Shown piece by piece: positions 1 to 64,000 of a stretch of DNA of 64,000 nt. Numbering within the stretch: the first letter of the stretch is position 1; each line of letters begins with the position of its first letter. Origin of the DNA: an uncultured Allomuricauda sp. (GTDB lineage: Bacteria; Bacteroidota; Bacteroidia; Flavobacteriales; Flavobacteriaceae); NCBI RefSeq assembly GCF_947495325.1, contig NZ_CANLYK010000001.1, positions 62,001-126,000 of the forward strand, written 5' to 3'. The notes below the pieces were generated by a model. The model was not told the origin of the DNA, ran no database searches, and worked only from the letters and a program-made list of their open reading frames with translations. The position numbers and the translations under genes are program-made.

Positions 1-538
<538 letters not shown>

Positions 539-554
539 TTAGGGCCTAAATATA

Positions 555-1451
555 TTACTTTCTGGGGTGAAATTCATGCAAGACTTTCTTCAAATGGGTT
601 CTGTTGACGTGCATGTAAATTTCGGTGGTAGTGATGCTTTCATGACCCAACATTTGTTGAATTGCACGTAGGTCCGCACCGTTTTCCAAAAGATGTGTGG
701 CAAAAGAATGTCTAAACGTGTGTGGGCTAATATTTTTATCCATACCAATTTCTTCGGCCAATCTTTTAATGATGGTAAAAATCATGGCCCTTGTTAACTG
801 TTTTCCTCTACGGTTTAGAAAAAGAAAGTCTTCATGTTCTTTTTGAATTTTAAGATGGAGCCTGACTTGATTTCTGTAAATAGTGATGTATTTTTTGTTC
901 ACGGAACTTATGGGAACAAAACGTTGTTTATCTCCTTTTCCGGTTACTTTAATAAAGTCTTCTTCAAAATATAGGTCGGAAAGTTTTAGATTAATCAACT
1001 CCGATACTCGTAGTCCGCAGCCATATAAAGTTTCCAAAATTGCTCTGTTCCGTTCTCCTTGAGGGTTGGAAAGGTCTATTGCAGTAATGAGTTTATTGAT
1101 TTCTTCAATGGACAGGGTATCTGGTAGTTTTCTTCCAATTTTTGGAGGCTCTATCAAATCCACAGGGTTGTCCGTTCGGTAATCTTCAAAAACGAGGTAG
1201 TTAAAAAAACCTTTCAATCCAGAAATGATTCGGGCCTGCGACCTTGGATTCACCGTTTTGGCAACATCATAAATAAATTTCCGAACGGTTTCTTGGCTTA
1301 TTTCAATTGGATGCTCAACAATTTCATAAGTATCAAGGTAGTTGGTCAATTTTTGTAAATCCAAAATATAACTGGAGATGGAATTATCGGAAAGACCACG
1401 TTCTATTTTTAAATAGTGTTGATAATCCTGCAGAGCTTGCTTCCAGTTCAT
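555..1451 (-). CDS. xerD: Tyrosine recombinase XerD
   Basis: 298-residue tyrosine recombinase of the usual XerC/XerD length. The N-terminal SAM-like core-binding domain covers about residues 1-90. The catalytic domain has the full active-site set: R148 (GCGLRVSEL), K172 (GKGDKQR), H244 and R247 (HTFRH), H270 (LGHESI) and nucleophile Y279 (TTEIYMHV). Its role is resolution of chromosome dimers at dif with a partner recombinase and FtsK. The single housekeeping-type copy, without phage genes or att-like repeats around it, argues against a prophage integrase. A near-consensus -7 box (TATCTTTA on the minus strand, about 1463-1456) sits just upstream of the ATG, which suggests a very short leader. 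Confidence 0.93.
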   Translation of the reverse strand: MNWKQALQDYQHYLKIERGLSDNSISSYILDLQKLTNYLDTYEIVEHPIEISQETVRKFIYDVAKTVNPRSQARIISGLKGFFNYLVFEDYRTDNPVDLIEPPKIGRKLPDTLSIEEINKLITAIDLSNPQGERNRAILETLYGCGLRVSELINLKLSDLYFEEDFIKVTGKGDKQRFVPISSVNKKYITIYRNQVRLHLKIQKEHEDFLFLNRRGKQLTRAMIFTIIKRLAEEIGMDKNISPHTFRHSFATHLLENGADLRAIQQMLGHESITTTEIYMHVNRTHLKKVLHEFHPRK

Positions 1452-1693
1452 GGTTTAAAGATAGCCACAAATTGGTTTTAAATAATGTTCCCTATAATTG
1501 GTCAATCCATATGCTGTTTTGATCAATTTGAAACATAGAAAGGTCTGGCATTGGATAAATTAGCCAACTGTTTAAATGATATGTACCAATAAAAATGTTG
1601 ATTCAGGTAGCGTTTGTTTTCGTCGATTAGTAGGAATTTTCGATACTATAATTGGCAGAGGCGCGTTTTAGCTTCTACTAAATTATAACAACC

Positions 1694-2197
1694 ATGAAGA
1701 AAACCTTTTTATTAAGTATTTTAATGTTGGCAATTTGTTTTGTTACAATTGCCCAAGACAGAACCAATTTTAAGGCCGGTTTCAATGCTGGTATTCCCGT
1801 TGGTGATTTTTCAGAAGCATATGCATTTAGTATAGGTGTGGATGTTGCCTATCATTATGGAGTTTCTGAATTGATAGATCTTGGGGCCGCAACAGGATAT
1901 ATCAATATTTTTGGCGATACGGTAGATACCATTGGTGAAATAGAAGCAGAGTTTGAAGATTATTCGTTCATACCCGTGGCAGCATCTTTAAGGATATATC
2001 CAACCTATCATTTTAAGTTGGGTGCCGATGTAGGATATGCCGTTGCAACGGCAAATGATAGTGAAGGAGGATTGTATTACCGCCCGGTGATAGGGTATAA
2101 TATTACGGGCAATACCGAACTAAATGTTTCCTATATGGCCATAGACAACGATGGAACGTTGGCGGTGGCCACCTTGGGGCTTCTGTTTTTATTTTAA
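1694..2197 (+). CDS. Small outer-membrane beta-barrel protein (first of three)
   Basis: 167-residue secreted protein with a classic signal peptide (MKKTFLLSILMLAICFVTIA, cleaved before QD). The rest is alternating glycine- and aromatic-rich strands such as FKAGFNAGIPVGDF, LGAATGYINIF and YRPVIGYNITG, ending in a hydrophobic aromatic terminus (LLFLF). This is the pattern of the OmpA/OmpW-like 'outer membrane beta-barrel' families common in Bacteroidota. The likely location is the outer membrane as an 8-stranded barrel. The ligand or role cannot be read from the sequence. It is followed by two further barrel genes of similar size and layout, each with its own gap, so probably separately transcribed. 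Confidence 0.75.
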   Translation: MKKTFLLSILMLAICFVTIAQDRTNFKAGFNAGIPVGDFSEAYAFSIGVDVAYHYGVSELIDLGAATGYINIFGDTVDTIGEIEAEFEDYSFIPVAASLRIYPTYHFKLGADVGYAVATANDSEGGLYYRPVIGYNITGNTELNVSYMAIDNDGTLAVATLGLLFLF

Positions 2198-2248
2198 AAC
2201 AGCTGGGGGACATTGGTTAGAAGAAATCAATAACCATAAATACATAAA

Positions 2249-2710
2249 ATGAAAAAAGTAGTATTTGTTTTTATCTTAACCCTATTATTTACAGTAAACG
2301 GCAAAGCACAGACAAACTATTCCGCTGCTTTGGGAATAGGAATTGATCTTTATGATGAAGCCACTTTTTTTGGACCCAGTGGTAAATATTTTTTCTCGGA
2401 AAAACATGTTGGCCAAGCCCATTTTGGTATTGAAGACAATGCCACAATTATTACTGCCTTGTACTCTTTTCACAAACAGTTTGTTGGTGCAAAAGGTTTA
2501 CGATGGTATGTAGGGGCTGGACCTAGTATTATCCTTGTAAGTGATTTTGATAATATTTTTTCTTTGCGTCCACACGCTGGTCTGGATTTTAAGATTGATG
2601 GCGTACCCATAGTACTTAATTTTGATTGGAGACCGGCAATTGCGCTTAGTGAAGTAGGAGAAAATGAGGTAGGTGCCTTTGGTTTTGGATTTCAATTTGC
2701 ATTTAATTAA
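2249..2710 (+). CDS. Small outer-membrane beta-barrel protein (second of three)
   Basis: 153-residue protein with a signal peptide (MKKVVFVFILTLLFTVNGKA, then QTNYS). The mature part has short amphipathic strands (YSAALGIGIDLY, WYVGAGPSIILV, FGFGFQFAFN) and ends in a C-terminal aromatic residue pattern typical of outer-membrane barrels. Fifty-one bases separate it from the upstream barrel gene, so the two may share a transcript. No enzymatic motif is seen. Function unknown; the outer-membrane location is inferred. Confidence 0.7.
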   Translation: MKKVVFVFILTLLFTVNGKAQTNYSAALGIGIDLYDEATFFGPSGKYFFSEKHVGQAHFGIEDNATIITALYSFHKQFVGAKGLRWYVGAGPSIILVSDFDNIFSLRPHAGLDFKIDGVPIVLNFDWRPAIALSEVGENEVGAFGFGFQFAFN

Positions 2711-2856
2711 TAAAGAATAGAATTCTCTTGGAAGATTTTCTTTCATGAGTGGATATGGCACTTTTGGTATATAAACGTACTAAAATTGCCATACTAGGTT
2801 TAAGCGGAATATCCATATTTTGAGACTTATCACCTGTTAAAGGAAATTGTCTTTAG

Positions 2857-2864
2857 TATATTTG
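2857..2864 (+). promoter_or_regulatory. -7 promoter box for third beta-barrel gene
   Basis: TATATTTG matches the Bacteroidota -7 consensus TAnnTTTG and lies 24 bases before the ATG at 2889. No convincing -33 TTTG is seen at the usual spacing. Confidence 0.5.
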
Positions 2865-2888
2865 CTATCGATAACTAAATAAAATCTC

Positions 2889-3395
2889 ATGAAAAAATCA
2901 TTCATTTTAATTGTACTATTTATTAGTGTTACATCTGCTACCTATGGGCAAGAAGGTTTTGCGGTTAAGGCTGGCTTTAACAATGTGTCCATCAGTGTGG
3001 ATACTGGCGGCTTTTTTGGGGATGCCAGTGATAGCGAGCTAGGTTTTTTTGTTGGTGGCGGATATAATTTTGAAGTTTGCGAAAGCTTTGATATTGAACC
3101 TTCCTTACTTTTTAGCTTTGTAGATGATTTGACATCGTTGTATATCCCAATAATGGGTAAATACAGAATTACAGATGAATTTAATGTTCAGGCGGGACCT
3201 CAAATCAATTATCTTTTAGAAGACATTCCAGATGGAGAATTTGGACTTGATATAGCGTTTGGAGGAGGTTATCAAATAGATGACAATTGGTTTGTTGAAG
3301 CACGTTATGGTATTCAAATTTCAAGAGGAGGAGATTTTGGAGATGCAATTGACATAAATACGCTTACAGTTGGAGGTGGTTATAGATTCAATTAA
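2889..3395 (+). CDS. Outer-membrane beta-barrel protein (third of three)
   Basis: 168-residue protein with a signal peptide ending at ATYGQ. The mature part has regularly spaced barrel strands (FFVGGGYNFEV, FDIEPSLLFSF, YIPIMGKYRI, FNVQAGPQINYLL, FGGGYQIDDNWFVEARYGIQIS) and a terminal GGGYRFN. This pattern matches the PorT-like/outer-membrane beta-barrel domain families of Bacteroidota. It has its own -7 promoter box and is followed by a strong hairpin terminator, so it is probably monocistronic. Role unknown. Confidence 0.78.
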   Translation: MKKSFILIVLFISVTSATYGQEGFAVKAGFNNVSISVDTGGFFGDASDSELGFFVGGGYNFEVCESFDIEPSLLFSFVDDLTSLYIPIMGKYRITDEFNVQAGPQINYLLEDIPDGEFGLDIAFGGGYQIDDNWFVEARYGIQISRGGDFGDAIDINTLTVGGGYRFN

Positions 3396-3408
3396 GAAAT
3401 ATCAATTT

Positions 3409-3443
3409 TAAAAAAAGAGGAAGCAATTGCTTCCTCTTTTTTT
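3409..3443. terminator. Bidirectional rho-independent terminator
   Basis: Stem GAGGAAGC (3417-3424), loop AATT, stem GCTTCCTC (3429-3436), with an A-run on the left and a T-run on the right, so it can work on both strands. It closes the barrel gene that ends at 3395. Confidence 0.85.
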
Positions 3444-3473
3444 ATACCTTAAAAATATTGGTACATTTATCTT

Positions 3474-3887
3474 ATGAAACTGATTATCGTCAACGGCCCC
3501 AATCTAAACTTGCTTGGAAAAAGAGAACCCGAAGTATATGGAAGCACTACTTTTGAAGACTATTTTTCGGAACTACAGCAAAAATTCTCTGGAATTGATT
3601 TGGAATACTTTCAATCCAATATTGAAGGGGAATTGATAGATAAAATTCAGGAAGTTGGCTTCAGCTATGATGGTATTGTTTTGAATGCGGCTTCGTACAC
3701 CCATACTTCAGTAGGCATTGGAGATGCAGTAAAAGCCGTAAATACCCCTGTAGTTGAGGTACATATTTCCAATACGCACAAACGCGAGGACTTTAGACAT
3801 GTTTCCTATATTTCTTCCGGTGCAAAAGGGGTTATCCTCGGTTTTGGACTTCAGAGCTATGACCTTGCCATCCAGAGTTTCCTATAG
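3474..3887 (+). CDS. aroQ: 3-dehydroquinate dehydratase, type II
   Basis: 137-residue type II dehydroquinase, which converts 3-dehydroquinate to 3-dehydroshikimate in the shikimate pathway; a cytoplasmic dodecamer in the family. Family landmarks are present: GPNLNLLGKREPEVYG with lid residue R17 and catalytic Y22, N71 in LNAASYTHT, H97 in EVHISN, and R108 in REDFRHVS. The length is slightly below the usual ~145. A TACATTTA -7-like box at 3462-3469 lies only 4 bases before the ATG, so the message may be nearly leaderless. The stop codon overlaps that of the convergent DUF3817 gene inside CTATAG. Confidence 0.95.
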   Translation: MKLIIVNGPNLNLLGKREPEVYGSTTFEDYFSELQQKFSGIDLEYFQSNIEGELIDKIQEVGFSYDGIVLNAASYTHTSVGIGDAVKAVNTPVVEVHISNTHKREDFRHVSYISSGAKGVILGFGLQSYDLAIQSFL

Positions 3888-4160
3888 ACTGCTCAAATAC
3901 TTTTTATCGGCATAAAAAGTTCCAAAGGGAAGTAATGATGCTATAAAAAGAATTATAAAACGTTTGATACTCCATTTGCGTTGCCAGCAAAAGACCAACG
4001 CAATGATACCATAGGCAATAAAAAGGACACCATGCGCATATCCAACAACTTTATTGGGTTCCAAAATATCTGCCCAATATTTTAAGGGCATGGTCAAACC
4101 AAATAAAAGTAGATAGGAAATTCCTTCTAATATTGCGGTAGCCCTAAATAGTTTAAGCAT
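3882..4160 (-). CDS. DUF3817 family membrane protein
   Basis: 92-residue integral membrane protein with about three hydrophobic helices. It shows the DUF3817 signature: an N-terminal EGISYLLLFGLTMPLKYW and then GYAHGVLFIAYG, i.e. conserved E13, P25-L-K and HG residues. Found in many bacteria, sometimes fused to transporters; no biochemical function is established. It starts one base upstream of the lpdA stop (lpdA ends at 4161 on the same strand), so it lies upstream or downstream in the same minus-strand reading direction: lpdA (5552 to 4161) is followed directly by this gene, suggesting co-transcription. Confidence 0.85.
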   Translation of the reverse strand: MLKLFRATAILEGISYLLLFGLTMPLKYWADILEPNKVVGYAHGVLFIAYGIIALVFCWQRKWSIKRFIILFIASLLPFGTFYADKKYLSSL

Positions 4161-5552
4161 TTATAAATGGATTACTTCATCATACGCATCAGCAACGGCT
4201 TCCATAACCGCCTCACTCATGGTTGGGTGGGGGTGAACTGCCTTAAGAACTTCATGTCCTGTGGTTTCCAGTTTACGTGCAACCACGGCTTCGGCTATCA
4301 TGTCGGTTACACCAACGCCGATCATATGGCAACCTAACCATTCGCCATATTTAGCATCAAAAATAACTTTTACAAAACCATCGGGATTTCCAGAAGCTTT
4401 GGCTTTTCCACTCGCTGAAAAAGGAAATTTGCCAACCTTGATATCATATCCTTGCTCTTTGGCTTGTTTTTCGGTAAGTCCTACGGAAGCAATTTCAGGT
4501 ATACAATATGTACACCCAGGAATATTTCCATAATCCAGGGCTTCCACATGCATTCCAGCTATTTTTTCAACACAAAGAATACCTTCGGCAGAGGCCACAT
4601 GTGCTAGAGCTTGTCCTTGGGTAACATCTCCAATGGCGTAGTACCCTGGGATATTAGTTTGGTAATAGTCGTTCACCAAAATCTTATCGCGATCAACCGC
4701 AATTCCAACATCTTCCAGACCTATATTCTCAATATTTGTTTTGATTCCGACTGCCGAAAGAACAATATCGGCCTCTAAAACCTCTTCTCCTTTGGCAGTT
4801 TTTACCGTAGCTTTTACTCCTTCACCAGAAGTGTCAACATGGGTAACCTCCGCAGAAGTCTTTATTTTTACACCAGCTTTTTTAAAGCTGCGTTCCAATT
4901 GCTTGGAAACATCTTCGTCCTCTACAGGAACTATATTGGGAAGATATTCAACAACGGTTACCTCAGTGCCCATTGAATTATAGAAATAGGCAAATTCGAT
5001 ACCGATGGCTCCACTACCCACAACAATCAGTTTTTTGGGTTGTTCCTTTAATGACATTGCCTCACGATAACCAATCACTTTCTTTCCATCTTGCGGAAGG
5101 CTTGGTAGCTCCCTACTTCTGGCTCCAGTGGCAATAATTATGTGATCGGCAGTATATTCAGCGGTATCTCCATGTTCGCCCTTGACCAAAACCTTTTTTC
5201 CGGGTTGTACTTTTCCGAAACCATTAAGAATCTCAATCTTGTTCTTCTTCATCAAAAATTGAACGCCTTTGCTCATTCCATCTGCTACACCACGACTTCT
5301 TTTTACTACTGCATCAAAATCATGTTCCACTTTTTTGGCACTCAATCCATAATCTTCGGCATGTTTAAGGTATTCAAAAACTTGAGCGGACTTCAACAAG
5401 GCTTTGGTAGGAATACAGCCCCAGTTAAGGCAAACACCGCCCAAACTTTCTTTTTCTACAATGGCTGTCTTGAGTCCAAGTTGAGAGGCCCTTATGGCCG
5501 TTACATATCCTCCAGGACCACTACCCAAAACAATTACATCGAAGTTGCTCAT
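4161..5552 (-). CDS. lpdA: Dihydrolipoyl dehydrogenase (E3)
   Basis: 463-residue flavoprotein disulfide reductase, the E3 component of the pyruvate and 2-oxoglutarate dehydrogenase and glycine cleavage complexes. It oxidises dihydrolipoamide with NAD+. Seen are the FAD-binding GSGPGGY (10-16), the redox-active pair C41 and C46 in GGVCLNWGCIPTK, the NAD-binding GSGAIGIEF in the middle, and the C-terminal HPHPTMSE with catalytic H442 and E447. Full length. A minus-strand -7 box lies about 35 bases upstream. The E1 and E2 genes are not in the window. Confidence 0.96.
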   Translation of the reverse strand: MSNFDVIVLGSGPGGYVTAIRASQLGLKTAIVEKESLGGVCLNWGCIPTKALLKSAQVFEYLKHAEDYGLSAKKVEHDFDAVVKRSRGVADGMSKGVQFLMKKNKIEILNGFGKVQPGKKVLVKGEHGDTAEYTADHIIIATGARSRELPSLPQDGKKVIGYREAMSLKEQPKKLIVVGSGAIGIEFAYFYNSMGTEVTVVEYLPNIVPVEDEDVSKQLERSFKKAGVKIKTSAEVTHVDTSGEGVKATVKTAKGEEVLEADIVLSAVGIKTNIENIGLEDVGIAVDRDKILVNDYYQTNIPGYYAIGDVTQGQALAHVASAEGILCVEKIAGMHVEALDYGNIPGCTYCIPEIASVGLTEKQAKEQGYDIKVGKFPFSASGKAKASGNPDGFVKVIFDAKYGEWLGCHMIGVGVTDMIAEAVVARKLETTGHEVLKAVHPHPTMSEAVMEAVADAYDEVIHL

Positions 5553-5585
5553 TAGAATTTAATTTTAGTTATTAAAAATGAAGTG

Positions 5586-5593
5586 CAAAAATA
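5586..5593 (-). promoter_or_regulatory. -7 promoter box for lpdA
   Basis: On the minus strand this reads TATTTTTG, a match to TAnnTTTG, about 34 bases before the lpdA ATG. The -33 element is unclear. Confidence 0.4.
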
Positions 5594-5664
5594 CGGAATT
5601 CAGATACCAAATACCAAGATTTGGACCTACAGAACTTTCATAAATTGGAAATTATAACAAAGAA

Positions 5665-6189
5665 CTATCCAAACATTTTTTTGTTGAACTTTTCAGAGTC
5701 TCCCTTAGGGATTGAAAGTGAAATCCAATCAGTACCTCTTATCATTTTCCCTATGAAAACGATTTGGCCTATATGACTACAGTAGTGAGCCAATTGTCTG
5801 TTTGTTGCTTCAATAATGGAGTGTTCTTCATTCCGAATTTTAATCTTGGAATCGAAGTTTGAATGATCAATGCTCCCAAGGGCATCAAACAGGCATTTCC
5901 AGCCTCTTTCCCAAGCGGTTATCATTTCTGCTTTAGAAGTATAGGGTTTTTCAAATTCCACTTCTCGATTACGCCAAGGTTTTTCGCCATCTTCCGTTAA
6001 AAAATTGGTCCATCTGCTCAACATATTGCCCGCCATGTGTTTTACAATAATGGCAATGGAATTATCCGTTTCTGAATATTTCCAGAGAATATCTTCATCA
6101 CTAAGTTGGGCAAAAGTCTTATCACCCATTATTTTATAACGATTAAACTCGAACTGAACATTTTTAATATAATTCTCTTGAAAACTCAT
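5665..6189 (-). CDS. DUF1572 / DinB-like four-helix metalloprotein
   Basis: 174-residue protein resembling the DinB/YfiT superfamily, DUF1572 branch. These are four-helix bundles with a three-histidine metal site, often thiol-dependent transferases or of unknown function. Candidate ligands are H51 (VKHMAGNM), H135 and H139 ([16 protein letters not shown]), spaced as expected for the family. Its ATG overlaps the msrB stop by four bases (ATGA), so it is translationally coupled to msrB. The link with methionine sulfoxide repair hints at a thiol or redox role, but that is inference. Confidence 0.8.
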
Positions 6190-6596
6190 GGTTCCTCAGT
6201 AGGGTCAAAGTCAATGCTTACAGAATTGATACAATAACGCTGCCCAGTTGTTTCTCTGGGTCCATCATTAAAAACATGCCCTAAATGGCTTCCACAATTG
6301 GCACAAACTGTTTCTGTACGCACCATTCCATGGGTAGTATCCCTTATGTATTCAATGGCCCCTTCTATCGCTTGGTCAAAAGAAGGCCACCCACAACCAC
6401 TTTCAAATTTATGGTTACTTTTAAATAATTTGGCATTGCATGCTTTGCAATGATAGTCTCCGTCTTCAAAGTGTGCGTTGAATTCACCGGTAAATGGTCT
6501 TTCAGTGCCTTTCTGGCGCAAAACATGATATTCCTCTGCAGAAAGCTTTTCTTTCCATTCAGTATCTGTTTTTTCTACTCCATATTTTTTATCCAT
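6186..6596 (-). CDS. msrB: Peptide-methionine (R)-S-oxide reductase, cytoplasmic
   Basis: 136-residue MsrB, which reduces methionine-R-sulfoxide in proteins. The structural zinc site is complete (C50/C53 and C98/C101), the catalytic Cys is C122 in RYCINSVS, and SGCGWPSF carries C68 at the usual recycling-cysteine position. There is no signal peptide, so it is cytoplasmic. It is the middle gene of a run: lipoprotein MsrB, this gene, DinB-like. The gap to the upstream paralogue is 27 bases, and the downstream DinB-like gene overlaps by four bases. Confidence 0.95.
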
Positions 6597-6623
6597 ACTG
6601 GGTCTTGGGTGTTTTAATTGGAC

Positions 6624-7115
6624 TTAGTTTGAATCTGGTACAAAATCCAGCGCTACTCCATTAATGCAATGTCTTTTTCCTGTAGTATTCCTTGGCCCGT
6701 CGTTAAAGACATGCCCTAAATGACCTCCGCAAGTTGCACAATGTTCTTCCGTACGTTCATAACCAATTTTATAATCTACATCGTAGGCAACATTACCCTC
6801 AATCTCACGGTCAAAGCTTGGCCACCCTGTTCCCGAATTAAATTTATGTTCACTTTTAAAAAGTGGTGTGGCACAACCTGCACAAACATAGGTGCCCTTT
6901 TCTTTGTTATCCAATAAATCGCTGGTAAATGCATTTTCAGTAGCAGCCTTTCGCAATACGTAATATTCCATATCCGTAAGCTCGGCACGCCATTCTTTGT
7001 CCGTTTTTGAAACAGCGTAATCCGGATCTTTTTTAATTTCCTTGATTTCTTTTTGTGAAAAACCCTTACATCCAGAAATGATTGTAAGGGTGAGGATAAG
7101 CAATTTTTTTCCCAT
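6624..7115 (-). CDS. msrB: Peptide-methionine (R)-S-oxide reductase, lipoprotein form
   Basis: 163-residue MsrB with an N-terminal lipoprotein signal (lipobox ISGC, lipidated C16), so it faces the periplasm or outer membrane. Zinc ligands C78/C81 and C126/C129 and catalytic C150 (RHCINGVALDF) are present. At the position where the cytoplasmic paralogue has the recycling cysteine, this protein has Thr (SGTGWPSF, T96). It therefore probably relies on a different reductant or another cysteine. It heads the run of three minus-strand genes and has a TATTTTTG box (7161-7154) about 39 bases upstream. Confidence 0.93.
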   Translation of the reverse strand: MGKKLLILTLTIISGCKGFSQKEIKEIKKDPDYAVSKTDKEWRAELTDMEYYVLRKAATENAFTSDLLDNKEKGTYVCAGCATPLFKSEHKFNSGTGWPSFDREIEGNVAYDVDYKIGYERTEEHCATCGGHLGHVFNDGPRNTTGKRHCINGVALDFVPDSN

Positions 7116-7153
7116 CTTTTTTATATGTAGACGTTATCTTTTAAAAATCCTTT

Positions 7154-7161
7154 CAAAAATA
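7154..7161 (-). promoter_or_regulatory. -7 promoter box for msrB-msrB-dinB run
   Basis: Reads TATTTTTG on the minus strand and lies 38 bases before the ATG at 7115. A clear -33 element is not seen. Confidence 0.4.
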
Positions 7162-7183
7162 ATGGATAAATATCATCCTAAAA

Positions 7184-7217
7184 CTAAAAAAGTCCTGCTG
7201 ATTGTTAGCAGGACTTT
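7184..7217 (-). terminator. Rho-independent terminator of the collagen-like gene
   Basis: 11-bp perfect stem (7189-7199 with 7207-7217) around a 7-base loop, followed on the minus strand by a run of T. It lies 22 bases after the stop at 7240. Confidence 0.85.
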
Positions 7218-7239
7218 AAGTTAGCAATTTTTTGATTGA

Positions 7240-7812
7240 TTAATTCAAATCAATTTTTTTCACTTCGCCTTCCTCAATACCCAAGGCGGACATCACATTT
7301 GCAATATTCGATGTATCCATCTTAGAGGAATTGGTAAAGACACTTGGAACAAATACTATTCTAAAGGATTGATTGTCCGTGAATCCAGTATCTAAAGTGG
7401 AAAGGTCAAAGTTTCCATCAATAAAAAGTTCAATATCCACAAAAGTATGGGCAGATACGTATTGAATGGTGCCCTCCGATAGGAAAAAACTTTGTGGTAT
7501 TTGACTCCAAGCATCTGCTGTACTATTATCATCAAGTTCAACCGTTCCATCAAACCTATAAACCAATACCGCATCAGCTTCAAATACTTCAAAATCTGTG
7601 ATATCACTAAATGTTATAAGTGTATTGAATATATTACCTTCAAAATCATAGTTAAAATTGACTCCATCGACCTCCACTATCTGTCCTTGAATTCCATCCA
7701 CTCCGTCTAGACCATCCAACCCATCAAAGCCATCTTGTCCTCTAGGACCTTCACAAGACATGGTTATCATTACGACAAGAAATACACCTAAAATAGTATT
7801 GAATTTATTCAT
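7240..7812 (-). CDS. Lipoprotein with collagen-like Gly-X-Y segment
   Basis: 190-residue lipoprotein from the chosen ATG at 7812; an upstream in-frame ATG at 7839 would add nine polar residues before the signal sequence. The signal ends with ITMSC. Immediately after the lipidated cysteine come eight collagen-like triplets (GPR, GQD, GFD, GLD, GLD, GVD, GIQ, GQI), then about 140 residues of beta-rich sequence without a recognised domain. Such short Gly-X-Y stalks occur in surface lipoproteins of Flavobacteriia. The likely location is the outer membrane, with the triplets acting as a trimeric stalk (inference). Monocistronic with its own terminator. Confidence 0.72.
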   Translation of the reverse strand: MNKFNTILGVFLVVMITMSCEGPRGQDGFDGLDGLDGVDGIQGQIVEVDGVNFNYDFEGNIFNTLITFSDITDFEVFEADAVLVYRFDGTVELDDNSTADAWSQIPQSFFLSEGTIQYVSAHTFVDIELFIDGNFDLSTLDTGFTDNQSFRIVFVPSVFTNSSKMDTSNIANVMSALGIEEGEVKKIDLN

Positions 7813-7972
7813 GATTTTTGATTTTTGATTTGTGTTCATTTTAATTTGTTTTCAATACAAAATCAAAAAGCATTCCATTTTTGATATATCTTGTTTTTAT
7901 TTGAGAATCAAACTGTTCAAAATCGGATTCTTTGGTAAAGATGTGTAATATTGTATTTGTAAAATAGTTTTT

Positions 7973-9868
7973 ATGTCCAAAGTAATTTCCCATAGTCTTT
8001 TTACGGAGTTTGATATCAATCTTTTTAAAGCTGGAAAGCATTTTAGACTTTATGATAAGTTGGGCTCCCATCTTTTGGAAGTAGACGGTGTAAAAGGCAC
8101 TTACTTTGCCGTTTGGGCTCCTTCCGCTAAATCAGTGGCCGTAATCGGAGATTTTAATTTCTGGGAGACAGGTGAACATCAATTAAATGTTAGATGGGAT
8201 GAAAGCGGTATTTGGGAAGGCTTTGTTCCAGGTGTTGACAAAGGCACCAAGTATAAATACAAAATCCAATCACACAATAATGATATTTGGACGGAGAAAG
8301 CAGATCCGTTTGGAAGATATTGCGAGCAACCTCCAAAGACCGCTTCCGTAGTTTGGGAAGCCAAATACAATTGGAAGGATAAAAATTGGATGGAAACACG
8401 CGAGTCCAAAAATGCTCTGGACAAGCCATATTCCGTCTACGAGGTACATTTGGGATCTTGGAAGAAGAAAAATGGATGGGAATCACTTTCTTACGTAGAA
8501 CTGGCAGATGAGCTTGTTGATTATGTTGCTGAAATGGGGTTTACCCATGTAGAATTCATGCCCATAATGGAATATCCATACGATCCTTCGTGGGGCTATC
8601 AACTAACAGGGTATTTCGCACCAACATCAAGATTTGGCAAGCCTCAGGATTTTAAGCTTCTGGTGGATAAATTTCATCAAAAAGGAATAGGTGTTATTTT
8701 GGATTGGGTACCATCCCACTTTCCAGAAGATGCTCATGGGCTTGGATTTTTCGATGGATCTCACCTTTATGAACACCCGGATAGGAGAAGAGGGTATCAT
8801 CCAGATTGGAAAAGTCTAATTTTCAATTATGGAAGAAATGAAGTACGGGCCTTTTTGATCAGCAATGCTATTTTTTGGTTGGATCAATATCATGTGGATG
8901 GGCTTCGGGTGGATGCGGTTGCTTCCATGTTGTATTTAGATTACTCTCGGGAAGATGGGGAATGGGAACCTAATATATATGGTAACAATGAAAATTTGGA
9001 AGCCATGTCCTTTCTACGTGAAATGAATACGGAAGTATATGCCAGTTTTAAAGGTGTACAGACCATTGCGGAGGAATCAACAGCTTTCACAGGAGTTTCC
9101 AAGCCCGTGGATTTAGGTGGTCTTGGTTTTGGTATGAAATGGATGATGGGTTGGATGCATGATACTTTAGAATTTTTCAAAAAAGAACCTATTCATAGGT
9201 CATATGATTTAAATGATATAACATTTAGTATGACCTATGCATTTACCGAAAATTTTATGCTACCATTTTCACACGATGAAGTGGTGTATGGAAAGCAATC
9301 ATTGTTATATCGAATGCCTGGAGATGAATGGCAGCGTTTTGCCAATTTAAGATTGCTGTTTGGTTATATGTTTACACATCCCGGAGGGAACCTGCTCTTT
9401 ATGGGTGCCGAGTTTGGACAATCTTCCGAATGGAACTTTCAAGAAAGTTTGGAATGGCATTTAACCCAGTATGATTTTCATTCCGGAATCCAAGAAGTAA
9501 TAAAGGATTTGAACAAGGTGTATAAAAATAACCCTGCATTGTACCAAAAGCAATTTAGTGAAGAAGGGTTTCAATGGATTGAATATAATGATCAGAAAAA
9601 CACGGTCATGACCTATATTAGAAAAGGTCTAGATCCAAAGGATGATTTAATTATTGCTTGCAACTTTACCCCAGTGCCGCGAGAAAATTATCGCGTGGGA
9701 GTCCCTAAAACAAAACAGCTAAAGTTGATTTTTAATAGTGATGATGCCAAATATGCTGGAAGTGGAATAGGCAAGAAAACATTGAAATCAACCACAACGG
9801 CATGGAATGGACATAAACAATCCGTGGTAATGACTCTTCCTCCGTTGAGTGTCGTAATTTATAGGTGA
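7973..9868 (+). CDS. glgB: 1,4-alpha-glucan branching enzyme
   Basis: 631-residue GlgB, which cuts alpha-1,4 chains and rejoins them as alpha-1,6 branches in glycogen; cytoplasmic. An N-terminal CBM48-like domain (GTYFAVWAPSAKSVAVIGDFN, about residues 42-62) precedes the GH13 barrel. Conserved regions are I DWVPSHF (244-250), II GLRVDAVAS with nucleophile D314, III IAEESTAF with acid/base E367, and IV FSHDEVVYG with H434/D435. Length fits family members with a single N-terminal domain. It is followed 95 bases later by a GH31 alpha-glucosidase on the same strand. No glgA or glgC is in the window. Confidence 0.96.
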   Translation: MSKVISHSLFTEFDINLFKAGKHFRLYDKLGSHLLEVDGVKGTYFAVWAPSAKSVAVIGDFNFWETGEHQLNVRWDESGIWEGFVPGVDKGTKYKYKIQSHNNDIWTEKADPFGRYCEQPPKTASVVWEAKYNWKDKNWMETRESKNALDKPYSVYEVHLGSWKKKNGWESLSYVELADELVDYVAEMGFTHVEFMPIMEYPYDPSWGYQLTGYFAPTSRFGKPQDFKLLVDKFHQKGIGVILDWVPSHFPEDAHGLGFFDGSHLYEHPDRRRGYHPDWKSLIFNYGRNEVRAFLISNAIFWLDQYHVDGLRVDAVASMLYLDYSREDGEWEPNIYGNNENLEAMSFLREMNTEVYASFKGVQTIAEESTAFTGVSKPVDLGGLGFGMKWMMGWMHDTLEFFKKEPIHRSYDLNDITFSMTYAFTENFMLPFSHDEVVYGKQSLLYRMPGDEWQRFANLRLLFGYMFTHPGGNLLFMGAEFGQSSEWNFQESLEWHLTQYDFHSGIQEVIKDLNKVYKNNPALYQKQFSEEGFQWIEYNDQKNTVMTYIRKGLDPKDDLIIACNFTPVPRENYRVGVPKTKQLKLIFNSDDAKYAGSGIGKKTLKSTTTAWNGHKQSVVMTLPPLSVVIYR

Positions 9869-9963
9869 AACAATCACTATAAGGTTATAGTATCAGATGT
9901 TTTGAACATCTTTTTAATTTCTCACCCTAATGTCTTTCTTTTGTTAGTCTTAATACGCCAATA

Positions 9964-12363
9964 ATGATTACCAATACCGAAATAGAAAAAAGAGGTAACC
10001 AGTACCCCAATCATATCGTTGAGTTTAAACAGGAAAACGACAAGCTTTTCTTCACGACCCAAAATGGTGTTATTTTAGAAATTACCATTTTGCGTGATAG
10101 TGCAATTCGTTTTAGGTATGCAACGGAACATGTTTTTGAACCTGATTTTTCATATGCGATAAGTGATGATGTAAGTTTAGGTTATAATGACTTGGATGTA
10201 AAGGATGAGATTCCGGAATATGTTATAACTACCTCAAAAATCAAAATTCGTGTCAACAAATCAAATTTGAAGGTCCAAATTGTGGATTTAGAAGATAAGG
10301 TGATTATTGATGATGAATTGGGATTTCACTGGGAGGAGAATTATAACTATGGTGGCAACATTGTCAAGATGGGTAAAGTTTGTCATTCTGGAGAGAGTTA
10401 TTACGGAATGGGAGACAAGGCCTCGCATACCAATTTAAAGGGAAAACGGGTAAATAATTGGGCCACGGATTCCTACGCTTATGGAAAAGATCAAGAACCG
10501 TTATATAAGTCAATACCGTTTTATGTAGGATTAAAGGAAGAGATGGCCTATGGCGTTTTCTTTGATAATTCCTTTAGTACCTATTTTGACTTCGCTAACG
10601 AAAAAAGAAATGTGACCAGTTTTTGGGCCGATGGAGGGGAAATGAACTATTATTTCTTTTACGGCCCCAAAATGAATCAAGTTGTGGAAGCCTACACCGA
10701 TTTGACAGGTCTTCCTGAGTTACCGCCTTTATGGGCATTGGGGTTTCATCAATCGAAATGGAGCTATTACCCGGAAAAGAAAGTAAAAGATATTGCATCA
10801 ACCTTTAGAAAGCTAAAGATCCCTTGTGATGCCATTTACTTGGATATTGATTATATGGAGGGGTTTCGTTGTTTTACATGGGATAATAAGCACTTTCCCA
10901 ATCCAAAGAAAATGATTGAAGAATTGGAGGAAGATGGTTTTAAGACCATTACCATGATAGATCCGGGAATAAAAATAGATAGGGACTATTGGGTGTATCA
11001 ACAAGCCATGGATAACGGATTCTTTTGCCGCAGGGCAGATGGTCCCCATTTTAAAGGTAAGGTATGGCCTGGAGAATGTAAGTTTCCAGATTTTACAGAT
11101 CCAGAAGTACGTGAATGGTGGGCCGGTTTGTATAAGGAGATGATTGCAGATATGGGAGTAAAAGGCGTTTGGAACGATATGAATGAACCAGCCATAATGG
11201 AAGTCCCTTCAAAAACTGCAAACCTTGATGTAAGACATGATTATGATGGACACCCGTGCAGCCATAGAAAAGCGCACAATGTGTATGGCATGCAAATGGT
11301 TCGCGCTACTTACGAAGGCGTAAAAAAATTCATGTTCCCACGAAGGCCCTTTGTATTGACACGGGCCGCATATTCAGGAACCCAAAGGTATTGCGCAACC
11401 TGGACCGGTGATAACGTAGCAACTTGGGAGCACCTATGGATTGCGAATGTGCAGATGCAACGGATGTGTATGAGCGGTTATTCTTTTGTGGGTTCAGATA
11501 TTGGTGGGTTTGCAGAACAACCTAACGGGGAATTATTTGCAAGATGGATGCAATTAGCAATTTTCCACCCATTTTGCAGGGTGCATTCTAGTGGTGATCA
11601 TGGAGACCAAGAACCTTGGTCTTTTGGAGATGAGATAACGGATATTGTTAGAAAATATATAGAACTCCGCTACCAGTTACTGCCCTATTTGTACACCATG
11701 TTTTACAAGTACATAAGCAGTGGACTTCCAATGCTTCAATCTTTGGTCTTTTATGACCAAGAAGACACGCAAACCCATTTTAGAACTGATGAGTTTCTTT
11801 TTGGCGAGCAAATTTTGGTATGCCCGGTGCAAGAGCCCAATGCCCAAGGAAGACGCATGTACTTTCCTAAAGGAAAATGGTACAACTACTGGACAGATGA
11901 GGTGATTTCTGGAGGGGTGGAAAAATGGGTGTCCGCAGAAATAGAAATAATTCCGCTGTTTGTAAAAGAAGGAGCCATGGTTCCCAAATATCCAATACAA
12001 CAATATGTGGGGGAAAAGGAAATCAAGGAACTTCAAATAGATGTGTATTTCAAGGAAGGAATTGAAAACTCAGAAGTTTATGAGGATCAGCAAGATGGTT
12101 ATGATTACAAAAAAGGGCGCTACAGTCTAAGGAAGTTCAGATCACGCGGCAAGGCGAACGAATTGATTATTCAACAGTTCAAAGATGGAAATTTCATCAC
12201 TTCCTATGAAAAATTCACCCTAACATTCCATGGTTTACCCTTTGAAATTGGTATTGTAGAGTTGGATAACGAAGTAGTTAAGCCAGAAGATATCAAACTT
12301 AACGGAAACAATACCATTGAAGTGAGCAAGGATTTTACCGAACTTCATTTAGTTGGAAAATAA
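9964..12363 (+). CDS. GH31 alpha-glucosidase
   Basis: 799-residue glycoside hydrolase family 31 enzyme, a retaining alpha-glucosidase or related enzyme. The N-terminal beta-sandwich leads into the (beta/alpha)8 barrel with IYLDIDYMEGFRCFTWD (about 291-307), nucleophile D405 in GVWNDMNEPAIM and acid/base D483 in TWTGDNVATW. There is no signal peptide, suggesting cytoplasmic action on imported or stored alpha-glucans. Its place directly after glgB suggests a role in glycogen or maltodextrin turnover. Substrate specificity (alpha-1,4, alpha-1,3, alpha-1,6) cannot be told from motifs alone. Confidence 0.92.
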   Translation: MITNTEIEKRGNQYPNHIVEFKQENDKLFFTTQNGVILEITILRDSAIRFRYATEHVFEPDFSYAISDDVSLGYNDLDVKDEIPEYVITTSKIKIRVNKSNLKVQIVDLEDKVIIDDELGFHWEENYNYGGNIVKMGKVCHSGESYYGMGDKASHTNLKGKRVNNWATDSYAYGKDQEPLYKSIPFYVGLKEEMAYGVFFDNSFSTYFDFANEKRNVTSFWADGGEMNYYFFYGPKMNQVVEAYTDLTGLPELPPLWALGFHQSKWSYYPEKKVKDIASTFRKLKIPCDAIYLDIDYMEGFRCFTWDNKHFPNPKKMIEELEEDGFKTITMIDPGIKIDRDYWVYQQAMDNGFFCRRADGPHFKGKVWPGECKFPDFTDPEVREWWAGLYKEMIADMGVKGVWNDMNEPAIMEVPSKTANLDVRHDYDGHPCSHRKAHNVYGMQMVRATYEGVKKFMFPRRPFVLTRAAYSGTQRYCATWTGDNVATWEHLWIANVQMQRMCMSGYSFVGSDIGGFAEQPNGELFARWMQLAIFHPFCRVHSSGDHGDQEPWSFGDEITDIVRKYIELRYQLLPYLYTMFYKYISSGLPMLQSLVFYDQEDTQTHFRTDEFLFGEQILVCPVQEPNAQGRRMYFPKGKWYNYWTDEVISGGVEKWVSAEIEIIPLFVKEGAMVPKYPIQQYVGEKEIKELQIDVYFKEGIENSEVYEDQQDGYDYKKGRYSLRKFRSRGKANELIIQQFKDGNFITSYEKFTLTFHGLPFEIGIVELDNEVVKPEDIKLNGNNTIEVSKDFTELHLVGK

Positions 12364-12405
12364 TTTTTTGTAATTTACCTTCACTAAACACCATTAATTA
12401 ATAAA

Positions 12406-13215
12406 ATGAAGAGATTAATTCTAACAGTCGCAATTTTTATAGCTGTGGCTGCATGTAAAACAAATCCTTTTACAGGGAAAAGCACGCTCAACTTCTATCC
12501 CAATAGCCAAATTTTTCCAATGGCTTTTGCGCAGTACGATAGTTTTTTGACAGAAAATAAGGTGGTTACGGGAACCTCCGAGGCCCAAATGATTACAAAT
12601 GTTGGTCAGCGAATAGCCTCGGCTGCAGAGCGCTGGTTGGACGCAAATGGATATCCTGGATATTTAAAAGAGTATAAGTGGGAGTATAATCTGGTAAATG
12701 ATGAAACAGTGAATGCTTGGTGTATGCCAGGAGGTAAAATAGTATTCTACACAGGAATATTACCAATAACCCAAACAGAGACAGGCGTTGCCGTTGTAAT
12801 GGGACATGAAGTGGCCCATGCCTTGGCAGATCATGGAGCACAACGTATGAGTGCGGGAATGGTTCAACAAATAGGAGCCGTTGCAGGTAATGTGGCCATT
12901 AAGGATCCTGAAAAACGAAACATGTTCAACCAAGCTTACGGTTTGGGGTCTACAGTAGGAGTAATGCTTCCATTTAGCAGAAGTCATGAAACCGAGGCAG
13001 ATAGAATAGGGTTACAGATTATGGCCATTGCTGGGTATAACCCAGATGAAGCAGCTGAACTATGGAAAAGAATGAAGGCCAATGCAGGAGGAGAAGCTCC
13101 ACCAGAGTTTATGAGTACACACCCTTCTAATGACACAAGAATAAATAATTTAACAGCTTGGGCGCCTGCCGCAAAGCAGGAGGCTGCAAAATACGGAGTA
13201 ACATCATTTAAATAA
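12406..13215 (+). CDS. M48 family metallopeptidase, lipoprotein (LoiP/BepA-like)
   Basis: 269-residue zinc peptidase with lipoprotein signal (AVAAC, lipidated C17) followed by KTNPFTGKSTLNF, a common start in this family. The HExxH motif is H134-E135-VA-H138, and the third ligand is E195 in SRSHETEADRIGL, the standard M48C pattern. Probably a periplasmic-face outer-membrane protease for protein quality control, like LoiP/YggG or the peptidase domain of BepA. No TPR domain follows, so it is the short form. It starts 42 bases after the GH31 gene. Confidence 0.9.
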   Translation: MKRLILTVAIFIAVAACKTNPFTGKSTLNFYPNSQIFPMAFAQYDSFLTENKVVTGTSEAQMITNVGQRIASAAERWLDANGYPGYLKEYKWEYNLVNDETVNAWCMPGGKIVFYTGILPITQTETGVAVVMGHEVAHALADHGAQRMSAGMVQQIGAVAGNVAIKDPEKRNMFNQAYGLGSTVGVMLPFSRSHETEADRIGLQIMAIAGYNPDEAAELWKRMKANAGGEAPPEFMSTHPSNDTRINNLTAWAPAAKQEAAKYGVTSFK

Positions 13216-13237
13216 GCAATTGACCAACTAACCTTTA

Positions 13238-13301
13238 ATGCCATTTAGAGCGAAGCAAGAATTTCAAACGATTTTTTTGCTTGGTTTTAGGTGGCATTTT
13301 T
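13238..13301 (+). other. Possible two-tier hairpin after the M48 gene
   Basis: Nested inverted repeats: outer ATGCCA/TGGCAT (13238-13243 with 13292-13297) and inner AAGCAA/TTGCTT (13253-13258 with 13277-13282), ending in a T-run. It could be a weak terminator between the peptidase and MFS genes, but internal loops are large. Confidence 0.3.
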
Positions 13302-13313
13302 TAGTAAAATACT

Positions 13314-14639
13314 ATGGCACGAGCATTGGCACTAAAAGGAAGCAAAAAATTATTGAATGCTTGGGCTTTTTACGATTGGGCAAACTCAGTATATAGTTTG
13401 GTCATTTCATCTGCCATTTTCCCTATTTTTTATGGTGCATTGTTCCGTGTGGCAGAGATTGAAAAAGTGACCATTTTTGGCGGTGAAATTGCTAGAGCAC
13501 CATTAATCAGTTATGTTACCTCACTGGCGTTTGTTTTTATAGCCATTATAACTCCTTTGGTTTCGGGAATAGCTGATTATTTGGGGAACAAAAAGATTTT
13601 TCTCAAGTTTTTCTGTTACTTGGGTGCGGCATCGTGCATTGGACTCTATTGGTTTTCCTTGGAAAACATCTATTTTGGTTTGGTCTGTTATTTCTTTGGA
13701 TTGGTGGGGTTTTGGGTGAGCTTCGCTATAAATAACTCCTATTTACCGGACATTGCCTTCCCAGAACAGCAAGATAAGGTAAGTGCAAAAGGATTCTCAC
13801 TGGGTTATATTGGAAGTGTAATCTTACTTGTATTTAATCTGGCAATGGTTATGCAACCTGCGGTTTTTGGTATTACGGATAGTGGAGGGGAAGTTGCAGA
13901 AATAAAAGCCATGAAATATTCCTTTATCTCTGTTGGAATTTGGTGGATTTTGTTCAGCCAATACACTTTTTTACATCTTCCAAAGGGATATAAACGAGAA
14001 GGAGCACGGACCAATATTGTTCTTAACGGATTTCGGGAATTGCAAAGTGTCTGGAAACAGTTAGGCTCTGAAACTCGTCTTAAACGTTACTTAGGAGCAT
14101 TTTTTGTTTACAGTATGGCCGTACAGACCATCATGTTGATTGCTACGTATTTTGGGGAAGAAGAAATCAATTGGGGAACGGATAGTGAAAGAACAACCGG
14201 ACTTATCATTAGCATTTTGGTCATTCAGATTGTAGCTATTTTGGGAGCAACCGTTACGGCTTTTGCCTCCAAGGCATATGGGAACATTAAAACCCTTATC
14301 GTAATTAATATTTTTTGGATTTTACTGTGCGTATATGCCTATTTTTTGCAAACTCCAATGGATTTTTATATTGCTGCTGGTCTGGTAGGTATTGTTATGG
14401 GTGGAATACAGGCGCTTTCTCGTTCCACATACTCCAAATTTTTGCCAGAAACCACAGATACTACATCTTTTTTTAGCTTTTATGATGTAGCTGAAAAAAT
14501 TGGAATCGTAATAGGAACATTTTTATACGGCGCGATTGCGCAACTCACAGGAAGTATGAGGGACAGTACTATCTTCTTAGGATTGTTCTTTTTGATTGGA
14601 GTTCTTTTACTTCTAAGGGTCAATAAACCTAAAAATTAA
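13314..14639 (+). CDS. MFS transporter, UMF1 / Atg22-like family
   Basis: 441-residue polytopic membrane protein with about twelve hydrophobic segments. The N-terminal motif LLNAWAFYDWANSVYSLVISSAIFPIFY and later GIVMGGIQALSRSTYSKFLPE are characteristic of the UMF1 (Atg22-like) group of the major facilitator superfamily. Bacterial members are unassigned effluxers; yeast Atg22 exports amino acids from the vacuole. The substrate is unknown here. It stands alone, with a minus-strand terminator directly after it. Confidence 0.88.
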   Translation: MARALALKGSKKLLNAWAFYDWANSVYSLVISSAIFPIFYGALFRVAEIEKVTIFGGEIARAPLISYVTSLAFVFIAIITPLVSGIADYLGNKKIFLKFFCYLGAASCIGLYWFSLENIYFGLVCYFFGLVGFWVSFAINNSYLPDIAFPEQQDKVSAKGFSLGYIGSVILLVFNLAMVMQPAVFGITDSGGEVAEIKAMKYSFISVGIWWILFSQYTFLHLPKGYKREGARTNIVLNGFRELQSVWKQLGSETRLKRYLGAFFVYSMAVQTIMLIATYFGEEEINWGTDSERTTGLIISILVIQIVAILGATVTAFASKAYGNIKTLIVINIFWILLCVYAYFLQTPMDFYIAAGLVGIVMGGIQALSRSTYSKFLPETTDTTSFFSFYDVAEKIGIVIGTFLYGAIAQLTGSMRDSTIFLGLFFLIGVLLLLRVNKPKN

Positions 14640-14668
14640 AAAAAGCCGCTACTTTATGTAACGACTTT
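14638..14668 (-). terminator. Rho-independent terminator of the sigma-repeat operon
   Basis: On the minus strand an 8-bp stem with two G-U pairs (14665-14658 with 14652-14645) around a 5-base loop is followed by a T-run (14644-14638). On the plus strand the two wobble pairs become C-A mismatches, so it fits the minus-strand operon. Confidence 0.6.
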
Positions 14669-14723
14669 CTTATTTTGATTGATGTTGATTTAGTTGTTTT
14701 TTGATTAGTGATAAACTCCTAAT

Positions 14724-15449
14724 TTATCCTTCAGAAATATCTCCAGAACCTGAAGATTTGGTAGCCACCTTTGTTGGATTCCCACGATAACGAATGTCAC
14801 CAGATCCATAAACCCGGGCATCGATAGCCTGTTTTGCAGTTACCTTTATATCAGCAGACCCAGATACTTGGGCTTCTACATTTTCAGCTTCCAAATCATA
14901 GGCTTTAATATCTCCCGAACCTGAGGCCCGAACTTTAAAATTTACCGTTTTTCCTTCCAAATTAATGTCGCCAGACCCAGATATGGAGGCTTCAACAGAT
15001 GTTGCATCTATGATAAGGGAAATATCCCCAGACCCAGAGATTTTGGTTGTAAAGTTATCCGATTTTAGTGTTGTTTTACTTACGATATCACCAGAACCAG
15101 AAAGGGTTGCTGCGTTTATGCTTTCAACAGGAACGGTAATTTGTATACCATTGTTCCATGTGGAGGGTCTTAGGTTCACGCCTTTTTCTGTTTTAAGGAT
15201 CAGTTTTCCATCTTTTACTTCAGTTTTAATATATTCCAATAAATTGGACTCTCCCCTCAAAGTAAGCTCTCCTTCGTTGCCATCTACAAACTCTACATCA
15301 AACCAGCCTGCCAATGCCACCGCATCATATTCCCCTACGGAACGTTCAATGGTAACTATATTTCCATTTCCCTTAACTCTTTTCCCCCATTGGGCGTTTG
15401 TAATAGCCACAATTGATAGTGCCAATCCTAGTGTGATAAATTTTTTCAT
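14724..15449 (-). CDS. Secreted GIN-domain (DUF2807) repeat protein
   Basis: 241-residue protein with signal peptide (MKKFITLGLALSIVAITNA, then QWGKRVKGNGNIVT). The mature part is a DUF2807 'head GIN' domain: a ladder of seven repeats centred on GSGDI or a close variant (GSADI, YGSGDI), about 20 residues apart, from about residue 118 to the C-terminus. Such ladders fold as right-handed beta-helices. It is the last gene of a four-gene operon with an ECF sigma factor, a putative anti-sigma factor and a related DYG-repeat protein. Periplasmic or surface location; role unknown. Confidence 0.85.
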   Translation of the reverse strand: MKKFITLGLALSIVAITNAQWGKRVKGNGNIVTIERSVGEYDAVALAGWFDVEFVDGNEGELTLRGESNLLEYIKTEVKDGKLILKTEKGVNLRPSTWNNGIQITVPVESINAATLSGSGDIVSKTTLKSDNFTTKISGSGDISLIIDATSVEASISGSGDINLEGKTVNFKVRASGSGDIKAYDLEAENVEAQVSGSADIKVTAKQAIDARVYGSGDIRYRGNPTKVATKSSGSGDISEG

Positions 15450-15485
15450 GATCGTGTTTTAATTTCTGTTTTTTGATTTGACTTT

Positions 15486-16580
15486 TCAATTTTGATAAAA
15501 AGTGATTCCACCGTAATCACTGGATATGTAAACAACGTTACCGGAGTTATCACTGCCATAGTATCCGTTGTAATATTTTTCGGTTGATTTTTCTTTACTA
15601 ACCTGGATTTCGAAATTTTCCGTTCCACTTACACCGGCATACTCTGTTGAAATTTCAAAATCAAAATGATAATCAGGATGGTACCCAATCTTGATACCTG
15701 TATAATCGGTTTTGATATTTAGGTCACCGGCATCAGGGGCCATCTGGCCAATTTTGAAAGACCCATAATCTGAGGTTATGGCAACATCTCCATGGACGGT
15801 TCCCAATTTTACACCAATATAGTCTCCATTTCCTTTTACGCTATTAACTTCATCCACTTGAATGGAACCATAATCGCTGTTATAGTCCAGATCTTCCATT
15901 TTTTTGATTATGGCATTGGTATAATCCGCTCTTACGATCAAATTACCTGCTTTTTCAACAGTGAACCCTGAGTAATCGGCAATAATCTCGCCGCTGTTTA
16001 TGAATTCAAAGTTTGAACGAGATGTATAATCAAACCTAAGCTCGTTGTTTCGCCCCCTTAACTCACCTACATCAATTTTACCATAATCGCAATTAATTTT
16101 GGCATGGCCATCAATACGGTTCAAATAAATGTTGCCGTAATCGTTACTAAGGTTGATGTTGTTCTTTACAGGTAGTTTAATGGTGTAGTTTACCTGAACA
16201 TTTACATTGTTACGCTTACCCCATTTCCATCCCCAGTTGTTTTCCTTCTCTCCAAATAGGGTTCTTGCTGAAACCAGGTTACTGCTTGTTTCGAAATCAA
16301 TATCAATTTCATTCAATCTACTCTGAACCTTTTCCTCATTATTACCATTGGTTTTAATGTGGACTTCAATAACCACCCTATTTTCATTCCAAGAAGTGAT
16401 ATTAAGATTACCGTAGCTGTTTTTTACCTTAAAAAGAGCGTTGGCATTTACACTGAACTCTTTTTTAATGGTTTTTTCCTTGGTGTATTTTCCACCCATT
16501 TTGCCTGTAGTGGCACCCAAGGAAAGGGGAATTAGGGTTAATGCCATTAAGACATATTTATATAGTAATGTTTTCATCAT
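15486..16580 (-). CDS. Secreted DUF4097-like beta-ladder protein
   Basis: 364-residue secreted protein with a signal peptide ending around LSLGA. About ten rungs carry the pattern S/A/T-D-Y-G/T-x-I (for example SDYGNIYL, CDYGKIDV, ADYTNAII, SDYGSIQV, SDYGSFKI, TDYTGIKI, SDYGGITF), spaced about 20 residues. This is the DUF4097/putative adhesin-type beta-helix. Its start overlaps the end of the upstream membrane protein gene by about 20 bases, indicating translational coupling. ATG codons at 16580 and 16577 are both possible. Probably periplasmic; the function is unknown. Confidence 0.8.
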   Translation of the reverse strand: MMKTLLYKYVLMALTLIPLSLGATTGKMGGKYTKEKTIKKEFSVNANALFKVKNSYGNLNITSWNENRVVIEVHIKTNGNNEEKVQSRLNEIDIDFETSSNLVSARTLFGEKENNWGWKWGKRNNVNVQVNYTIKLPVKNNINLSNDYGNIYLNRIDGHAKINCDYGKIDVGELRGRNNELRFDYTSRSNFEFINSGEIIADYSGFTVEKAGNLIVRADYTNAIIKKMEDLDYNSDYGSIQVDEVNSVKGNGDYIGVKLGTVHGDVAITSDYGSFKIGQMAPDAGDLNIKTDYTGIKIGYHPDYHFDFEISTEYAGVSGTENFEIQVSKEKSTEKYYNGYYGSDNSGNVVYISSDYGGITFYQN

Positions 16581-17118
16581 TGTATGAGTTTAAATTTTTA
16601 ATATTTTCAATATTGGTCAATACTTCTTGTAAAAGATCAATTCTGGTTTGAAAGTTCGTTATCATCGCATTTAAAATGATTTTACTGTTTCCACCATTGA
16701 TAAGTTCCTGCTCCAGAGTTAAATAATTGGTTTCAAGCTTATCCAATTGAAGTAAAGTATCTTCAACCAGTTTTGCGGTTTCAAGAGATTTCTCATCCTT
16801 TAACAATTGTACCTGTTCTTCAATAAGGCTGGCAAAATAGAATTCTGTTTTGGAGACTTCTGGTGAAATTTCCACTACTTGCTCCTTGATAGATGGTCTT
16901 GTATTGAATACAGTAAGACCCAAAAGACAAACAAGTGCTATGGATGCGGCAATGGACAGCGGTTTCCACCAAGCCGTTTTTTGCTTCTGTAATGTAACAA
17001 CACCATTGGCATGCCCTAACTTTTCTATAAAACGTTCGTGGTGACCATTTTTTGGCTCCTCAAAGTCAAAATCCCCTTGAAGCCTTTCAAACAATCTATC
17101 TAAATTATCGTTACTCAT
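16558..17118 (-). CDS. Single-pass membrane protein, probable anti-sigma factor
   Basis: 186-residue protein with a cytoplasmic N-terminus of about 48 residues (LDRLFERLQGDFDFEEPK), one membrane helix (about residues 50-68, SIAASIALVCLLGLTVF) and a helical, coiled-coil-prone outer part rich in Leu, Glu and Gln. It lies two bases after the ECF sigma gene and overlaps the next gene. By position and topology it is likely the cognate anti-sigma factor. It lacks the H-x3-C-x2-C zinc motif of ZAS anti-sigma factors, and no named domain is recognised. Confidence 0.65.
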   Translation of the reverse strand: MSNDNLDRLFERLQGDFDFEEPKNGHHERFIEKLGHANGVVTLQKQKTAWWKPLSIAASIALVCLLGLTVFNTRPSIKEQVVEISPEVSKTEFYFASLIEEQVQLLKDEKSLETAKLVEDTLLQLDKLETNYLTLEQELINGGNSKIILNAMITNFQTRIDLLQEVLTNIENIKNLNSYNDENITI

Positions 17119-17120
17119 AA

Positions 17121-17678
17121 TTAAGCATTTACGGTCAATTTTTTTCTCAAACTTTCTTTAGCTCGCGATATTGTTGTTCTACAATTTGCGTAGCTGATAT
17201 TCATTATGTCACTTATTTCCTCATAATCGTACCCTTCAATTAAATGTAAGGTCAAAGAAACTCTGTAATTATCTTTTAAACTTTTCATGGTTTCCATCAC
17301 TTTTTGAGCCTTCAGTTCAGTATAACCATTGTGATTCAAAGAAACTTCATCATTATCTTCGACCTTGTACATTACTTCATCTAGATCAACAGCTCTATTT
17401 TTTTGCTGCTTTTTGTAATGATATATACTGTTGTTTATCACAATGCGCTTTAACCATGCCCCAAAGGCTACATCTCCTTTAAATGTGTGCAGTTTCGTAA
17501 ACGCGTTCAGAAACGATTCCTGCATTACATCTTCAGCTTCAGCGGAGTCCTTTACAATCCTAAAAGCTACATTGTACATAGCTTTATAGTACCTATTGTA
17601 AATTTCCAATTGTGCGCTTTGTTTTCCTTTTAAGCACGATTGAAGCAGTGCATCAGTATGTTCATTTTGGTGGCTCAA
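17121..17678 (-). CDS. RNA polymerase ECF sigma factor
   Basis: 185-residue sigma-70 family protein of the extracytoplasmic-function type. Region 2 includes YNVAFRIVKDSAEAEDVMQESFLNAFTKL (about 34-62). Region 4 holds a helix-turn-helix around GYDYEEISDIMNISYANCRTTISRAKESLR (about 148-178). It is first in an operon with a membrane protein and two secreted beta-ladder proteins, so it probably controls an envelope-stress or surface regulon and its own operon. Target promoters cannot be read from this window. Confidence 0.92.
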   Translation of the reverse strand: MSHQNEHTDALLQSCLKGKQSAQLEIYNRYYKAMYNVAFRIVKDSAEAEDVMQESFLNAFTKLHTFKGDVAFGAWLKRIVINNSIYHYKKQQKNRAVDLDEVMYKVEDNDEVSLNHNGYTELKAQKVMETMKSLKDNYRVSLTLHLIEGYDYEEISDIMNISYANCRTTISRAKESLRKKLTVNA

Positions 17679-17895
17679 AAAATGAATGGTTTGTCTTATA
17701 GATGGATGAATTTACCAATTGTTACACTTTTTTTCATTTTTTTAAATTTTAATGGCACAAGAATTGCCTTTATAGAAATGAAAAAGAACCATACCACTAG
17801 TGTAATGCCTATTTTTAGTGTATTGTACAGGATTTGGATTCTAGTATAAACCGAAGATTTACGTCATTTGTGACAAAATGACCGAAACATAGCAC

Positions 17896-20346
17896 ATGGG
17901 AGAAATAAAAATTTCAACTTTTGACAATATTTCACTGCAAGGCCTAGATGAAGATGCGGAGTTAATACCACTATTGACACCTGAAGATGAGGAAGAAATG
18001 AACAAGGAGGCCCTTCCAGAAACATTGCCTGTTTTGCCATTACGAAATACAGTACTTTTTCCAGGCGTGGTTATTCCAATTACCGCGGGGAGGGACAAAT
18101 CCATAAACTTGATTAAAGATGCCAATAATGGCACAAAGACCATTGGGGTTGTTTCACAAAAAGATGAGCAGACTGAAAACCCAGGAGTAGAAGATATTAA
18201 CACTTTGGGCACGGTTGCAAGAATTTTGCGGGTGTTGCAAATGCCGGATGGTAATACAACAGTTATCATTCAAGGGAAAAAACGTTTTGAAATAGCCGAG
18301 GTGGTAACAGAACAACCCTACCTCACAGCGACAGTAAAAGAGGCAGTTGAAGAACGCCCAGATGAAAAGAGCGAGGAGTTTGAAGCCATTATAGATTCAA
18401 TTAAGGAGTTGGCCTTTAAGATTATTAAAGACAATCCAAACATTCCAAGTGAGGCCACATTTGCAATCAAGAATATTCAAAGTAATTCGTTCTTGATCAA
18501 TTTTGTGTCTTCCAACCTTAATTTAAGCGTAGCGGATAAGCAAAATCTTTTGGAAATTCCTAATCTTCAGGAGAGGGCGCTCACCACCCTGAAGTATATG
18601 AACATGGAGTTTCAAAAATTGGAGTTGAAGAACGATATTCAATCCAAGGTGCGCAGTGATATGGACCAACAGCAACGAGAGTATTTCTTGCACCAACAGA
18701 TGAAAACCATCCAGGAGGAACTTGGTGGCTTGTCCTATGAGGAAGAAGTAGATGAGATGCGGGCCAAATCCAAAAAGAAAAAATGGAATAAAAAGGTCAA
18801 GGAACATTTTGAGAGAGAGCTTGCCAAAATGCAACGTATGAACCCACAAGTTGCGGAATATTCCATTCAGCGCAATTATTTGGATTTGTTCTTGGATTTG
18901 CCCTGGGATGAATTTTCAAAGGACAAGTTTGATTTAAAACGAGCGCAACAAATTTTGGATAGAGATCATTACGGTCTTGAAGATGTAAAGCGAAGAATTA
19001 TAGAATATTTGGCGGTTTTGAAGCTGCGAAACGATATGAAATCGCCCATTCTTTGTTTGTACGGACCTCCAGGGGTTGGTAAAACATCCTTGGGTAAATC
19101 TGTGGCCGAGGCATTAGGTAGGGAATACGTTAGAATTTCTTTGGGTGGTTTACGGGATGAGGCCGAAATTAGAGGGCATAGAAAAACCTATATTGGCGCA
19201 ATGCCAGGGCGAATTATCCAAAGCTTGAAAAAAGCGGGAAAATCCAATCCTGTTTTTATTTTGGATGAGATTGACAAACTTTCCAATAGTCATCAAGGAG
19301 ATCCTTCATCGGCAATGTTAGAGGTTTTGGACCCTGAGCAGAATAGTGAGTTTTATGATAATTTCTTGGAGATGGGATATGACCTATCCAAAGTAATGTT
19401 CATAGCCACAGCAAATAATTTGGGAACCATTCAACCGGCCTTACGTGATCGGATGGAAATCATCAATGTAACGGGATATACCATTGAGGAAAAAGTTGAA
19501 ATAGGGAAAAAACATTTGTTGCCAAAGCAATTAAAAGAGCACGGTCTTTCTTCAAAAGATTTAAAAATCGGGAAACCGCAGTTGGAGAAAATTGTGGAAG
19601 GGTATACCCGCGAATCTGGTGTACGGAGTTTGGAAAAACAGTTGGCCAAAATGGTGCGTTATGCAGCAAAATCAATTGCAATTGAGGAGGAGTATAACAT
19701 AAAGATAAGTAATGAGGATGTTGAAAAAATACTTGGCCCCGCGCGTTTAGAAAGGGATAAGTATGAAAACAACGATGTTGCAGGTGTGGTCACAGGCTTG
19801 GCTTGGACCAGCGTAGGAGGTGATATACTTTTTATTGAATCTATTTTATCCAAAGGAAAAGGTACATTGAACATTACTGGAAACCTGGGTAAAGTGATGA
19901 AGGAATCGGCCACAATTGCGATGGAGTACATTAAATCTAACGCGGATACCTTTGGTATAGCGTCTGATGTTTTTGAAAAATACAACGTACATATCCATGT
20001 TCCTGAAGGTGCTACTCCAAAAGATGGCCCTAGTGCGGGAATTACTATGCTTACTTCCTTGGTTTCACTTTTCACACAACGTAAAGTAAAAAAGAGCTTG
20101 GCCATGACCGGGGAGATAACCCTTAGAGGTAAGGTCTTGCCTGTTGGTGGAATTAAAGAAAAGATTTTGGCGGCAAAACGTGCACGCATCAAAGAAATAA
20201 TTTTGTGCGAGGAAAACCGAAAAGACATTCTTGAAATTAAAGAAGACTACCTAAAAGGACTTACATTCCATTACGTTTCAGATATGAGCGAAGTAATTGA
20301 TATTGCTGTTACGGAAACAAAGGTTAAGAAGGCCAAGAAACTTTAG
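17896..20346 (+). CDS. lon: ATP-dependent protease Lon
   Basis: 816-residue Lon (endopeptidase La), a cytoplasmic AAA+ protease degrading misfolded and regulatory proteins. Domains in order: LAN substrate-binding domain (about 43-240; [19 protein letters not shown]), AAA+ module with Walker A GPPGVGKT (390-397) and Walker [10 protein letters not shown], then the protease domain with catalytic dyad S713 ([10 protein letters not shown]) and K756 ([12 protein letters not shown]). The acidic N-terminal extension of about 40 residues is common in Bacteroidota Lon. Followed by cmk 48 bases later. Confidence 0.97.
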
Positions 20347-20394
20347 TAGTATTACTTGGGAATATATTTGCCTGCTTCTCCTTATTTTTGACTA

Positions 20395-21084
20395 ATGGGA
20401 AAAATCACCATAGCTATAGATGGGTATTCATCAACAGGTAAAAGCACTTTGGCCAAAAGACTGGCTTCTGCTTTAAACTATGTTTATGTGGATACCGGAG
20501 CTATGTATCGTGCCGTAACACTTTTCGCTTTAAACAACAATTATTTAGGTCTCAAAGAGGATATCCCATCTTTGGTAAAGCAATTGCCAAATATTAAATT
20601 GACATTTGTTCCCAATGAGACTTCGGGTCTGTCAGAAATGTATTTGAATGGCCAAAATGTTGAAAAAGAAATCAGAACCATGAAGGTCTCTGAGCAGGTG
20701 AGTAAAATAGCAACAATTGCCGAAGTAAGAAGTAAGTTGGTTGAAATGCAACAACAAATGGGGGAGGAGAAAGGCATTGTAATGGATGGAAGGGATATTG
20801 GCACCGTTGTCTTTCCCAATGCTGAGCTGAAGATATTCATGACAGCCTCACCAGAAACGCGTGCCACAAGACGCTATAAAGAACTTTTGGAGCGCGGGGA
20901 AGAGGTCACTTTTGAGGAAGTGCTCAACAATGTCCAAAAACGGGATAGGATAGATTCCACCCGTGAAATTTCTCCTTTAAAGAAAGCGAAGGATGCCATT
21001 GAGTTTGACAATAGTGATATGGGAGTGGAAGAACAGTTTGAGCGAATCTATAACTTTACGCAGCGAATTATTTCCGCAGCTTAG
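20395..21084 (+). CDS. cmk: (d)CMP kinase
   Basis: 229-residue cytidylate kinase, which phosphorylates CMP and dCMP with ATP. The P-loop is G10-YSSTGK-S17 (the usual GPxGSGKS motif with a Flavobacteriia-type variant); further motifs are VDTGAMYRAVTLFAL, DGRDIGTVVFPNAELKIFMTAS and RDRIDSTREISPLKKAKDA. Full length. It sits directly downstream of lon on the same strand and converges on the SRPBCC gene. Confidence 0.95.
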   Translation: MGKITIAIDGYSSTGKSTLAKRLASALNYVYVDTGAMYRAVTLFALNNNYLGLKEDIPSLVKQLPNIKLTFVPNETSGLSEMYLNGQNVEKEIRTMKVSEQVSKIATIAEVRSKLVEMQQQMGEEKGIVMDGRDIGTVVFPNAELKIFMTASPETRATRRYKELLERGEEVTFEEVLNNVQKRDRIDSTREISPLKKAKDAIEFDNSDMGVEEQFERIYNFTQRIISAA

Positions 21085-21102
21085 AAAACCTTCCAGATTT
21101 TA

Positions 21103-21525
21103 TTAATTATCTACATACCCTTGGTCCCAAGTTTTTGTAGGGTCATGATTCCTTAAATCACATTGAAAGTCGGCTACCGCCTTAAGGTTCATCAATACCG
21201 ATATCCATCCGGCATGTACCTCTGAAAAATCACTTTCAGGTACATTTTCATTAATTAAAATGAGATCCGTTCCCCCGGTTTCAGTTTGCTTTAATTGAAA
21301 CTTCACCAAGCTATCAAAATAGTCCAAATGGAATTCTTTGTTGGGAATGCTCTTTAAAATTTGACTTTGATACATTAGGCCATTTGGAAAGAGGAAGTGA
21401 ATTACACCCTCACTTTCAGTTGCTTTTTCGGACCAAAACTTTGTTCTTCCCTCTGGAGTAGTGAGCAAATTAAAAACCTTGTTTGGACTAGATCGTAAAT
21501 TCAATTTCCAAATAACGGTTTTCAT
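21103..21525 (-). CDS. SRPBCC / START-like domain protein (AHSA1 type)
   Basis: 140-residue protein that begins MKTVIWKLNLRSSPNKVFNLLTTPEGRTKFWSEKA, typical of the AHSA1/SRPBCC hydrophobic-ligand-binding fold, and has the expected C-terminal helix (HAGWISVLMNLKAVADFQCDLRNHD). Full length for the family. Such proteins bind lipids or small hydrophobic ligands or act as co-chaperone-like factors; no ligand can be inferred. Monocistronic. Confidence 0.82.
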   Translation of the reverse strand: MKTVIWKLNLRSSPNKVFNLLTTPEGRTKFWSEKATESEGVIHFLFPNGLMYQSQILKSIPNKEFHLDYFDSLVKFQLKQTETGGTDLILINENVPESDFSEVHAGWISVLMNLKAVADFQCDLRNHDPTKTWDQGYVDN

Positions 21526-21680
21526 TTTTGAATAAAGATTTTAAGTTCACGTATCATCTAGCTAAAATACGTATGCATTTCAATTGTTAGAACACATAAA
21601 TTTCCTGTTCGAAATGTCCTTTCAAGGAGTTGATTGCATATTTATTTTAGTGTCTGTTATTCAACATTCGAAACCCAGGA

Positions 21681-23108
21681 TTACTTTGTTTTTTGACCGA
21701 TGTATTCCCAAAATCGAATTCCCGAAACAACTCCATTCTCAAATTGGAAAGTATAATAAGTTCCACTATTTCTATTAAAATACGTATTATCAGTTTCAGG
21801 AAGCAGCATTATGGGCTCATCCGTAAACTCTCCATCTATTTCTAAACCATTTTCCTTTATGGAGACACTTGCTTCTCCCAGTTCTGGAAATGTGTAAGTG
21901 CCCACCATTGGTGTACGTTCTTCTATCGATTTACCAACTACTTTTCGGGTCATAGGTTCAACCCCTGGCAACTTGTATTCTTTGGCAATACTTAATAAGA
22001 TTTCCTGCATGATGTTGCCATTGTCCGAATTGACCATAATTACTACAGCAATCGGATGTTCTTTCCATGCAACCAAGTTTGCTCTAAATCCTTCATCCGC
22101 TCCTCCATGCCCAAAAGTATGTTCGTTCACAACAGGACCAAGACCATGATTGTTCATTGCTGGTGTCAGCATTTCATTTACTGTCCCTACTTTTAATAGC
22201 CCATCTTCCTTTGTTTGATGGATTTTCTGGATTTCTTTAGCCCAGAGTATGAGTTGTGATGGGGTTGTCCAGAGGCCAGCTGCGGCCATTTCAGGGTATA
22301 TTGGCCATTTACCTTCTACTTCATCACCATTATCTCGGTAACCGGTTGCAGCAATGGAATGGTACCGCTTAGATAGTGGGTTTTCAAAAGTACTGGATGT
22401 CATTCCAAGGGGATTTAATACATTATCTTGCATTAAGTTGGGGAATGATTTTCTTTCAAGGTCTGTTATCATTAATTGCATGATAGTGTACCCACCACCA
22501 GAGTACATCCAACTTTCACCAGGTTCCTTATATACACGTACTGAATCTGTATTACCCTTACCATCCAAAACTTCAGCTACACTAGGTATTGTATCACCTT
22601 TATCGTAGCCAGGGAACCCCCAAACTGTTAATCCAGCTGTATGATTCAGTATTCTTCGAGTGGTTACCTTTTCTTTTTTGGTAAATTCATTGTCAGGTAG
22701 CTTCCAGCTAGTTAGATAATTGTTCACATTTGAATCCAAACTTAGCTTACCCTCCTCCGCAAGTTGGTGTGCACGAATTGCAGCAACTGGTTTGCTAATT
22801 GACCCCGCTAAGAACATTGTTTCACTAGTCACTGGACGATTTTCTGAAATGTCAGCAACGCCATAACCTTTTGCCCATTCAATTTGCCCTTCCTTTAGGA
22901 CAGCGATGCTTACTCCGGGAATACCTAGCTCACTTAATCTTTCTTCGATATTATAGTTTACTACACTATCTCCTTGAATTTGGAGATTAGGTTGCAGTCC
23001 ATTTTCTATTCTAGCTATTTTTTCATCAAGAAGGCTATCATTTTTTAGGGATTTAGGTGAACAACCAATTAGAATTAAAAGAAGAGAAATTGGAATAATG
23101 TTTTTCAT
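21681..23108 (-). CDS. Serine hydrolase, beta-lactamase (class C-like) family, lipoprotein
   Basis: 475-residue protein with a lipoprotein signal (LILIGC, C16). The beta-lactamase/DD-peptidase fold is shown by the SxxK motif S103-IS-K106, a YSG motif at Y202 (YxN equivalent) and a later HGGADEGF standing in for the KTG box. A C-terminal domain of about 100 residues (from about 375) is lipocalin-like or DUF3471-like. Members of this family are esterases, D-aminopeptidases or peptidases rather than true beta-lactamases. Probably anchored in the envelope; substrate unknown. Confidence 0.88.
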   Translation of the reverse strand: MKNIIPISLLLILIGCSPKSLKNDSLLDEKIARIENGLQPNLQIQGDSVVNYNIEERLSELGIPGVSIAVLKEGQIEWAKGYGVADISENRPVTSETMFLAGSISKPVAAIRAHQLAEEGKLSLDSNVNNYLTSWKLPDNEFTKKEKVTTRRILNHTAGLTVWGFPGYDKGDTIPSVAEVLDGKGNTDSVRVYKEPGESWMYSGGGYTIMQLMITDLERKSFPNLMQDNVLNPLGMTSSTFENPLSKRYHSIAATGYRDNGDEVEGKWPIYPEMAAAGLWTTPSQLILWAKEIQKIHQTKEDGLLKVGTVNEMLTPAMNNHGLGPVVNEHTFGHGGADEGFRANLVAWKEHPIAVVIMVNSDNGNIMQEILLSIAKEYKLPGVEPMTRKVVGKSIEERTPMVGTYTFPELGEASVSIKENGLEIDGEFTDEPIMLLPETDNTYFNRNSGTYYTFQFENGVVSGIRFWEYIGQKTK

Positions 23109-23329
23109 ATTGAAGTGGTATTTGTATGTAATTAACTAGGATATAAATCCGTTTTAATGATTTATACTCAACAATAAGTGAAGTTCGTGATTTTTATTGA
23201 AAAGTCATGCAGAACAAAAAAGAGACCTTTTTTACTATGTAAATAAATGTACAAACATTTGATATTCGGAATCACCAAAACTTGATTTGAGAGAAACTGT
23301 TTTTAGAATTTAAGAATGTATCTAAAGAA

Positions 23330-24202
23330 TCAAAGAATAGATTTAATTCCCTCTTCTAATTGGTATAGCTCCTTCACCTGACCTTCTGTAAATGGTTTAT
23401 TGAAAATTGATAATTCATCCATTAAACCACTATAATTTAATCCAAGGAAAATTTTGGACTCCTGCAACACCCAGGTAAAAGGATCATCCACTCCTTTTGT
23501 TTCTCCAATTTTTTCCCCGTTCAAGTATAGGGTCCCTAAACTAGTTGTAGTGCCCAAACCATCATAGGTTACAACAACATGCGTCCAGTTGTTTTTTGAA
23601 AATGGCGGTTTTTTTAGGGTCACTATTCTTTTTTCAAATACAGTCTTTAACGGTGAATTCAGGGTGTCTTGAGTCCATGCATCTTTATCACCTATAAGGC
23701 CTAGTCTAAAGTCAGGAGGGTTTGCATCGGTGAAATCCACCCAAATTGAAGCATCATTGAATTCTGTATCGGTAATTTGAATTGGATCCGTATACCCGTC
23801 GAGATCCGCTGAAGTATCAAGACGTAACCAAAATGAAATCGTGCCAGACCAGCTTTGTGGGTTGTACACTATGTTGTTTTTACTTTTATAAAAGAGGACC
23901 GTATCACTTTTTTTGCCAAATTCAAATGCATCACCAAATAGACCTTTTCCTAAAACAATACGATGATCGGAGTTGTTCATACCCACCTGAATTCCATCCA
24001 AACTTCTTCTTGAATTAGTATAGGTAGAATTGGCAGTATAGATATTGCTGTCTCCCAACGCAAAATCTGCATTTGTTCCATTATCAAAAGAAACGTAAAA
24101 AGTCAAAGCATTTTTGAACTCTGGAGACGGATTGGATCCGCAAGAAAAAAGCAGAAGGGATACTATTACAATTGTGATGACAGTGATACTAAAGTTTTTC
24201 AT
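23330..24202 (-). CDS. LamG / concanavalin-like lectin domain lipoprotein
   Basis: 290-residue lipoprotein (LLLFSC, C21). The mature part is a LamG-type jelly roll (laminin G-like 3): LTFYVSFDNGTNADFALGD, FGDAFEFGKKSDTVLFY, WSGTISFWLRLDTS, NWTHVVVTYDGLGT and SKIFLGLNYSGLMDELSIFNKPFTEGQVKELYQ. This family usually binds carbohydrate or acts as an accessory domain of secreted enzymes; here it stands alone. Surface location inferred. Target glycan unknown. Confidence 0.85.
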   Translation of the reverse strand: MKNFSITVITIVIVSLLLFSCGSNPSPEFKNALTFYVSFDNGTNADFALGDSNIYTANSTYTNSRRSLDGIQVGMNNSDHRIVLGKGLFGDAFEFGKKSDTVLFYKSKNNIVYNPQSWSGTISFWLRLDTSADLDGYTDPIQITDTEFNDASIWVDFTDANPPDFRLGLIGDKDAWTQDTLNSPLKTVFEKRIVTLKKPPFSKNNWTHVVVTYDGLGTTTSLGTLYLNGEKIGETKGVDDPFTWVLQESKIFLGLNYSGLMDELSIFNKPFTEGQVKELYQLEEGIKSIL

Positions 24203-24382
24203 GCTTGTTTTTAGATTGATGAACTACAAATCTATTAAAGTTAAAAAAAGAATTAGTAATTGAAAGAGGATAATATTATAAGCCAAGATTTTTGAATTCA
24301 ACTAATTTTTTGGAATTTATTGAAACCAAAGTTGAAGTGTGAATAGACTGAAAAGCAAATATTTTGGTTTCATCTTTGATAC

Positions 24383-24413
24383 AAAAAAAGCGCCTATAAG
24401 GCGCTTTTTTTTT
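24383..24413 (-). terminator. Terminator downstream of the LysM gene
   Basis: Short GC-rich stem GCGCC/GGCGC (24390-24394 with 24400-24404) with a 5-base loop, flanked by an A-run and a T-run, so it can act in both directions. It is positioned to end the LysM transcript. Confidence 0.8.
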
Positions 24414-24416
24414 AGA

Positions 24417-24475
24417 TGTCAGTTGAAGCGCAGTCGAGAACTAAAAGAGATATCTCGACTGCGCTCGATATGACA
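24417..24475. repeat. REP-like 59-bp palindrome
   Basis: Perfect 12-bp arms GCGCAGTCGAGA (24428-24439) and TCTCGACTGCGC (24453-24464) with a 13-base spacer, plus outer 5-bp arms TGTCA (24417-24421) and TGACA (24471-24475). It is more GC-rich than its surroundings and lies between the LysM stop codon and its terminator. It resembles dispersed REP-type elements; no second copy was noticed in this window. Confidence 0.6.
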
Positions 24476-24480
24476 AATAA

Positions 24481-24861
24481 TTAGATGTTCGGGATGACCA
24501 AAACTTGATCAGGATGAATCACATCCGGATTCTTTAGGATATTTGTGTTGGCATCAAAAATCTTGTTGTACTTCATAGCATCACCATAGTAATGCTTTGC
24601 AATTTTGCTTAAAGACTCACCACTTTTTACCGTATGTCTGTGATAGACAGAATCGTCGGCAACAGAAATGTTTGCCTTAACATCAGAAGGGCTTTGACCA
24701 CCAATCTCCTTGATTTTGTCCCAAATAGCATTTTTTTCATAAGGCGTGTTGGCCACTCCCTTAATTTTTAGAACCCCTCCATCTTCAGATACATCACCGT
24801 CCTTTATGCCTAATTCTTGTCCTAAATCTAAAACTGCTTGATATTTTGCTTTTGCACTCAT
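24481..24861 (-). CDS. BON-LysM protein, Kbp (YgaU)-like
   Basis: 126-residue protein without a signal peptide. The first half (about 20-68, with [28 protein letters not shown]) resembles a BON domain and the C-terminal 50 residues are a LysM module ([34 protein letters not shown]). This size and order match E. coli Kbp/YgaU, a cytoplasmic potassium-binding protein. Other bacteria annotate such proteins as peptidoglycan-binding, which would need export. Function by analogy only. Monocistronic, with a terminator and a palindrome downstream. Confidence 0.82.
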
Positions 24862-24976
24862 AATTTTCTCAATTGTTTTAATGGTTACTATTAAGAAACA
24901 ATATATGTATAAAAGTCACATTTTAGCAGAAATTCATGCTAATTATTATCACAATTAAATAAGTGGACCCTATGGG

Positions 24977-25007
24977 TTTGTAAAACAAGTAATTAATTGT
25001 ATTTTTG
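24977..25007 (+). promoter_or_regulatory. rpsA promoter
   Basis: -33 TTTG (24977-24980), 19-base spacer and -7 TATTTTTG (25000-25007), a close fit to the Bacteroidota consensus. Transcription should start near 25014, giving a leader of about 105 bases. Confidence 0.75.
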
Positions 25008-25026
25008 CACTCCTTTTTAACGAATA

Positions 25027-25100
25027 ACAAGAGAAAAAGGGAAAGAAACATAATTTAACAACTTCTGCAATAATCGTTTAGCTCTTGTAAAATTGCAGAA
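25027..25100 (+). promoter_or_regulatory. Interlocking inverted repeats in the rpsA leader (candidate pseudoknot)
   Basis: Two perfect inverted repeats interlock. Stem A pairs ACAAGAG (25027-25033) with CTCTTGT (25082-25088). Stem B pairs TTCTGCAAT (25063-25071) with ATTGCAGAA (25092-25100). The order A5', B5', A3', B3' defines an H-type pseudoknot, or two mutually exclusive hairpins. It ends 19 bases before the S1 start codon, followed by an A/T-rich unstructured stretch. S1 autoregulation through its leader is known in E. coli; a role here is inferred. Confidence 0.55.
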
Positions 25101-25119
25101 TACAAATTTAAATCAGCAC

Positions 25120-26988
25120 ATGGCTGAAGAAAAAAAAGAAGTCGAGGTATTGGAAAATACCGAAGCCCAACTAGAAGCTACCGAAACATCTCAAGAGGTT
25201 AGCGAAACCAAGGAAGAAACTCCAAAACAAGACCCCCAAGAATATTTAGAGAATTTTGACTGGGAAAAGTACGAAGAAGGAATTGAGCGCGTAGACGATA
25301 CAAAGCTTAAGGAATTTGAAGAACTTGTGGAGGAAAATTTTGTTGATACCGCTGATGAAGAAGTGGTTCAAGGAAAAGTAGTTCACATGACAGACCGTGA
25401 GGCTATCATTGATATCAATGCAAAGTCTGAAGGTGTTATTTCGTTGAACGAGTTCCGTTACAATCCAGACCTTAAGGTTGGAGATAAAGTTGAAGTACTT
25501 ATAGATATCCGTGAAGACAAAACTGGGCAACTGGTACTGTCTCACAGAAAGGCAAGAACAATCATGGCTTGGGACAGAGTTAATGCTGCCCATGATAAAG
25601 AAGAGATTGTTCAAGGTTTTGTAAAATGCAGAACCAAAGGAGGTATGATTGTCGATGTATTTGGAATTGAGGCTTTCTTGCCAGGATCTCAAATCGATGT
25701 TAAACCTATCCGTGATTACGATCAGTATGTTGGTAAGACCATGGAATTCAAGGTGGTTAAGATTAATCATGAGTTCAAAAACGTAGTTGTTTCGCACAAA
25801 GCGTTGATTGAAGCTGATATCGAAGAACAGAAGAAGGAAATCATTGGTCAGCTTGAAAAAGGACAAGTATTGGAAGGTATCGTTAAGAACGTTACTTCAT
25901 ATGGTGTCTTTATTGACCTTGGTGGTGTTGATGGATTGATTCACATTACAGATCTTTCTTGGAGTAGAATCAACCACCCGAATGAAGTTGTTGAGCTGGA
26001 CCAGAAATTAAATGTGGTAATCCTTGATTTTGATGATAACAAATCAAGAATCCAATTAGGTCTTAAACAATTGGAGAAACATCCATGGGATGCATTGGGT
26101 GATGAAATAAAAATTGGCGACAAAGTTAAAGGTAAGGTTGTGGTTATTGCAGACTACGGTGCCTTTATTGAAGTTGCCGAAGGTGTAGAAGGATTGATTC
26201 ACGTTTCTGAAATGTCATGGTCTACGCACTTACGTTCCGCTCAGGATTTCGTAAGCGTTGGCGATGAGGTTGAAGCGGTTGTATTGACCTTGGATAGAGA
26301 AGATCGTAAGATGTCTCTAGGTATCAAACAATCAACTCCAGACCCATGGACGGATATTACTTCTAAATACCCTGTAGGTTCAAGACACAAAGGAATTGTT
26401 AGAAACTTTACCAATTTTGGTGTGTTTGTAGAAATGGAAGAAGGAATTGATGGATTAATCTATATTTCTGATCTTTCTTGGACCAAGAAAATTAAACACC
26501 CATCTGAATTTGTAGCCGTTGGTGATACTTTAGAAGTTGAAGTATTGGAATTGGATGTTGAAGGACGCAAATTAAGCCTTGGTCATAAACAAACTACAGA
26601 GAATCCTTGGGACAAGTATTCTGCTGAATTTGCAGAAGGAACTGTTCACAAAGCAGCGATTGCTGAAATTGTTGATAAGGGAGCTACCGTTAATTTCAAT
26701 GAGGATATTGTAGGATTTGTTCCTTCAAGACACATGGAGAAAGAAGATGGCAAGAAAGTTGGCAAAGGTGAAGAAGTAGAATTTAAGATCATTGAGTTTA
26801 ATAAAGATTTTAAACGTGTGGTAGCAAGTCATACGGCAATCTTTAGAGAACAAGAAGAACGCAACGTAAGCACAGCTAAAAGAAAGGCTGCTGCTTCTGC
26901 AGAGGAGTCCAAAACCACTCTTGGTGATGCAAACTCGCAATTGCAAGCGTTGAAAGATAAAATGGAAGCAGATTCTAAAAAGAAGTAA
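25120..26988 (+). CDS. rpsA: 30S ribosomal protein S1
   Basis: 622 residues from the ATG at 25120. A longer frame opening with TTG at 25093 would start inside stem B of the leader, so it is rejected. An acidic N-terminal tail of about 50 residues (EEKKEVEVLENTEAQ) is followed by six S1 (OB-fold) repeats. Repeats 3-5 carry the clearest RNA-binding signatures (GIVKNVTSYGVFIDLGGVDG, GKVVVIADYGAFIEVAEG, GIVRNFTNFGVFVEMEEG); repeats 1, 2 and 6 are divergent. It binds mRNA on the 30S subunit. It has its own promoter, a structured leader and a strong terminator, so it is a single-gene unit. Confidence 0.96.
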   Translation: MAEEKKEVEVLENTEAQLEATETSQEVSETKEETPKQDPQEYLENFDWEKYEEGIERVDDTKLKEFEELVEENFVDTADEEVVQGKVVHMTDREAIIDINAKSEGVISLNEFRYNPDLKVGDKVEVLIDIREDKTGQLVLSHRKARTIMAWDRVNAAHDKEEIVQGFVKCRTKGGMIVDVFGIEAFLPGSQIDVKPIRDYDQYVGKTMEFKVVKINHEFKNVVVSHKALIEADIEEQKKEIIGQLEKGQVLEGIVKNVTSYGVFIDLGGVDGLIHITDLSWSRINHPNEVVELDQKLNVVILDFDDNKSRIQLGLKQLEKHPWDALGDEIKIGDKVKGKVVVIADYGAFIEVAEGVEGLIHVSEMSWSTHLRSAQDFVSVGDEVEAVVLTLDREDRKMSLGIKQSTPDPWTDITSKYPVGSRHKGIVRNFTNFGVFVEMEEGIDGLIYISDLSWTKKIKHPSEFVAVGDTLEVEVLELDVEGRKLSLGHKQTTENPWDKYSAEFAEGTVHKAAIAEIVDKGATVNFNEDIVGFVPSRHMEKEDGKKVGKGEEVEFKIIEFNKDFKRVVASHTAIFREQEERNVSTAKRKAAASAEESKTTLGDANSQLQALKDKMEADSKKK

Positions 26989-27015
26989 GCTATAATTTTA
27001 TCAGTATAAGTTTTG

Positions 27016-27047
27016 AGCCCCGATTGTAAAATCGGGGCTTTTTTTAT
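27016..27047 (+). terminator. rpsA terminator
   Basis: 9-bp perfect stem AGCCCCGAT/ATCGGGGCT (27016-27024 with 27031-27039), 6-base loop, then a T-run. It lies 28 bases after the rpsA stop. Confidence 0.92.
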
Positions 27048-27073
27048 GTTGTTTTCCTTTTTGCAGAATTGTT

Positions 27074-27081
27074 TACTTTTG
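27074..27081 (+). promoter_or_regulatory. -7 promoter box for pyrR-pyrB
   Basis: TACTTTTG fits TAnnTTTG; a possible -33 TTG is at 27049-27051. The start of transcription should fall near 27088, leaving only about 20 bases before the pyrR ATG at 27109. Confidence 0.6.
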
Positions 27082-27108
27082 CATACAAATGAGTCGGTCG
27101 CATAGCAA

Positions 27109-27648
27109 ATGAGTGAAAAAGTACTTCTTACTTCAAAAGAAATCAACATTATACTGCACCGGTTGGCTTGTCAACTTTTAGAAAACCATCTAGACTTCAC
27201 GAATACCGCACTTATAGGACTCCAGCCTAGAGGTATTTTTCTTGCAGAACGATTGACAAAAATCCTGAAAGAAGAGTATAAGGTAAAGAACATAGACCTT
27301 GGCTCCTTGGATATAACCTTCTATAGGGACGATTTTAGACGAGGTGAAAAAACCTTGGAAGCCAATACGACCAAAATAGATTTTTTGGTGGAGGACAGAA
27401 ATGTGGTCTTTATTGATGATGTGCTGTACACTGGAAGAAGCATACGAGCTGCTCTAACGGCAATTCAATCCTTTGGAAGACCATCTGATATTGAATTGTT
27501 AACCTTAATCGATAGAAGGTTTAGTAGACATTTACCAATCCAGCCAAATTATAGAGGAAGGCAGGTAGATGCTATAAATGAAGAAAAAGTAAAGGTGATG
27601 TGGGAGGAAAATGACGGAAAAGATATTGTGTATTTAGTAAGCAAATAA
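27109..27648 (+). CDS. pyrR: PyrR: pyrimidine operon regulator / uracil phosphoribosyltransferase
   Basis: 179-residue type I phosphoribosyltransferase of the PyrR family. The PRPP-binding loop VVFIDDVLYTGRSIRAAL covers about residues 99-116; the family motif LIGLQPRGIFLAERL (35-49) and SLDITFYRDD are also present. In Firmicutes it binds pyr mRNA to cause attenuation and has uracil phosphoribosyltransferase activity. Here it lies 6 bases upstream of pyrB. The predicted leader is too short to hold an attenuator, so the enzymatic role may dominate. A 7-codon ORF (27089-27112, stop overlapping the pyrR ATG) precedes it. Confidence 0.94.
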   Translation: MSEKVLLTSKEINIILHRLACQLLENHLDFTNTALIGLQPRGIFLAERLTKILKEEYKVKNIDLGSLDITFYRDDFRRGEKTLEANTTKIDFLVEDRNVVFIDDVLYTGRSIRAALTAIQSFGRPSDIELLTLIDRRFSRHLPIQPNYRGRQVDAINEEKVKVMWEENDGKDIVYLVSK

Positions 27649-27654
27649 ATTAAA

Positions 27655-28581
27655 ATGAGTGAATTAAGTGTAAATCACTTACTAGGAATTAAGTATCTGA
27701 ACAAAAAGGATATAGACCTCATTTTTGAAACTGCGGACCATTTTAAGGAAGTCATCAATCGTTCTATTAAAAAAGTACCTACGCTTAGGGATATCACAAT
27801 AGCGAATATCTTCTTTGAAAACAGTACCCGCACAAAACTCTCTTTTGAATTGGCTGAGAAACGGCTGTCAGCAGATGTCATTAATTTTTCTGCTTCGCAG
27901 TCATCTGTTAAAAAGGGGGAGACGCTCATAGATACCGTAAACAACATTCTTTCCATGAAAGTGGATATGGTGGTCATGCGCCATCCAAACCCAGGAGCAG
28001 GAATATTTCTCTCAAAACATGTGGAGGCATCGATAATAAATGCTGGAGACGGAGCGCACGAACATCCAACCCAGGCATTGTTGGACACCTATTCCATAAG
28101 AGAAAAGCTTGGAGATGTTGGAGGTAAAAACATTGTGATAGTTGGTGATATTTTACATTCCCGAGTAGCACTCTCCAATATCTTTGCCTTAAAATTACAA
28201 GGAGCTAATGTGAAAGTATGTGGACCAAGAACATTACTTCCCAAGCATATTGAGTCGCTAGGGGTGAAGGTTGAAACAAACTTAAGAAAAGCTTTGGAAT
28301 GGTGCGATGTTGCAAATATGCTACGTGTACAAAATGAGCGAATGGATATTAGTTATTTCCCTTCAACACGAGAGTATACCCAACAATTTGGGGTAACCAA
28401 AAAACTATTGAACAGCTTGAACAAGCAAATTGTAATTATGCACCCTGGACCAATCAATAGAGGGGTAGAAATTACAAGTGATGTTGCAGATTCCAATCAA
28501 TCCATTATATTGGAACAGGTTGAGAACGGTGTGGCCATTCGCATGGCAGTAATCTATTTATTAGCGGCAAAAATAAAATAA
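27655..28581 (+). CDS. pyrB: Aspartate carbamoyltransferase catalytic chain
   Basis: 308-residue ATCase catalytic subunit, making N-carbamoyl-L-aspartate from carbamoyl phosphate and aspartate, the first committed step of pyrimidine synthesis. Carbamoyl phosphate motif S57-T-R-T60 (FENSTRTKLSFE), the 80s loop with K86-K87, RHPNPGAG, H137-PTQ-A and a C-terminal HPGPINRGVEI are present. No pyrI regulatory chain is nearby. It is the second gene of the pyrR unit, and one base separates it from the next ORF. Confidence 0.96.
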   Translation: MSELSVNHLLGIKYLNKKDIDLIFETADHFKEVINRSIKKVPTLRDITIANIFFENSTRTKLSFELAEKRLSADVINFSASQSSVKKGETLIDTVNNILSMKVDMVVMRHPNPGAGIFLSKHVEASIINAGDGAHEHPTQALLDTYSIREKLGDVGGKNIVIVGDILHSRVALSNIFALKLQGANVKVCGPRTLLPKHIESLGVKVETNLRKALEWCDVANMLRVQNERMDISYFPSTREYTQQFGVTKKLLNSLNKQIVIMHPGPINRGVEITSDVADSNQSIILEQVENGVAIRMAVIYLLAAKIK

Positions 28582-28582
28582 G

Positions 28583-28915
28583 ATGGTTTTTAATAAAGAA
28601 GGTACAACAACGATCGTTTTTCAAGAAAAAATCTCAATTGCCACATTCTTGGAGAATTTGGAGAAGGCCTATCCTAAATTAAAGCATGACAACATCATTG
28701 TAAACTTATTTTCTTTTAGCAAATTAACTTCGGGGGATATTTTGGAGTTCTTGGAAATCTCCAATACCCATAAAAATGCCAACAAATCCTTTGTTTTGGT
28801 TACCAACAAGGTTTCTTTCAATGAAATAACGGATAAAATTAGCGTTGTGCCTACCATACAAGAAGCAAAAGACCTTATTGAAATGGAAGAAATAGAACGG
28901 GATTTGGGAATTTAA
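28583..28915 (+). CDS. Small STAS-like protein upstream of rnz
   Basis: 110-residue soluble protein. The alternating strand-helix pattern (TTIVFQEKISIATFLENLEK, NIIVNLFSFSKLTSGDILEFLEISNTHK, KSFVLVTNKVSFNEI, VPTIQEAKDLIEMEEIERDLG) looks like a STAS/anti-sigma-antagonist fold, and the C-terminal PTIQEAKDLIEMEE motif is typical of STAS-like domains. Homologues are sometimes labelled ribonuclease Z because they precede rnz, but no metallo-hydrolase motif is present. One base after pyrB; probably co-transcribed with it. Confidence 0.6.
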   Translation: MVFNKEGTTTIVFQEKISIATFLENLEKAYPKLKHDNIIVNLFSFSKLTSGDILEFLEISNTHKNANKSFVLVTNKVSFNEITDKISVVPTIQEAKDLIEMEEIERDLGI

Positions 28916-28918
28916 TTC

Positions 28919-29373
28919 AATGGAAAATGAAAAGTTGAAAACGAAAAATTGAATCGTACTATTTTGGGAAGAGAGAATATTATTCAAGAAAAGAGTTTTG
29001 ATTTTGCATTGAAGATTATTCAATTAGTTAAAAAACTACAAGGTAACCACAAGGAGTATGTACTTTCCAAACAAGTTTTAAGGTCAGGAACTGCTATTGG
29101 AGCATTGATAAGAGAGGCGGAACATGCTGAAAGCAAAAAAGACTTCACCCATAAAATGTCTATTTCTTTAAAAGAGGCAAATGAAACAAGATATTGGCTC
29201 GATTTGTTATTTAAATCTGATTTTATAGATACTAAAAATTATCAAATATTAAATGACGGAATAATACAAATGGTAAGAATCTTAGCTTCTATTGTAAAAT
29301 CTTCCAAACAAAAAACATGAGTACTGCGACTGTTAGTCTTGTTCATTTTCAATTTTCAATTTTCAATTTTCAA
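28919..29373. repeat. IVS-like unit: four-helix-bundle gene between inverted heptad arrays
   Basis: Left flank (28920-28953) is a degenerate array of TGAAAA-type heptads; right flank (29345-29372) is four exact tandem copies of ATTTTCA, the reverse complement of TGAAAAT. In RNA the two flanks could pair into a long A-U-rich stem, with the gene in the loop. The unit separates the STAS-like gene from rnz. Confidence 0.5.
28949..29320 (+). CDS. Four-helix bundle protein (S23 / IVS-encoded family)
   Basis: About 123 residues, all helical, with the family pattern KSFDFALKIIQLVKKL, LSKQVLRSGTAIGALIREAEHAESKKDFTHKMSISLKEANETRYWLDLLFKS. This family is best known from intervening sequences in 23S rRNA genes of spirochaetes and is related to the Avd proteins of diversity-generating retroelements. 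No ATG is available in frame; an in-frame stop at 28928 limits the start to TTG 28949 or TTG 28964. The first lies inside the left heptad array. Function unknown; no reverse transcriptase or variable repeat is nearby. Confidence 0.78.
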   Translation: MNRTILGRENIIQEKSFDFALKIIQLVKKLQGNHKEYVLSKQVLRSGTAIGALIREAEHAESKKDFTHKMSISLKEANETRYWLDLLFKSDFIDTKNYQILNDGIIQMVRILASIVKSSKQKT

Positions 29374-29378
29374 CCAAA

Positions 29379-30284
29379 ATGAGACTAACAATACTTGGAT
29401 GCTATTCCGCAACCCCCAGAACATTTACAAACCCAACCTCACAAGTTCTTCAAGTGAGGAATCATTTGTTTTTAATTGATTGTGGTGAAGGAACTCAGGT
29501 GCAACTTAGAAAGTGTAAAATAAAGTTTTCCAGAATCAAACATATTTTCATTTCCCATCTGCACGGGGACCATTTTTTTGGATTGCCTGGCTTGATTTCA
29601 ACATTTAGACTGCTTGGAAGGGAAACTGAAATGCATATTTACGGCCCAAAAGGAATAAAGGAAGCCGTTACGTTGCTTTTAAAATTGGGAGATTCCTGGA
29701 CCAATTATCCTTTAATTTTCCATGAACTGAATTCCAAAGAATCAGAGCTTATTTTTGAAGACGAACAAGTTAGTGTACGCACAATCCCTTTAGATCACAG
29801 AGTCTATACCAATGGTTTTTTGTTTGAGGAAAAGCCGCTTCCTAGAACATTGGATGTTGATGCCACCGAGAAACTTAAAATAGACAGAAGCCAATATCAT
29901 AAAATCAAGAATGGGGCAGACGGTATTTCTGAAAATGGAAAAGTAATTTCTAATGTGGCGTTAACTCTAGATCCCCCAGAACCAAAAAGCTATGCTTTTT
30001 GCAGCGATACGGCCTATAAGGAAGCTATCTTACCCCTAATTAAGAATGTAAACACGTTATATCATGAGTCCACTTTTTTGGAAAAAGATTCCGGTCTTTG
30101 CCAAAAAACAAAGCATGCCACTGCCAAACAAGCTGCGCAAATTGCTTTAAAGGCCAGTGCAGGCAACCTCATTTTAGGACACTATTCTACAAGATATAAG
30201 TCCATTGACCTGTTTAAAGAGGAAGCGTTGCAAGTATTTCCTCATGTAGAATTGGCGGATGACGGTAAATCCTTTGATATTTAG
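29379..30284 (+). CDS. rnz: Ribonuclease Z
   Basis: 301-residue metallo-beta-lactamase-fold endonuclease that trims tRNA 3' ends. The zinc motif H60-LH-GD64-H65 (FISHLHGDHFFGLPGL), the substrate-arm region near 170-185, a DTAYKE segment and the distal LGHYSTRY histidine motif identify tRNase Z. Length is typical of the short form. The start ATG lies 6 bases after the heptad array of the preceding four-helix unit. Confidence 0.95.
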   Translation: MRLTILGCYSATPRTFTNPTSQVLQVRNHLFLIDCGEGTQVQLRKCKIKFSRIKHIFISHLHGDHFFGLPGLISTFRLLGRETEMHIYGPKGIKEAVTLLLKLGDSWTNYPLIFHELNSKESELIFEDEQVSVRTIPLDHRVYTNGFLFEEKPLPRTLDVDATEKLKIDRSQYHKIKNGADGISENGKVISNVALTLDPPEPKSYAFCSDTAYKEAILPLIKNVNTLYHESTFLEKDSGLCQKTKHATAKQAAQIALKASAGNLILGHYSTRYKSIDLFKEEALQVFPHVELADDGKSFDI

Positions 30285-30368
30285 CTTTTAAGTTATTAAA
30301 ACAAAGGGCGTCAACCTTTTTTAATCTCCATTCTTTTGCTGAAATTTGTGTATTCCTATTTGTGGACT

Positions 30369-31016
30369 ATGCAAAAAGACTTAAGTAGCTATCGAAAATC
30401 ATACGAAAAGAGCGAACTAATGGAAAACTCCATTAAGGAAAACCCTTTGGAGCAATTTCAAAAGTGGTTTTATGAGGTGGAAGCTACTGATGGATTGGAG
30501 GAGCCCAATGCAATGACGGTCTCAACCATTGGTTTGGACGGATACCCAAAAAATAGGGTTGTTTTAATGAAGCGTTACACTCACGAAGGATTCATTTTTT
30601 ATACCAATTACCAAAGTGAAAAAGGCAAAGCCATCGAAGAGAATCCATCAGTTTGCCTATCATTTTTTTGGCCAAACCTGGAACGTCAAGTTATCATAAA
30701 AGGCCAGGTGGAGAAATTGGCAGAAAACCTATCGGATGGCTATTTTGAATCCAGACCTGTTGGAAGTCAGCTAGGAGCAATAGTGTCCAACCAAAGTGAA
30801 GTTATAGAATCAAGAGAGCTACTGGAAGCTAAATTGATTGCATTGGAAAAGGAACACAAAGGGAAAGAGATTGAAAGGCCTGAACAATGGGGAGGCTATT
30901 TGGTAAGGCCAATTTCAATTGAATTTTGGCAAGGACGGCCAAATCGTCTTCATGATAGGATTAGATATACTTTGCAGGAAGACCTAAATTGGAAGATAGA
31001 ACGCTTACAACCTTAA
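30369..31016 (+). CDS. pdxH: Pyridoxamine 5'-phosphate oxidase
   Basis: 215 residues from the ATG at 30369 (MQKDLSSYRKSYEKSEL), the usual family length; an in-frame TTG at 30336 would add 11 hydrophobic residues and is less likely. FMN-dependent oxidase forming pyridoxal 5'-phosphate from PNP or PMP. Motifs: NAMTVSTIGLDGYPKNRVVLMK, GFIFYTNYQSEKGKAIEENP, and the C-terminal WGGYLVRPISIEFWQGRPNRLHDR with the substrate-binding RLHDR. Cytoplasmic. Confidence 0.95.
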   Translation: MQKDLSSYRKSYEKSELMENSIKENPLEQFQKWFYEVEATDGLEEPNAMTVSTIGLDGYPKNRVVLMKRYTHEGFIFYTNYQSEKGKAIEENPSVCLSFFWPNLERQVIIKGQVEKLAENLSDGYFESRPVGSQLGAIVSNQSEVIESRELLEAKLIALEKEHKGKEIERPEQWGGYLVRPISIEFWQGRPNRLHDRIRYTLQEDLNWKIERLQP

Positions 31017-31083
31017 ATTTTAGTACTGAAATTCACCATCAAATCCATTTTTAAGTTTTCGATGGATGATAAGGAAGATAAAA

Positions 31084-31572
31084 ATGAAAAGAATTATCTT
31101 GGTAAGACATGGAAAATCCTCATGGGATTACGGGGTATCAGATAAGGATAGACCCCTCAAAGAACGGGGAATCTATGATGCTCATTTAGTGGCTGAAAAG
31201 TTTAAAGAGGGAAACTGTGTTATTGATTTTGCATATTCCAGTCCAGCAAACCGTGCTCTACACACCAGCATGATTTTTATGCGTAACCTAGGGTTTAGTT
31301 TGAATGATTTTCAAGTTAATGAGGCTCTTTATGATTTTTCAGGACAAAGTGCACAAAGTTTTGTTGAAAGTTTAGATAACAGATTGAATACTGTAATAAT
31401 TTTCGGTCATAATTATGCGTACACTTCCCTTGCAAATGCTTGGGGAGATCAGTATATTGAAAATGTTCCCACTTCTGGACTTGTGCAGATTAAATTTGAT
31501 GTTGCAGAATGGTCTGGAATTTCAAAAGGAGCTACGGAGCAAATTATTTTCCCAAAACACTTAAAGCAGTAA
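31084..31572 (+). CDS. Histidine phosphatase, SixA-like
   Basis: 162 residues from the ATG at 31084; an ATG at 31066 would add six residues, but AAGGAAG lies 8 bases before 31084. The catalytic phosphohistidine motif is LVRHGKSSW near the N-terminus, and IFGHNYAYTSLAN holds the second active-site His. This is the SixA branch of the histidine phosphatase superfamily, which removes phosphate from phosphohistidine proteins. Its stop codon directly abuts the ppk1 ATG, so the two are co-translated. A link to polyphosphate or phosphohistidine control is inferred from context. Confidence 0.87.
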   Translation: MKRIILVRHGKSSWDYGVSDKDRPLKERGIYDAHLVAEKFKEGNCVIDFAYSSPANRALHTSMIFMRNLGFSLNDFQVNEALYDFSGQSAQSFVESLDNRLNTVIIFGHNYAYTSLANAWGDQYIENVPTSGLVQIKFDVAEWSGISKGATEQIIFPKHLKQ

Positions 31573-33654
31573 ATGGTCAAAGTAAAGAACGAATATATAA
31601 ACAGAGAAATCAGTTGGTTACACTTTAATGCGAGGGTGCTTCAGGAGAGCGCGGACAAAAAAGTACCGTTGATAGATCGCCTCAGATTTTTGGGAATTTT
31701 CAGTAACAACCTTGATGAATTTTTTAAGGTTAGATATGCTACCGTAAAACGGATAGTGGATGCCGGTAAAAAGGGTAAAAGTGTCTTAGGGGGTGAAAGG
31801 GCCCAAGACCTGTTGGAAGAAATCACAAAGATTGTAATTGCACAACAAGCCAGAAGTCTTGAGATTCTAAATAGCATTGAAGAAGAACTTAAAACAGAGA
31901 ATATTTTTATTATAGATGAAAATGAGGTAGATGAAAGTCAAGCCGAATTTATAAGGGATTATTTCTTCAAAAAAGTCAACCAAGAGTTGATGACCATTAT
32001 CTTAAATGATCTTACAGAATTTCCATTGTTAAAGGACACAGCCGCTTACTTGGCAGTAAAAATGGTAATGAAGAACGGCGAGGCACTAGGAACCTATGGA
32101 AACAATAGATATGCATTAATTGAAATACCCAAAGGCATTGACCGATTTATTGAGCTTCCCAAACAAGGAGAAAAAAATTACATCATCATTCTAGATGACC
32201 TTATTCGGTTTTGTTTGGATAGTGTGTTTACCATGTTTGAGTTTGAATCCATTACAGCCCATATGATAAAAATTACCCGTGATGCTGAATTGGACATTGA
32301 CAATGACCTTACCAAAAGCTTTATAGAGAAAATTTCTTCAAGCGTAGAGCACAGAAAAATAAGCGACCCCGTGCGTTTTGTTTATGACAAACACATAGAC
32401 AAGGATACCTTGCAGTTCCTTAAGGAAAAAATGAACATTATTGATACCGACAGTGTCATTCCGGGAGGCAGGTACCATAATAGAAGGGATTATATGGGCT
32501 TTCCAAGTTTGGGAAGACAGGATTTGATGTATCAAAAAATTGAACCACTTCCTGTTAAGGGACTGAGTATGAAGGGTAGTCTTTTGGATAAGATTGCCCT
32601 AAAGGATTATTTGATCTACACGCCTTACCATACCTTCACATATGTTACCAAGTTTTTAAGGGAAGCCGCCTTAGATCCAAAAGTTCGCGCCATAAAAATT
32701 ACAGTGTATCGCCTTGCCAACGACAGCCAAATAGCTTCAGCACTAATAAATGCTGTAAAAAATGGAAAACAAGTAACCGTACAGATAGAATTACAGGCCC
32801 GTTTTGATGAACAAGCAAATATTGAGTATGCCAATCAATTACAGGCGGAAGGTATCAACTTGATTTTTGGAGTTCCTGGGTTAAAGGTGCACAGTAAGAT
32901 TTGTTTGGTAGAACGCGAAGAGGCTGAAGGAATTAAAAGATATGGTTTTATCAGCACAGGAAACTTCAATGAATCTACTGCTAAAATTTATACAGACTAT
33001 ACCTTGTTCACAGCCCACGAGGGCATTTTAAAGGAGATGAACAAGGTTTTCGAATTTTTCGAAACCAACTATAAAATAAATAAATACAAACACCTAATAG
33101 TATCTCCACATTATACCAAATCAACATTTATAAAACTTATTGATAATGAGATAGCAAACGCTATCGTTGGAAAAGAAGCCTACATCAAGATTAAAATGAA
33201 CAGCCTTACATCGTATAAGATGGTAGATAAATTATATGAGGCGAGCAAGGCTGGCGTAAAGGTTCAGTTGATTATTAGAGGGGTTTGTTGTTTAATTCCG
33301 GGAGTTGAGGGAATGAGCGAAAATATTGAGGCAATTAGTATAGTGGATAAGTTTTTAGAGCACCCTAGGTTATTCATTTTTGGAAATCAGGGAGACCCAA
33401 AAATTTATATATCATCAGCAGATTGGATGACCAGAAATCTTGATTTTAGGGTAGAAGTTGGGTGTCCAATTTATGATGAGGATATAAAGCAAGAGTTGTT
33501 GGATACATTTAATATTTCTTGGAGGGACAATTTAAAGGCTCGAATTTTTTCAGAAAAACAGGACAACGCATATCGAAGCATAAAAGCTGATGAATCGGAG
33601 TTAAGGTCTCAATTTGAACTGTATGATTACTATCAAAAGAAACTAGAATCCTAA
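31573..33654 (+). CDS. ppk1: Polyphosphate kinase
   Basis: 693-residue PPK1, making polyphosphate from ATP reversibly. The N-terminal segment (INREISWLHFNARVL, SNNLDEFFKVRYATVKR) is diagnostic. The autophosphorylated histidine is H440 in PGLKVHSKICLVER, followed by STGNFNESTAKIYTDYTLFT and a second PLD-like region with EHPRLFIFGN. Full length. It lies between a SixA-like phosphatase (0-base gap) and an exopolyphosphatase (10 bases downstream), forming a polyphosphate synthesis and turnover operon. Confidence 0.96.
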   Translation: MVKVKNEYINREISWLHFNARVLQESADKKVPLIDRLRFLGIFSNNLDEFFKVRYATVKRIVDAGKKGKSVLGGERAQDLLEEITKIVIAQQARSLEILNSIEEELKTENIFIIDENEVDESQAEFIRDYFFKKVNQELMTIILNDLTEFPLLKDTAAYLAVKMVMKNGEALGTYGNNRYALIEIPKGIDRFIELPKQGEKNYIIILDDLIRFCLDSVFTMFEFESITAHMIKITRDAELDIDNDLTKSFIEKISSSVEHRKISDPVRFVYDKHIDKDTLQFLKEKMNIIDTDSVIPGGRYHNRRDYMGFPSLGRQDLMYQKIEPLPVKGLSMKGSLLDKIALKDYLIYTPYHTFTYVTKFLREAALDPKVRAIKITVYRLANDSQIASALINAVKNGKQVTVQIELQARFDEQANIEYANQLQAEGINLIFGVPGLKVHSKICLVEREEAEGIKRYGFISTGNFNESTAKIYTDYTLFTAHEGILKEMNKVFEFFETNYKINKYKHLIVSPHYTKSTFIKLIDNEIANAIVGKEAYIKIKMNSLTSYKMVDKLYEASKAGVKVQLIIRGVCCLIPGVEGMSENIEAISIVDKFLEHPRLFIFGNQGDPKIYISSADWMTRNLDFRVEVGCPIYDEDIKQELLDTFNISWRDNLKARIFSEKQDNAYRSIKADESELRSQFELYDYYQKKLES

Positions 33655-33664
33655 TATTTCTAAA

Positions 33665-34546
33665 TTGATAATACGAAAATTTGCTGCAGTGGATATTGGG
33701 TCCAATGCAATTAGATTACTGGTGAACAATGTGATAGAGCATGAAGACAAGCCGGTCACCTTCAAAAAAAGTGAGTTGATTAGGGTTCCCATCCGATTGG
33801 GAGAAGATTCTTTTGTCTCTGGAAAAATATCAGAACGAAATTTACAAAGATTAGTCAAGGCCATGCAGTCCTTTGATTTACTCATGCAAGTTTATGGGGT
33901 TGAAAAATATATGGCCTGTGCTACTTCTGCTCTACGGGAAGCAAGCAATGGAGAGGAAGTGGTGGAAAAAGTATTTAAAGAATCTGGAATTAAGATTAAT
34001 ATTATTGATGGAAAAAGGGAAGCATCCATTATTGCCTCTACAGATTTGAAGGAACTCATTAAAAAGGACAGGTCGTATTTGTATGTTGATGTTGGCGGAG
34101 GTAGCACGGAATTTACCATTTTTAATGACGGAAAATTATCAGCTTCAAAATCCTTTAAAATAGGAACGGTTAGAATTTTGAACGATTTGGTCAAGGATTC
34201 TGTTTGGGCTGAAATAAAAAAATGGATTGAATCGCATTTTAATAAAGAAGATAAGGTTGAGATAATAGGTTCAGGCGGAAACATAAACAAACTCCATAAA
34301 ATGTCAGGTAGAAAAGTTGGACAGCCTCTATCTTTTATTTGGCTCAATGCCCAATATCATTTTTTGAACAGCATGGAATACGATGATCGAATTTCTGAAC
34401 TGGGGTTGAATCAAGATAGGGCAGATGTAATAATACCGGCCGCAAAAATATTTTTATCAGCAGCAAAATGGAGCGGGGCCAAGAAGATACATGTCCCCAA
34501 GATTGGTTTGGCCGATGGTATGATAAAAACACTTTACTACCAATAG
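33665..34546 (+). CDS. ppx: Exopolyphosphatase, Ppx/GppA family
   Basis: 293-residue ASKHA-fold phosphatase with FAAVDIGSNAIRLLV (phosphate loop 1), ATSALREASNGEEV and LYVDVGGGSTEFTIF (phosphate loop 2). It is a short form lacking the C-terminal HD-like domain of E. coli Ppx. It hydrolyses polyphosphate ends or (p)ppGpp phosphate. No ATG is available near the N-terminus; TTG at 33665 is the best start, 10 bases after the ppk1 stop. Confidence 0.92.
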   Translation: MIIRKFAAVDIGSNAIRLLVNNVIEHEDKPVTFKKSELIRVPIRLGEDSFVSGKISERNLQRLVKAMQSFDLLMQVYGVEKYMACATSALREASNGEEVVEKVFKESGIKINIIDGKREASIIASTDLKELIKKDRSYLYVDVGGGSTEFTIFNDGKLSASKSFKIGTVRILNDLVKDSVWAEIKKWIESHFNKEDKVEIIGSGGNINKLHKMSGRKVGQPLSFIWLNAQYHFLNSMEYDDRISELGLNQDRADVIIPAAKIFLSAAKWSGAKKIHVPKIGLADGMIKTLYYQ

Positions 34547-34551
34547 GGCTG

Positions 34552-35133
34552 CTAACCGTGTATAGTCTCCTTTTTACCTAATTTTTGCATTATTGTGGCC
34601 TCAAAATCCAATAATTGTTGCCATTTTTCATCAACTACATCTCTTCCACCATATTTTCTGGCAAATTTGAGGAACATGGTATAATGGTTTGCTTCGCTTA
34701 CCATAAGATTGCGATAAAACTCAGCTAACTCAAGGTCATTCATTTCTTCTGAGAGTAACCTAAACCGTTCACAACTTCTTGCTTCGATCATTGCCGCATA
34801 CAGAAGTTTATGAACTAGATGGGTTTCCCTGCTACCGCCTTTTGGAAAGAATTTCATTAATTCAAGAACGTATTCATCCTTACGTTCACGCCCCAAAACC
34901 CAACCTCTTTTGATAATTTTATCATGAACCATATTAAAATGCCCCATTTCCTCTCGAGCCAAAGCAGTCATTTCTTTTACCAGTTCAGATTTTTCTGGAA
35001 ACCCTATAATCAAAGAAATGGCCATGCTGGCCGCTTTCTGTTCGCAATATGCATGATCCGTAAGAATTTCTTCAATGTTCTTTTCAACAATGTTTACCCA
35101 TCTTGGATCTGTAGGAAGTTTTAAGCCGAGCAT
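34552..35133 (-). CDS. miaE: tRNA-(ms2io6A37) hydroxylase
   Basis: 193-residue ferritin-like diiron monooxygenase that hydroxylates the isopentenyl group of ms2i6A37 in tRNA. All carboxylate and histidine ligands fit: E31, E62 and H65 (EEMGH), E117 (IEARSCER), E147 and H150 (SEANH). Length is typical. A minus-strand near-consensus -7 box (TATCTTTA, 35169-35162) lies about 30 bases upstream. Divergent from the ebo operon. MiaA and MiaB are not in the window. Confidence 0.94.
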   Translation of the reverse strand: MLGLKLPTDPRWVNIVEKNIEEILTDHAYCEQKAASMAISLIIGFPEKSELVKEMTALAREEMGHFNMVHDKIIKRGWVLGRERKDEYVLELMKFFPKGGSRETHLVHKLLYAAMIEARSCERFRLLSEEMNDLELAEFYRNLMVSEANHYTMFLKFARKYGGRDVVDEKWQQLLDFEATIMQKLGKKETIHG

Positions 35134-35212
35134 TTATTTCTTTAATTAATATTTCTCGTAGTAAAGATATAAGTATTACTAATAAAGTGTATAATATGGA
35201 AAAGATGATGGT

Positions 35213-35220
35213 TATCTTTG
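35213..35220 (+). promoter_or_regulatory. -7 promoter box of the ebo operon
   Basis: TATCTTTG fits TAnnTTTG exactly and lies 51 bases before the eboA ATG. The -33 element is not clear. Confidence 0.55.
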
Positions 35221-35271
35221 ATAATTGAATTTTGCGGATTCATTTATATCCATTTATAATAAACAGTATTG

Positions 35272-36129
35272 ATGCCGTACGATTTTTCGAGCGACGATTT
35301 ATTCAACATTTTAGGGCGAAACTTGGATGTAATCTCTAAAGATTGGTACTCCAATAAACTTAATTCAGTATTGACGGATAAATCGGTCAGAACTTTTTAT
35401 TTAATGTACAGCTTATGTGGTTCAAAATTGGCTACTGGACCATTAAATTTTCCAAAAGATGTTAGTACGGAGCTTTCTGATTATTTACACTTAAAGAAAG
35501 CCAATGTTTTAGAGCTCGGAAGAATTCATCTTTTGGTTAAGGTGCTTGAAAGCGATAAAGAGTTTTTTAAGGATAAAGTTTCCAATCTAATACAAATAGC
35601 GGATACAGTTGAATTAGAGACGTTTCTTAAGTTTTTGGTTTTATTGCCGAACGCTAAGGATTATCAATTCAGTGCTGTTGAAGCATTGCGCACCAACATA
35701 ACGGTAATTTTTGATGCTATTTCTCTAAATAATCCCTATCCCTCTTTGTTTTTTAATGAACAGCAATGGAACCAGATGTATTTAAAAGCAGCTTTTATGC
35801 AGCGTGACTTGGGTTCCATTTTAGATACGGACAAAAGAGCCAACCAACAACTTGTGCGAATTATTTCGGATTATGCCCATGAACGTTGGGCTGCATCTAG
35901 GGAAATAGACCCAGAAATTTGGCGGCCGCTTTCGAAATTTTTGAACGGTGATTTGCTTAAAGATATGGATAGACTGTTTACGAGTAAAAATAGTCAAGAA
36001 AATAGGGCAGCTGCGTTGTGTTGCTATCAATCCAATATGAATGAAGCCATTGAACTTTTAAAAAAATACCCAGATTTAAAAAACCAAGTGGAAAATGGAT
36101 CAATAACTTGGTATAATTTTAAAGCTTGA
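35272..36129 (+). CDS. eboA: EboA family protein
   Basis: 285 residues from the ATG at 35272 (a TTG three bases upstream is not needed). Soluble, largely helical protein with no signal peptide; it has the EboA-type C-terminal region (DTDKRANQQLVRIISDYAHERWAASREIDPEIWRPLSKF) and CCYQSN near the end. The assignment rests mainly on its place as first gene of a complete six-gene ebo cluster. Biochemical function is not known. Two bases separate it from eboB. Confidence 0.85.
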   Translation: MPYDFSSDDLFNILGRNLDVISKDWYSNKLNSVLTDKSVRTFYLMYSLCGSKLATGPLNFPKDVSTELSDYLHLKKANVLELGRIHLLVKVLESDKEFFKDKVSNLIQIADTVELETFLKFLVLLPNAKDYQFSAVEALRTNITVIFDAISLNNPYPSLFFNEQQWNQMYLKAAFMQRDLGSILDTDKRANQQLVRIISDYAHERWAASREIDPEIWRPLSKFLNGDLLKDMDRLFTSKNSQENRAAALCCYQSNMNEAIELLKKYPDLKNQVENGSITWYNFKA

Positions 36130-36131
36130 TT

Positions 36132-37040
36132 ATGGAAGAAAAATTACAATTTATAGACCCTCATGTGCACATGACCTCTCGCACAACAGATGATTACGAA
36201 GCTATGGCCCAGGCAGGCGTAGTTGCAGTTATAGAACCATCATTTTGGATGGGACAGCCTAGAACGCAAGTAGGATCATTTCAAGACTATTTTAGCAGTC
36301 TAGTAGGTTGGGAACCTTTTAGGGCGAGTCAATTTGGAATAAAGCACTACTGTACCATTGGTTTAAACTCAAAAGAAGCCAATAATGAAGCTTTGGCTGA
36401 ACAAGTAATGGATTTGTTACCCTTGTACCTGCACAAAGAGAATGTAGTTGCAGTGGGAGAGATTGGTTACGATGATCAAACTCCGGCGGAAGACAAGTAC
36501 TTTAGACAGCAATTGGAATTGGCGAAAGAATTTGAAATGCTAGTGCAAGTGCATACACCACATAGGGATAAAAAGGCTGGAACCATAAAAAGCATGGAAG
36601 TTTGCCTTGAGCACGGTCTTGATCCAAGTATGGTGGTGATAGATCACAATAATGAGGAAACTGTCCAGGAAGTTTTGGACAGGGGGTTTATAGCAGCATT
36701 TACCATTTATCCAAAAACAAAAATGGGGAATGAACGCATGGTTGAGGTCGTAAAACGCTTTGGAAGTACTAACATTATTGTGGATAGTTCTGCTGATTGG
36801 GGCGTAAGTGACCCACTTGCGGTGCCTAAAACCGCTTCTTTAATGATTAGAAGTGGAGTGGCAAAAGAAGATGTTGTAAAAACATGCTATCAGAATGCAT
36901 TGGATGTTTTTGGTAAGTCGGGAAAGATGAAAGCGGAGCATTGGAATGGCTCGAAAGGAGTAGACCAAAGACAACTTTTTAATGACAATAGCGTATTAAG
37001 AGGACAAGAACCAAAGGTTGATAACGATAAAATCGTTTGA
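36132..37040 (+). CDS. eboB: TatD family hydrolase, EboB
   Basis: 302-residue metal-dependent TIM-barrel hydrolase from the ATG at 36132. The first metal motif is HVH at residues 11-13 of this start (FIDPHVHMTSRTTDDYEAM); VGEIGYDDQ carries the bridging acidic residue, QVHTPHRDK and VVIDHNN the later histidines, and VDSSADWGVSDPLAVP the final catalytic aspartate. Part of the ebo operon: its TGA overlaps the next ATG (TGATG). Substrate unknown. Confidence 0.9.
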   Translation: MEEKLQFIDPHVHMTSRTTDDYEAMAQAGVVAVIEPSFWMGQPRTQVGSFQDYFSSLVGWEPFRASQFGIKHYCTIGLNSKEANNEALAEQVMDLLPLYLHKENVVAVGEIGYDDQTPAEDKYFRQQLELAKEFEMLVQVHTPHRDKKAGTIKSMEVCLEHGLDPSMVVIDHNNEETVQEVLDRGFIAAFTIYPKTKMGNERMVEVVKRFGSTNIIVDSSADWGVSDPLAVPKTASLMIRSGVAKEDVVKTCYQNALDVFGKSGKMKAEHWNGSKGVDQRQLFNDNSVLRGQEPKVDNDKIV

Positions 37041-37924
37041 TGAATGCTACAGTAAAAGGCTATTTACAATTATGTAGACTACCAAATTTACCAACAGCTG
37101 CTGCTGATATTATTGCAGGAATGTCATTGGCGGAGATATTTGGCACTAAGTATAGTATAAATATCCATGAACCTGTTCTCCTTATTTTTTCTTCAATGTT
37201 TTTATATGCAGGAGGGGTGGTGCTGAATGATGTTTTTGATGCTAAACTTGATGCAGTGGAGCGACCTGAACGTCCAATTCCTAGTGGCGTGATACCCTTA
37301 AAAAAAGCAGCTGTATTCGGAGCTGTCCTTTTGTTTTTTGGTATTATGGCTGCCTTATCAGTAAACTCTCTTAGCGGTCTTATATCATTTGTTTTGGCCG
37401 GATCTATACTTGCATACGATGCTTTTTCAAAGAAGCACAACATTATAGGGCCATTAAATATGGGTATTTGCAGAGGGTTAAATTTATTGCTGGGAATTTC
37501 AATTCTGGGGACTCTAATGCACTTAGAATATTTGGTAATTCCTATTATTTTCATTGCCGCAATAACACTTGTTAGCAGGGGGGAGGTTCATGGAAGTAAC
37601 AAAAAAAACATCGTTTTCGCTGGTTTGTTATATACAATTGTACTTTTTCTCGTTATGTATTTCCATATCATCAATTTAAAATCAATGGGTAAATACCTAC
37701 CTTTTTTAATAATTTTCGCAATAATGGTACTTTTTCCTTTGGTTAAGGCCTACCTAGATAATACACCAAAAAATATAAAAGGAGCGGTAATTTCTGGGGT
37801 TCTGGGAATAATAGTTTTAGATGCAACTATTGCAGTAGCATATTCAAATTGGCAGACAGGTGTATTGTTGCTATTACTATTACCACTATCAATTTTTCTT
37901 TCGAAGATTTTTGCCGTTACTTAG
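37040..37924 (+). CDS. eboC: UbiA-type prenyltransferase, EboC
   Basis: 294-residue membrane protein with about eight or nine helices. The first Mg-diphosphate motif is N63-D-VF-D67-AKL-D71 followed by AVERPERPIPSG; the second region has AYDAFSKKHNIIGPLNMGICRGLN (around D127). This is the UbiA superfamily, transferring prenyl chains to an acceptor at the membrane. In ebo clusters EboC is expected to prenylate the product of the other enzymes. Start overlaps the eboB stop by one base. Confidence 0.92.
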   Translation: MNATVKGYLQLCRLPNLPTAAADIIAGMSLAEIFGTKYSINIHEPVLLIFSSMFLYAGGVVLNDVFDAKLDAVERPERPIPSGVIPLKKAAVFGAVLLFFGIMAALSVNSLSGLISFVLAGSILAYDAFSKKHNIIGPLNMGICRGLNLLLGISILGTLMHLEYLVIPIIFIAAITLVSRGEVHGSNKKNIVFAGLLYTIVLFLVMYFHIINLKSMGKYLPFLIIFAIMVLFPLVKAYLDNTPKNIKGAVISGVLGIIVLDATIAVAYSNWQTGVLLLLLLPLSIFLSKIFAVT

Positions 37925-37931
37925 TCGTACA

Positions 37932-39101
37932 ATGAAGTCACTACCACCAATATCTCAAGCATTTTCAGTAAAATACGAGTATAAACTCCATTTTACAGAG
38001 CATCTTTTTGCTTTAGATAATGAATTGTTTCTGAATATAATTAAGGATTATAAAGATGGTGAATCCACAAAAATCATTTTTATTGTTGATGATGGGGTCG
38101 CCAACGCGCATCCAAAGATTGTAGAAGAAATAGAATCGTATTGTAGTCAAAATGTCTCCGAGATTCAGCTAATGCAAATTTTAGTGGTTAAGGGTGGCGA
38201 AGCAAGTAAAAATAATTACTCAAACGTAAAAAAAATTGTCGCTGGTATTAATGACAATTCTATATGTAGACATTCGTTTGTGGCGGCAATAGGAGGTGGA
38301 GCTTTAATTGATATGGTAGGATATGCAGCAGCCATAGCACACCGAGGTGTGAAATTAATTAGAATTCCTACAACCGTACTTTCACAGAACGATGCAGCAG
38401 TGGGGGTAAAGAATGGAATCAATGAATTTGACAAGAAAAATTTCTTGGGCACTTTTGCACCACCATATGCAATTATCAATGATTTTAATTTTCTGAAAAC
38501 CCTAGATCAAAGGGATTGGATTTCCGGAATTGCTGAAGCAATAAAGGTAGCTTTGATTAAGGATGAGGTGTTTTTTGAATATATAAAAAAGCATACCAAG
38601 GCACTGGCAAATAGGGAGAAAGAACCAATGGCCCATGTAATCTATAAATGTGCAGAAATGCACATGCAGCATATTGCACAAGGTGGAGATCCTTTTGAAA
38701 GCGGTTCGTCAAGACCATTGGATTTTGGACATTGGGCTGCACATAAATTGGAGCAGATAACAAATTATGACCTTCGTCATGGTGAAGCCGTAGCAATGGG
38801 AATTGCTTTGGACGTGACCTATGCACAGATGATTGGTTTAATTAGCATGGATACCCTAAATACTATACTAAATGTATTGGAGGAAATAGGTTTTGATCTT
38901 AAAATTCCAATTAACAATCATTCCAAAGTAGAAGAACTATTAAAAGGAATTCAAGAATTTCGAGAACACCTTGGAGGAGAACTTACTATTACCCTTATTT
39001 CTAAAATAGGAGTAAAACATGATGTGCATACTATAGATATGGAAAAAATGCGTGCGTCAATTGCGCTTCGTTCTATTGGCAAAGAAGAATTATCTTGCTA
39101 G
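37932..39101 (+). CDS. eboD: Sugar-phosphate cyclase / 3-dehydroquinate synthase-like, EboD
   Basis: 389 residues from the ATG at 37932; the longer frame from 37860 is inside eboC and encodes a Tyr/Phe-rich tail, so it is rejected. DHQ synthase fold: NAD-binding AAIGGGALIDMVGYAAAIAHRGVKLIRIPTTVLSQNDAAVG, then KNGINEFDKKNFLGTF. Metal ligands are expected at E in AEAIKVALIKD and the histidines in LDFGHWAAHKLE and LRHGEAVAMGI. The enzyme probably cyclises a ketose phosphate to a cyclitol. It is distinct from AroB: the active-site loop differs. Confidence 0.92.
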   Translation: MKSLPPISQAFSVKYEYKLHFTEHLFALDNELFLNIIKDYKDGESTKIIFIVDDGVANAHPKIVEEIESYCSQNVSEIQLMQILVVKGGEASKNNYSNVKKIVAGINDNSICRHSFVAAIGGGALIDMVGYAAAIAHRGVKLIRIPTTVLSQNDAAVGVKNGINEFDKKNFLGTFAPPYAIINDFNFLKTLDQRDWISGIAEAIKVALIKDEVFFEYIKKHTKALANREKEPMAHVIYKCAEMHMQHIAQGGDPFESGSSRPLDFGHWAAHKLEQITNYDLRHGEAVAMGIALDVTYAQMIGLISMDTLNTILNVLEEIGFDLKIPINNHSKVEELLKGIQEFREHLGGELTITLISKIGVKHDVHTIDMEKMRASIALRSIGKEELSC

Positions 39102-39102
39102 T

Positions 39103-40296
39103 ATGTTAATTTCAGATTATTATCATCTTACCTACTGCACCAATATACATCCCGGTGAAAATTGGAAGATTACTTTTGATAATCTTGAAAAATATGTCCC
39201 ACTAATAAAAAAAGAAGTGGCTCCCGATGAAAAATTTGGGTTAGGCCTGCGTTTATCCAATAAGGCAAGTGAGGAACTTGGTTTTGAAAAGAGCTTGGAA
39301 AGTTTTAAAAATTGGTTAGATGACCAAGGAGTGTATGTTTACACAATGAATGGGTTTCCTTATGGGAATTTTCATGGTGAGAGAGTTAAAGATATGGTCC
39401 ATGCGCCAGATTGGACACAAATAGAGAGGGTGAACTATACCAAAAGATTGTTTAAACAATTGGCCTATTTATTGCCCAAAGGTATTTCCGGCGGAATATC
39501 AACATCTCCTATAAGCTATAAGTATTGGCATAAAACTGATGCGTTAAAAAAGAAAGCACTGGTTGAAGGAGCCAAGAACATGGTGGAAGTTGCTATTCAA
39601 CTTTTTCAGATAGAGAAAGAAACGGGAAAATACATGCACTTGGATATTGAACCGGAACCTGATGGTCTTTTGGAGAATAGTGATGAAGTGGTGGACTTCT
39701 TCCATAATTATCTTTTGCCATTAGGTTGCCCAGTGCTACAAAACGAACTTGGGTTTAGCCAGATTGAAGCTGAAAATTGTATCAAAAAATATTTGACAGT
39801 TTGCTACGATGTCTGCCATTTTTCCCTAGCTTACGAAGAACCGAAAGAGACTTTCCACAAGTTTGAATCCAACGGAATTGGAGTGGGCAAAATACAAGTA
39901 AGCTCTGCCCTAAAGATTCTTTTTAATAGTGCTGATGTTGATTCGATATGGGAATCGTTGAAACAATTTGACGAGCCTACATATCTGCATCAGATTACTG
40001 AAAAAACCGAAACAGGAATAAAAACATATTCAGATTTACCAGAACTTTTAATGGAAAAGAGATCTTTTTCCGAATTGAGGGCGCATTTTCATGTGCCAAT
40101 ATTTCTGGAAAAATTCGATGGATTATCATCAACCCAAGACCAAATCCTTAAAGTGGTCAAATTTTTAAAAAGCAACAAAGTATGTGATCATTTGGAAATT
40201 GAAACATATACTTGGGAAGTATTGCCTATCAACCTTAAAAAAGAACTAGCAAGTTCAATAGTTAGAGAAGTGGAATGGTTAAAAGCAAAACTTTAG
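39103..40296 (+). CDS. eboE: TIM-barrel metabolite traffic protein, EboE
   Basis: 397 residues from the ATG at 39103, one base after the eboD stop; the longer frame at 39052 lies inside eboD. It begins MLISDYYHLTYCTNIHPGENW, the characteristic EboE opening, and contains xylose isomerase-like barrel motifs such as YMHLDIEPEPDGLLENS, VLQNELGFSQIEAENC, CYDVCHFSLAYEEP and ELRAHFHVPIF with several possible metal-binding acidic residues and histidines. Soluble. Annotated elsewhere as a metabolite traffic protein, though the structure suggests an isomerase or epimerase. Confidence 0.9.
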   Translation: MLISDYYHLTYCTNIHPGENWKITFDNLEKYVPLIKKEVAPDEKFGLGLRLSNKASEELGFEKSLESFKNWLDDQGVYVYTMNGFPYGNFHGERVKDMVHAPDWTQIERVNYTKRLFKQLAYLLPKGISGGISTSPISYKYWHKTDALKKKALVEGAKNMVEVAIQLFQIEKETGKYMHLDIEPEPDGLLENSDEVVDFFHNYLLPLGCPVLQNELGFSQIEAENCIKKYLTVCYDVCHFSLAYEEPKETFHKFESNGIGVGKIQVSSALKILFNSADVDSIWESLKQFDEPTYLHQITEKTETGIKTYSDLPELLMEKRSFSELRAHFHVPIFLEKFDGLSSTQDQILKVVKFLKSNKVCDHLEIETYTWEVLPINLKKELASSIVREVEWLKAKL

Positions 40297-40297
40297 A

Positions 40298-41671
40298 ATG
40301 AAAAAAACTGTTGTAATCAATGTGGTTGGACTAACCAAGAGGTTGATTGGAGAACACACACCCTTTATCAAATCTTTTCTGGAAAAAGGTTCAATGAGTT
40401 TAATTGAACCTGCATTGCCTGGAGTGACCTGCAGTGCACAAGCAACCTATTTAACAGGTAAATACCCCTTCCAACATGGAATAGTAGGAAATGGATGGTA
40501 TTTTAAGGATGAATGCGAGGTTAAATTTTGGAGACAATCCAATAAATTGGTTCAAGAAGAAAAACTTTGGGAACATCTAAAGCGCGAAGATGAAACATTT
40601 ACCTGTGCCAATATGTTTTGGTGGTACAATATGTATTCAACAGCAGATTTTAGTGTAACACCAAGGCCTAACTATTTGGCCGATGGAAGGAAAATACCTG
40701 ATATTTATTCGCACCCTGCCAAATTACGGGATACACTTCAGGAAGAATTGGGCACTTTCCCATTATTTCAATTTTGGGGTCCAAAAACATCAATAAAATC
40801 AAGCAAATGGATTGCTGACGCTTCTATAAAAACAGATGAACTGCACGACCCTACGCTTACATTAATTTATCTACCGCACTTAGATTACAACTTGCAACGC
40901 CATGGATTGGACTTTGCAAAGATTTCAACAGATTTAAATGAAATTGATACCGTTGTAAAGGATTTGGTTACCTATTACGAGCAAAAAAACTGCACAGTTG
41001 TTTTGTTATCTGAATATGGTATTACGAATGTAGATAATCCAATACATTTAAACGGGGTATTACGTAAAGGAGGGTACTTGGCCATTAGAGAGGAAAGAGG
41101 TCTGGAGTTATTAGACCATGGGGCAAGTACTGCGTTTGCTGTTGCCGACCATCAGATAGCACATATATATTTGAATGATAAATCTGTTCTAAAAGATGTT
41201 CAACTACTTTTACAAAATCAGGAAGGTGTAGAAAAAGTCATCTGTGGAACCGAACTAATGGACTATCATTTAAATCATGATAGATGTGGAGATTTGGTTG
41301 TAGTTTCGGATAAAAACTCATGGTTTACCTATTATTATTGGCTGGATGATGCCAAGGCGCCTGATTTTGCAAGGATGGTGGATATTCATAAAAAACCGGG
41401 TTACGATCCTGTTGAAATGTTTACAGACCCCAAGGATAAATTGGTACTGCTAAAAGTGCTTTGGAAATTGTTAAAAAAGAAACTTGGCTTTAGAACTGTA
41501 ATGGATGTTATTCCATTAAATGCTGAATTGGTCAAAGGATCACATGGGAGGATTCCTGAAGATGAGGATGATTACCCAATTTTAATCACCAATAACAATC
41601 AATATCCTGATAAATATCAGATTAAGGACACAGATGTTTTTGTTATTTTGAAAGAACTTATAAAACAATAA
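40298..41671 (+). CDS. eboF: Alkaline phosphatase-fold phosphodiesterase, EboF
   Basis: 457-residue nucleotide pyrophosphatase/phosphodiesterase-type enzyme. The nucleophile region is PGVTCSAQATYLTGKYPFQHGIVGNGWYF (about 40-68). Later metal-site motifs are LIYLPHLDYNLQRHG, LLSEYGITNVDNPIHLN and VPHG-like SHGRIPEDEDDYPI. No signal peptide, so it acts in the cytoplasm. One base after eboE. Probable role: hydrolysing a phospho- or nucleotide-linked intermediate (inference). Confidence 0.88.
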   Translation: MKKTVVINVVGLTKRLIGEHTPFIKSFLEKGSMSLIEPALPGVTCSAQATYLTGKYPFQHGIVGNGWYFKDECEVKFWRQSNKLVQEEKLWEHLKREDETFTCANMFWWYNMYSTADFSVTPRPNYLADGRKIPDIYSHPAKLRDTLQEELGTFPLFQFWGPKTSIKSSKWIADASIKTDELHDPTLTLIYLPHLDYNLQRHGLDFAKISTDLNEIDTVVKDLVTYYEQKNCTVVLLSEYGITNVDNPIHLNGVLRKGGYLAIREERGLELLDHGASTAFAVADHQIAHIYLNDKSVLKDVQLLLQNQEGVEKVICGTELMDYHLNHDRCGDLVVVSDKNSWFTYYYWLDDAKAPDFARMVDIHKKPGYDPVEMFTDPKDKLVLLKVLWKLLKKKLGFRTVMDVIPLNAELVKGSHGRIPEDEDDYPILITNNNQYPDKYQIKDTDVFVILKELIKQ

Positions 41672-41675
41672 CCCA

Positions 41676-42035
41676 ATGAATCTATTTTTTAAAATTTTCG
41701 GAATTGTCTTTGCTATACTTTTTACTTGGGCGGCAGTGGTTCAATACAATGATCCCGATGCACTAAAATGGTATGTTTACTATGGAGTTGCGGCTTTTGC
41801 AGGTGTTTTGTTTACTTTAAACAAATTAAAACTATCATGGGCATTGGTATTATTGGCATTTTATACATTTATGGTATTCCAAACTTGGCCTGAGAGATTT
41901 GAAGGAGTAACCATTGGAGAAGGCGATATTGTAAATATAGAGAGAGGAAGAGAAGCATTGGGTCTTGCCATTGTTGCATGTGTAATGCTGGTATATGCAT
42001 TAAGGTTGTTATTGAAAAGAAAATCAAAAGTCTAA
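41676..42035 (+). CDS. TMEM220-type small membrane protein
   Basis: 119 residues with four membrane helices. The motif FKIFGIVFAILFTWAAVVQYNDPDALKWYVYYG, with the QYNDPDA-x-W signature, is that of the transmembrane 220 family. It starts four bases after eboF on the same strand and so probably belongs to the ebo transcript. It overlaps the 3' end of the convergent dnaX gene by 12 bases. Function unknown. Confidence 0.87.
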   Translation: MNLFFKIFGIVFAILFTWAAVVQYNDPDALKWYVYYGVAAFAGVLFTLNKLKLSWALVLLAFYTFMVFQTWPERFEGVTIGEGDIVNIERGREALGLAIVACVMLVYALRLLLKRKSKV

Positions 42036-43754
42036 ATCAAATTCTTTCCGTAGAAGATCAATAGCTGGATTTTTCTCTTTTAATTTTTGATACTTTTCTT
42101 CAGGAGTAAATGCAAATTTTTTGGCAACAATTTCATTGACAGTAATATGCAGCGAAAGGGAATAATTATTTAGCTTCTGTTTTAAATGGTCCAACATTAA
42201 ACTTTGTTCCCGCTCCACTTCTTTTTTCATGGTATCATTTGGGAGTTCAATCCAAATGGTGTTTTCATTTTTCAATTTTGGAATATCCGTCTGTAGATTA
42301 CTTGCCAAGATTTTTCTACCCTTGTCTTCTAAGTGTTGCACAAATTCGGTCCAATATTCTTGCATCTCCGCTTCGGTAAATGCTTCTTTAGGCAGTTCTT
42401 CATGAGCAACAGGAGGTGATTTTACATTTTCATGGGCTTTCTTCGCCTTAATACTGGAAAGTGAAAGTCCAGAAACTCTATTTTCAGGAGTTTTAAGTTT
42501 AATTTTTTTGATAGGTATTGGCTGCTCAACTGGTTCGGACACTTGAGGAGCTTCTTCTACAGCCTGTGTGTCTGGAATCGCAGGGACTTCTTCTTGTTTT
42601 ATATTGGTAAGGTTATCCGATACTGCAGTTTTATTGCCTGTTATTTTTTTTGTGAAAAAAGAGGCGGGAATTATGAAATCAAGCTTTTTTTTTTCTCCAT
42701 CAAAAGTGATAGAGGCTAATTTCATTAAGGTAAGTTCTACGAGCAAGCGCTGATTTCTGCTCGTTTTATACTTTAGGTCACAATCGTTGGCTATTTCAAG
42801 GGCTTGTAGCAAAAACTCTTTCTGTGCTTTCTCTGCCTGTTGCCTATACTGCTGTTTTACATCGTCACCTACTTCCAGTAAGATTATAGTTTCTTGATGT
42901 TGGCACACCATTAAATCTCTAAAATGAGAGGCTAAACCAGAAATAAAATGATGTCCATCAAAACCAAGGGACAGCGTTTCATTGAAAAGGACCAACAAAT
43001 CGGGGATATTGTTTTCAAGAATTAAATCTGTAGTTGTAAAATATGTATCATAATCCAGAACATTCAGATTTTCGGTAACCGCTTTTCTGGTCAATTGTTT
43101 TCCTGAAAAACTAACAACTCTATCAAAAATGGAGAGTGCATCTCGCATGGCCCCATCAGCTTTTTGTGCAATAATATGTAAAGCACTTTCTTCAGCCTCC
43201 ACACCTTGTTGCCTTGCAATATGTTTTAAATATTCCGCAGCATCCTTGACCGTAATTCGTTTAAAATCAAAAATTTGACATCGTGAAAGAATGGTTGGGA
43301 TTATTTTATGCTTCTCCGTAGTAGCAAGAATGAAAATAGCATGTTTGGGTGGTTCTTCCAAGGTCTTTAAAAAAGCATTAAATGCAGATTGGGAGAGCAT
43401 GTGTACCTCATCTATAATGTACACCTTATATTTTCCAACTTGGGGAGGAATACGAACTTGGTCTATAAGGCTTCTAATATCATCCACAGAATTATTGGAA
43501 GCCGCATCCAACTCAAAAATATTAAAAGCAAAATCTTCATCTTCCTGTTCTGTGCCATCCTCATTTATTTTTTTCGCCAAAATTCTGGCACAGGTTGTTT
43601 TACCTACACCTCTAGGACCACAAAACAAAAGTGCCTGGGCCAAGTGATCATTATCAATAGCATTTTGCAACGTATTGGTAATGGCCTGCTGGCCCACAAC
43701 ATCTTTAAATGTTTGGGGGCGATATTTTCTAGCTGATACTACGAAGGGTTCCAA
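42024..43754 (-). CDS. dnaX: DNA polymerase III subunits gamma and tau
   Basis: 576-residue clamp-loader subunit. Walker A is G46-PRGVGKT (46-53), Walker B VYIIDEVHML, then FILATTEKHKIIPTILSRCQIFDF (SRC sensor). The segment between Walker A and ELDAASNNSVDDIR, which in most bacteria carries four zinc-binding cysteines, is instead NEDGTEQEDEDFAFN with no cysteine. The C-terminal tau-like region is acidic and lysine-rich. A minus-strand TATATTTG box lies 25 bases upstream. Confidence 0.95.
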   Translation of the reverse strand: MEPFVVSARKYRPQTFKDVVGQQAITNTLQNAIDNDHLAQALLFCGPRGVGKTTCARILAKKINEDGTEQEDEDFAFNIFELDAASNNSVDDIRSLIDQVRIPPQVGKYKVYIIDEVHMLSQSAFNAFLKTLEEPPKHAIFILATTEKHKIIPTILSRCQIFDFKRITVKDAAEYLKHIARQQGVEAEESALHIIAQKADGAMRDALSIFDRVVSFSGKQLTRKAVTENLNVLDYDTYFTTTDLILENNIPDLLVLFNETLSLGFDGHHFISGLASHFRDLMVCQHQETIILLEVGDDVKQQYRQQAEKAQKEFLLQALEIANDCDLKYKTSRNQRLLVELTLMKLASITFDGEKKKLDFIIPASFFTKKITGNKTAVSDNLTNIKQEEVPAIPDTQAVEEAPQVSEPVEQPIPIKKIKLKTPENRVSGLSLSSIKAKKAHENVKSPPVAHEELPKEAFTEAEMQEYWTEFVQHLEDKGRKILASNLQTDIPKLKNENTIWIELPNDTMKKEVEREQSLMLDHLKQKLNNYSLSLHITVNEIVAKKFAFTPEEKYQKLKEKNPAIDLLRKEFDLDF

Positions 43755-43778
43755 ATCAGGGAAAAATTTGCATTACTA

Positions 43779-43786
43779 CAAATATA
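43779..43786 (-). promoter_or_regulatory. -7 promoter box for dnaX
   Basis: On the minus strand TATATTTG, matching TAnnTTTG, 24 bases before the dnaX ATG. It is divergent from the rnpB promoter. Confidence 0.55.
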
Positions 43787-43851
43787 AAAATAGGAACGGG
43801 CAAAGCCGCTTATCCTTTGTGTAGTAAGCCATTTTTTATTAACAATTGCTT

Positions 43852-43859
43852 TACCTTTG
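43852..43859 (+). promoter_or_regulatory. -7 promoter box for rnpB
   Basis: TACCTTTG, matching TAnnTTTG, placed about 7 bases before the predicted 5' end of RNase P RNA. Confidence 0.6.
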
Positions 43860-43862
43860 CTG

Positions 43863-44165
43863 ATAGCAGGCCGCCTTATCGCTGCAATTTCAATTAATTG
43901 GAATTGAAGAGGAAAGTCCGGACACCAAAGTGCAGCATAGCGGGTAACGCCCGTCCGCCGAAAGGTGAGGACCAGTGCAACAGAAAGCAAGTACAGTTAG
44001 GCTGTAGTGAAATCAGGTAAACTCTATGCGGTGAAACGTCATGTAAACCAATGTTTGAGGGCTGCACGCCCAAATTGGAGGGTAGGCGGTTGGAACTTTT
44101 GGGTAACTGAAAGTCTAGATAAATGATAGGGCCAGACAGAATCCGGCTTATGGCCTGCTTTTTTT
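43863..44165 (+). ncRNA. rnpB: RNase P RNA (bacterial type A)
   Basis: Catalytic RNA of RNase P. P1 pairs GCAGGCC (43866-43872) with GGCCTGC (44152-44158). The universally conserved GAGGAAAGTCCGGAC (P4 5' strand and CR-I) starts at 43909, and the matching 3' conserved segment (AGACAGAATCCGGCTTAT) runs 44134-44151. Other conserved pieces include ACAGAAAGCAAGTACAG and AGGTAAACTC. Length of about 300 bases fits type A. The closing P1 stem plus T-run (44159-44165) doubles as its terminator and reaches the stop codon of convergent rsmD. Confidence 0.95.
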
Positions 44166-44700
44166 ATTTCTCAAAAAAACTAAACACGCTTCCACCATAT
44201 TTTCTACTTTCTGTGAAGTTTGGATGGTTGGATAGTTCTGTTTGATTGGAATGTTCTATAATTAAAACTCCGTTTTCCAATAACAGTTCTTTTTCAAAAA
44301 CCAAATCAGCAATTTTAGAAAATTGGTCGTCTTTAAAACTGTACGGAGGATCGGCAAAAATAACATCTCCTTTTTCCTTGGTTCTTTCCAAAAACTTGAA
44401 AACATCAGATTTAATCCCTGAAATTGGAAAGTCAAGTTCTTTGGCGGTTTTTAGGATATATTGGATACAACCGGAAAAACTATCAACGGCAATGATACCC
44501 TGGGCTCCTCTTGATGCAAATTCGAAACTTATATTTCCAGTACCGGAAAAGAGATCTAATACTCTAAGTTCATCAAAGTAAAACCGGTTGTTCAAGATAT
44601 TGAAAAGCCCTTCTTTGGCCATATCTGTTGTGGGCCGCACTGGAAGTTTTTTTGGTGCAGTAAGTCTTTTGCCCTTATACTTTCCAGAGATTATGCGCAT
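44164..44700 (-). CDS. rsmD: 16S rRNA (guanine(966)-N2)-methyltransferase
   Basis: 178-residue Rossmann-fold methyltransferase. It opens MRIISGKYKGKRLTAP, the RsmD signature, followed by RPTTDMAKEGLFNIL. The SAM motif is VLDLFSGTGNISFEFASRGA and the catalytic DPPY is in VIFADPPYSF. It methylates G966 of 16S rRNA. Its ATG overlaps the stop of the upstream DUF3822 gene by one base (TAATG). Confidence 0.95.
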   Translation of the reverse strand: MRIISGKYKGKRLTAPKKLPVRPTTDMAKEGLFNILNNRFYFDELRVLDLFSGTGNISFEFASRGAQGIIAVDSFSGCIQYILKTAKELDFPISGIKSDVFKFLERTKEKGDVIFADPPYSFKDDQFSKIADLVFEKELLLENGVLIIEHSNQTELSNHPNFTESRKYGGSVFSFFEK

Positions 44701-45533
44701 TACAGGGAGTTTAAGACCGTAAAATCAATTTCTTTGCCTTGTAGTTGTTCCAGTGGAAAAGTAGAATTGGAAGGAATAAAAACGGAGACATTTTTAATGT
44801 ATTTATAGCATAACCCATAAATTGGATCTCCTTCTTCTACAAGTCCAAAAAGTTTTAATTGTACATTTTCAAGATTTAGCTGTAACTGTTCCATGCTGAA
44901 CAGCAAATAATAGAGAAAATCTTCACTTGTCTTGAATTCAAAATAATTATAGAAGAGTAATTTTTTTTCTGAGACGATCACAATCTCCATTTCTTTTTCA
45001 GAAACTTGAACATAGCATACGGGCTCTCCGGAATTTCTATTTTGATTCAATAGGGTTGTGGCCAATACCGTACCACTGTGTTTGAAAACAAATTCACCGA
45101 AGAGATCAAAGATGTAATTGTTCACGTTAGTAAATGGAATATAGACATTTACAATATCATGGTTCGATATCTCATCAAAAACAATGTGATCGTTAGCCAT
45201 TATTTTTGAATTGAACTTAAGATAGTTGGGTAGTTCTTTTTCACTGAAAAGTGTTTTGGGAACCAAACTGAACAAGTTGTTCTTATGGATAACAACAACT
45301 TCTGAAAAATTTGTGCCTGTTATGCTCTTTTCATTGAGAACGGCTTTCAGCTCTTTCAATACCAGATAGGGTGTTGATGAAGTTTTGAAAGTTATTTTTT
45401 CAAAAGCCAAAATTTTATTGAAAATAGTATCGAGTACACAAAAAGAAAGTCCATTCAAGCTAACTTGAATGGACAATTTTTTGAAATCACTTTCTGAATT
45501 GGATTTCGTTATATTAGTTGCTTTTTCTGTCAT
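44700..45533 (-). CDS. DUF3822 family protein
   Basis: 277 residues from the chosen ATG at 45533 (MTEKATNITKSNSE); ATG at 45554 would add seven residues and enlarge the overlap with the upstream gene. It matches the DUF3822 family of Bacteroidota, usually found next to rsmD. Soluble; mixed strands and helices with an acidic surface. No catalytic motif is visible. Function unknown; the conserved pairing with rsmD suggests a shared transcript rather than a proven role. Confidence 0.8.
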   Translation of the reverse strand: MTEKATNITKSNSESDFKKLSIQVSLNGLSFCVLDTIFNKILAFEKITFKTSSTPYLVLKELKAVLNEKSITGTNFSEVVVIHKNNLFSLVPKTLFSEKELPNYLKFNSKIMANDHIVFDEISNHDIVNVYIPFTNVNNYIFDLFGEFVFKHSGTVLATTLLNQNRNSGEPVCYVQVSEKEMEIVIVSEKKLLFYNYFEFKTSEDFLYYLLFSMEQLQLNLENVQLKLFGLVEEGDPIYGLCYKYIKNVSVFIPSNSTFPLEQLQGKEIDFTVLNSL

Positions 45534-46248
45534 AAATGGGAGGCCAATTACCATTTGTACTTACATCGGTAAGTGAGCCAACTTTAATCTCTGTACCATT
45601 AACTTCTTCAACACTTTGATGTGCATTTTCTCTTGCCAATAAATCGGCAGGCTGATCATAAAGAACAACATTCTTCTTTATTTTTGCTTCAAAAACAGGT
45701 GCTTTGTAACCTTGTTTATCTATAATATCAGACTTCATCTCAAACTTCTCACCTCCCTGGGCATAAGGAACTTCCATCATTTTTTTATAACGGTCATCAG
45801 TCTTAAAAATAGAATCTTTTACTTTAACGAATCCTAAAGTATCAATAATGACGGTATCTTTTTGAAGTTCAATTTGATAAACTTTATCAAACCTCATAAA
45901 AGAAGAATCCCGTTGCTGGGTTATGGTGTAACTTCCCGTATCAATAAATTTAATTAAACTGTTAAAGTCTTTTGCGAATTTGCCATTTACGGTTTTGTAA
46001 GCTTCCTGAGAGTCTCTAATATCTTTAAGCTTCGCAATTACTTTTGAAAATCTTTCCTTTCGAACTTTATTAAATTCTATAGGAGCATTAATGGATTGAT
46101 AAATTTTATAACCCAAAAAAATACTTAAAAGCCCAAAAACTATAATAAGAACTGGCTTTATTTTTTGCGGTAAAAATCTATCAATTAAGAATACAAGGCC
46201 CAAGGTCAATAGGCATATAACTAAAACGATAAGGATTAAGTTTAACAT
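45514..46248 (-). CDS. Membrane protein of unknown function
   Basis: 244 residues from the ATG at 46248 (MLNLILIVLVICLL); the longer frame needs a TTG at 46290, upstream of which the -7 box leaves no room. Two N-terminal membrane helices (about 1-24 and 30-48) are followed by a soluble, probably extracytoplasmic part with KVIAKLKDIRDSQEAYKTVNGKFAKDFNSLIKFI, similar in look to type II pilin-like helices. Not assigned to a family. The 3' end overlaps the DUF3822 start by about 20 bases. Confidence 0.65.
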   Translation of the reverse strand: MLNLILIVLVICLLTLGLVFLIDRFLPQKIKPVLIIVFGLLSIFLGYKIYQSINAPIEFNKVRKERFSKVIAKLKDIRDSQEAYKTVNGKFAKDFNSLIKFIDTGSYTITQQRDSSFMRFDKVYQIELQKDTVIIDTLGFVKVKDSIFKTDDRYKKMMEVPYAQGGEKFEMKSDIIDKQGYKAPVFEAKIKKNVVLYDQPADLLARENAHQSVEEVNGTEIKVGSLTDVSTNGNWPPIYDRKSN

Positions 46249-46287
46249 ACTAATATTGTCTTTCTGAATTAATTTAGCGGTTACTGA

Positions 46288-46295
46288 CAAATCTA
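46288..46295 (-). promoter_or_regulatory. -7 promoter box for the membrane protein-DUF3822-rsmD unit
   Basis: On the minus strand TAGATTTG, matching TAnnTTTG, 39 bases before the ATG at 46248. It supports that start. Confidence 0.5.
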
Positions 46296-46320
46296 CAATT
46301 TTTTTTTAATCACGAAACTT

Positions 46321-46348
46321 TTTGCTTTAAAAAACCATGCTATCTTTA
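46321..46348 (+). promoter_or_regulatory. Promoter for the helicase-kdsB-kdnB unit
   Basis: -33 TTTG (46321-46324), 16-base spacer and -7 TATCTTTA (46341-46348, last base off consensus), ending 7 bases before the helicase ATG; the message would be close to leaderless. Confidence 0.45.
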
Positions 46349-46355
46349 GAAGCTC

Positions 46356-47789
46356 ATGAATGACCCTACGCCATCTGGATTTTTAACAATTCTAAATGAA
46401 AAATTTCCACATGACCCAACCATTAAACAGGGTTTGGCCATGGAAAAGCTTTCGGATTTTATTTTGAACGGGAAACAAGAGGAAGTGTTCCTCTTAAAGG
46501 GATTCGCGGGAACTGGTAAAACAACCATCGTTGGAACCATTGTAAGTAGCCTTTGGAAGATCAAAATGAGTTCTGTTCTGATGGCACCAACGGGAAGGGC
46601 CGCAAAAGTCATGTCAGTTTATTCAGGGAACAAGGCATTTACCATTCATAAAAAAATATATTTTCCTAAAAAGCAAAGCGGTGGGGGTATTCAATTTGTG
46701 TTGGCTCCAAATAAACATAGGAACACCCTTTTTATTATCGATGAAGCTTCAATGATTCCTGATATACCGGCAGATTCCAAACTTTTTGAGAATGGTTCTT
46801 TATTGGATGACTTAATGTTCTATGTCTATTCAGGACACAATTGTAAGTTGCTTTTAATTGGTGATACGGCACAATTGCCACCTGTAAAATTGGATTTGAG
46901 TCCTGCCTTGGAAGAGCAACGCCTTTCATTGAACTACAATAAAGAAGTAGAATGTTTGGAGTTGGATGAAGTAATGCGCCAAACGAGCGATTCCGGAATT
47001 TTATACAATGCGACTAATCTAAGGGAGCAGTTACAATCGCATTTTTTTGATGAGTTCAAGTTTGAAGTATCAACTTTCAAAGACATTACGAGGTTAATCG
47101 ATGGAAGTGAAATACAAGAAGCCATTGATTCATCATATAGTCAAAATGGAAAAGAGGAAACGGCAATTATTGTGCGTTCCAATAAACGGGCAAATCTTTA
47201 CAATAAAAATATTAGGGAACGAATTCTTTTTTTGGACAATGAGCTTGCCGTAGGTGATTATATGATGGTGGTAAAGAACAATTACTTTTGGCTACGACCC
47301 AATTCTGAAGCTGGTTTTATTGCCAATGGCGATATCATTGAAATATTGGAATTGTTCTCCATCAAGGAGCTGTATGGATTTTCATTTGCAGAGGTAAAGG
47401 TTAAAATGGTTGATTACCCTAATCAAAGACCGTTTGAAACAGTTCTTTTGTTGGATACTATTAACGCAGAGACACCCTCACTTTCATATGAAGAGGGAAA
47501 TAGATTGTATCAAGAGGTTTTAAAGGACTACGAGCATGAAAAATCTAAATACAAAAAGTTTTTAGGTGTAAAAAACAACAAGTTTTTTAATGCACTCCAA
47601 GTAAAATTCTCTTATGCGATTACATGCCATAAATCTCAAGGGGGGCAATGGGAAAACGTATTCGTTGAGCAGCCTTATTTGCCCAATGGGGTGGATAAGG
47701 ATTATCTAAGATGGTTATATACCGCCGTTACGCGCGCAAAGCAAAAACTATTTCTAATAGGTTTTAAGGACGATTTTTTTCTTGACTAA
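46356..47789 (+). CDS. RecD-like superfamily 1 DNA helicase
   Basis: 477-residue ATP-dependent helicase. Walker A is G49-FAGTGKTT (49-57), then LMAPTGRAAKVM (motif Ia), LFIIDEASMIPD (Walker B), LLIGDTAQLPPV (motif III) and the C-terminal UvrD-like YAITCHKSQGGQWENVFVEQP and WLYTAVTRAKQKLFLIG (motifs V-VI). It lacks RecBCD partners and is the short RecD-like/Dda-like form common in Bacteroidota. First gene of a same-strand run ending with a lipid acyltransferase. Confidence 0.9.
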   Translation: MNDPTPSGFLTILNEKFPHDPTIKQGLAMEKLSDFILNGKQEEVFLLKGFAGTGKTTIVGTIVSSLWKIKMSSVLMAPTGRAAKVMSVYSGNKAFTIHKKIYFPKKQSGGGIQFVLAPNKHRNTLFIIDEASMIPDIPADSKLFENGSLLDDLMFYVYSGHNCKLLLIGDTAQLPPVKLDLSPALEEQRLSLNYNKEVECLELDEVMRQTSDSGILYNATNLREQLQSHFFDEFKFEVSTFKDITRLIDGSEIQEAIDSSYSQNGKEETAIIVRSNKRANLYNKNIRERILFLDNELAVGDYMMVVKNNYFWLRPNSEAGFIANGDIIEILELFSIKELYGFSFAEVKVKMVDYPNQRPFETVLLLDTINAETPSLSYEEGNRLYQEVLKDYEHEKSKYKKFLGVKNNKFFNALQVKFSYAITCHKSQGGQWENVFVEQPYLPNGVDKDYLRWLYTAVTRAKQKLFLIGFKDDFFLD

Positions 47790-47813
47790 GAATATCCTAT
47801 TTTAGTCCGAACC

Positions 47814-48383
47814 ATGGAAATGTCACCAGATACAATCATAAGTATATTTTTAGGTATTGGCTTAGCAGCTTCGGTGGGCTTTAGAGTATTCTTACCACTC
47901 TTTGCCCTTAGTTTAGCCGCTTATTTAGGTATTTGGGAACTGAATGAAAGTTGGGAATGGATTGGTAGTATGGCTGCAGTAATCACTCTCGGCGTTGCCA
48001 CATTTGTAGAGATCTTTGCCTATTTTATTCCTTGGTTAGATAATGCACTTGACGGCATATCGATCCCATTGGCCGCTATTGCAGGTACCGCTGTAATGGT
48101 ATCAACAGTTGCCAATCTGGATCCAGTGGTTACCTGGTCCTTGGCAATTATTGCCGGAGGAGGAACGGCTACTGCTATAAAAGGAGCCAACGCCGCGGGA
48201 AGATTAACCTCTACAGCCACAACAGGAGGGATTGCAAATCCATTGGTGACAACGGTTGAAACAGGAACTGCAGTAGCAGTTTCTACGGCTTCAATTTTGG
48301 CACCGTCAATCGCTATTGTCCTAGTGATACTAATTTTGGTGATTATTTTTATAATATACCGTAAGTTGCGACCGAAAAAGTAA
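47814..48383 (+). CDS. DUF4126 membrane protein
   Basis: 189-residue membrane protein with about four to five helices, matching DUF4126: GLAASVGFRVFLPLFALSLAAYLG, DNALDGISIPLAAIAGTAVM and ATAIKGANAAGRLTSTATTGGIANPLVTTVETGTA. Ends in a basic tail (YRKLRPKK). No function is known. It lies 24 bases after the helicase and 24 bases before kdsB. Confidence 0.85.
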   Translation: MEMSPDTIISIFLGIGLAASVGFRVFLPLFALSLAAYLGIWELNESWEWIGSMAAVITLGVATFVEIFAYFIPWLDNALDGISIPLAAIAGTAVMVSTVANLDPVVTWSLAIIAGGGTATAIKGANAAGRLTSTATTGGIANPLVTTVETGTAVAVSTASILAPSIAIVLVILILVIIFIIYRKLRPKK

Positions 48384-48407
48384 TTTTCATCAATATAAAG
48401 AATACGA

Positions 48408-49136
48408 GTGAAGATAATTTCCATGATACCGGCAAGGTACCAAGCTTCAAGATTTCCAGCTAAACTAATGCAAGACTTGGAAGGAAAGCCCGTCATTGTA
48501 CGTACCTATGAGGCAGCAGTACAAACCAAATTGTTTGATGAAGTCTATGTTGTAACGGATAGCAAAATTATTTTTGATACAATTTCAAAAATAGGTGGTC
48601 AGGTGCTCATGAGTAAGGAGGAGCACGAAAGTGGCAGTGATAGAATTGCAGAGGCCGTAGTGGAAATGGATGTTGATATCGTAATCAATGTTCAAGGAGA
48701 TGAACCATTTATTGATTCGGAAAGTTTAAAAAAAGTAATTGAGGTATTCAAAACGGATTCCAAAAAAGAAATAGACTTGGCATCCTTAATGACACCGATC
48801 TCGGATTGGGAAGAAATTTCCAATCCCAATACAGTTAAGGTAATAGTCGATAACAATGATTTTGCGTTGTATTTTTCACGATCACCAATTCCTTATCCAA
48901 GGGATGAAACTATTGAAGCAATATATTATAAGCATAAAGGAATTTATGCCTTTAGAAAAAGGGCTTTGATTGACTTTCAACGATTACCCATGCTACCATT
49001 GGAAGCAAAGGAAAAAATTGAGGCGATTCGATTTTTAGAGTATGGAAAAAAAATAAAAATGGTGGAAACACACGTAACTGGCATTGAAATTGATACTCCA
49101 GAAGATTTAGAACGAGCTAAAAAGGCATGGAAGTAA
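48408..49136 (+). CDS. kdsB: CMP-Kdo synthetase (3-deoxy-manno-octulosonate cytidylyltransferase)
   Basis: 242-residue nucleotidyltransferase that activates Kdo (or 8-amino-Kdo) with CTP for lipopolysaccharide. GTG at 48408 is the only start that yields the conserved opening [23 protein letters not shown]. Other motifs: [59 protein letters not shown] and the C-terminal [13 protein letters not shown]. It overlaps the next gene by 10 bases. The KdnB-like gene nearby suggests 8-amino-Kdo as the natural substrate. Confidence 0.95.
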
Positions 49137-49831
49137 ATTTTGAAAACATTAAAGTTATTGGTTTTGATGCTGATGATACCTTGTGGGTCAACGAGACCTA
49201 TTTTAGGGAAACAGAAGAACGTTTTGCCGAATTAATGGAGGGTTATGAAACCAAAAACAAAGTAGACCAGGAGTTGTTTAAAATGGAGATGAAAAATTTA
49301 CAACTTTACGGTTATGGTGTAAAAGGATTTGTTCTTTCCATGATAGAATCAGCTCTAGATCTATCAAATGGTAAAGTATCTCAAGAAACCATTTCTGAAA
49401 TTTTGAATCTTGGAAAAAGAATGATTTCCCACCCGGTAGAGTTATTGGATGGGGTTGAAGAGGTGCTAAGCCGGTTGGTAAATAAATACAGGTTAATTGT
49501 GCTTACCAAAGGAGATTTGTTGGATCAAGAGCGCAAGCTTGAAAGGTCTGGAATCTCAAAGTATTTTCACCATGTCGAAGTTCTCAGTGACAAAAAAGAA
49601 AGCAATTATAGCAACTTGTTGGAACATTTAGAGGTTAATGTCGACGAGTTTTTAATGATAGGAAATTCTTTAAAGTCAGATGTATTACCTATATTGAATA
49701 TTGGAGGAAGCGCAGTACATGTGCCATTCCATACAACATGGGCCCATGAAATGATTGCTGATTCTGAACAAATGAACGATCATTTGAAACTAAATAAACT
49801 AGAAGATATCCTGAAGTATTTGCAAAATTGA
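49127..49831 (+). CDS. HAD family hydrolase (phosphatase)
   Basis: 234-residue haloacid dehalogenase-superfamily hydrolase. Motif I is D14-A-D16-DTLW, with a helical C1-type cap (about 25-100), motif [10 protein letters not shown] and a later [10 protein letters not shown] with motif IV acidic residue. It resembles phosphoglycolate-phosphatase or YjjG-like enzymes, not the capless KdsC tetramer. It sits between kdsB and the KdnB-like gene with overlaps on both sides, so a role in Kdo phosphate removal or sugar modification is possible but unproven. Confidence 0.83.
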
Positions 49832-50958
49832 TGAAGACGGAAAACGATTTGAAAAGAAACGAAATAAGATTGGACAACAAGACAGGGTACCGCAACTTTC
49901 CAATGGTACCAAGGGTTGTTTTTGGTCAAGGTAGTTTTGCTCAATTAGGGGATATTTTGATGCCCAAAAGAAGAAATTCCAACGCTCCCTTTATCTTTTT
50001 GGTGGATGATTTTTTCGAAAATAGTGAAGTTATCCTGTGCATGCCCTTAATGTATAATGACAAGGTATTTTTTATTTCCGCCAATGAAGAACCCAAAACA
50101 GGTCAGGTAGATACATTGGTGTCTAAAATACAAGAAGAGTTTGAAGAATTACCTTCCGGAATTATCGGAATAGGAGGGGGAACTCTTTTAGATTTGGCAA
50201 AGGCGGTCGCCATTCTTCTAAACAATAATGGTTTGGCCCAAGATTATCAAGGTTGGGATTTGGTGAGTAAACCATCGCTATATCATGTGGGAATTCCTAC
50301 CATAAGTGGCACTGGAGCTGAAGTCTCTAGAACCACCGTTTTGTTGGGGCCAGAAAAGAAGTTGGGAATCAATTCAGATTTCACCACATATGATCAAGTA
50401 GTTTTAGATCCAGATTTAACCAAAAGTGTTCCCAAAGAACAGTGGTTTTATACGGGGATGGATTGCTTCATCCATTGCATAGAATCATTAAATGGTACAT
50501 ATTTAAATGCCTTTAGCCAAAGTTATGGGGAGAAAGCTCTGGAACTTTGCAAAGAAGTGTTCTTGGAAGATGTTCCCAGTAGCGAATCAAGGGACAAATT
50601 AATGATGGCTTCATGGCATGGAGGAATGAGCATTGCCTATTCCCAAGTAGGAATTGCCCATGCAATGAGTTATGGTCTTTCCTATCTATTGGGGATAAAA
50701 CATGGAATAGGGAATTGTCTTGTTTTTCAGCATCTTGAAGAGTTTTATCCCGAGGGTGTGCAAGTGTTCCATAAAATGATGGAAAAACATAACATACAAT
50801 TACCAAAAGGTGTTTGTGCCGATCTTACCGAAAATGATTTTGATATTTTAATCAATGTGGCTTTGGGAATGGAAGCACTTTGGGAAAATGCTTTGGGGAA
50901 AGATTGGAAAGAAATCATGACCCCTGAACGTCTGAAACGGATTTATCAGAGAATTTAA
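49831..50958 (+). CDS. kdnB: Kdo 8-oxidase, KdnB-like iron-dependent alcohol dehydrogenase
   Basis: 375 residues from the ATG at 49831, which overlaps the HAD gene stop (TGATG). Group III alcohol dehydrogenase with NAD motif GIGGGTLLDLAKAV and metal ligands D211, H215 (GMDCFIHCIESL), H277 (VGIAHAMSYGL) and H291 (KHGIGNC). Stretches such as YQGWDLVSKP, GIPTISGTGAE-SRT, DQWFYTGMDC-like EQWFYTGMDC and LEEFYPEGV closely match my recollection of Shewanella KdnB, which oxidises C8 of Kdo for 8-amino-Kdo synthesis. The aminotransferase KdnA is not in the window. Confidence 0.82.
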   Translation: MKTENDLKRNEIRLDNKTGYRNFPMVPRVVFGQGSFAQLGDILMPKRRNSNAPFIFLVDDFFENSEVILCMPLMYNDKVFFISANEEPKTGQVDTLVSKIQEEFEELPSGIIGIGGGTLLDLAKAVAILLNNNGLAQDYQGWDLVSKPSLYHVGIPTISGTGAEVSRTTVLLGPEKKLGINSDFTTYDQVVLDPDLTKSVPKEQWFYTGMDCFIHCIESLNGTYLNAFSQSYGEKALELCKEVFLEDVPSSESRDKLMMASWHGGMSIAYSQVGIAHAMSYGLSYLLGIKHGIGNCLVFQHLEEFYPEGVQVFHKMMEKHNIQLPKGVCADLTENDFDILINVALGMEALWENALGKDWKEIMTPERLKRIYQRI

Positions 50959-51000
50959 CACACCCAGAACCCTTCTACTGCTCTTAGTAAAGGAAAATAC

Positions 51001-51540
51001 ATGCGTAAACTAGCGGAGTTTTTATATTTTAAAGTACTGGGATGGAAACTCATCGGTACATTTCCCAAAGTAGATAAATGTGTGGTGGCCGTAGTTCCGC
51101 ATACCCATTGGATGGATTTCTTTTTGGGTTTATTGATTAGAAAAGTCATCAATGAAGAAATTAATTACATTGGGAAGAAGAGTCTTTTTAAGCCGCCATT
51201 TGGATGGTTTTTTAGATGGACAGGCGGAGCACCAATAGACCGCTCCAAAAGCTCTAACACCGTTGAAAGTATTGTCAATATTTTTAAAGAGAGAAGGATT
51301 TTCAGATTTGCGCTGGCTCCGGAGGGTACCCGAAAAAAGGTAACGGAACTAAAAACCGGATTCTATCACATAGCAGTAATGGCACAAGTTCCTATAGTTG
51401 CTGTTGCCTTTGACTTTGGAAAGAAACAAATCAAAATTTCCGAAGCTATTTATCCGAGTGGTGAAATGAAAGACGATTTTAAAATATTCCACAAGTTCTA
51501 TAAAGGGGTAAAAGGCAAAATTCCGGAGTATAGTTTTTAA
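51001..51540 (+). CDS. 1-acyl-glycerol-3-phosphate acyltransferase family protein
   Basis: 179-residue PlsC-like lysophospholipid acyltransferase. The catalytic HX4D motif is in PHTHWMDFF, motif II is FRWTGGAPIDRS, and motif III is LAPEGTRKK. It is shorter than typical PlsC (~240) and belongs to the short acyltransferase branch. Forty-two bases after kdnB, so probably the last gene of the same transcript; a lipid A or phospholipid role is plausible. Its last codon overlaps the convergent next gene by four bases. Confidence 0.88.
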   Translation: MRKLAEFLYFKVLGWKLIGTFPKVDKCVVAVVPHTHWMDFFLGLLIRKVINEEINYIGKKSLFKPPFGWFFRWTGGAPIDRSKSSNTVESIVNIFKERRIFRFALAPEGTRKKVTELKTGFYHIAVMAQVPIVAVAFDFGKKQIKISEAIYPSGEMKDDFKIFHKFYKGVKGKIPEYSF

Positions 51541-52031
51541 ATCTTTTTTAAAGCCTTAGGCTTTGGTTTTTCTACCTTTTTTGTGTTCCCCGGAAAAACC
51601 AAGTTGGTACTGGAATAGCTGCTTCCAAAAGTAATTGCTGCAGCATAGACCTGTTGTATGGCGTCAATAACCTGTGCTTCTGAAAGTTCCTTTAATGGAT
51701 GGGTATAAACGGACCATAAAATCTCATCACTTAAGGCATATTTCACATCCAAGGCAGAATGAAAATTTGCCACCAGTGCGTTCAATAACTCTTCCTCTCC
51801 AATTTTTTCACGCTCAACAATAGGAGATATGATTCGCATTCTATTCGCATTTTCGTCAAAAACACAGATTAACATGGACTCATTAAATAAAAATTGGTAG
51901 GAGTTACCATTGGTTTTGACGGTATCGGCCTCTTGTTCTATAATTTGATAAAGCTTGGAAGGTGTCATTTCCTGGCTCCATATAAGACATGAACCAAAGA
52001 AAATGAATAGTATAGTCAGTCTTGAGCTCAT
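51537..52031 (-). CDS. Secreted protein of unknown function
   Basis: 164-residue protein with a signal peptide (MSSRLTILFIFFGSCLIWSQ). The mature part has an alpha-beta pattern (LYQIIEQEADTVKTNGNSYQFLFNESMLICVFDENANRMRIISPIV) like YbjN- or type III chaperone-like folds, but with a signal peptide, so periplasmic. Ends with a Lys/Pro-rich tail (KKVEKPKPKALKKI). No family is recognised with confidence. Convergent with the acyltransferase gene. Confidence 0.65.
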   Translation of the reverse strand: MSSRLTILFIFFGSCLIWSQEMTPSKLYQIIEQEADTVKTNGNSYQFLFNESMLICVFDENANRMRIISPIVEREKIGEEELLNALVANFHSALDVKYALSDEILWSVYTHPLKELSEAQVIDAIQQVYAAAITFGSSYSSTNLVFPGNTKKVEKPKPKALKKI

Positions 52032-52407
52032 ATAAAAAAGTTTATTATTTGGTCGACAAATAACCCAACACTTTACACCTTCAAGGTTTGGTTTTTGGAA
52101 AAACTATTCATTCATCGTATGATAAACATTTTGATTATATAGCAATCATAATTTTTATTTACGATTAATCCGAGATCAGTTCGTTTTTCTTAAGTAATGT
52201 ATAGCTTTTTAAATACATATTAGTGTCTGAGCTTACTATAAATACGAGCTTTTAGACTGACAAATGTGAATATGAAGCTGAAATGGAATTGATAGCCTAA
52301 ATTAAAATTGTAGTCCAAAATTTCATTCAAATACAGTTTCATAAATGGACCGTTTTAATAACTTGAGTTGAAAAAATCCACAAGAAATGGAATATTTGAG
52401 ATAAACC
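52032..52407. other. Intergenic region with no recognised feature
   Basis: 376 bases, A/T-rich, between the secreted protein start and the FecI-type sigma stop. No ORF, RNA motif, clear terminator or repeat was seen on either strand. Confidence 0.5.
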
Positions 52408-53031
52408 TTATTCCGTCTTTAGATTATTTTGAAATCCGAACAACAAAAAAAGTATGGTATCGGTCTTAGTTCCTACATTTTTCCTAATTCTTGAAAAAGC
52501 CATGTTAATATGCCTTTCTATGGTGTTTTTGGAAAGGTTAAGGTATTCAGAAATTTCTATATTGGTTAAACCCTCTTTTTTGCTCAAAAGAAAGACCTCT
52601 TTGCATTTAGGGGGCAGTTCTTGAATAGCTTCTTTGACCAATCCAATTAATTTTTCCAAAGCATCTTCATCCTTATCTTCAATAATATGCTCTAATCCTT
52701 CAATATATTTTTTCTCTAAAGCGGTCACGGACTGGTTTTTCTTATATTGACTGATACAGGCGTTATAAACTGATTTATACAAATAGCTTTTAATTGAAAA
52801 ATCTGGTTTTAAGTTATGGCGCCCCTCCCATACTTTGATAAATACGTTTTGTACAATATCCTCAGATAACGGAATGTCATTCATAAGACTGTTTGCATAT
52901 AAACATAGTTTATGATTATAGGTGTCAACTAAAAAGGCATACGCATTTTCATCACCTTTTTTTAACAGGGTAATGAGTTTAGAGGTAGTATTAAAGGCTT
53001 TTTTCACTAGATTTTTAAGTTTAAAAGACAC
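52408..53031 (-). CDS. ECF sigma factor, FecI-type (PUL regulator)
   Basis: 207-residue ECF sigma factor of the Bacteroidota sigma-70 expansion. Region 2 is about 23-70 (LVDTYNHKLCLYANSLMNDIPLSEDIVQNVFIKVWEGR) and region 4 about 140-180 (LPPKCKEVFLLSKKEGLTNIEISEYLNLSKNTIERHI). It lies divergently upstream of a FecR anti-sigma gene and a SusC with an STN domain, the standard trans-envelope signalling set. It should activate the susC-susD genes on substrate sensing. Confidence 0.92.
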   Translation of the reverse strand: MSFKLKNLVKKAFNTTSKLITLLKKGDENAYAFLVDTYNHKLCLYANSLMNDIPLSEDIVQNVFIKVWEGRHNLKPDFSIKSYLYKSVYNACISQYKKNQSVTALEKKYIEGLEHIIEDKDEDALEKLIGLVKEAIQELPPKCKEVFLLSKKEGLTNIEISEYLNLSKNTIERHINMAFSRIRKNVGTKTDTILFLLFGFQNNLKTE

Positions 53032-53161
53032 ATTGTCAAATCCTGAAATATGAGAATATGACTCAAATATGAAAAAAAAAATAATAAAAAATGAAAATAT
53101 GCATCAAAAAATTGGTGGTTCAATAAAATGGCTCCGTATTAGGTATAGAAGAATTGCTTAA

Positions 53162-54313
53162 ATGAAGACTAGTAGAGTAGAGAAACTTGTCGTAAAATAT
53201 CTTACACACTCAATTTCAAAAAAAGAATGGGATGAATTGAATTTGTGGATTGGGCAATCTAAAGACCAAAAGATATTTATAGAGTATTTAAAAATCAATT
53301 ATGCAATTGAAGATATAATGAGTGAATTCAATACAGAACGGACCAAGGATTCAATATTAAGGAAAATTAAGAAGGATAAAAAATTGGCCTATACCTCCAA
53401 AGCAATAAGGGTATTTAAATATGCTGCCACAATAACCATTCTTCTGGGCATTGGATATTTTTATCAAAAAGGTTTTTTCGCAAATAGCAACAAAGAGTTT
53501 ACGGCCCCAAGCCAAGACATTATAACCTTAGAGTTTGAAAGTGGTAGCCTAGAAGTCATTTCTGAAGATAAAACGGCAGAGATAGTGAATGAAGAAGGGG
53601 CTGTAATTGGTACTCAAAAAGGAAATCGATTAATTTATGCGGGTACCGAAAACAAATCAGATGAACTTGTTTATAACCAACTTACCGTACCCTATGGAAA
53701 AAGATTCGAGCTGGAATTTTCCGATGGCACCGTCGCCTATTTAAATGCAGGATCTTCCTTAAAATACCCTATAAAGTTTTTAGAAGGACAAGCAAGAGAG
53801 GTCTTTTTGGTCGGAGAAGCTTTTTTGGATGTAAAAAAGGATCCAAGTAGGCCTTTTACGGTAAACACTTCCAATAATCTGGATATTCGCGTTTTAGGTA
53901 CCAAGTTCAATGTTTCTAACTACCCTGAGGATGAAACTACAGAAGTTGTTTTGGTGGAAGGTTCCGTTGGTTTACAAGTAGATGACAATACCAATGACGT
54001 TGTTCTTGAGCCTGGTTTTAAGGGAAGTTTTGATAGAGGGGAGAAGAATATTACCACAAAGCCTGTTCTTACAAGTGTTTATACTTCTTGGATGAATGGA
54101 GATTTAGTTTTCAGAAATATCACCTTTGAAAATATTTTGAAGCGATTGGAAAGACAGTATAATGTTACTATTATCAATCAAAACCAAAAGTATTTGCAGA
54201 AAAAATTTAATGCAAATTTTGGAAATGAACCAATAGAAACAGTATTGAACTATTTTAAAAATACTTATGGAATTGCTTATACCATTGATAATAATAACAT
54301 AACCATTGAATAA
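53162..54313 (+). CDS. FecR family anti-sigma factor
   Basis: 383-residue inner-membrane regulator: cytoplasmic N-terminal anti-sigma region (about 1-80), membrane helix at about 86-103, periplasmic FecR domain (RLIYAGTENKSDELVYNQLTVPYGKRFELEFSDGTVAYLNAGSSLKYPIKFLEGQAREVFLVGEAFLDV) and a C-terminal DUF4974-like domain (DLVFRNITFENILKRLERQYNVTI). It should hold the divergent sigma factor inactive until the SusC STN domain signals. Divergent from, rather than co-directional with, its sigma gene. Confidence 0.93.
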   Translation: MKTSRVEKLVVKYLTHSISKKEWDELNLWIGQSKDQKIFIEYLKINYAIEDIMSEFNTERTKDSILRKIKKDKKLAYTSKAIRVFKYAATITILLGIGYFYQKGFFANSNKEFTAPSQDIITLEFESGSLEVISEDKTAEIVNEEGAVIGTQKGNRLIYAGTENKSDELVYNQLTVPYGKRFELEFSDGTVAYLNAGSSLKYPIKFLEGQAREVFLVGEAFLDVKKDPSRPFTVNTSNNLDIRVLGTKFNVSNYPEDETTEVVLVEGSVGLQVDDNTNDVVLEPGFKGSFDRGEKNITTKPVLTSVYTSWMNGDLVFRNITFENILKRLERQYNVTIINQNQKYLQKKFNANFGNEPIETVLNYFKNTYGIAYTIDNNNITIE

Positions 54314-54477
54314 CCCGATTAAACCAAAATGCCAATGAAATAGAACGAACCAATTAATGAAACTAAAAAGGTCTATTGCTCGCTTTGTAATGAAAAATCG
54401 GAAAATGCGCTAACATTTCCCGATTTAGACAAAGTGGTCAGACCGAAGTATAACCAAAATGTTAACACTATAAAATT

Positions 54478-57400
54478 ATGAAAAATCTTCTGAAACAAAT
54501 GAAGAATAACCCTTCATTGTTCAAACTTGATTTAAAAATGAAACTTAGCGCTCTCTTATTGTTCACATGCATATTTGCATTGCAGGCAAATGAAAGCTAT
54601 TCCCAGAAGACTAAGGTTACCGTTGATTTAGAAAAAATAACCGTAGAAGAACTCATTGATGTTATAGAGGAAAAAACAGAATATCGATTCCTTTATATGA
54701 TTGATGATGTTGATTTAGATCGCGTAATATCAATAAAAGCAAAAAGAGAAAGAGTAAGTTATATCTTGGATAGGATATTTAAGGATACAAATACGGGGTA
54801 TAGTATTGATGATCGACAAATTTCCTTAACGAAACGGACGATTCCTGAAGGTACTCCGCAAAAAGCCATTGTTGCACCAATCCAAAGCACAATAACAGGA
54901 ACAGTCCTAGATGAACTAGGGGCACCTTTACCGGGAGCCAGTATTGTGGAAAAAGGGACCACAAATGGAACCCAATCCGATTTTGATGGTAATTTCTCCT
55001 TAGAAATAGCAGATGAAAATGCAGTATTGGTAGTTTCCTACATTGGTTTTGCTACAAAGGAAATTCCCGTGAACGGCCAAACCAATTTAAGCATAGCCAT
55101 GGAAGAGAGTACGGCAGGGCTCGAAGAGGTTGTCGTGGTAGGATATGGATCCATTAGAAGAAGCGACGTAACCGGAGCGGTCTCCACCGTAGATTCCGAA
55201 GATATAACTGCACTCCCTGTTCAAGATGTACAACAAGCACTCAAGGGCAGAGCTGCTGGGGTGCGGGTAATTCAAAATTCCGGTCAGCCAGGCTCCGAAG
55301 TACAGATTCAGATTAGAGGTGGTAATTCATATTTGGGGGACAACAATCCGCTATATGTGGTGGATGGTTTCCCGATTACCGGAGGTATAGATTTTTTAAA
55401 CCCTTCCGATATAAAGACCATAGATATTTTAAAGGATGCTTCTGCAACGGCCATTTATGGATCTAGGGGCGCTAATGGCGTTGTTATGATAACTACAAAA
55501 GGAGGAAGAAAAGGGGAACAGGGCCGAATAGAATTTAACAGCTACTATGGAGTACAACAAGTAATAAATACCTATGATTTGATGAATACAGCTCAGTTTG
55601 CTGAAATTGCAAACATACAGGCCGTTACAGAAGGTGCACCTTTACCTTTTGATTTGAACAACTTGCCCGATATTGAAACGGACTGGCAGGATCAAATTTT
55701 CAGGACTGCGGGTATTCAAAGCCATACATTGACATTTTCTGGTGGAACCGAAAAATCATCCTATTCGGTATCGGCAAATTATTTTAATCAGGATGGTACC
55801 ATCATCAATTCGGGTCTCAAAAGGGGCTCCGTTCGTCTTTCATTAAATACTCAGGCAAATGATTGGACTAGACTGAACGCCAATGCTGTTGTAACTAGAT
55901 CGGAGAACAATGGTGCCAGCGACAATACTATAAACAACGGAGATGGTGGGGGCAGTAATGTTTTTGCAGCTGCTTTGGTTGCACCTCCCTTGGTATCGCC
56001 TTTTGATTCTGATGGCAACTTCAGTGATGTAGGACAATTTGCATTTAGCCCTGTTGCAATAAACAATCCATTAGCCTACGCAGAAATATTAGATAAATGG
56101 TTAACTACTAAGGTTTTGGCAAATATGTCCGTTGAATTTAAGCTGAGTGACTACCTAAAATTCAAGATTATAGGGGGTGCCGAGCAGGAGTTTATCGAGG
56201 AAAATTTTTACTCACCATCCATACTGACGAACCTCAGCCCTACGGGATTTGCAAGAACACGGTTGAGACGGAATATCTCATACCTCAATGAAAATATATT
56301 GTCGTTCGACAAACAAATTGGCGAGAATGACCAACTATCGGTTGTTGCAGGGTTTACAGTGCAAACCTTTCAAGGAAAATTTAATGAGTCGAGCGCAACA
56401 GGATTTGCAAGTGACGCCCTTCAAAATAATGCTTTGGGAAGTGGTGAGACCACCTTACCAAATGTATCTACAGTAGCGGATTGGACACTGCTTTCTTGGT
56501 TGGGAAGAGTAAATTATAATCTGGACAATAAATATCTTTTTACAGCCAGTTTAAGGGCAGACGGTTCTTCAAGATTCGGGGAAAACAACAAATGGGGTAT
56601 ATTTTCGTCAGCTGCCTTTGCATGGAAAATAAACAATGAAAATTTTCTTAAAGATTGGGAAGCCCTAACAGACCTAAAATTAAGAATTGGTTATGGAGAG
56701 ACAGGTAGTACAGCTATTGATCCATATCAATCCTTGAATATTTTGAAACAGCAACGAGGTACCTTTGGCAATTCGGACGTAATTGGTTTTGCAAGTGAAT
56801 CCGCACCCAATGCAGATTTAAAATGGGAGACTACGGCACAATTGGGTGTGGGTCTGGACATTGGCTTTTTAAATGATCGCTATCGATTCTCTGTTGATTA
56901 TTATAACAAAAGCACCTCTGATTTGTTGGCCAGGATTCCGTTGCCAGGTTCTGTAGGTTTTACTTCCCAGATAACCAATTTAGGGGAGATTAGAAACTCG
57001 GGTATGGAATTCAGCTTGGGAGCTACTGTGGGTAAAGAAGATTTTACATGGGATATTGCTGGTCAACTTTCGTTCAACATAAATGAGGTAATTACCATAG
57101 GTGAGGACATTCTTGGAGGATCTCTGAATATCCCTTTTTCAGCTCCTGTAAACATTGCAAGGGAAGGTGAACCTTTGGGCATGTTCTACGGATTCCGGGA
57201 AGACGGGTATGATGACGAGGGAGTCATAAATTATGTAGACCTAAATGGCGATGGGGAAATTTCGAATGAAGATCAAGAGATTATAGGAAATCCCTATCCC
57301 GATTTTATTTACGGGCTCAACAACACCTTTACCTATAAAAACCTTCAACTCAATATTTTTATCGAAGGATCACAGGGCAATGAACTGTTCTGGGCTACTG

Positions 57401-57798
57401 GAGGAGTTATCGCTAATGGCTTTAGTCAAGGAGGAAATCAGCTAGTCGATTTTTATAATGATTTTTGGACTCCTGAAAACACCGATGCGGCATACCCTAA
57501 GCCTTCGGAAAACCGATCACAATTCAGGGTCTCGGAAAGATTCATAGAAGATGCGTCTTATCTACGGTTGAAGAACATAAAATTGGCCTATAACCTGCCG
57601 GTAGAAAAAATGGATATTGGTATCAAGTCACTGCAACTGTATATCAGTGGTCAAAACTTGATTACAATTACCGATTACCCAGGATTGGATCCCGAGGTAA
57701 ATACCCGTTCGGAAACGGGCAGTCTGCGTATAGGCATCGATCAAACAGGTTATCCTTCCTCAAAGATCTTTACGCTAGGGCTAAACCTGCAGTTATAA
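54478..57798 (+). CDS. SusC/RagA TonB-linked outer-membrane receptor with STN domain
   Basis: 1106-residue outer-membrane importer for oligosaccharides. The N-terminal signal (the second ATG at 54538, MKLSALLLFTCIFALQA, is an alternative start) is followed by an STN domain (about 48-115, VTVDLEKITVEELIDVIEEKTEYRFLYM), a CarboxypepD_reg-like domain (about 137-210, ITGTVLDELGAPLPGASI) and plug plus barrel from about 222 (EEVVVVGYGSIRRSDVTGAV). The STN domain marks it as a transducer to FecR. Paired with SusD downstream by 31 bases. Confidence 0.96.
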   Translation: MKNLLKQMKNNPSLFKLDLKMKLSALLLFTCIFALQANESYSQKTKVTVDLEKITVEELIDVIEEKTEYRFLYMIDDVDLDRVISIKAKRERVSYILDRIFKDTNTGYSIDDRQISLTKRTIPEGTPQKAIVAPIQSTITGTVLDELGAPLPGASIVEKGTTNGTQSDFDGNFSLEIADENAVLVVSYIGFATKEIPVNGQTNLSIAMEESTAGLEEVVVVGYGSIRRSDVTGAVSTVDSEDITALPVQDVQQALKGRAAGVRVIQNSGQPGSEVQIQIRGGNSYLGDNNPLYVVDGFPITGGIDFLNPSDIKTIDILKDASATAIYGSRGANGVVMITTKGGRKGEQGRIEFNSYYGVQQVINTYDLMNTAQFAEIANIQAVTEGAPLPFDLNNLPDIETDWQDQIFRTAGIQSHTLTFSGGTEKSSYSVSANYFNQDGTIINSGLKRGSVRLSLNTQANDWTRLNANAVVTRSENNGASDNTINNGDGGGSNVFAAALVAPPLVSPFDSDGNFSDVGQFAFSPVAINNPLAYAEILDKWLTTKVLANMSVEFKLSDYLKFKIIGGAEQEFIEENFYSPSILTNLSPTGFARTRLRRNISYLNENILSFDKQIGENDQLSVVAGFTVQTFQGKFNESSATGFASDALQNNALGSGETTLPNVSTVADWTLLSWLGRVNYNLDNKYLFTASLRADGSSRFGENNKWGIFSSAAFAWKINNENFLKDWEALTDLKLRIGYGETGSTAIDPYQSLNILKQQRGTFGNSDVIGFASESAPNADLKWETTAQLGVGLDIGFLNDRYRFSVDYYNKSTSDLLARIPLPGSVGFTSQITNLGEIRNSGMEFSLGATVGKEDFTWDIAGQLSFNINEVITIGEDILGGSLNIPFSAPVNIAREGEPLGMFYGFREDGYDDEGVINYVDLNGDGEISNEDQEIIGNPYPDFIYGLNNTFTYKNLQLNIFIEGSQGNELFWATGGVIANGFSQGGNQLVDFYNDFWTPENTDAAYPKPSENRSQFRVSERFIEDASYLRLKNIKLAYNLPVEKMDIGIKSLQLYISGQNLITITDYPGLDPEVNTRSETGSLRIGIDQTGYPSSKIFTLGLNLQL

Positions 57799-57829
57799 TT
57801 ATTCAACCGAAAATATTAAAACGATAAAA

Positions 57830-59296
57830 ATGAGAAAATTAGCAATACTACTTGTAATATTCCTTGGTCTATTCTCTATTCAGTGTGAGGATGCCTTGGT
57901 GGAAGACCCAGAAGGGTTTTTTGTTAACGAGAATTTTTATAAGAGCGAAGCGGATGCTCTTTCTGCATTAACAGCTGTATATAGCGTTTTTGATAGAGAC
58001 TATGGTTTCCCAAGCATTTGGTTTATGGCACTTTTGGAAAATAGGGCCGAATACTCCAATGGAAGGGGTAGTCAAATTCCTATGAGCATCTATGATACCC
58101 CTTTGGACAATAGCAATCAAAGTAGGGCATTTGGTATCTATAATGAACTTTACATAGGAATAAATAGAGCCAATGCTGTTCTAGATAATGTTGCTGGCAT
58201 AGATATGGATGAAACTTTAAAGGCTCAGTATCTGGCAGAGGCTCGGTTTCTAAGAGCCTTTTTCTATAGTAATCTGGTAAAATACTGGGGAGGAGTTCCA
58301 ATACGTGACAAAGAGTTTACGGATTTGGCGCAAATCCCCCAGCCTAAAGCTTCAGTAGCTGAAATTTGGGCCTTTGTTATAGAAGACTTAGAAATGGCAA
58401 TTCCTGATCTGGCATCTTCTTTTTCGGATTCCGATAGTGGTAGGGCTACTTCTTGGGCGGCAAAGATGCTTTTGGCAGATACATACTTAAATACGGAGGA
58501 CTGGCAAGCCGCTATGGAATTAGCAGATGATGTTATTGCAAATGGTCCTTTTTCCTTGATCGAGGTTCAGGAGGCAGATGATTTTATGGAAATTTACGGG
58601 CCAGACGTGGTAACGCACCAAGAAGATATCTGGTCGGCACACCATAGTGAAACAAATGGAAATCAAATACCCACTTTTATCCATGACGGAAACTTAGGAT
58701 ATTCCGTGGGAGGGTTCCGAGCGTGGCTTCCTGTTGAGAACTCTATTTTGGGCAGTTGGGATGAGGACGATCTTAGACAAGAGTTTAATTTGTACTCTTT
58801 TCGTGTAATAGAGGGAGATACCATTTTCGTGAATCCGCAGACACCACTGTTGTTCAGAAAATATCGAGATCCAGATGCAGTAGATAATGTGAATGCCCGG
58901 AACAATATTCCTTTTTTCAGATTGGCCGAGGCTTACCTGATTTATGCGGAAGCTTCCAGCGAGGCAAACGGAGGCCCGGATGCCCTTGCTTTGGAACGTT
59001 TGAACATAGTACGTAGACGTGGCTATGGATTGGACTTGAACAGTCCATCGGTTCAAGACTACCCATCGGCCTTATCCGCCTCCGATTTTAAGGATAGGGT
59101 ATTGGATGAAAGGGCCTATGAATTTGTGTTGGAAATGAAGCGCTGGAACGACCTTTTAAGAACCGGTAGGGCGCAAGAATTTGTGGAAGCTACAGGGAAA
59201 GCATGGAGCGACGTAAGCCTACTTTTTCCTATACCCATTGATGAGATAAACAACAATCCTGCATTAAGTCCAAGCGATCAAAATCCAGGATATTAA
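57830..59296 (+). CDS. SusD/RagB family glycan-binding protein
   Basis: 488-residue SusD-like surface lipoprotein, partner of the upstream SusC. The signal (MRKLAILLVIFLGLFSIQC, C19) is atypical for a lipobox because Gln precedes the Cys. TPR-like helices and SusD motifs follow: RFLRAFFYSNLVKYWGGVPI (about 138-157), SRATSWAAKMLLADTYL-like GRATSWAAKMLLADTY and the C-terminal RFLDERAYEFVLEMKRWNDLLRTGRA-type DERAYEFVLEMKRWNDLLRTG. Ends PIPIDEINNNPALSPSDQNPGY, the family signature. Followed by a terminator. Confidence 0.95.
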   Translation: MRKLAILLVIFLGLFSIQCEDALVEDPEGFFVNENFYKSEADALSALTAVYSVFDRDYGFPSIWFMALLENRAEYSNGRGSQIPMSIYDTPLDNSNQSRAFGIYNELYIGINRANAVLDNVAGIDMDETLKAQYLAEARFLRAFFYSNLVKYWGGVPIRDKEFTDLAQIPQPKASVAEIWAFVIEDLEMAIPDLASSFSDSDSGRATSWAAKMLLADTYLNTEDWQAAMELADDVIANGPFSLIEVQEADDFMEIYGPDVVTHQEDIWSAHHSETNGNQIPTFIHDGNLGYSVGGFRAWLPVENSILGSWDEDDLRQEFNLYSFRVIEGDTIFVNPQTPLLFRKYRDPDAVDNVNARNNIPFFRLAEAYLIYAEASSEANGGPDALALERLNIVRRRGYGLDLNSPSVQDYPSALSASDFKDRVLDERAYEFVLEMKRWNDLLRTGRAQEFVEATGKAWSDVSLLFPIPIDEINNNPALSPSDQNPGY

Positions 59297-59332
59297 GATA
59301 GTTAATTTGAGTTAGTTTTATTTTAATTCAAC

Positions 59333-59367
59333 AAAAGGCAGGCGAAATATTCTAGCCTGCCTTTTTT
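59333..59367 (+). terminator. Terminator after susD
   Basis: 7-bp stem GGCAGGC/GCCTGCC (59337-59343 with 59355-59361), flanked by AAAA and TTTTTT, 36 bases past the susD stop. It separates susC-susD from the downstream enzymes. Confidence 0.8.
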
Positions 59368-59432
59368 AAAAATTCCTGGTTTTAAATAGAAATGTTTTGG
59401 CTGGAATTGTGTAATGGAAAGTATCATAATTA

Positions 59433-61124
59433 ATGAATCAAGTGAACATGAAATTTAAGAAGGAAATAAAGTCCGTAGTAATGATTATTGCAGCATCGCT
59501 GATTTTTGTAGGGAATGCACAGGAAAAGCAAAATAGAGCGGATGTAATCATTTACGGGGGAACGTCCGCAGGTATAGCCGCGGCCATTGAAGTAGATAGA
59601 ACCGGGAAAACAGTTATAGTTATAGAGCCTTCTTCAAGAATTGGTGGGTTGAGTACGGGTGGTTTGGGACAGACCGATATTGGAAACAAACAAGTCATTG
59701 GAGGAATTTCACTTGAATTCTACAAAAACATTAAAAAATACTATCAAAACCCCAAGAATTGGAAATGGCAAAAACCATCGGAATACAAAGATGGAGGCCA
59801 AACAAAAACGGAAGCTGGGGAGCAGGCCATGTGGACTTTTGAGCCTTCAGCTGCGCTAAGCGTATTTCATGAAATGATCAAGAACACCAATATTAAACTG
59901 GTTTATGGCCAAAGACTAAATAGAACATCCGGAGTACGGAAAACCAATAACAAAATTACTTCCATCGTAATGGAATCTGGCGAAGAATACCTGGGACACA
60001 TGTTTATTGATGCTACTTATGAAGGAGATTTAATGGCAACCGCAGGTGTGGGTTTTACCGTTGGGAGAGAGCTGAATAGCCAATATGGAGAGAATCTTAA
60101 CGGTGTTCAAGCAAATACCTTTAGTCCTTCTTTGCTAGGTACGTCTTCAACTAATGGGGCAAACCACAATTTTGTTGATGGGGTGGATCCCTATATCATC
60201 AAAGGAGATAAAAACAGTGGTATTCTACCCTACATAAATGTCAAAGGCCCTGGCAAAGAGGGGGAAGGAGATAATAAGGTTCAAGCCTATTGCTTTAGAA
60301 TGTGCCTTACGGATCATCCTGAAAACAAGATACCCTTTAAAAAACCAGACGATTATGATGAATTGAATTATGAACTTCTTTTTAGAAATTACGAAGCTGG
60401 ATTCGATGGTGTACCATGGATAAATTCCAGTATGCCCAATCGGAAAACGGACACAAATAATAAAAACGGATTTTCTACTGATTTTGTAGGGCAGAACTAT
60501 GAGTATCCTACGGCAAGTTATTCTGAAAGGGAAAAGATAGTGGAACGTCATCGTAGCTACCAACAGGGTCTGGTTTGGAGTTTGGCAAACCATCCAAGAA
60601 TTCCTGAACATATCCGTAAAGAGGCTTCACGTTGGGGAACTTCCAAAGACGAATTTGAAAGGGAAGACGGTTGGCAACAACAACTATACATACGAGAAGC
60701 CAGAAGAATGGTGGGCGAATATGTTATGACACAAAAAAATTGTGAGGGTATCGATGTGATTACCGATGCGGTTGGGATGGCCGCCTATGGGATGGACTCG
60801 CACAATGTGCAACGCTATATTGACGAAAATGGATATGTAAAGAATGAAGGCAATGTTGAGGCAAAATTCCCCAAGCCCTACCCAATAAGTTACCGTTCTA
60901 TTATTCCAGTGGAAAAAGAGTGTTCCAATTTATTGGTTCCGGTAAGTTTGAGCGCCTCGCATATTGCCTATGGTTCAATTCGTATGGAGCCCGTTTTTAT
61001 GATTCTTGGGCAATCGGCTGCGATTGCGGCAACCTTGGCCATTGACGAAAACAGTACAGTACAACAAGTAGACTATCAAAAATTAAGGGAAACTTTACTT
61101 GAAAAGGGACAAATATTGGAATAG
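59433..61124 (+). CDS. Secreted FAD-dependent oxidoreductase
   Basis: 563-residue flavoprotein with signal peptide (an alternative ATG at 59448 gives [25 protein letters not shown]). The FAD dinucleotide motif is in [29 protein letters not shown] (about 39-67), and a C-terminal FAD-contact segment is [24 protein letters not shown]. This is the PF12831-type 'FAD dependent oxidoreductase' family found in PULs next to rhamnosidases and lyases. Periplasmic. Substrate is not known; oxidation of a sugar is plausible. Confidence 0.87.
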
Positions 61125-61239
61125 ATGCTCAGTTGAATTTTAATGTCTTCGGGATGATTGTTGGCCATTTATGTCATTTGTTATCCGTATAAATGCTGTT
61201 GTTTAACGTGTCTAGGCCTTAAAATATGGAATTTAGGAT

Positions 61240-63906
61240 ATGAAAAATATAAAAATTCTGCTGTTTTTATTGATGGCGATACAATCCTATTCCCAGAACC
61301 TAAAACCCATAAAAATGGTCTGCGAGTATTTGCATAACCCTATGGGAATGGATATTCCTAATCCGCGCTTGAGCTGGCAGATCAAAACAGATACCACTTT
61401 AAATGGAATACTTCAAAAAGCATACAGGATCCAAGTTTCAAAAAGCGATACAAACTTTGAGGATCTAGTTTGGGATTCAAAAATCAGTAGTGATCAATCA
61501 CTACACGTAGAATACAAGGGTGATGAATTACTTTCAAAAACTAGATATCATTGGCGCGTAAAAGTTTGGGACAACCATAATAGAGAAAGCGAATGGAGCG
61601 ATATCCATTATTGGGAGACAGGTTTAATGGATACAAAAATGTGGAAAGCTAATTGGATCAGCCCCAATGTTCAAGAAAACACACAAACAGATAATCCATC
61701 ACCACTTCTGTTAAAGCAATTCCGTCTGGATAAAGATATCAATAAAGCCAGGTTGTACATCACTTCCAAAGGGCTATATCTATCAACGATTAACGGAATA
61801 CCCGTTACGGAAGAGGTTTTTACACCAGGTTTTACCAGTTACCATAAAAGACTGCAGTATAAGGTTTACAATGTGAGCAACCTATTAAAAGAAGGTGGTA
61901 ATGCAGCAGGTGTAATGCTTGGTGATGGTTGGTATCGCGGTAGGTTTGCGTTCGAAAACAAAAGAAACATTTACGGAGAACAATTAGCATTATTGTATCA
62001 GTTGGAAATTGAGTTTGCGGATGGAGAAAAGCGAACCATAGTCTCTGATGAAAGTTGGAAGTCTACCACTGGCCCCATACGAATGTCCAATATATATGAC
62101 GGGGAAATCTATGATGCCAATTACGAGATCAAAGGGTGGAACATGCCCGGTTTTGACGATTCTAAATGGAAAAACGTAAGTACTCCGGATTATACTAAAG
62201 ACAATATTGTCCCCTCGGTGGGAAACCCAGTCAAAAGAATCGAAGAACTATGGCCTATCAAGAAAATAAAGACCCCAAAAAATGAATTGGTTTTTGATTT
62301 TGGCCAGAATATCACAGGAAGGGCAAAAATTAGGCTCAAAGGAAACAAAGGCGATACCATTACCATACTGCATGCCGAAGTATTGGACAAGGATGGAAAT
62401 TTCTATATCGATAACCTGAGAAGTGCAAAACAAAAGGTCACCTATATCTTTAAAAACAACAAAGAAATGGTTTATGAACCGTATTTTACTTTCCAAGGAT
62501 TTAGGTACGTAAAAATCGAAGATTATAAGGAAAATGTAGATAAAACGGATATATCTGCTATAGTAGTCCATTCGGATATGGAAGAAACGGGATACTTCAA
62601 ATGTTCGGACACACTCATAACCAAGCTACATCAAAATATCAAATGGAGTCAAAAAGGAAATTTTCTCGACATCCCAACCGACTGCCCCCAACGTGACGAA
62701 AGAATGGGCTGGACAGGAGATGCCCAAGTTTTTGCCAGCACGTCTATTTTTAACTATAATACCGCTGCTTTTTATACAAAATGGCTCCTAGATCTTGAGG
62801 TGGACCAATTTGAGAACGGAAGCGTTCCATTGGTAATTCCAGATGTGAGAAAAAGAAGTGGAGCAACTGGATGGGGAGATGTGGTGACTATACTTCCGTA
62901 CACCATGTATCAAAAATATGGAGATAAAAGAATCCTGGAAAAACTGTATGATAATATGATGGATTGGGTATATCATTTGAAGTCCCTTGCCGGTGAAAAC
63001 CATATTGTGAACGGTGGTTTTAATATAGGGGACTGGCTCTATTTTACCCCTCCGGGCAACTGGAATTTAAAGCCTGGCTTTACGGATTTTGATTTTATTT
63101 CCACCGCCTTTTTTGCCTATTCAACAACCATATTGAAAGAAGTGGCACTTATACTTGAAAAACATGATGAGGCAAAGTTACATGAACAAATGCTCCAGCA
63201 GATAAAAGAAGAATTTCAAAGGGAATTTATGGCAGCTTCCGGTAGACTAGGCCCACATACACAAACCGCATATACATTGGCACTCTATTTCAATTTAATT
63301 CCTGATGATAAAAAATCCATTGCCTTAGATTATCTGGTCAAGAATATAGAAACGAGAAACTACCACCTTTCTACTGGATTCTTAGGAACCCCGTATCTAT
63401 GTCATGTATTATCGGAAAATGGTAGAACCGATGTCGCCTATAAACTATTGTTACAAAAGAAATATCCCTCTTGGCTTTATCCGGTCACCATGGGAGCGAC
63501 AACCATTTGGGAGCGATGGGACGGAATCAAACCGGATGGCTCGTTTCAAACCCCAGTAATGAACTCATTCAACCATTACGCTTATGGTGCTATTGGTGAT
63601 TGGATGTATTCAACTGTTGCCGGTATCAAAAGTGATGTCGAAAACCCCGGATATAAGCATATTATCATGCAACCCGAGCCTAGCGCACAGCTTTCCTATG
63701 TGGAAGCTTCCTACGCATCTATGTATGGAAAAATCGAGTCTAAATGGAAAATGGAAAAAGAGAAATTTTATCTTACGGTTACGATTCCTCCCAATACCGA
63801 TGCAACCGTGATTTTACCCAATGGAAAGGATACATATGAAATAGGGTCGGGGCAGTATAATTTCCAATGTGATATTGCGTATTCAAACAAAGTTGAAAAT
63901 CAGTAA
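61240..63906 (+). CDS. GH78 alpha-L-rhamnosidase
   Basis: 888-residue secreted glycoside hydrolase with signal peptide (MKNIKILLFLLMAIQSYSQ). An N-terminal fibronectin-like domain (about 20-125) and carbohydrate-binding beta-sandwiches (to about 460) precede the (alpha/alpha)6 barrel. Catalytic elements are DCPQRDERMGWTGD (D481-D494), with D486 the likely acid, and TTIWERWDG with E758 the likely base. C-terminal beta domain follows. It releases terminal alpha-L-rhamnose by inversion. It defines the target of this PUL as a rhamnose-containing glycan. Confidence 0.93.
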   Translation: MKNIKILLFLLMAIQSYSQNLKPIKMVCEYLHNPMGMDIPNPRLSWQIKTDTTLNGILQKAYRIQVSKSDTNFEDLVWDSKISSDQSLHVEYKGDELLSKTRYHWRVKVWDNHNRESEWSDIHYWETGLMDTKMWKANWISPNVQENTQTDNPSPLLLKQFRLDKDINKARLYITSKGLYLSTINGIPVTEEVFTPGFTSYHKRLQYKVYNVSNLLKEGGNAAGVMLGDGWYRGRFAFENKRNIYGEQLALLYQLEIEFADGEKRTIVSDESWKSTTGPIRMSNIYDGEIYDANYEIKGWNMPGFDDSKWKNVSTPDYTKDNIVPSVGNPVKRIEELWPIKKIKTPKNELVFDFGQNITGRAKIRLKGNKGDTITILHAEVLDKDGNFYIDNLRSAKQKVTYIFKNNKEMVYEPYFTFQGFRYVKIEDYKENVDKTDISAIVVHSDMEETGYFKCSDTLITKLHQNIKWSQKGNFLDIPTDCPQRDERMGWTGDAQVFASTSIFNYNTAAFYTKWLLDLEVDQFENGSVPLVIPDVRKRSGATGWGDVVTILPYTMYQKYGDKRILEKLYDNMMDWVYHLKSLAGENHIVNGGFNIGDWLYFTPPGNWNLKPGFTDFDFISTAFFAYSTTILKEVALILEKHDEAKLHEQMLQQIKEEFQREFMAASGRLGPHTQTAYTLALYFNLIPDDKKSIALDYLVKNIETRNYHLSTGFLGTPYLCHVLSENGRTDVAYKLLLQKKYPSWLYPVTMGATTIWERWDGIKPDGSFQTPVMNSFNHYAYGAIGDWMYSTVAGIKSDVENPGYKHIIMQPEPSAQLSYVEASYASMYGKIESKWKMEKEKFYLTVTIPPNTDATVILPNGKDTYEIGSGQYNFQCDIAYSNKVENQ

Positions 63907-63915
63907 ATTAAAAGT

Positions 63916-64000
63916 ATGGTCTACCTTTCAAAAAGCAGTATGGTTTCACTGGTCATCGTGTTGTTGGTCATTACTTCATGCAAGAAAAAAGAAGATTTTG
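63916..64000 (+). CDS. Lipoprotein, N-terminal fragment (runs off right edge)
   Basis: First 28 residues only: a short N-terminus then MVSLVIVLLVITSC with lipobox ITSC (C22), followed by KKKEDF. Ten bases after the GH78 gene on the same strand, so probably part of the PUL; could be another surface enzyme or binding protein. No family can be assigned. Confidence 0.55.
   Translation, partial: MVYLSKSSMVSLVIVLLVITSCKKKEDF

Follow-up and report, generated by a model that had tools for sequence, protein, structure and literature searches.

A covarying, predicted pseudoknot in the rpsA leader of Bacteroidia, with ribosomal protein S1 as its putative ligand

The leader of rpsA, the gene for ribosomal protein bS1, very probably adopts an interlocked, pseudoknotted fold, which is kept across many relatives despite differing letters, as judged from an alignment of related leaders. 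The element, found in a stretch of 64,000 nucleotides from an uncultured Allomuricauda sp. (contig NZ_CANLYK010000001.1, positions 62,001 to 126,000; hereafter the window), would be a cis-acting structured RNA of about 95 nt that starts at, or within 1–2 bases of, the inferred rpsA start. Our comparisons suggest a ribosomal leader with an unusual fold and S1 as its putative ligand, and we lean towards the view that bS1 controls its own translation through it.

The rpsA locus and its promoter

The rpsA gene occupies 25120..26988 on the + strand, and its product (622 aa) matched the NCBIfam model NF004953 ('30S ribosomal protein S1') with 942.5 bits against a cut-off of 720; the S1 domain PF00575 was matched in six stretches of it. 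The first-pass annotation had described a good promoter here. We found one of the Bacteroidetes type, consisting of a −33 element, TTTG (24977..24980, + strand), a 19-base spacer and a −7 element, TATTTTTG (25000..25007, + strand); the consensus is TTTG and TANNTTTG (PMC6847099; citations here and below refer to the accessible parts of the papers named). Among related leaders (the best 80 of 589 candidates), TAnnTTTG lay at most 260 nt from the ATG in 80 of 80. In F. johnsoniae, 4–5 nt commonly separate the −7 element from the start (PMC6847099), a spacing that would place the rpsA transcription start at 25012–25013 and make the leader about 108 nt long, three times the F. johnsoniae average of 33 nt (PMC6847099).

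A LysM-like protein is encoded divergently upstream (24481–24861, − strand; below the curated cut-off). Downstream of rpsA lies pyrR (27109–27648, + strand; above the curated cut-off), followed by an open reading frame at 27655–28581 (+ strand) that we take to be pyrB. Among 80 loci (the best 80 of 589), the divergent LysM gene was present in 67, pyrR in 60 and pyrB in 55. The fetched flanks of the other 20 loci held no pyrR, and the element therefore tracks rpsA. We rejected a role in pyrimidine or PyrR regulation on the same count of 20 of 80 flanks, a few of these loci being cut by contig ends. Transcription attenuation by an intrinsic terminator was likewise rejected: a GC-rich hairpin with a U run behind it would be expected ahead of the gene, and positions 24900–25200 contain no terminator-like site on the + strand and one on the − strand (25127–25113).

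A search of the window with Rfam 15 at the gathering scores returned RNase P RNA only, far from the leader (43863–44165; bacterial class A, 207.1 bits), an ordinary copy. A permissive Rfam 15 search added three sub-threshold matches to eukaryotic RNAs (− strand, E ≤ 5), and 20 diverse rpsA loci gave 0 matches.

Four interlocking helices

The first-pass annotation had reported two interlocking exact inverted repeats in the leader, and both are there. ACAAGAG (25027..25033) is the perfect complement of CTCTTGT (25082..25088), and TTCTGCAAT (25063..25071) that of ATTGCAGAA (25092..25100); we call these helices P2 and P4. Nineteen bases separate the end of P4 from the ATG at 25120. Beyond these repeats we identified two further helices, P1 and P3, and a conserved UACAAA. 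All parts lie on the + strand, and along the RNA the arms follow one another as P1a, P3a, P2a, P1b, P4a, P3b, P2b and P4b, then UACAAA. The 5′ arm of P1, CCTTTTT (25012..25018), stands where the RNA is inferred to begin, and its 3′ arm, AAAAAGG (25034..25040), directly abuts the 5′ arm of P2. P3, recognised from pairing and covariation in the alignment, joins AACGA (25019..25023) to TCGTT (25074..25078), which lies inside the P4 loop, as does the 3′ arm of P2. The 3′ arm of P4 likewise rests on pairing and covariation in the alignment, and it is followed by the unpaired UACAAA (25101..25106, positions −19 to −14) and a 13-nt linker to the start codon (25107..25119). An A-rich joining segment precedes P4 and ends in TTTAAC (25054..25059). 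Among 30 family representatives, an A was present at −6 from P4 in 25 and at −5 in 22; a C at −1 was favoured by our parser and is hence no evidence.

In the window leader no base is common to any two of P1–P4. In the predicted fold P2 interlocks with P4, and P1 with P2, without a common base, as in an H-type pseudoknot. The first-pass annotation had offered two mutually exclusive hairpins as the other option; since four helices without a common nucleotide could coexist in the predicted fold, exclusive refolding is not needed.

Judged from the window sequence alone, the interlocking helices were suggestive only. Interlocking exact helices of 7 and 9 bp arose in 14 of 3,000 dinucleotide shuffles of the window leader, whereas any exact 7-bp helix arose in 1,585 and any exact 9-bp helix in 171, and the pseudoknot-free folding energy of this leader was not unusual (z −0.07). 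An ordinary nested folding energy and the frequency of 7-bp helices in shuffles are what one would expect of inverted repeats that had arisen by chance in a leader rich in A and T and were conserved as sequence only. The single-sequence case being modest, the comparison with relatives decides.

Covariation among near relatives

Using the rpsA protein as query, we obtained 80 named loci, the best 80 of 589 candidates, mostly from Flavobacteriaceae; these near relatives and the window make up a set of 81 leaders, whose start codons had been placed beforehand. A segment of 94–110 nt running from CC[CT][CT]TT to ATACAAA was present in 81 of 81 leaders (best 80 of 589 plus the window); these were the strings used for cutting the segments, and there was no leader without ATACAAA. 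The segments were aligned by sequence only, with structure not used (alignment A1). RNAalifold on A1 found P4, plus P1 one column off the register that we chose; P2 and P3, which cross the RNAalifold helices, were recognised by reading A1. An exact P4 helix at ATACAAA had at least 6 bp in 78 of the 81 leaders and 4–5 bp in the other 3 (best 80 of 589 plus the window).

Pairing in these leaders was specific to the proposed registers. Over the four helices, 87.9% of cells in the 81 leaders were paired, versus 41.5–57.5% when partners were slid by 1–3 columns; by helix, the paired fraction on A1 was 82.5% for P1, 86.0% for P3, 85.5% for P2 and 95.1% for P4. Cells changed on both sides numbered 296, compared with 111.6 in shuffles (0 of 500 shuffles reached this), and the covariation score was 0.452, compared with 0.262 (again 0 of 500). 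A weaker measure, the count of pairs showing a double change, was 19 against 16.2, and 31 of 500 shuffles reached it. On A1, double changes occurred in all 7 pairs of P2 and in 6 of the 8 pairs of P4.

We also used a null based on the rpsA coding-sequence tree, with 400 simulated alignments and change counts matched per column. This test took 101 of the 122 alignment columns, or 5,050 column pairs, and the top six of these all belonged to P4, P2 or P3: P4 pairs ranked 1, 4, 5 and 6, the P2 pair 23–102 ranked second and the P3 pair 15–88 third. Seven non-neighbouring column pairs reached E < 0.05, four in P4, two in P2 and one in P3; four pairs of neighbouring columns also did so and look like alignment shifts. 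P1 had no significantly covarying pair in the 81 leaders (ranks 651–3391 of 5,050).

The mismatches tell which strand folds. G-U cells outnumbered A-C cells in P4 (74 versus 3), P3 (51 versus 8) and P2 (52 versus 29), which argues that the folding molecule is RNA transcribed from the + strand. The P1 columns showed the reverse (43 G-U versus 69 A-C), consistent with misaligned runs of T and A. Helix length was a weak test of P2: a helix of at least 6 bp, G-U allowed, formed with the own loop in 79 of 81 leaders and with 61% of shuffled loops.

By compensatory change, the comparison establishes P2, P3 and P4 as conserved helices of the + strand RNA. P1 is likely to be real, on weaker evidence than the other three. 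Compensatory changes in both stems, which the first-pass annotation had put forward as the check, are present, P2 and P4 covarying in the 81 leaders under both the shuffle and the tree-based nulls; the pseudoknot that it proposed has thus been maintained by evolution. Since both nulls point to compensatory change in P2, P3 and P4, and the P2 region pairs jointly over 30 families as described below, chance repeats are a vanishingly improbable account. A 5′ UTR RNA secondary structure conserved with covariation is also what is expected of an r-leader.

Distribution in the class and the order

The rpsA gene was located in 193 of 198 genomes of the class Bacteroidia and in 136 of 148 of the order Flavobacteriales, and among those 193 and 136 matches we read 113 leaders from 60 families. 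A family-level covariance model was a poor detector across the class, with matches in only 5 of 295 genomes, a yield probably explained by the small number of candidates scored in each, and class leaders were therefore read upstream of rpsA. We defined the core as a hairpin (P4) that ends exactly at ATACAA; the 5-mer TACAA alone is weak, with a 21% chance of occurring in 100 nt. The core was present in 67 of the 113 class leaders, versus 2.1% of shuffled leaders: in 46 of 51 leaders and 14 of 16 families of the order, and in 21 of 62 leaders and 16 of 44 families of the class outside it. It thus occurs in 30 of the 60 sampled families.

The parsed core was missing in 28 of the 44 sampled families of the class outside the order, so rpsA does without the element in many relatives. 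Several of the 46 leaders without a parsed core had an uncertain start codon and one (L177) was cut by a contig end; the count of 67 is, if anything, low. L149 was left out (contig end), and L138 and L151 carry a badly placed 5′ end. The order leaders without a core were five: L177 (family f85), L190 (f83) and L196–L198 (f86). The f86 genomes are reduced, at about 0.6 Mb, and the core was absent from the rpsA leader in 3 of 3 (L196, L197 and L198, the last of which gave no ATG).

Tests of whether a leader pairs best with its own partner used one representative for each of 30 families, drawn from the 67 parsed leaders: the window for its own family (f1), otherwise the leader with the longest P4. 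The 5′ region carrying P2 and P3 paired with its own P4 loop at a mean of −8.89, compared with −6.39 (sd 0.41) after permutation, and 0 of 20,000 permutations matched this. Against shuffles of the own loop, the P2 region was exceeded by 0 of 300 sets over the 30 families (Fisher p 5.5e-7), an effect seen jointly: only 8 of 30 representatives reached p < 0.05 individually, and the own partner ranked first in only 3 of 30. In the own-partner permutation across the class, P1 gave 19 of 20,000. For P3, 3 of 300 was reached over 14 families of the order, two of which had no P3. The class-wide permutation for P4 is biased, because P4 was selected by its own pairing, and is not proof. Perfect P2 partners of unrelated sequence were found in different families, among them GGTTTGAA/TTCAAACC, GGATTGC/GCAATCC, GGGTGA/TCACCC and TAAGGAT/ATCCTTA. 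The first-pass annotation had called the element lineage-specific; a P4 core in 30 of 60 class families, with P2 pairing to its own partner jointly over 30 families, speaks against this.

Other leader types were seen in the class. Five leaders (L117, L118, L125, L139 and L144) had no P4–TACAA core and kept TTAACC or TTTAACC no more than about 55 nt upstream of the ATG, in many cases with ATTT after it; this motif is a possible common contact for S1 or the ribosome. In family f41 (L142, L152, L153 and L156), the leader was a short hairpin directly after the promoter, with arms of 5–8 nt (for example, CCCTA...TAGGG and GTTCCGA...TCGGAAC), followed by AAAGGAG, which is Shine–Dalgarno-like, in a class said not to recognise such sequences.

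Outside the class, the core was found near the placed start in 0 of 40 leaders, 19 of which had no start candidate or several; a scan of whole stretches gave 1 of 40, a weak match of 5 bp at the far upstream end (L255). Fifteen of these 40 leaders, read by eye, carried TTAACC or a variant (TCAACC or ATAACC) and then a hairpin (L249, L251, L262, L266–L271, L273–L276, L278 and L285). The loop of this hairpin, CTCTC, is complementary to a GAGAG beside a Shine–Dalgarno-like GAAGG or AAAGG just before the ATG, and its stem varies with pairing kept, loop and partner being nearly constant. The arrangement looks like a pseudoknot that would block the Shine–Dalgarno sequence at the S1 gene, and our guess is that the genomes are Chlorobi-like. 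An ancient S1 sensor could be common to Bacteroidia and these relatives, P4 being the UUAACC hairpin whose loop was re-wired from the Shine–Dalgarno-adjacent GAGAG to P2 and P3 upstream, with UACAAA and its spacing taking over; we regard this as quite doubtful. If true, an S1 feedback switch would have outlived the loss of Shine–Dalgarno recognition by changing its pairing partner.

Association with rpsA and possible S1 feedback

To assess where the element occurs, we used a covariance model, R1, that contained P1 and P4 only, on 38 related genomes at E ≤ 1. It gave 28 matches in 27 of the 38 genomes, of which 27 lay directly at rpsA; the 28th (E 0.78) lay away from rpsA, and otherwise there was never more than one match per genome. 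R1 is one family-level model, and distant copies at other genes could escape it. Such a steady position upstream of an r-protein gene is a further property of r-leaders.

The presence of the element only at rpsA (27 of 28 matches), together with the binding of pseudoknots by E. coli S1 (PMC7708055), makes S1 autoregulation the best inference, and one that we hold to be moderately probable. The folded leader domain would be a preferred docking site of bS1. When S1 is limiting, 30S subunits carrying S1 would dock at the leader and initiate without Shine–Dalgarno pairing; a surplus of free S1 would occupy or remodel the leader and block docking, and rpsA translation would drop. The net effect would be translational negative feedback. 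In E. coli and its gammaproteobacterial relatives, rpsA is under translational repression by its own product (PMC10931766). S1 has nanomolar affinity for an H-type pseudoknot obtained by SELEX, and it also binds the pseudoknots of tmRNA, preQ1 and rpsO RNA (PMC7708055). Adding F. johnsoniae bS1 in vitro raised initiation twofold on one mRNA without a Shine–Dalgarno sequence and had little effect on rpsU (PMC9976891). Recognition by S1 in gammaproteobacteria has been ascribed to AU-rich single strands (PMC10931766), which would require no knot, and this counts against the feedback reading.

The leader might instead sense another signal, such as a small molecule, another protein or the state of free 30S subunits or ribosomes, and regulate rpsA accordingly. 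Compact multi-pseudoknots with conserved unpaired letters, as seen here, are in the style of small riboswitch folds. Of the 28 model matches, 27 lie at rpsA and not at biosynthetic or transport genes, and the gene downstream varies, 20 of the 80 loci showing no pyrR in the flank retrieved; both points make a different ligand distinctly improbable.

Distance to the start codon

Of 53 class leaders with a core and a single start candidate, 49 had 9–15 nt between the core and the ATG. In 12 of the 81 leaders (best 80 of 589 plus the window; L053, L058, L060–L062, L068, L070, L073 and L076–L079), from Algibacter, Bizionia, Aequorivita and similar genera, 52–72 nt separated ATACAAA from the ATG instead of about 13. 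By single-sequence folding this stretch formed a hairpin in 12 of 12 (z −1.8 to −5.3, mean −3.0), leaving 11–15 unpaired nt ahead of the AUG, a length similar to that in the other leaders; RNAalifold on these 12 core-to-ATG stretches gave no consensus. What is kept therefore seems to be how far a folded domain stands from the AUG. In superposed E. coli structures, bS1 domain 4 could meet the mRNA at −12 to −15 (PMC6847099), and by this analogy UACAAA, at −19 to −14, would sit about where ribosome-bound bS1 meets the mRNA.

A near-constant spacing of 9–15 nt would also fit a constitutive standby or docking element, in which the pseudoknotted 5′ domain brings in S1 bound to 30S subunits and raises rpsA translation without responding to free S1. 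Bacteroidia do not recognise Shine–Dalgarno sequences (PMC9976891 and PMC6847099), and in E. coli tisB a pseudoknot is essential for standby and S1 binds the standby elements (PMC7708055). The traces expected of S1 feedback are also those expected of a constitutive translation enhancer. A general enhancer would, however, be expected at other highly translated genes, whereas 27 of 28 matches lie at rpsA, a point that itself rests on one family-level model and does not cover distant copies elsewhere. We consider constitutive docking unlikely. The fold could also act as a 5′-end stabiliser that sits at about +1 and protects a long-lived mRNA, with secondary effects on translation, and the 5′ arm of P1 does coincide with the inferred transcription start. 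Stabilisation would leave unexplained both the near-fixed distance from the 3′ end of the fold to the AUG and the 12 leaders in which an extra hairpin keeps a similar distance, and we judge it highly unlikely.

Significance and comparison with known systems

We know of no defined natural S1 site in Bacteroidia. One proposal for this class is that mRNA recognition has passed to bS1 (PMC6847099). A pseudoknotted, covarying leader at the S1 gene itself, in 30 of 60 sampled class families, is a candidate high-affinity S1 site, and it opens the question of what S1 reads in mRNAs without a Shine–Dalgarno sequence to direct testing in F. johnsoniae, a species with purified bS1 and gfp reporters available (PMC9976891). 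If it is an S1 leader, it would lie outside the gammaproteobacteria. Among the matches listed by our literature search, which covered few subscription papers, there was no S1 leader in Bacteroidetes and none reported elsewhere outside the gammaproteobacteria.

Among the closest known systems is the rpsA initiation region of E. coli and other gammaproteobacteria, which concerns the same gene, depends on leader structure, has no canonical Shine–Dalgarno sequence and is repressed by S1 itself (PMC10931766). It differs in its fold, described as specific, containing AU-rich single strands and conserved across several gammaproteobacterial families (PMC10931766). The accessible part of that paper mentions no pseudoknot for rpsA, and we set the two folds apart by description only. 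The F. johnsoniae gene for bS21, rpsU, is likewise an r-protein gene under translational feedback in Bacteroidia blind to Shine–Dalgarno sequences; there, feedback works through an extended Shine–Dalgarno sequence and ribosomes without bS21, on a 25-nt leader (PMC9976891), and 'pseudoknot' has 0 occurrences in the available text of that paper.

The tisB +42 mRNA of E. coli resembles the rpsA leader in carrying a pseudoknot near the mRNA 5′ end that acts through S1 in initiation (PMC7708055). By contrast, it serves a single toxin gene, and its standby region lies about 100 nt upstream of a sequestered ribosome-binding site (PMC7708055), whereas the fold described here stops 13–19 nt short of the start codon of the gene for S1 itself. 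The r-leaders of Eckert and Weinberg (2020) are similar as structured, covarying 5′ UTR elements before r-protein genes (PMC7247131). Their table of new motifs includes L13 and S4 leaders in Bacteroidia and S4, S15 and S16 leaders in Flavobacteria; the part shown has no S1 leader, and 'rpsA' and 'pseudoknot' have 0 occurrences in the accessible text (PMC7247131). Under their rule for leaders found before one r-protein gene only, S1 would be named as the ligand of the rpsA leader (PMC7247131).
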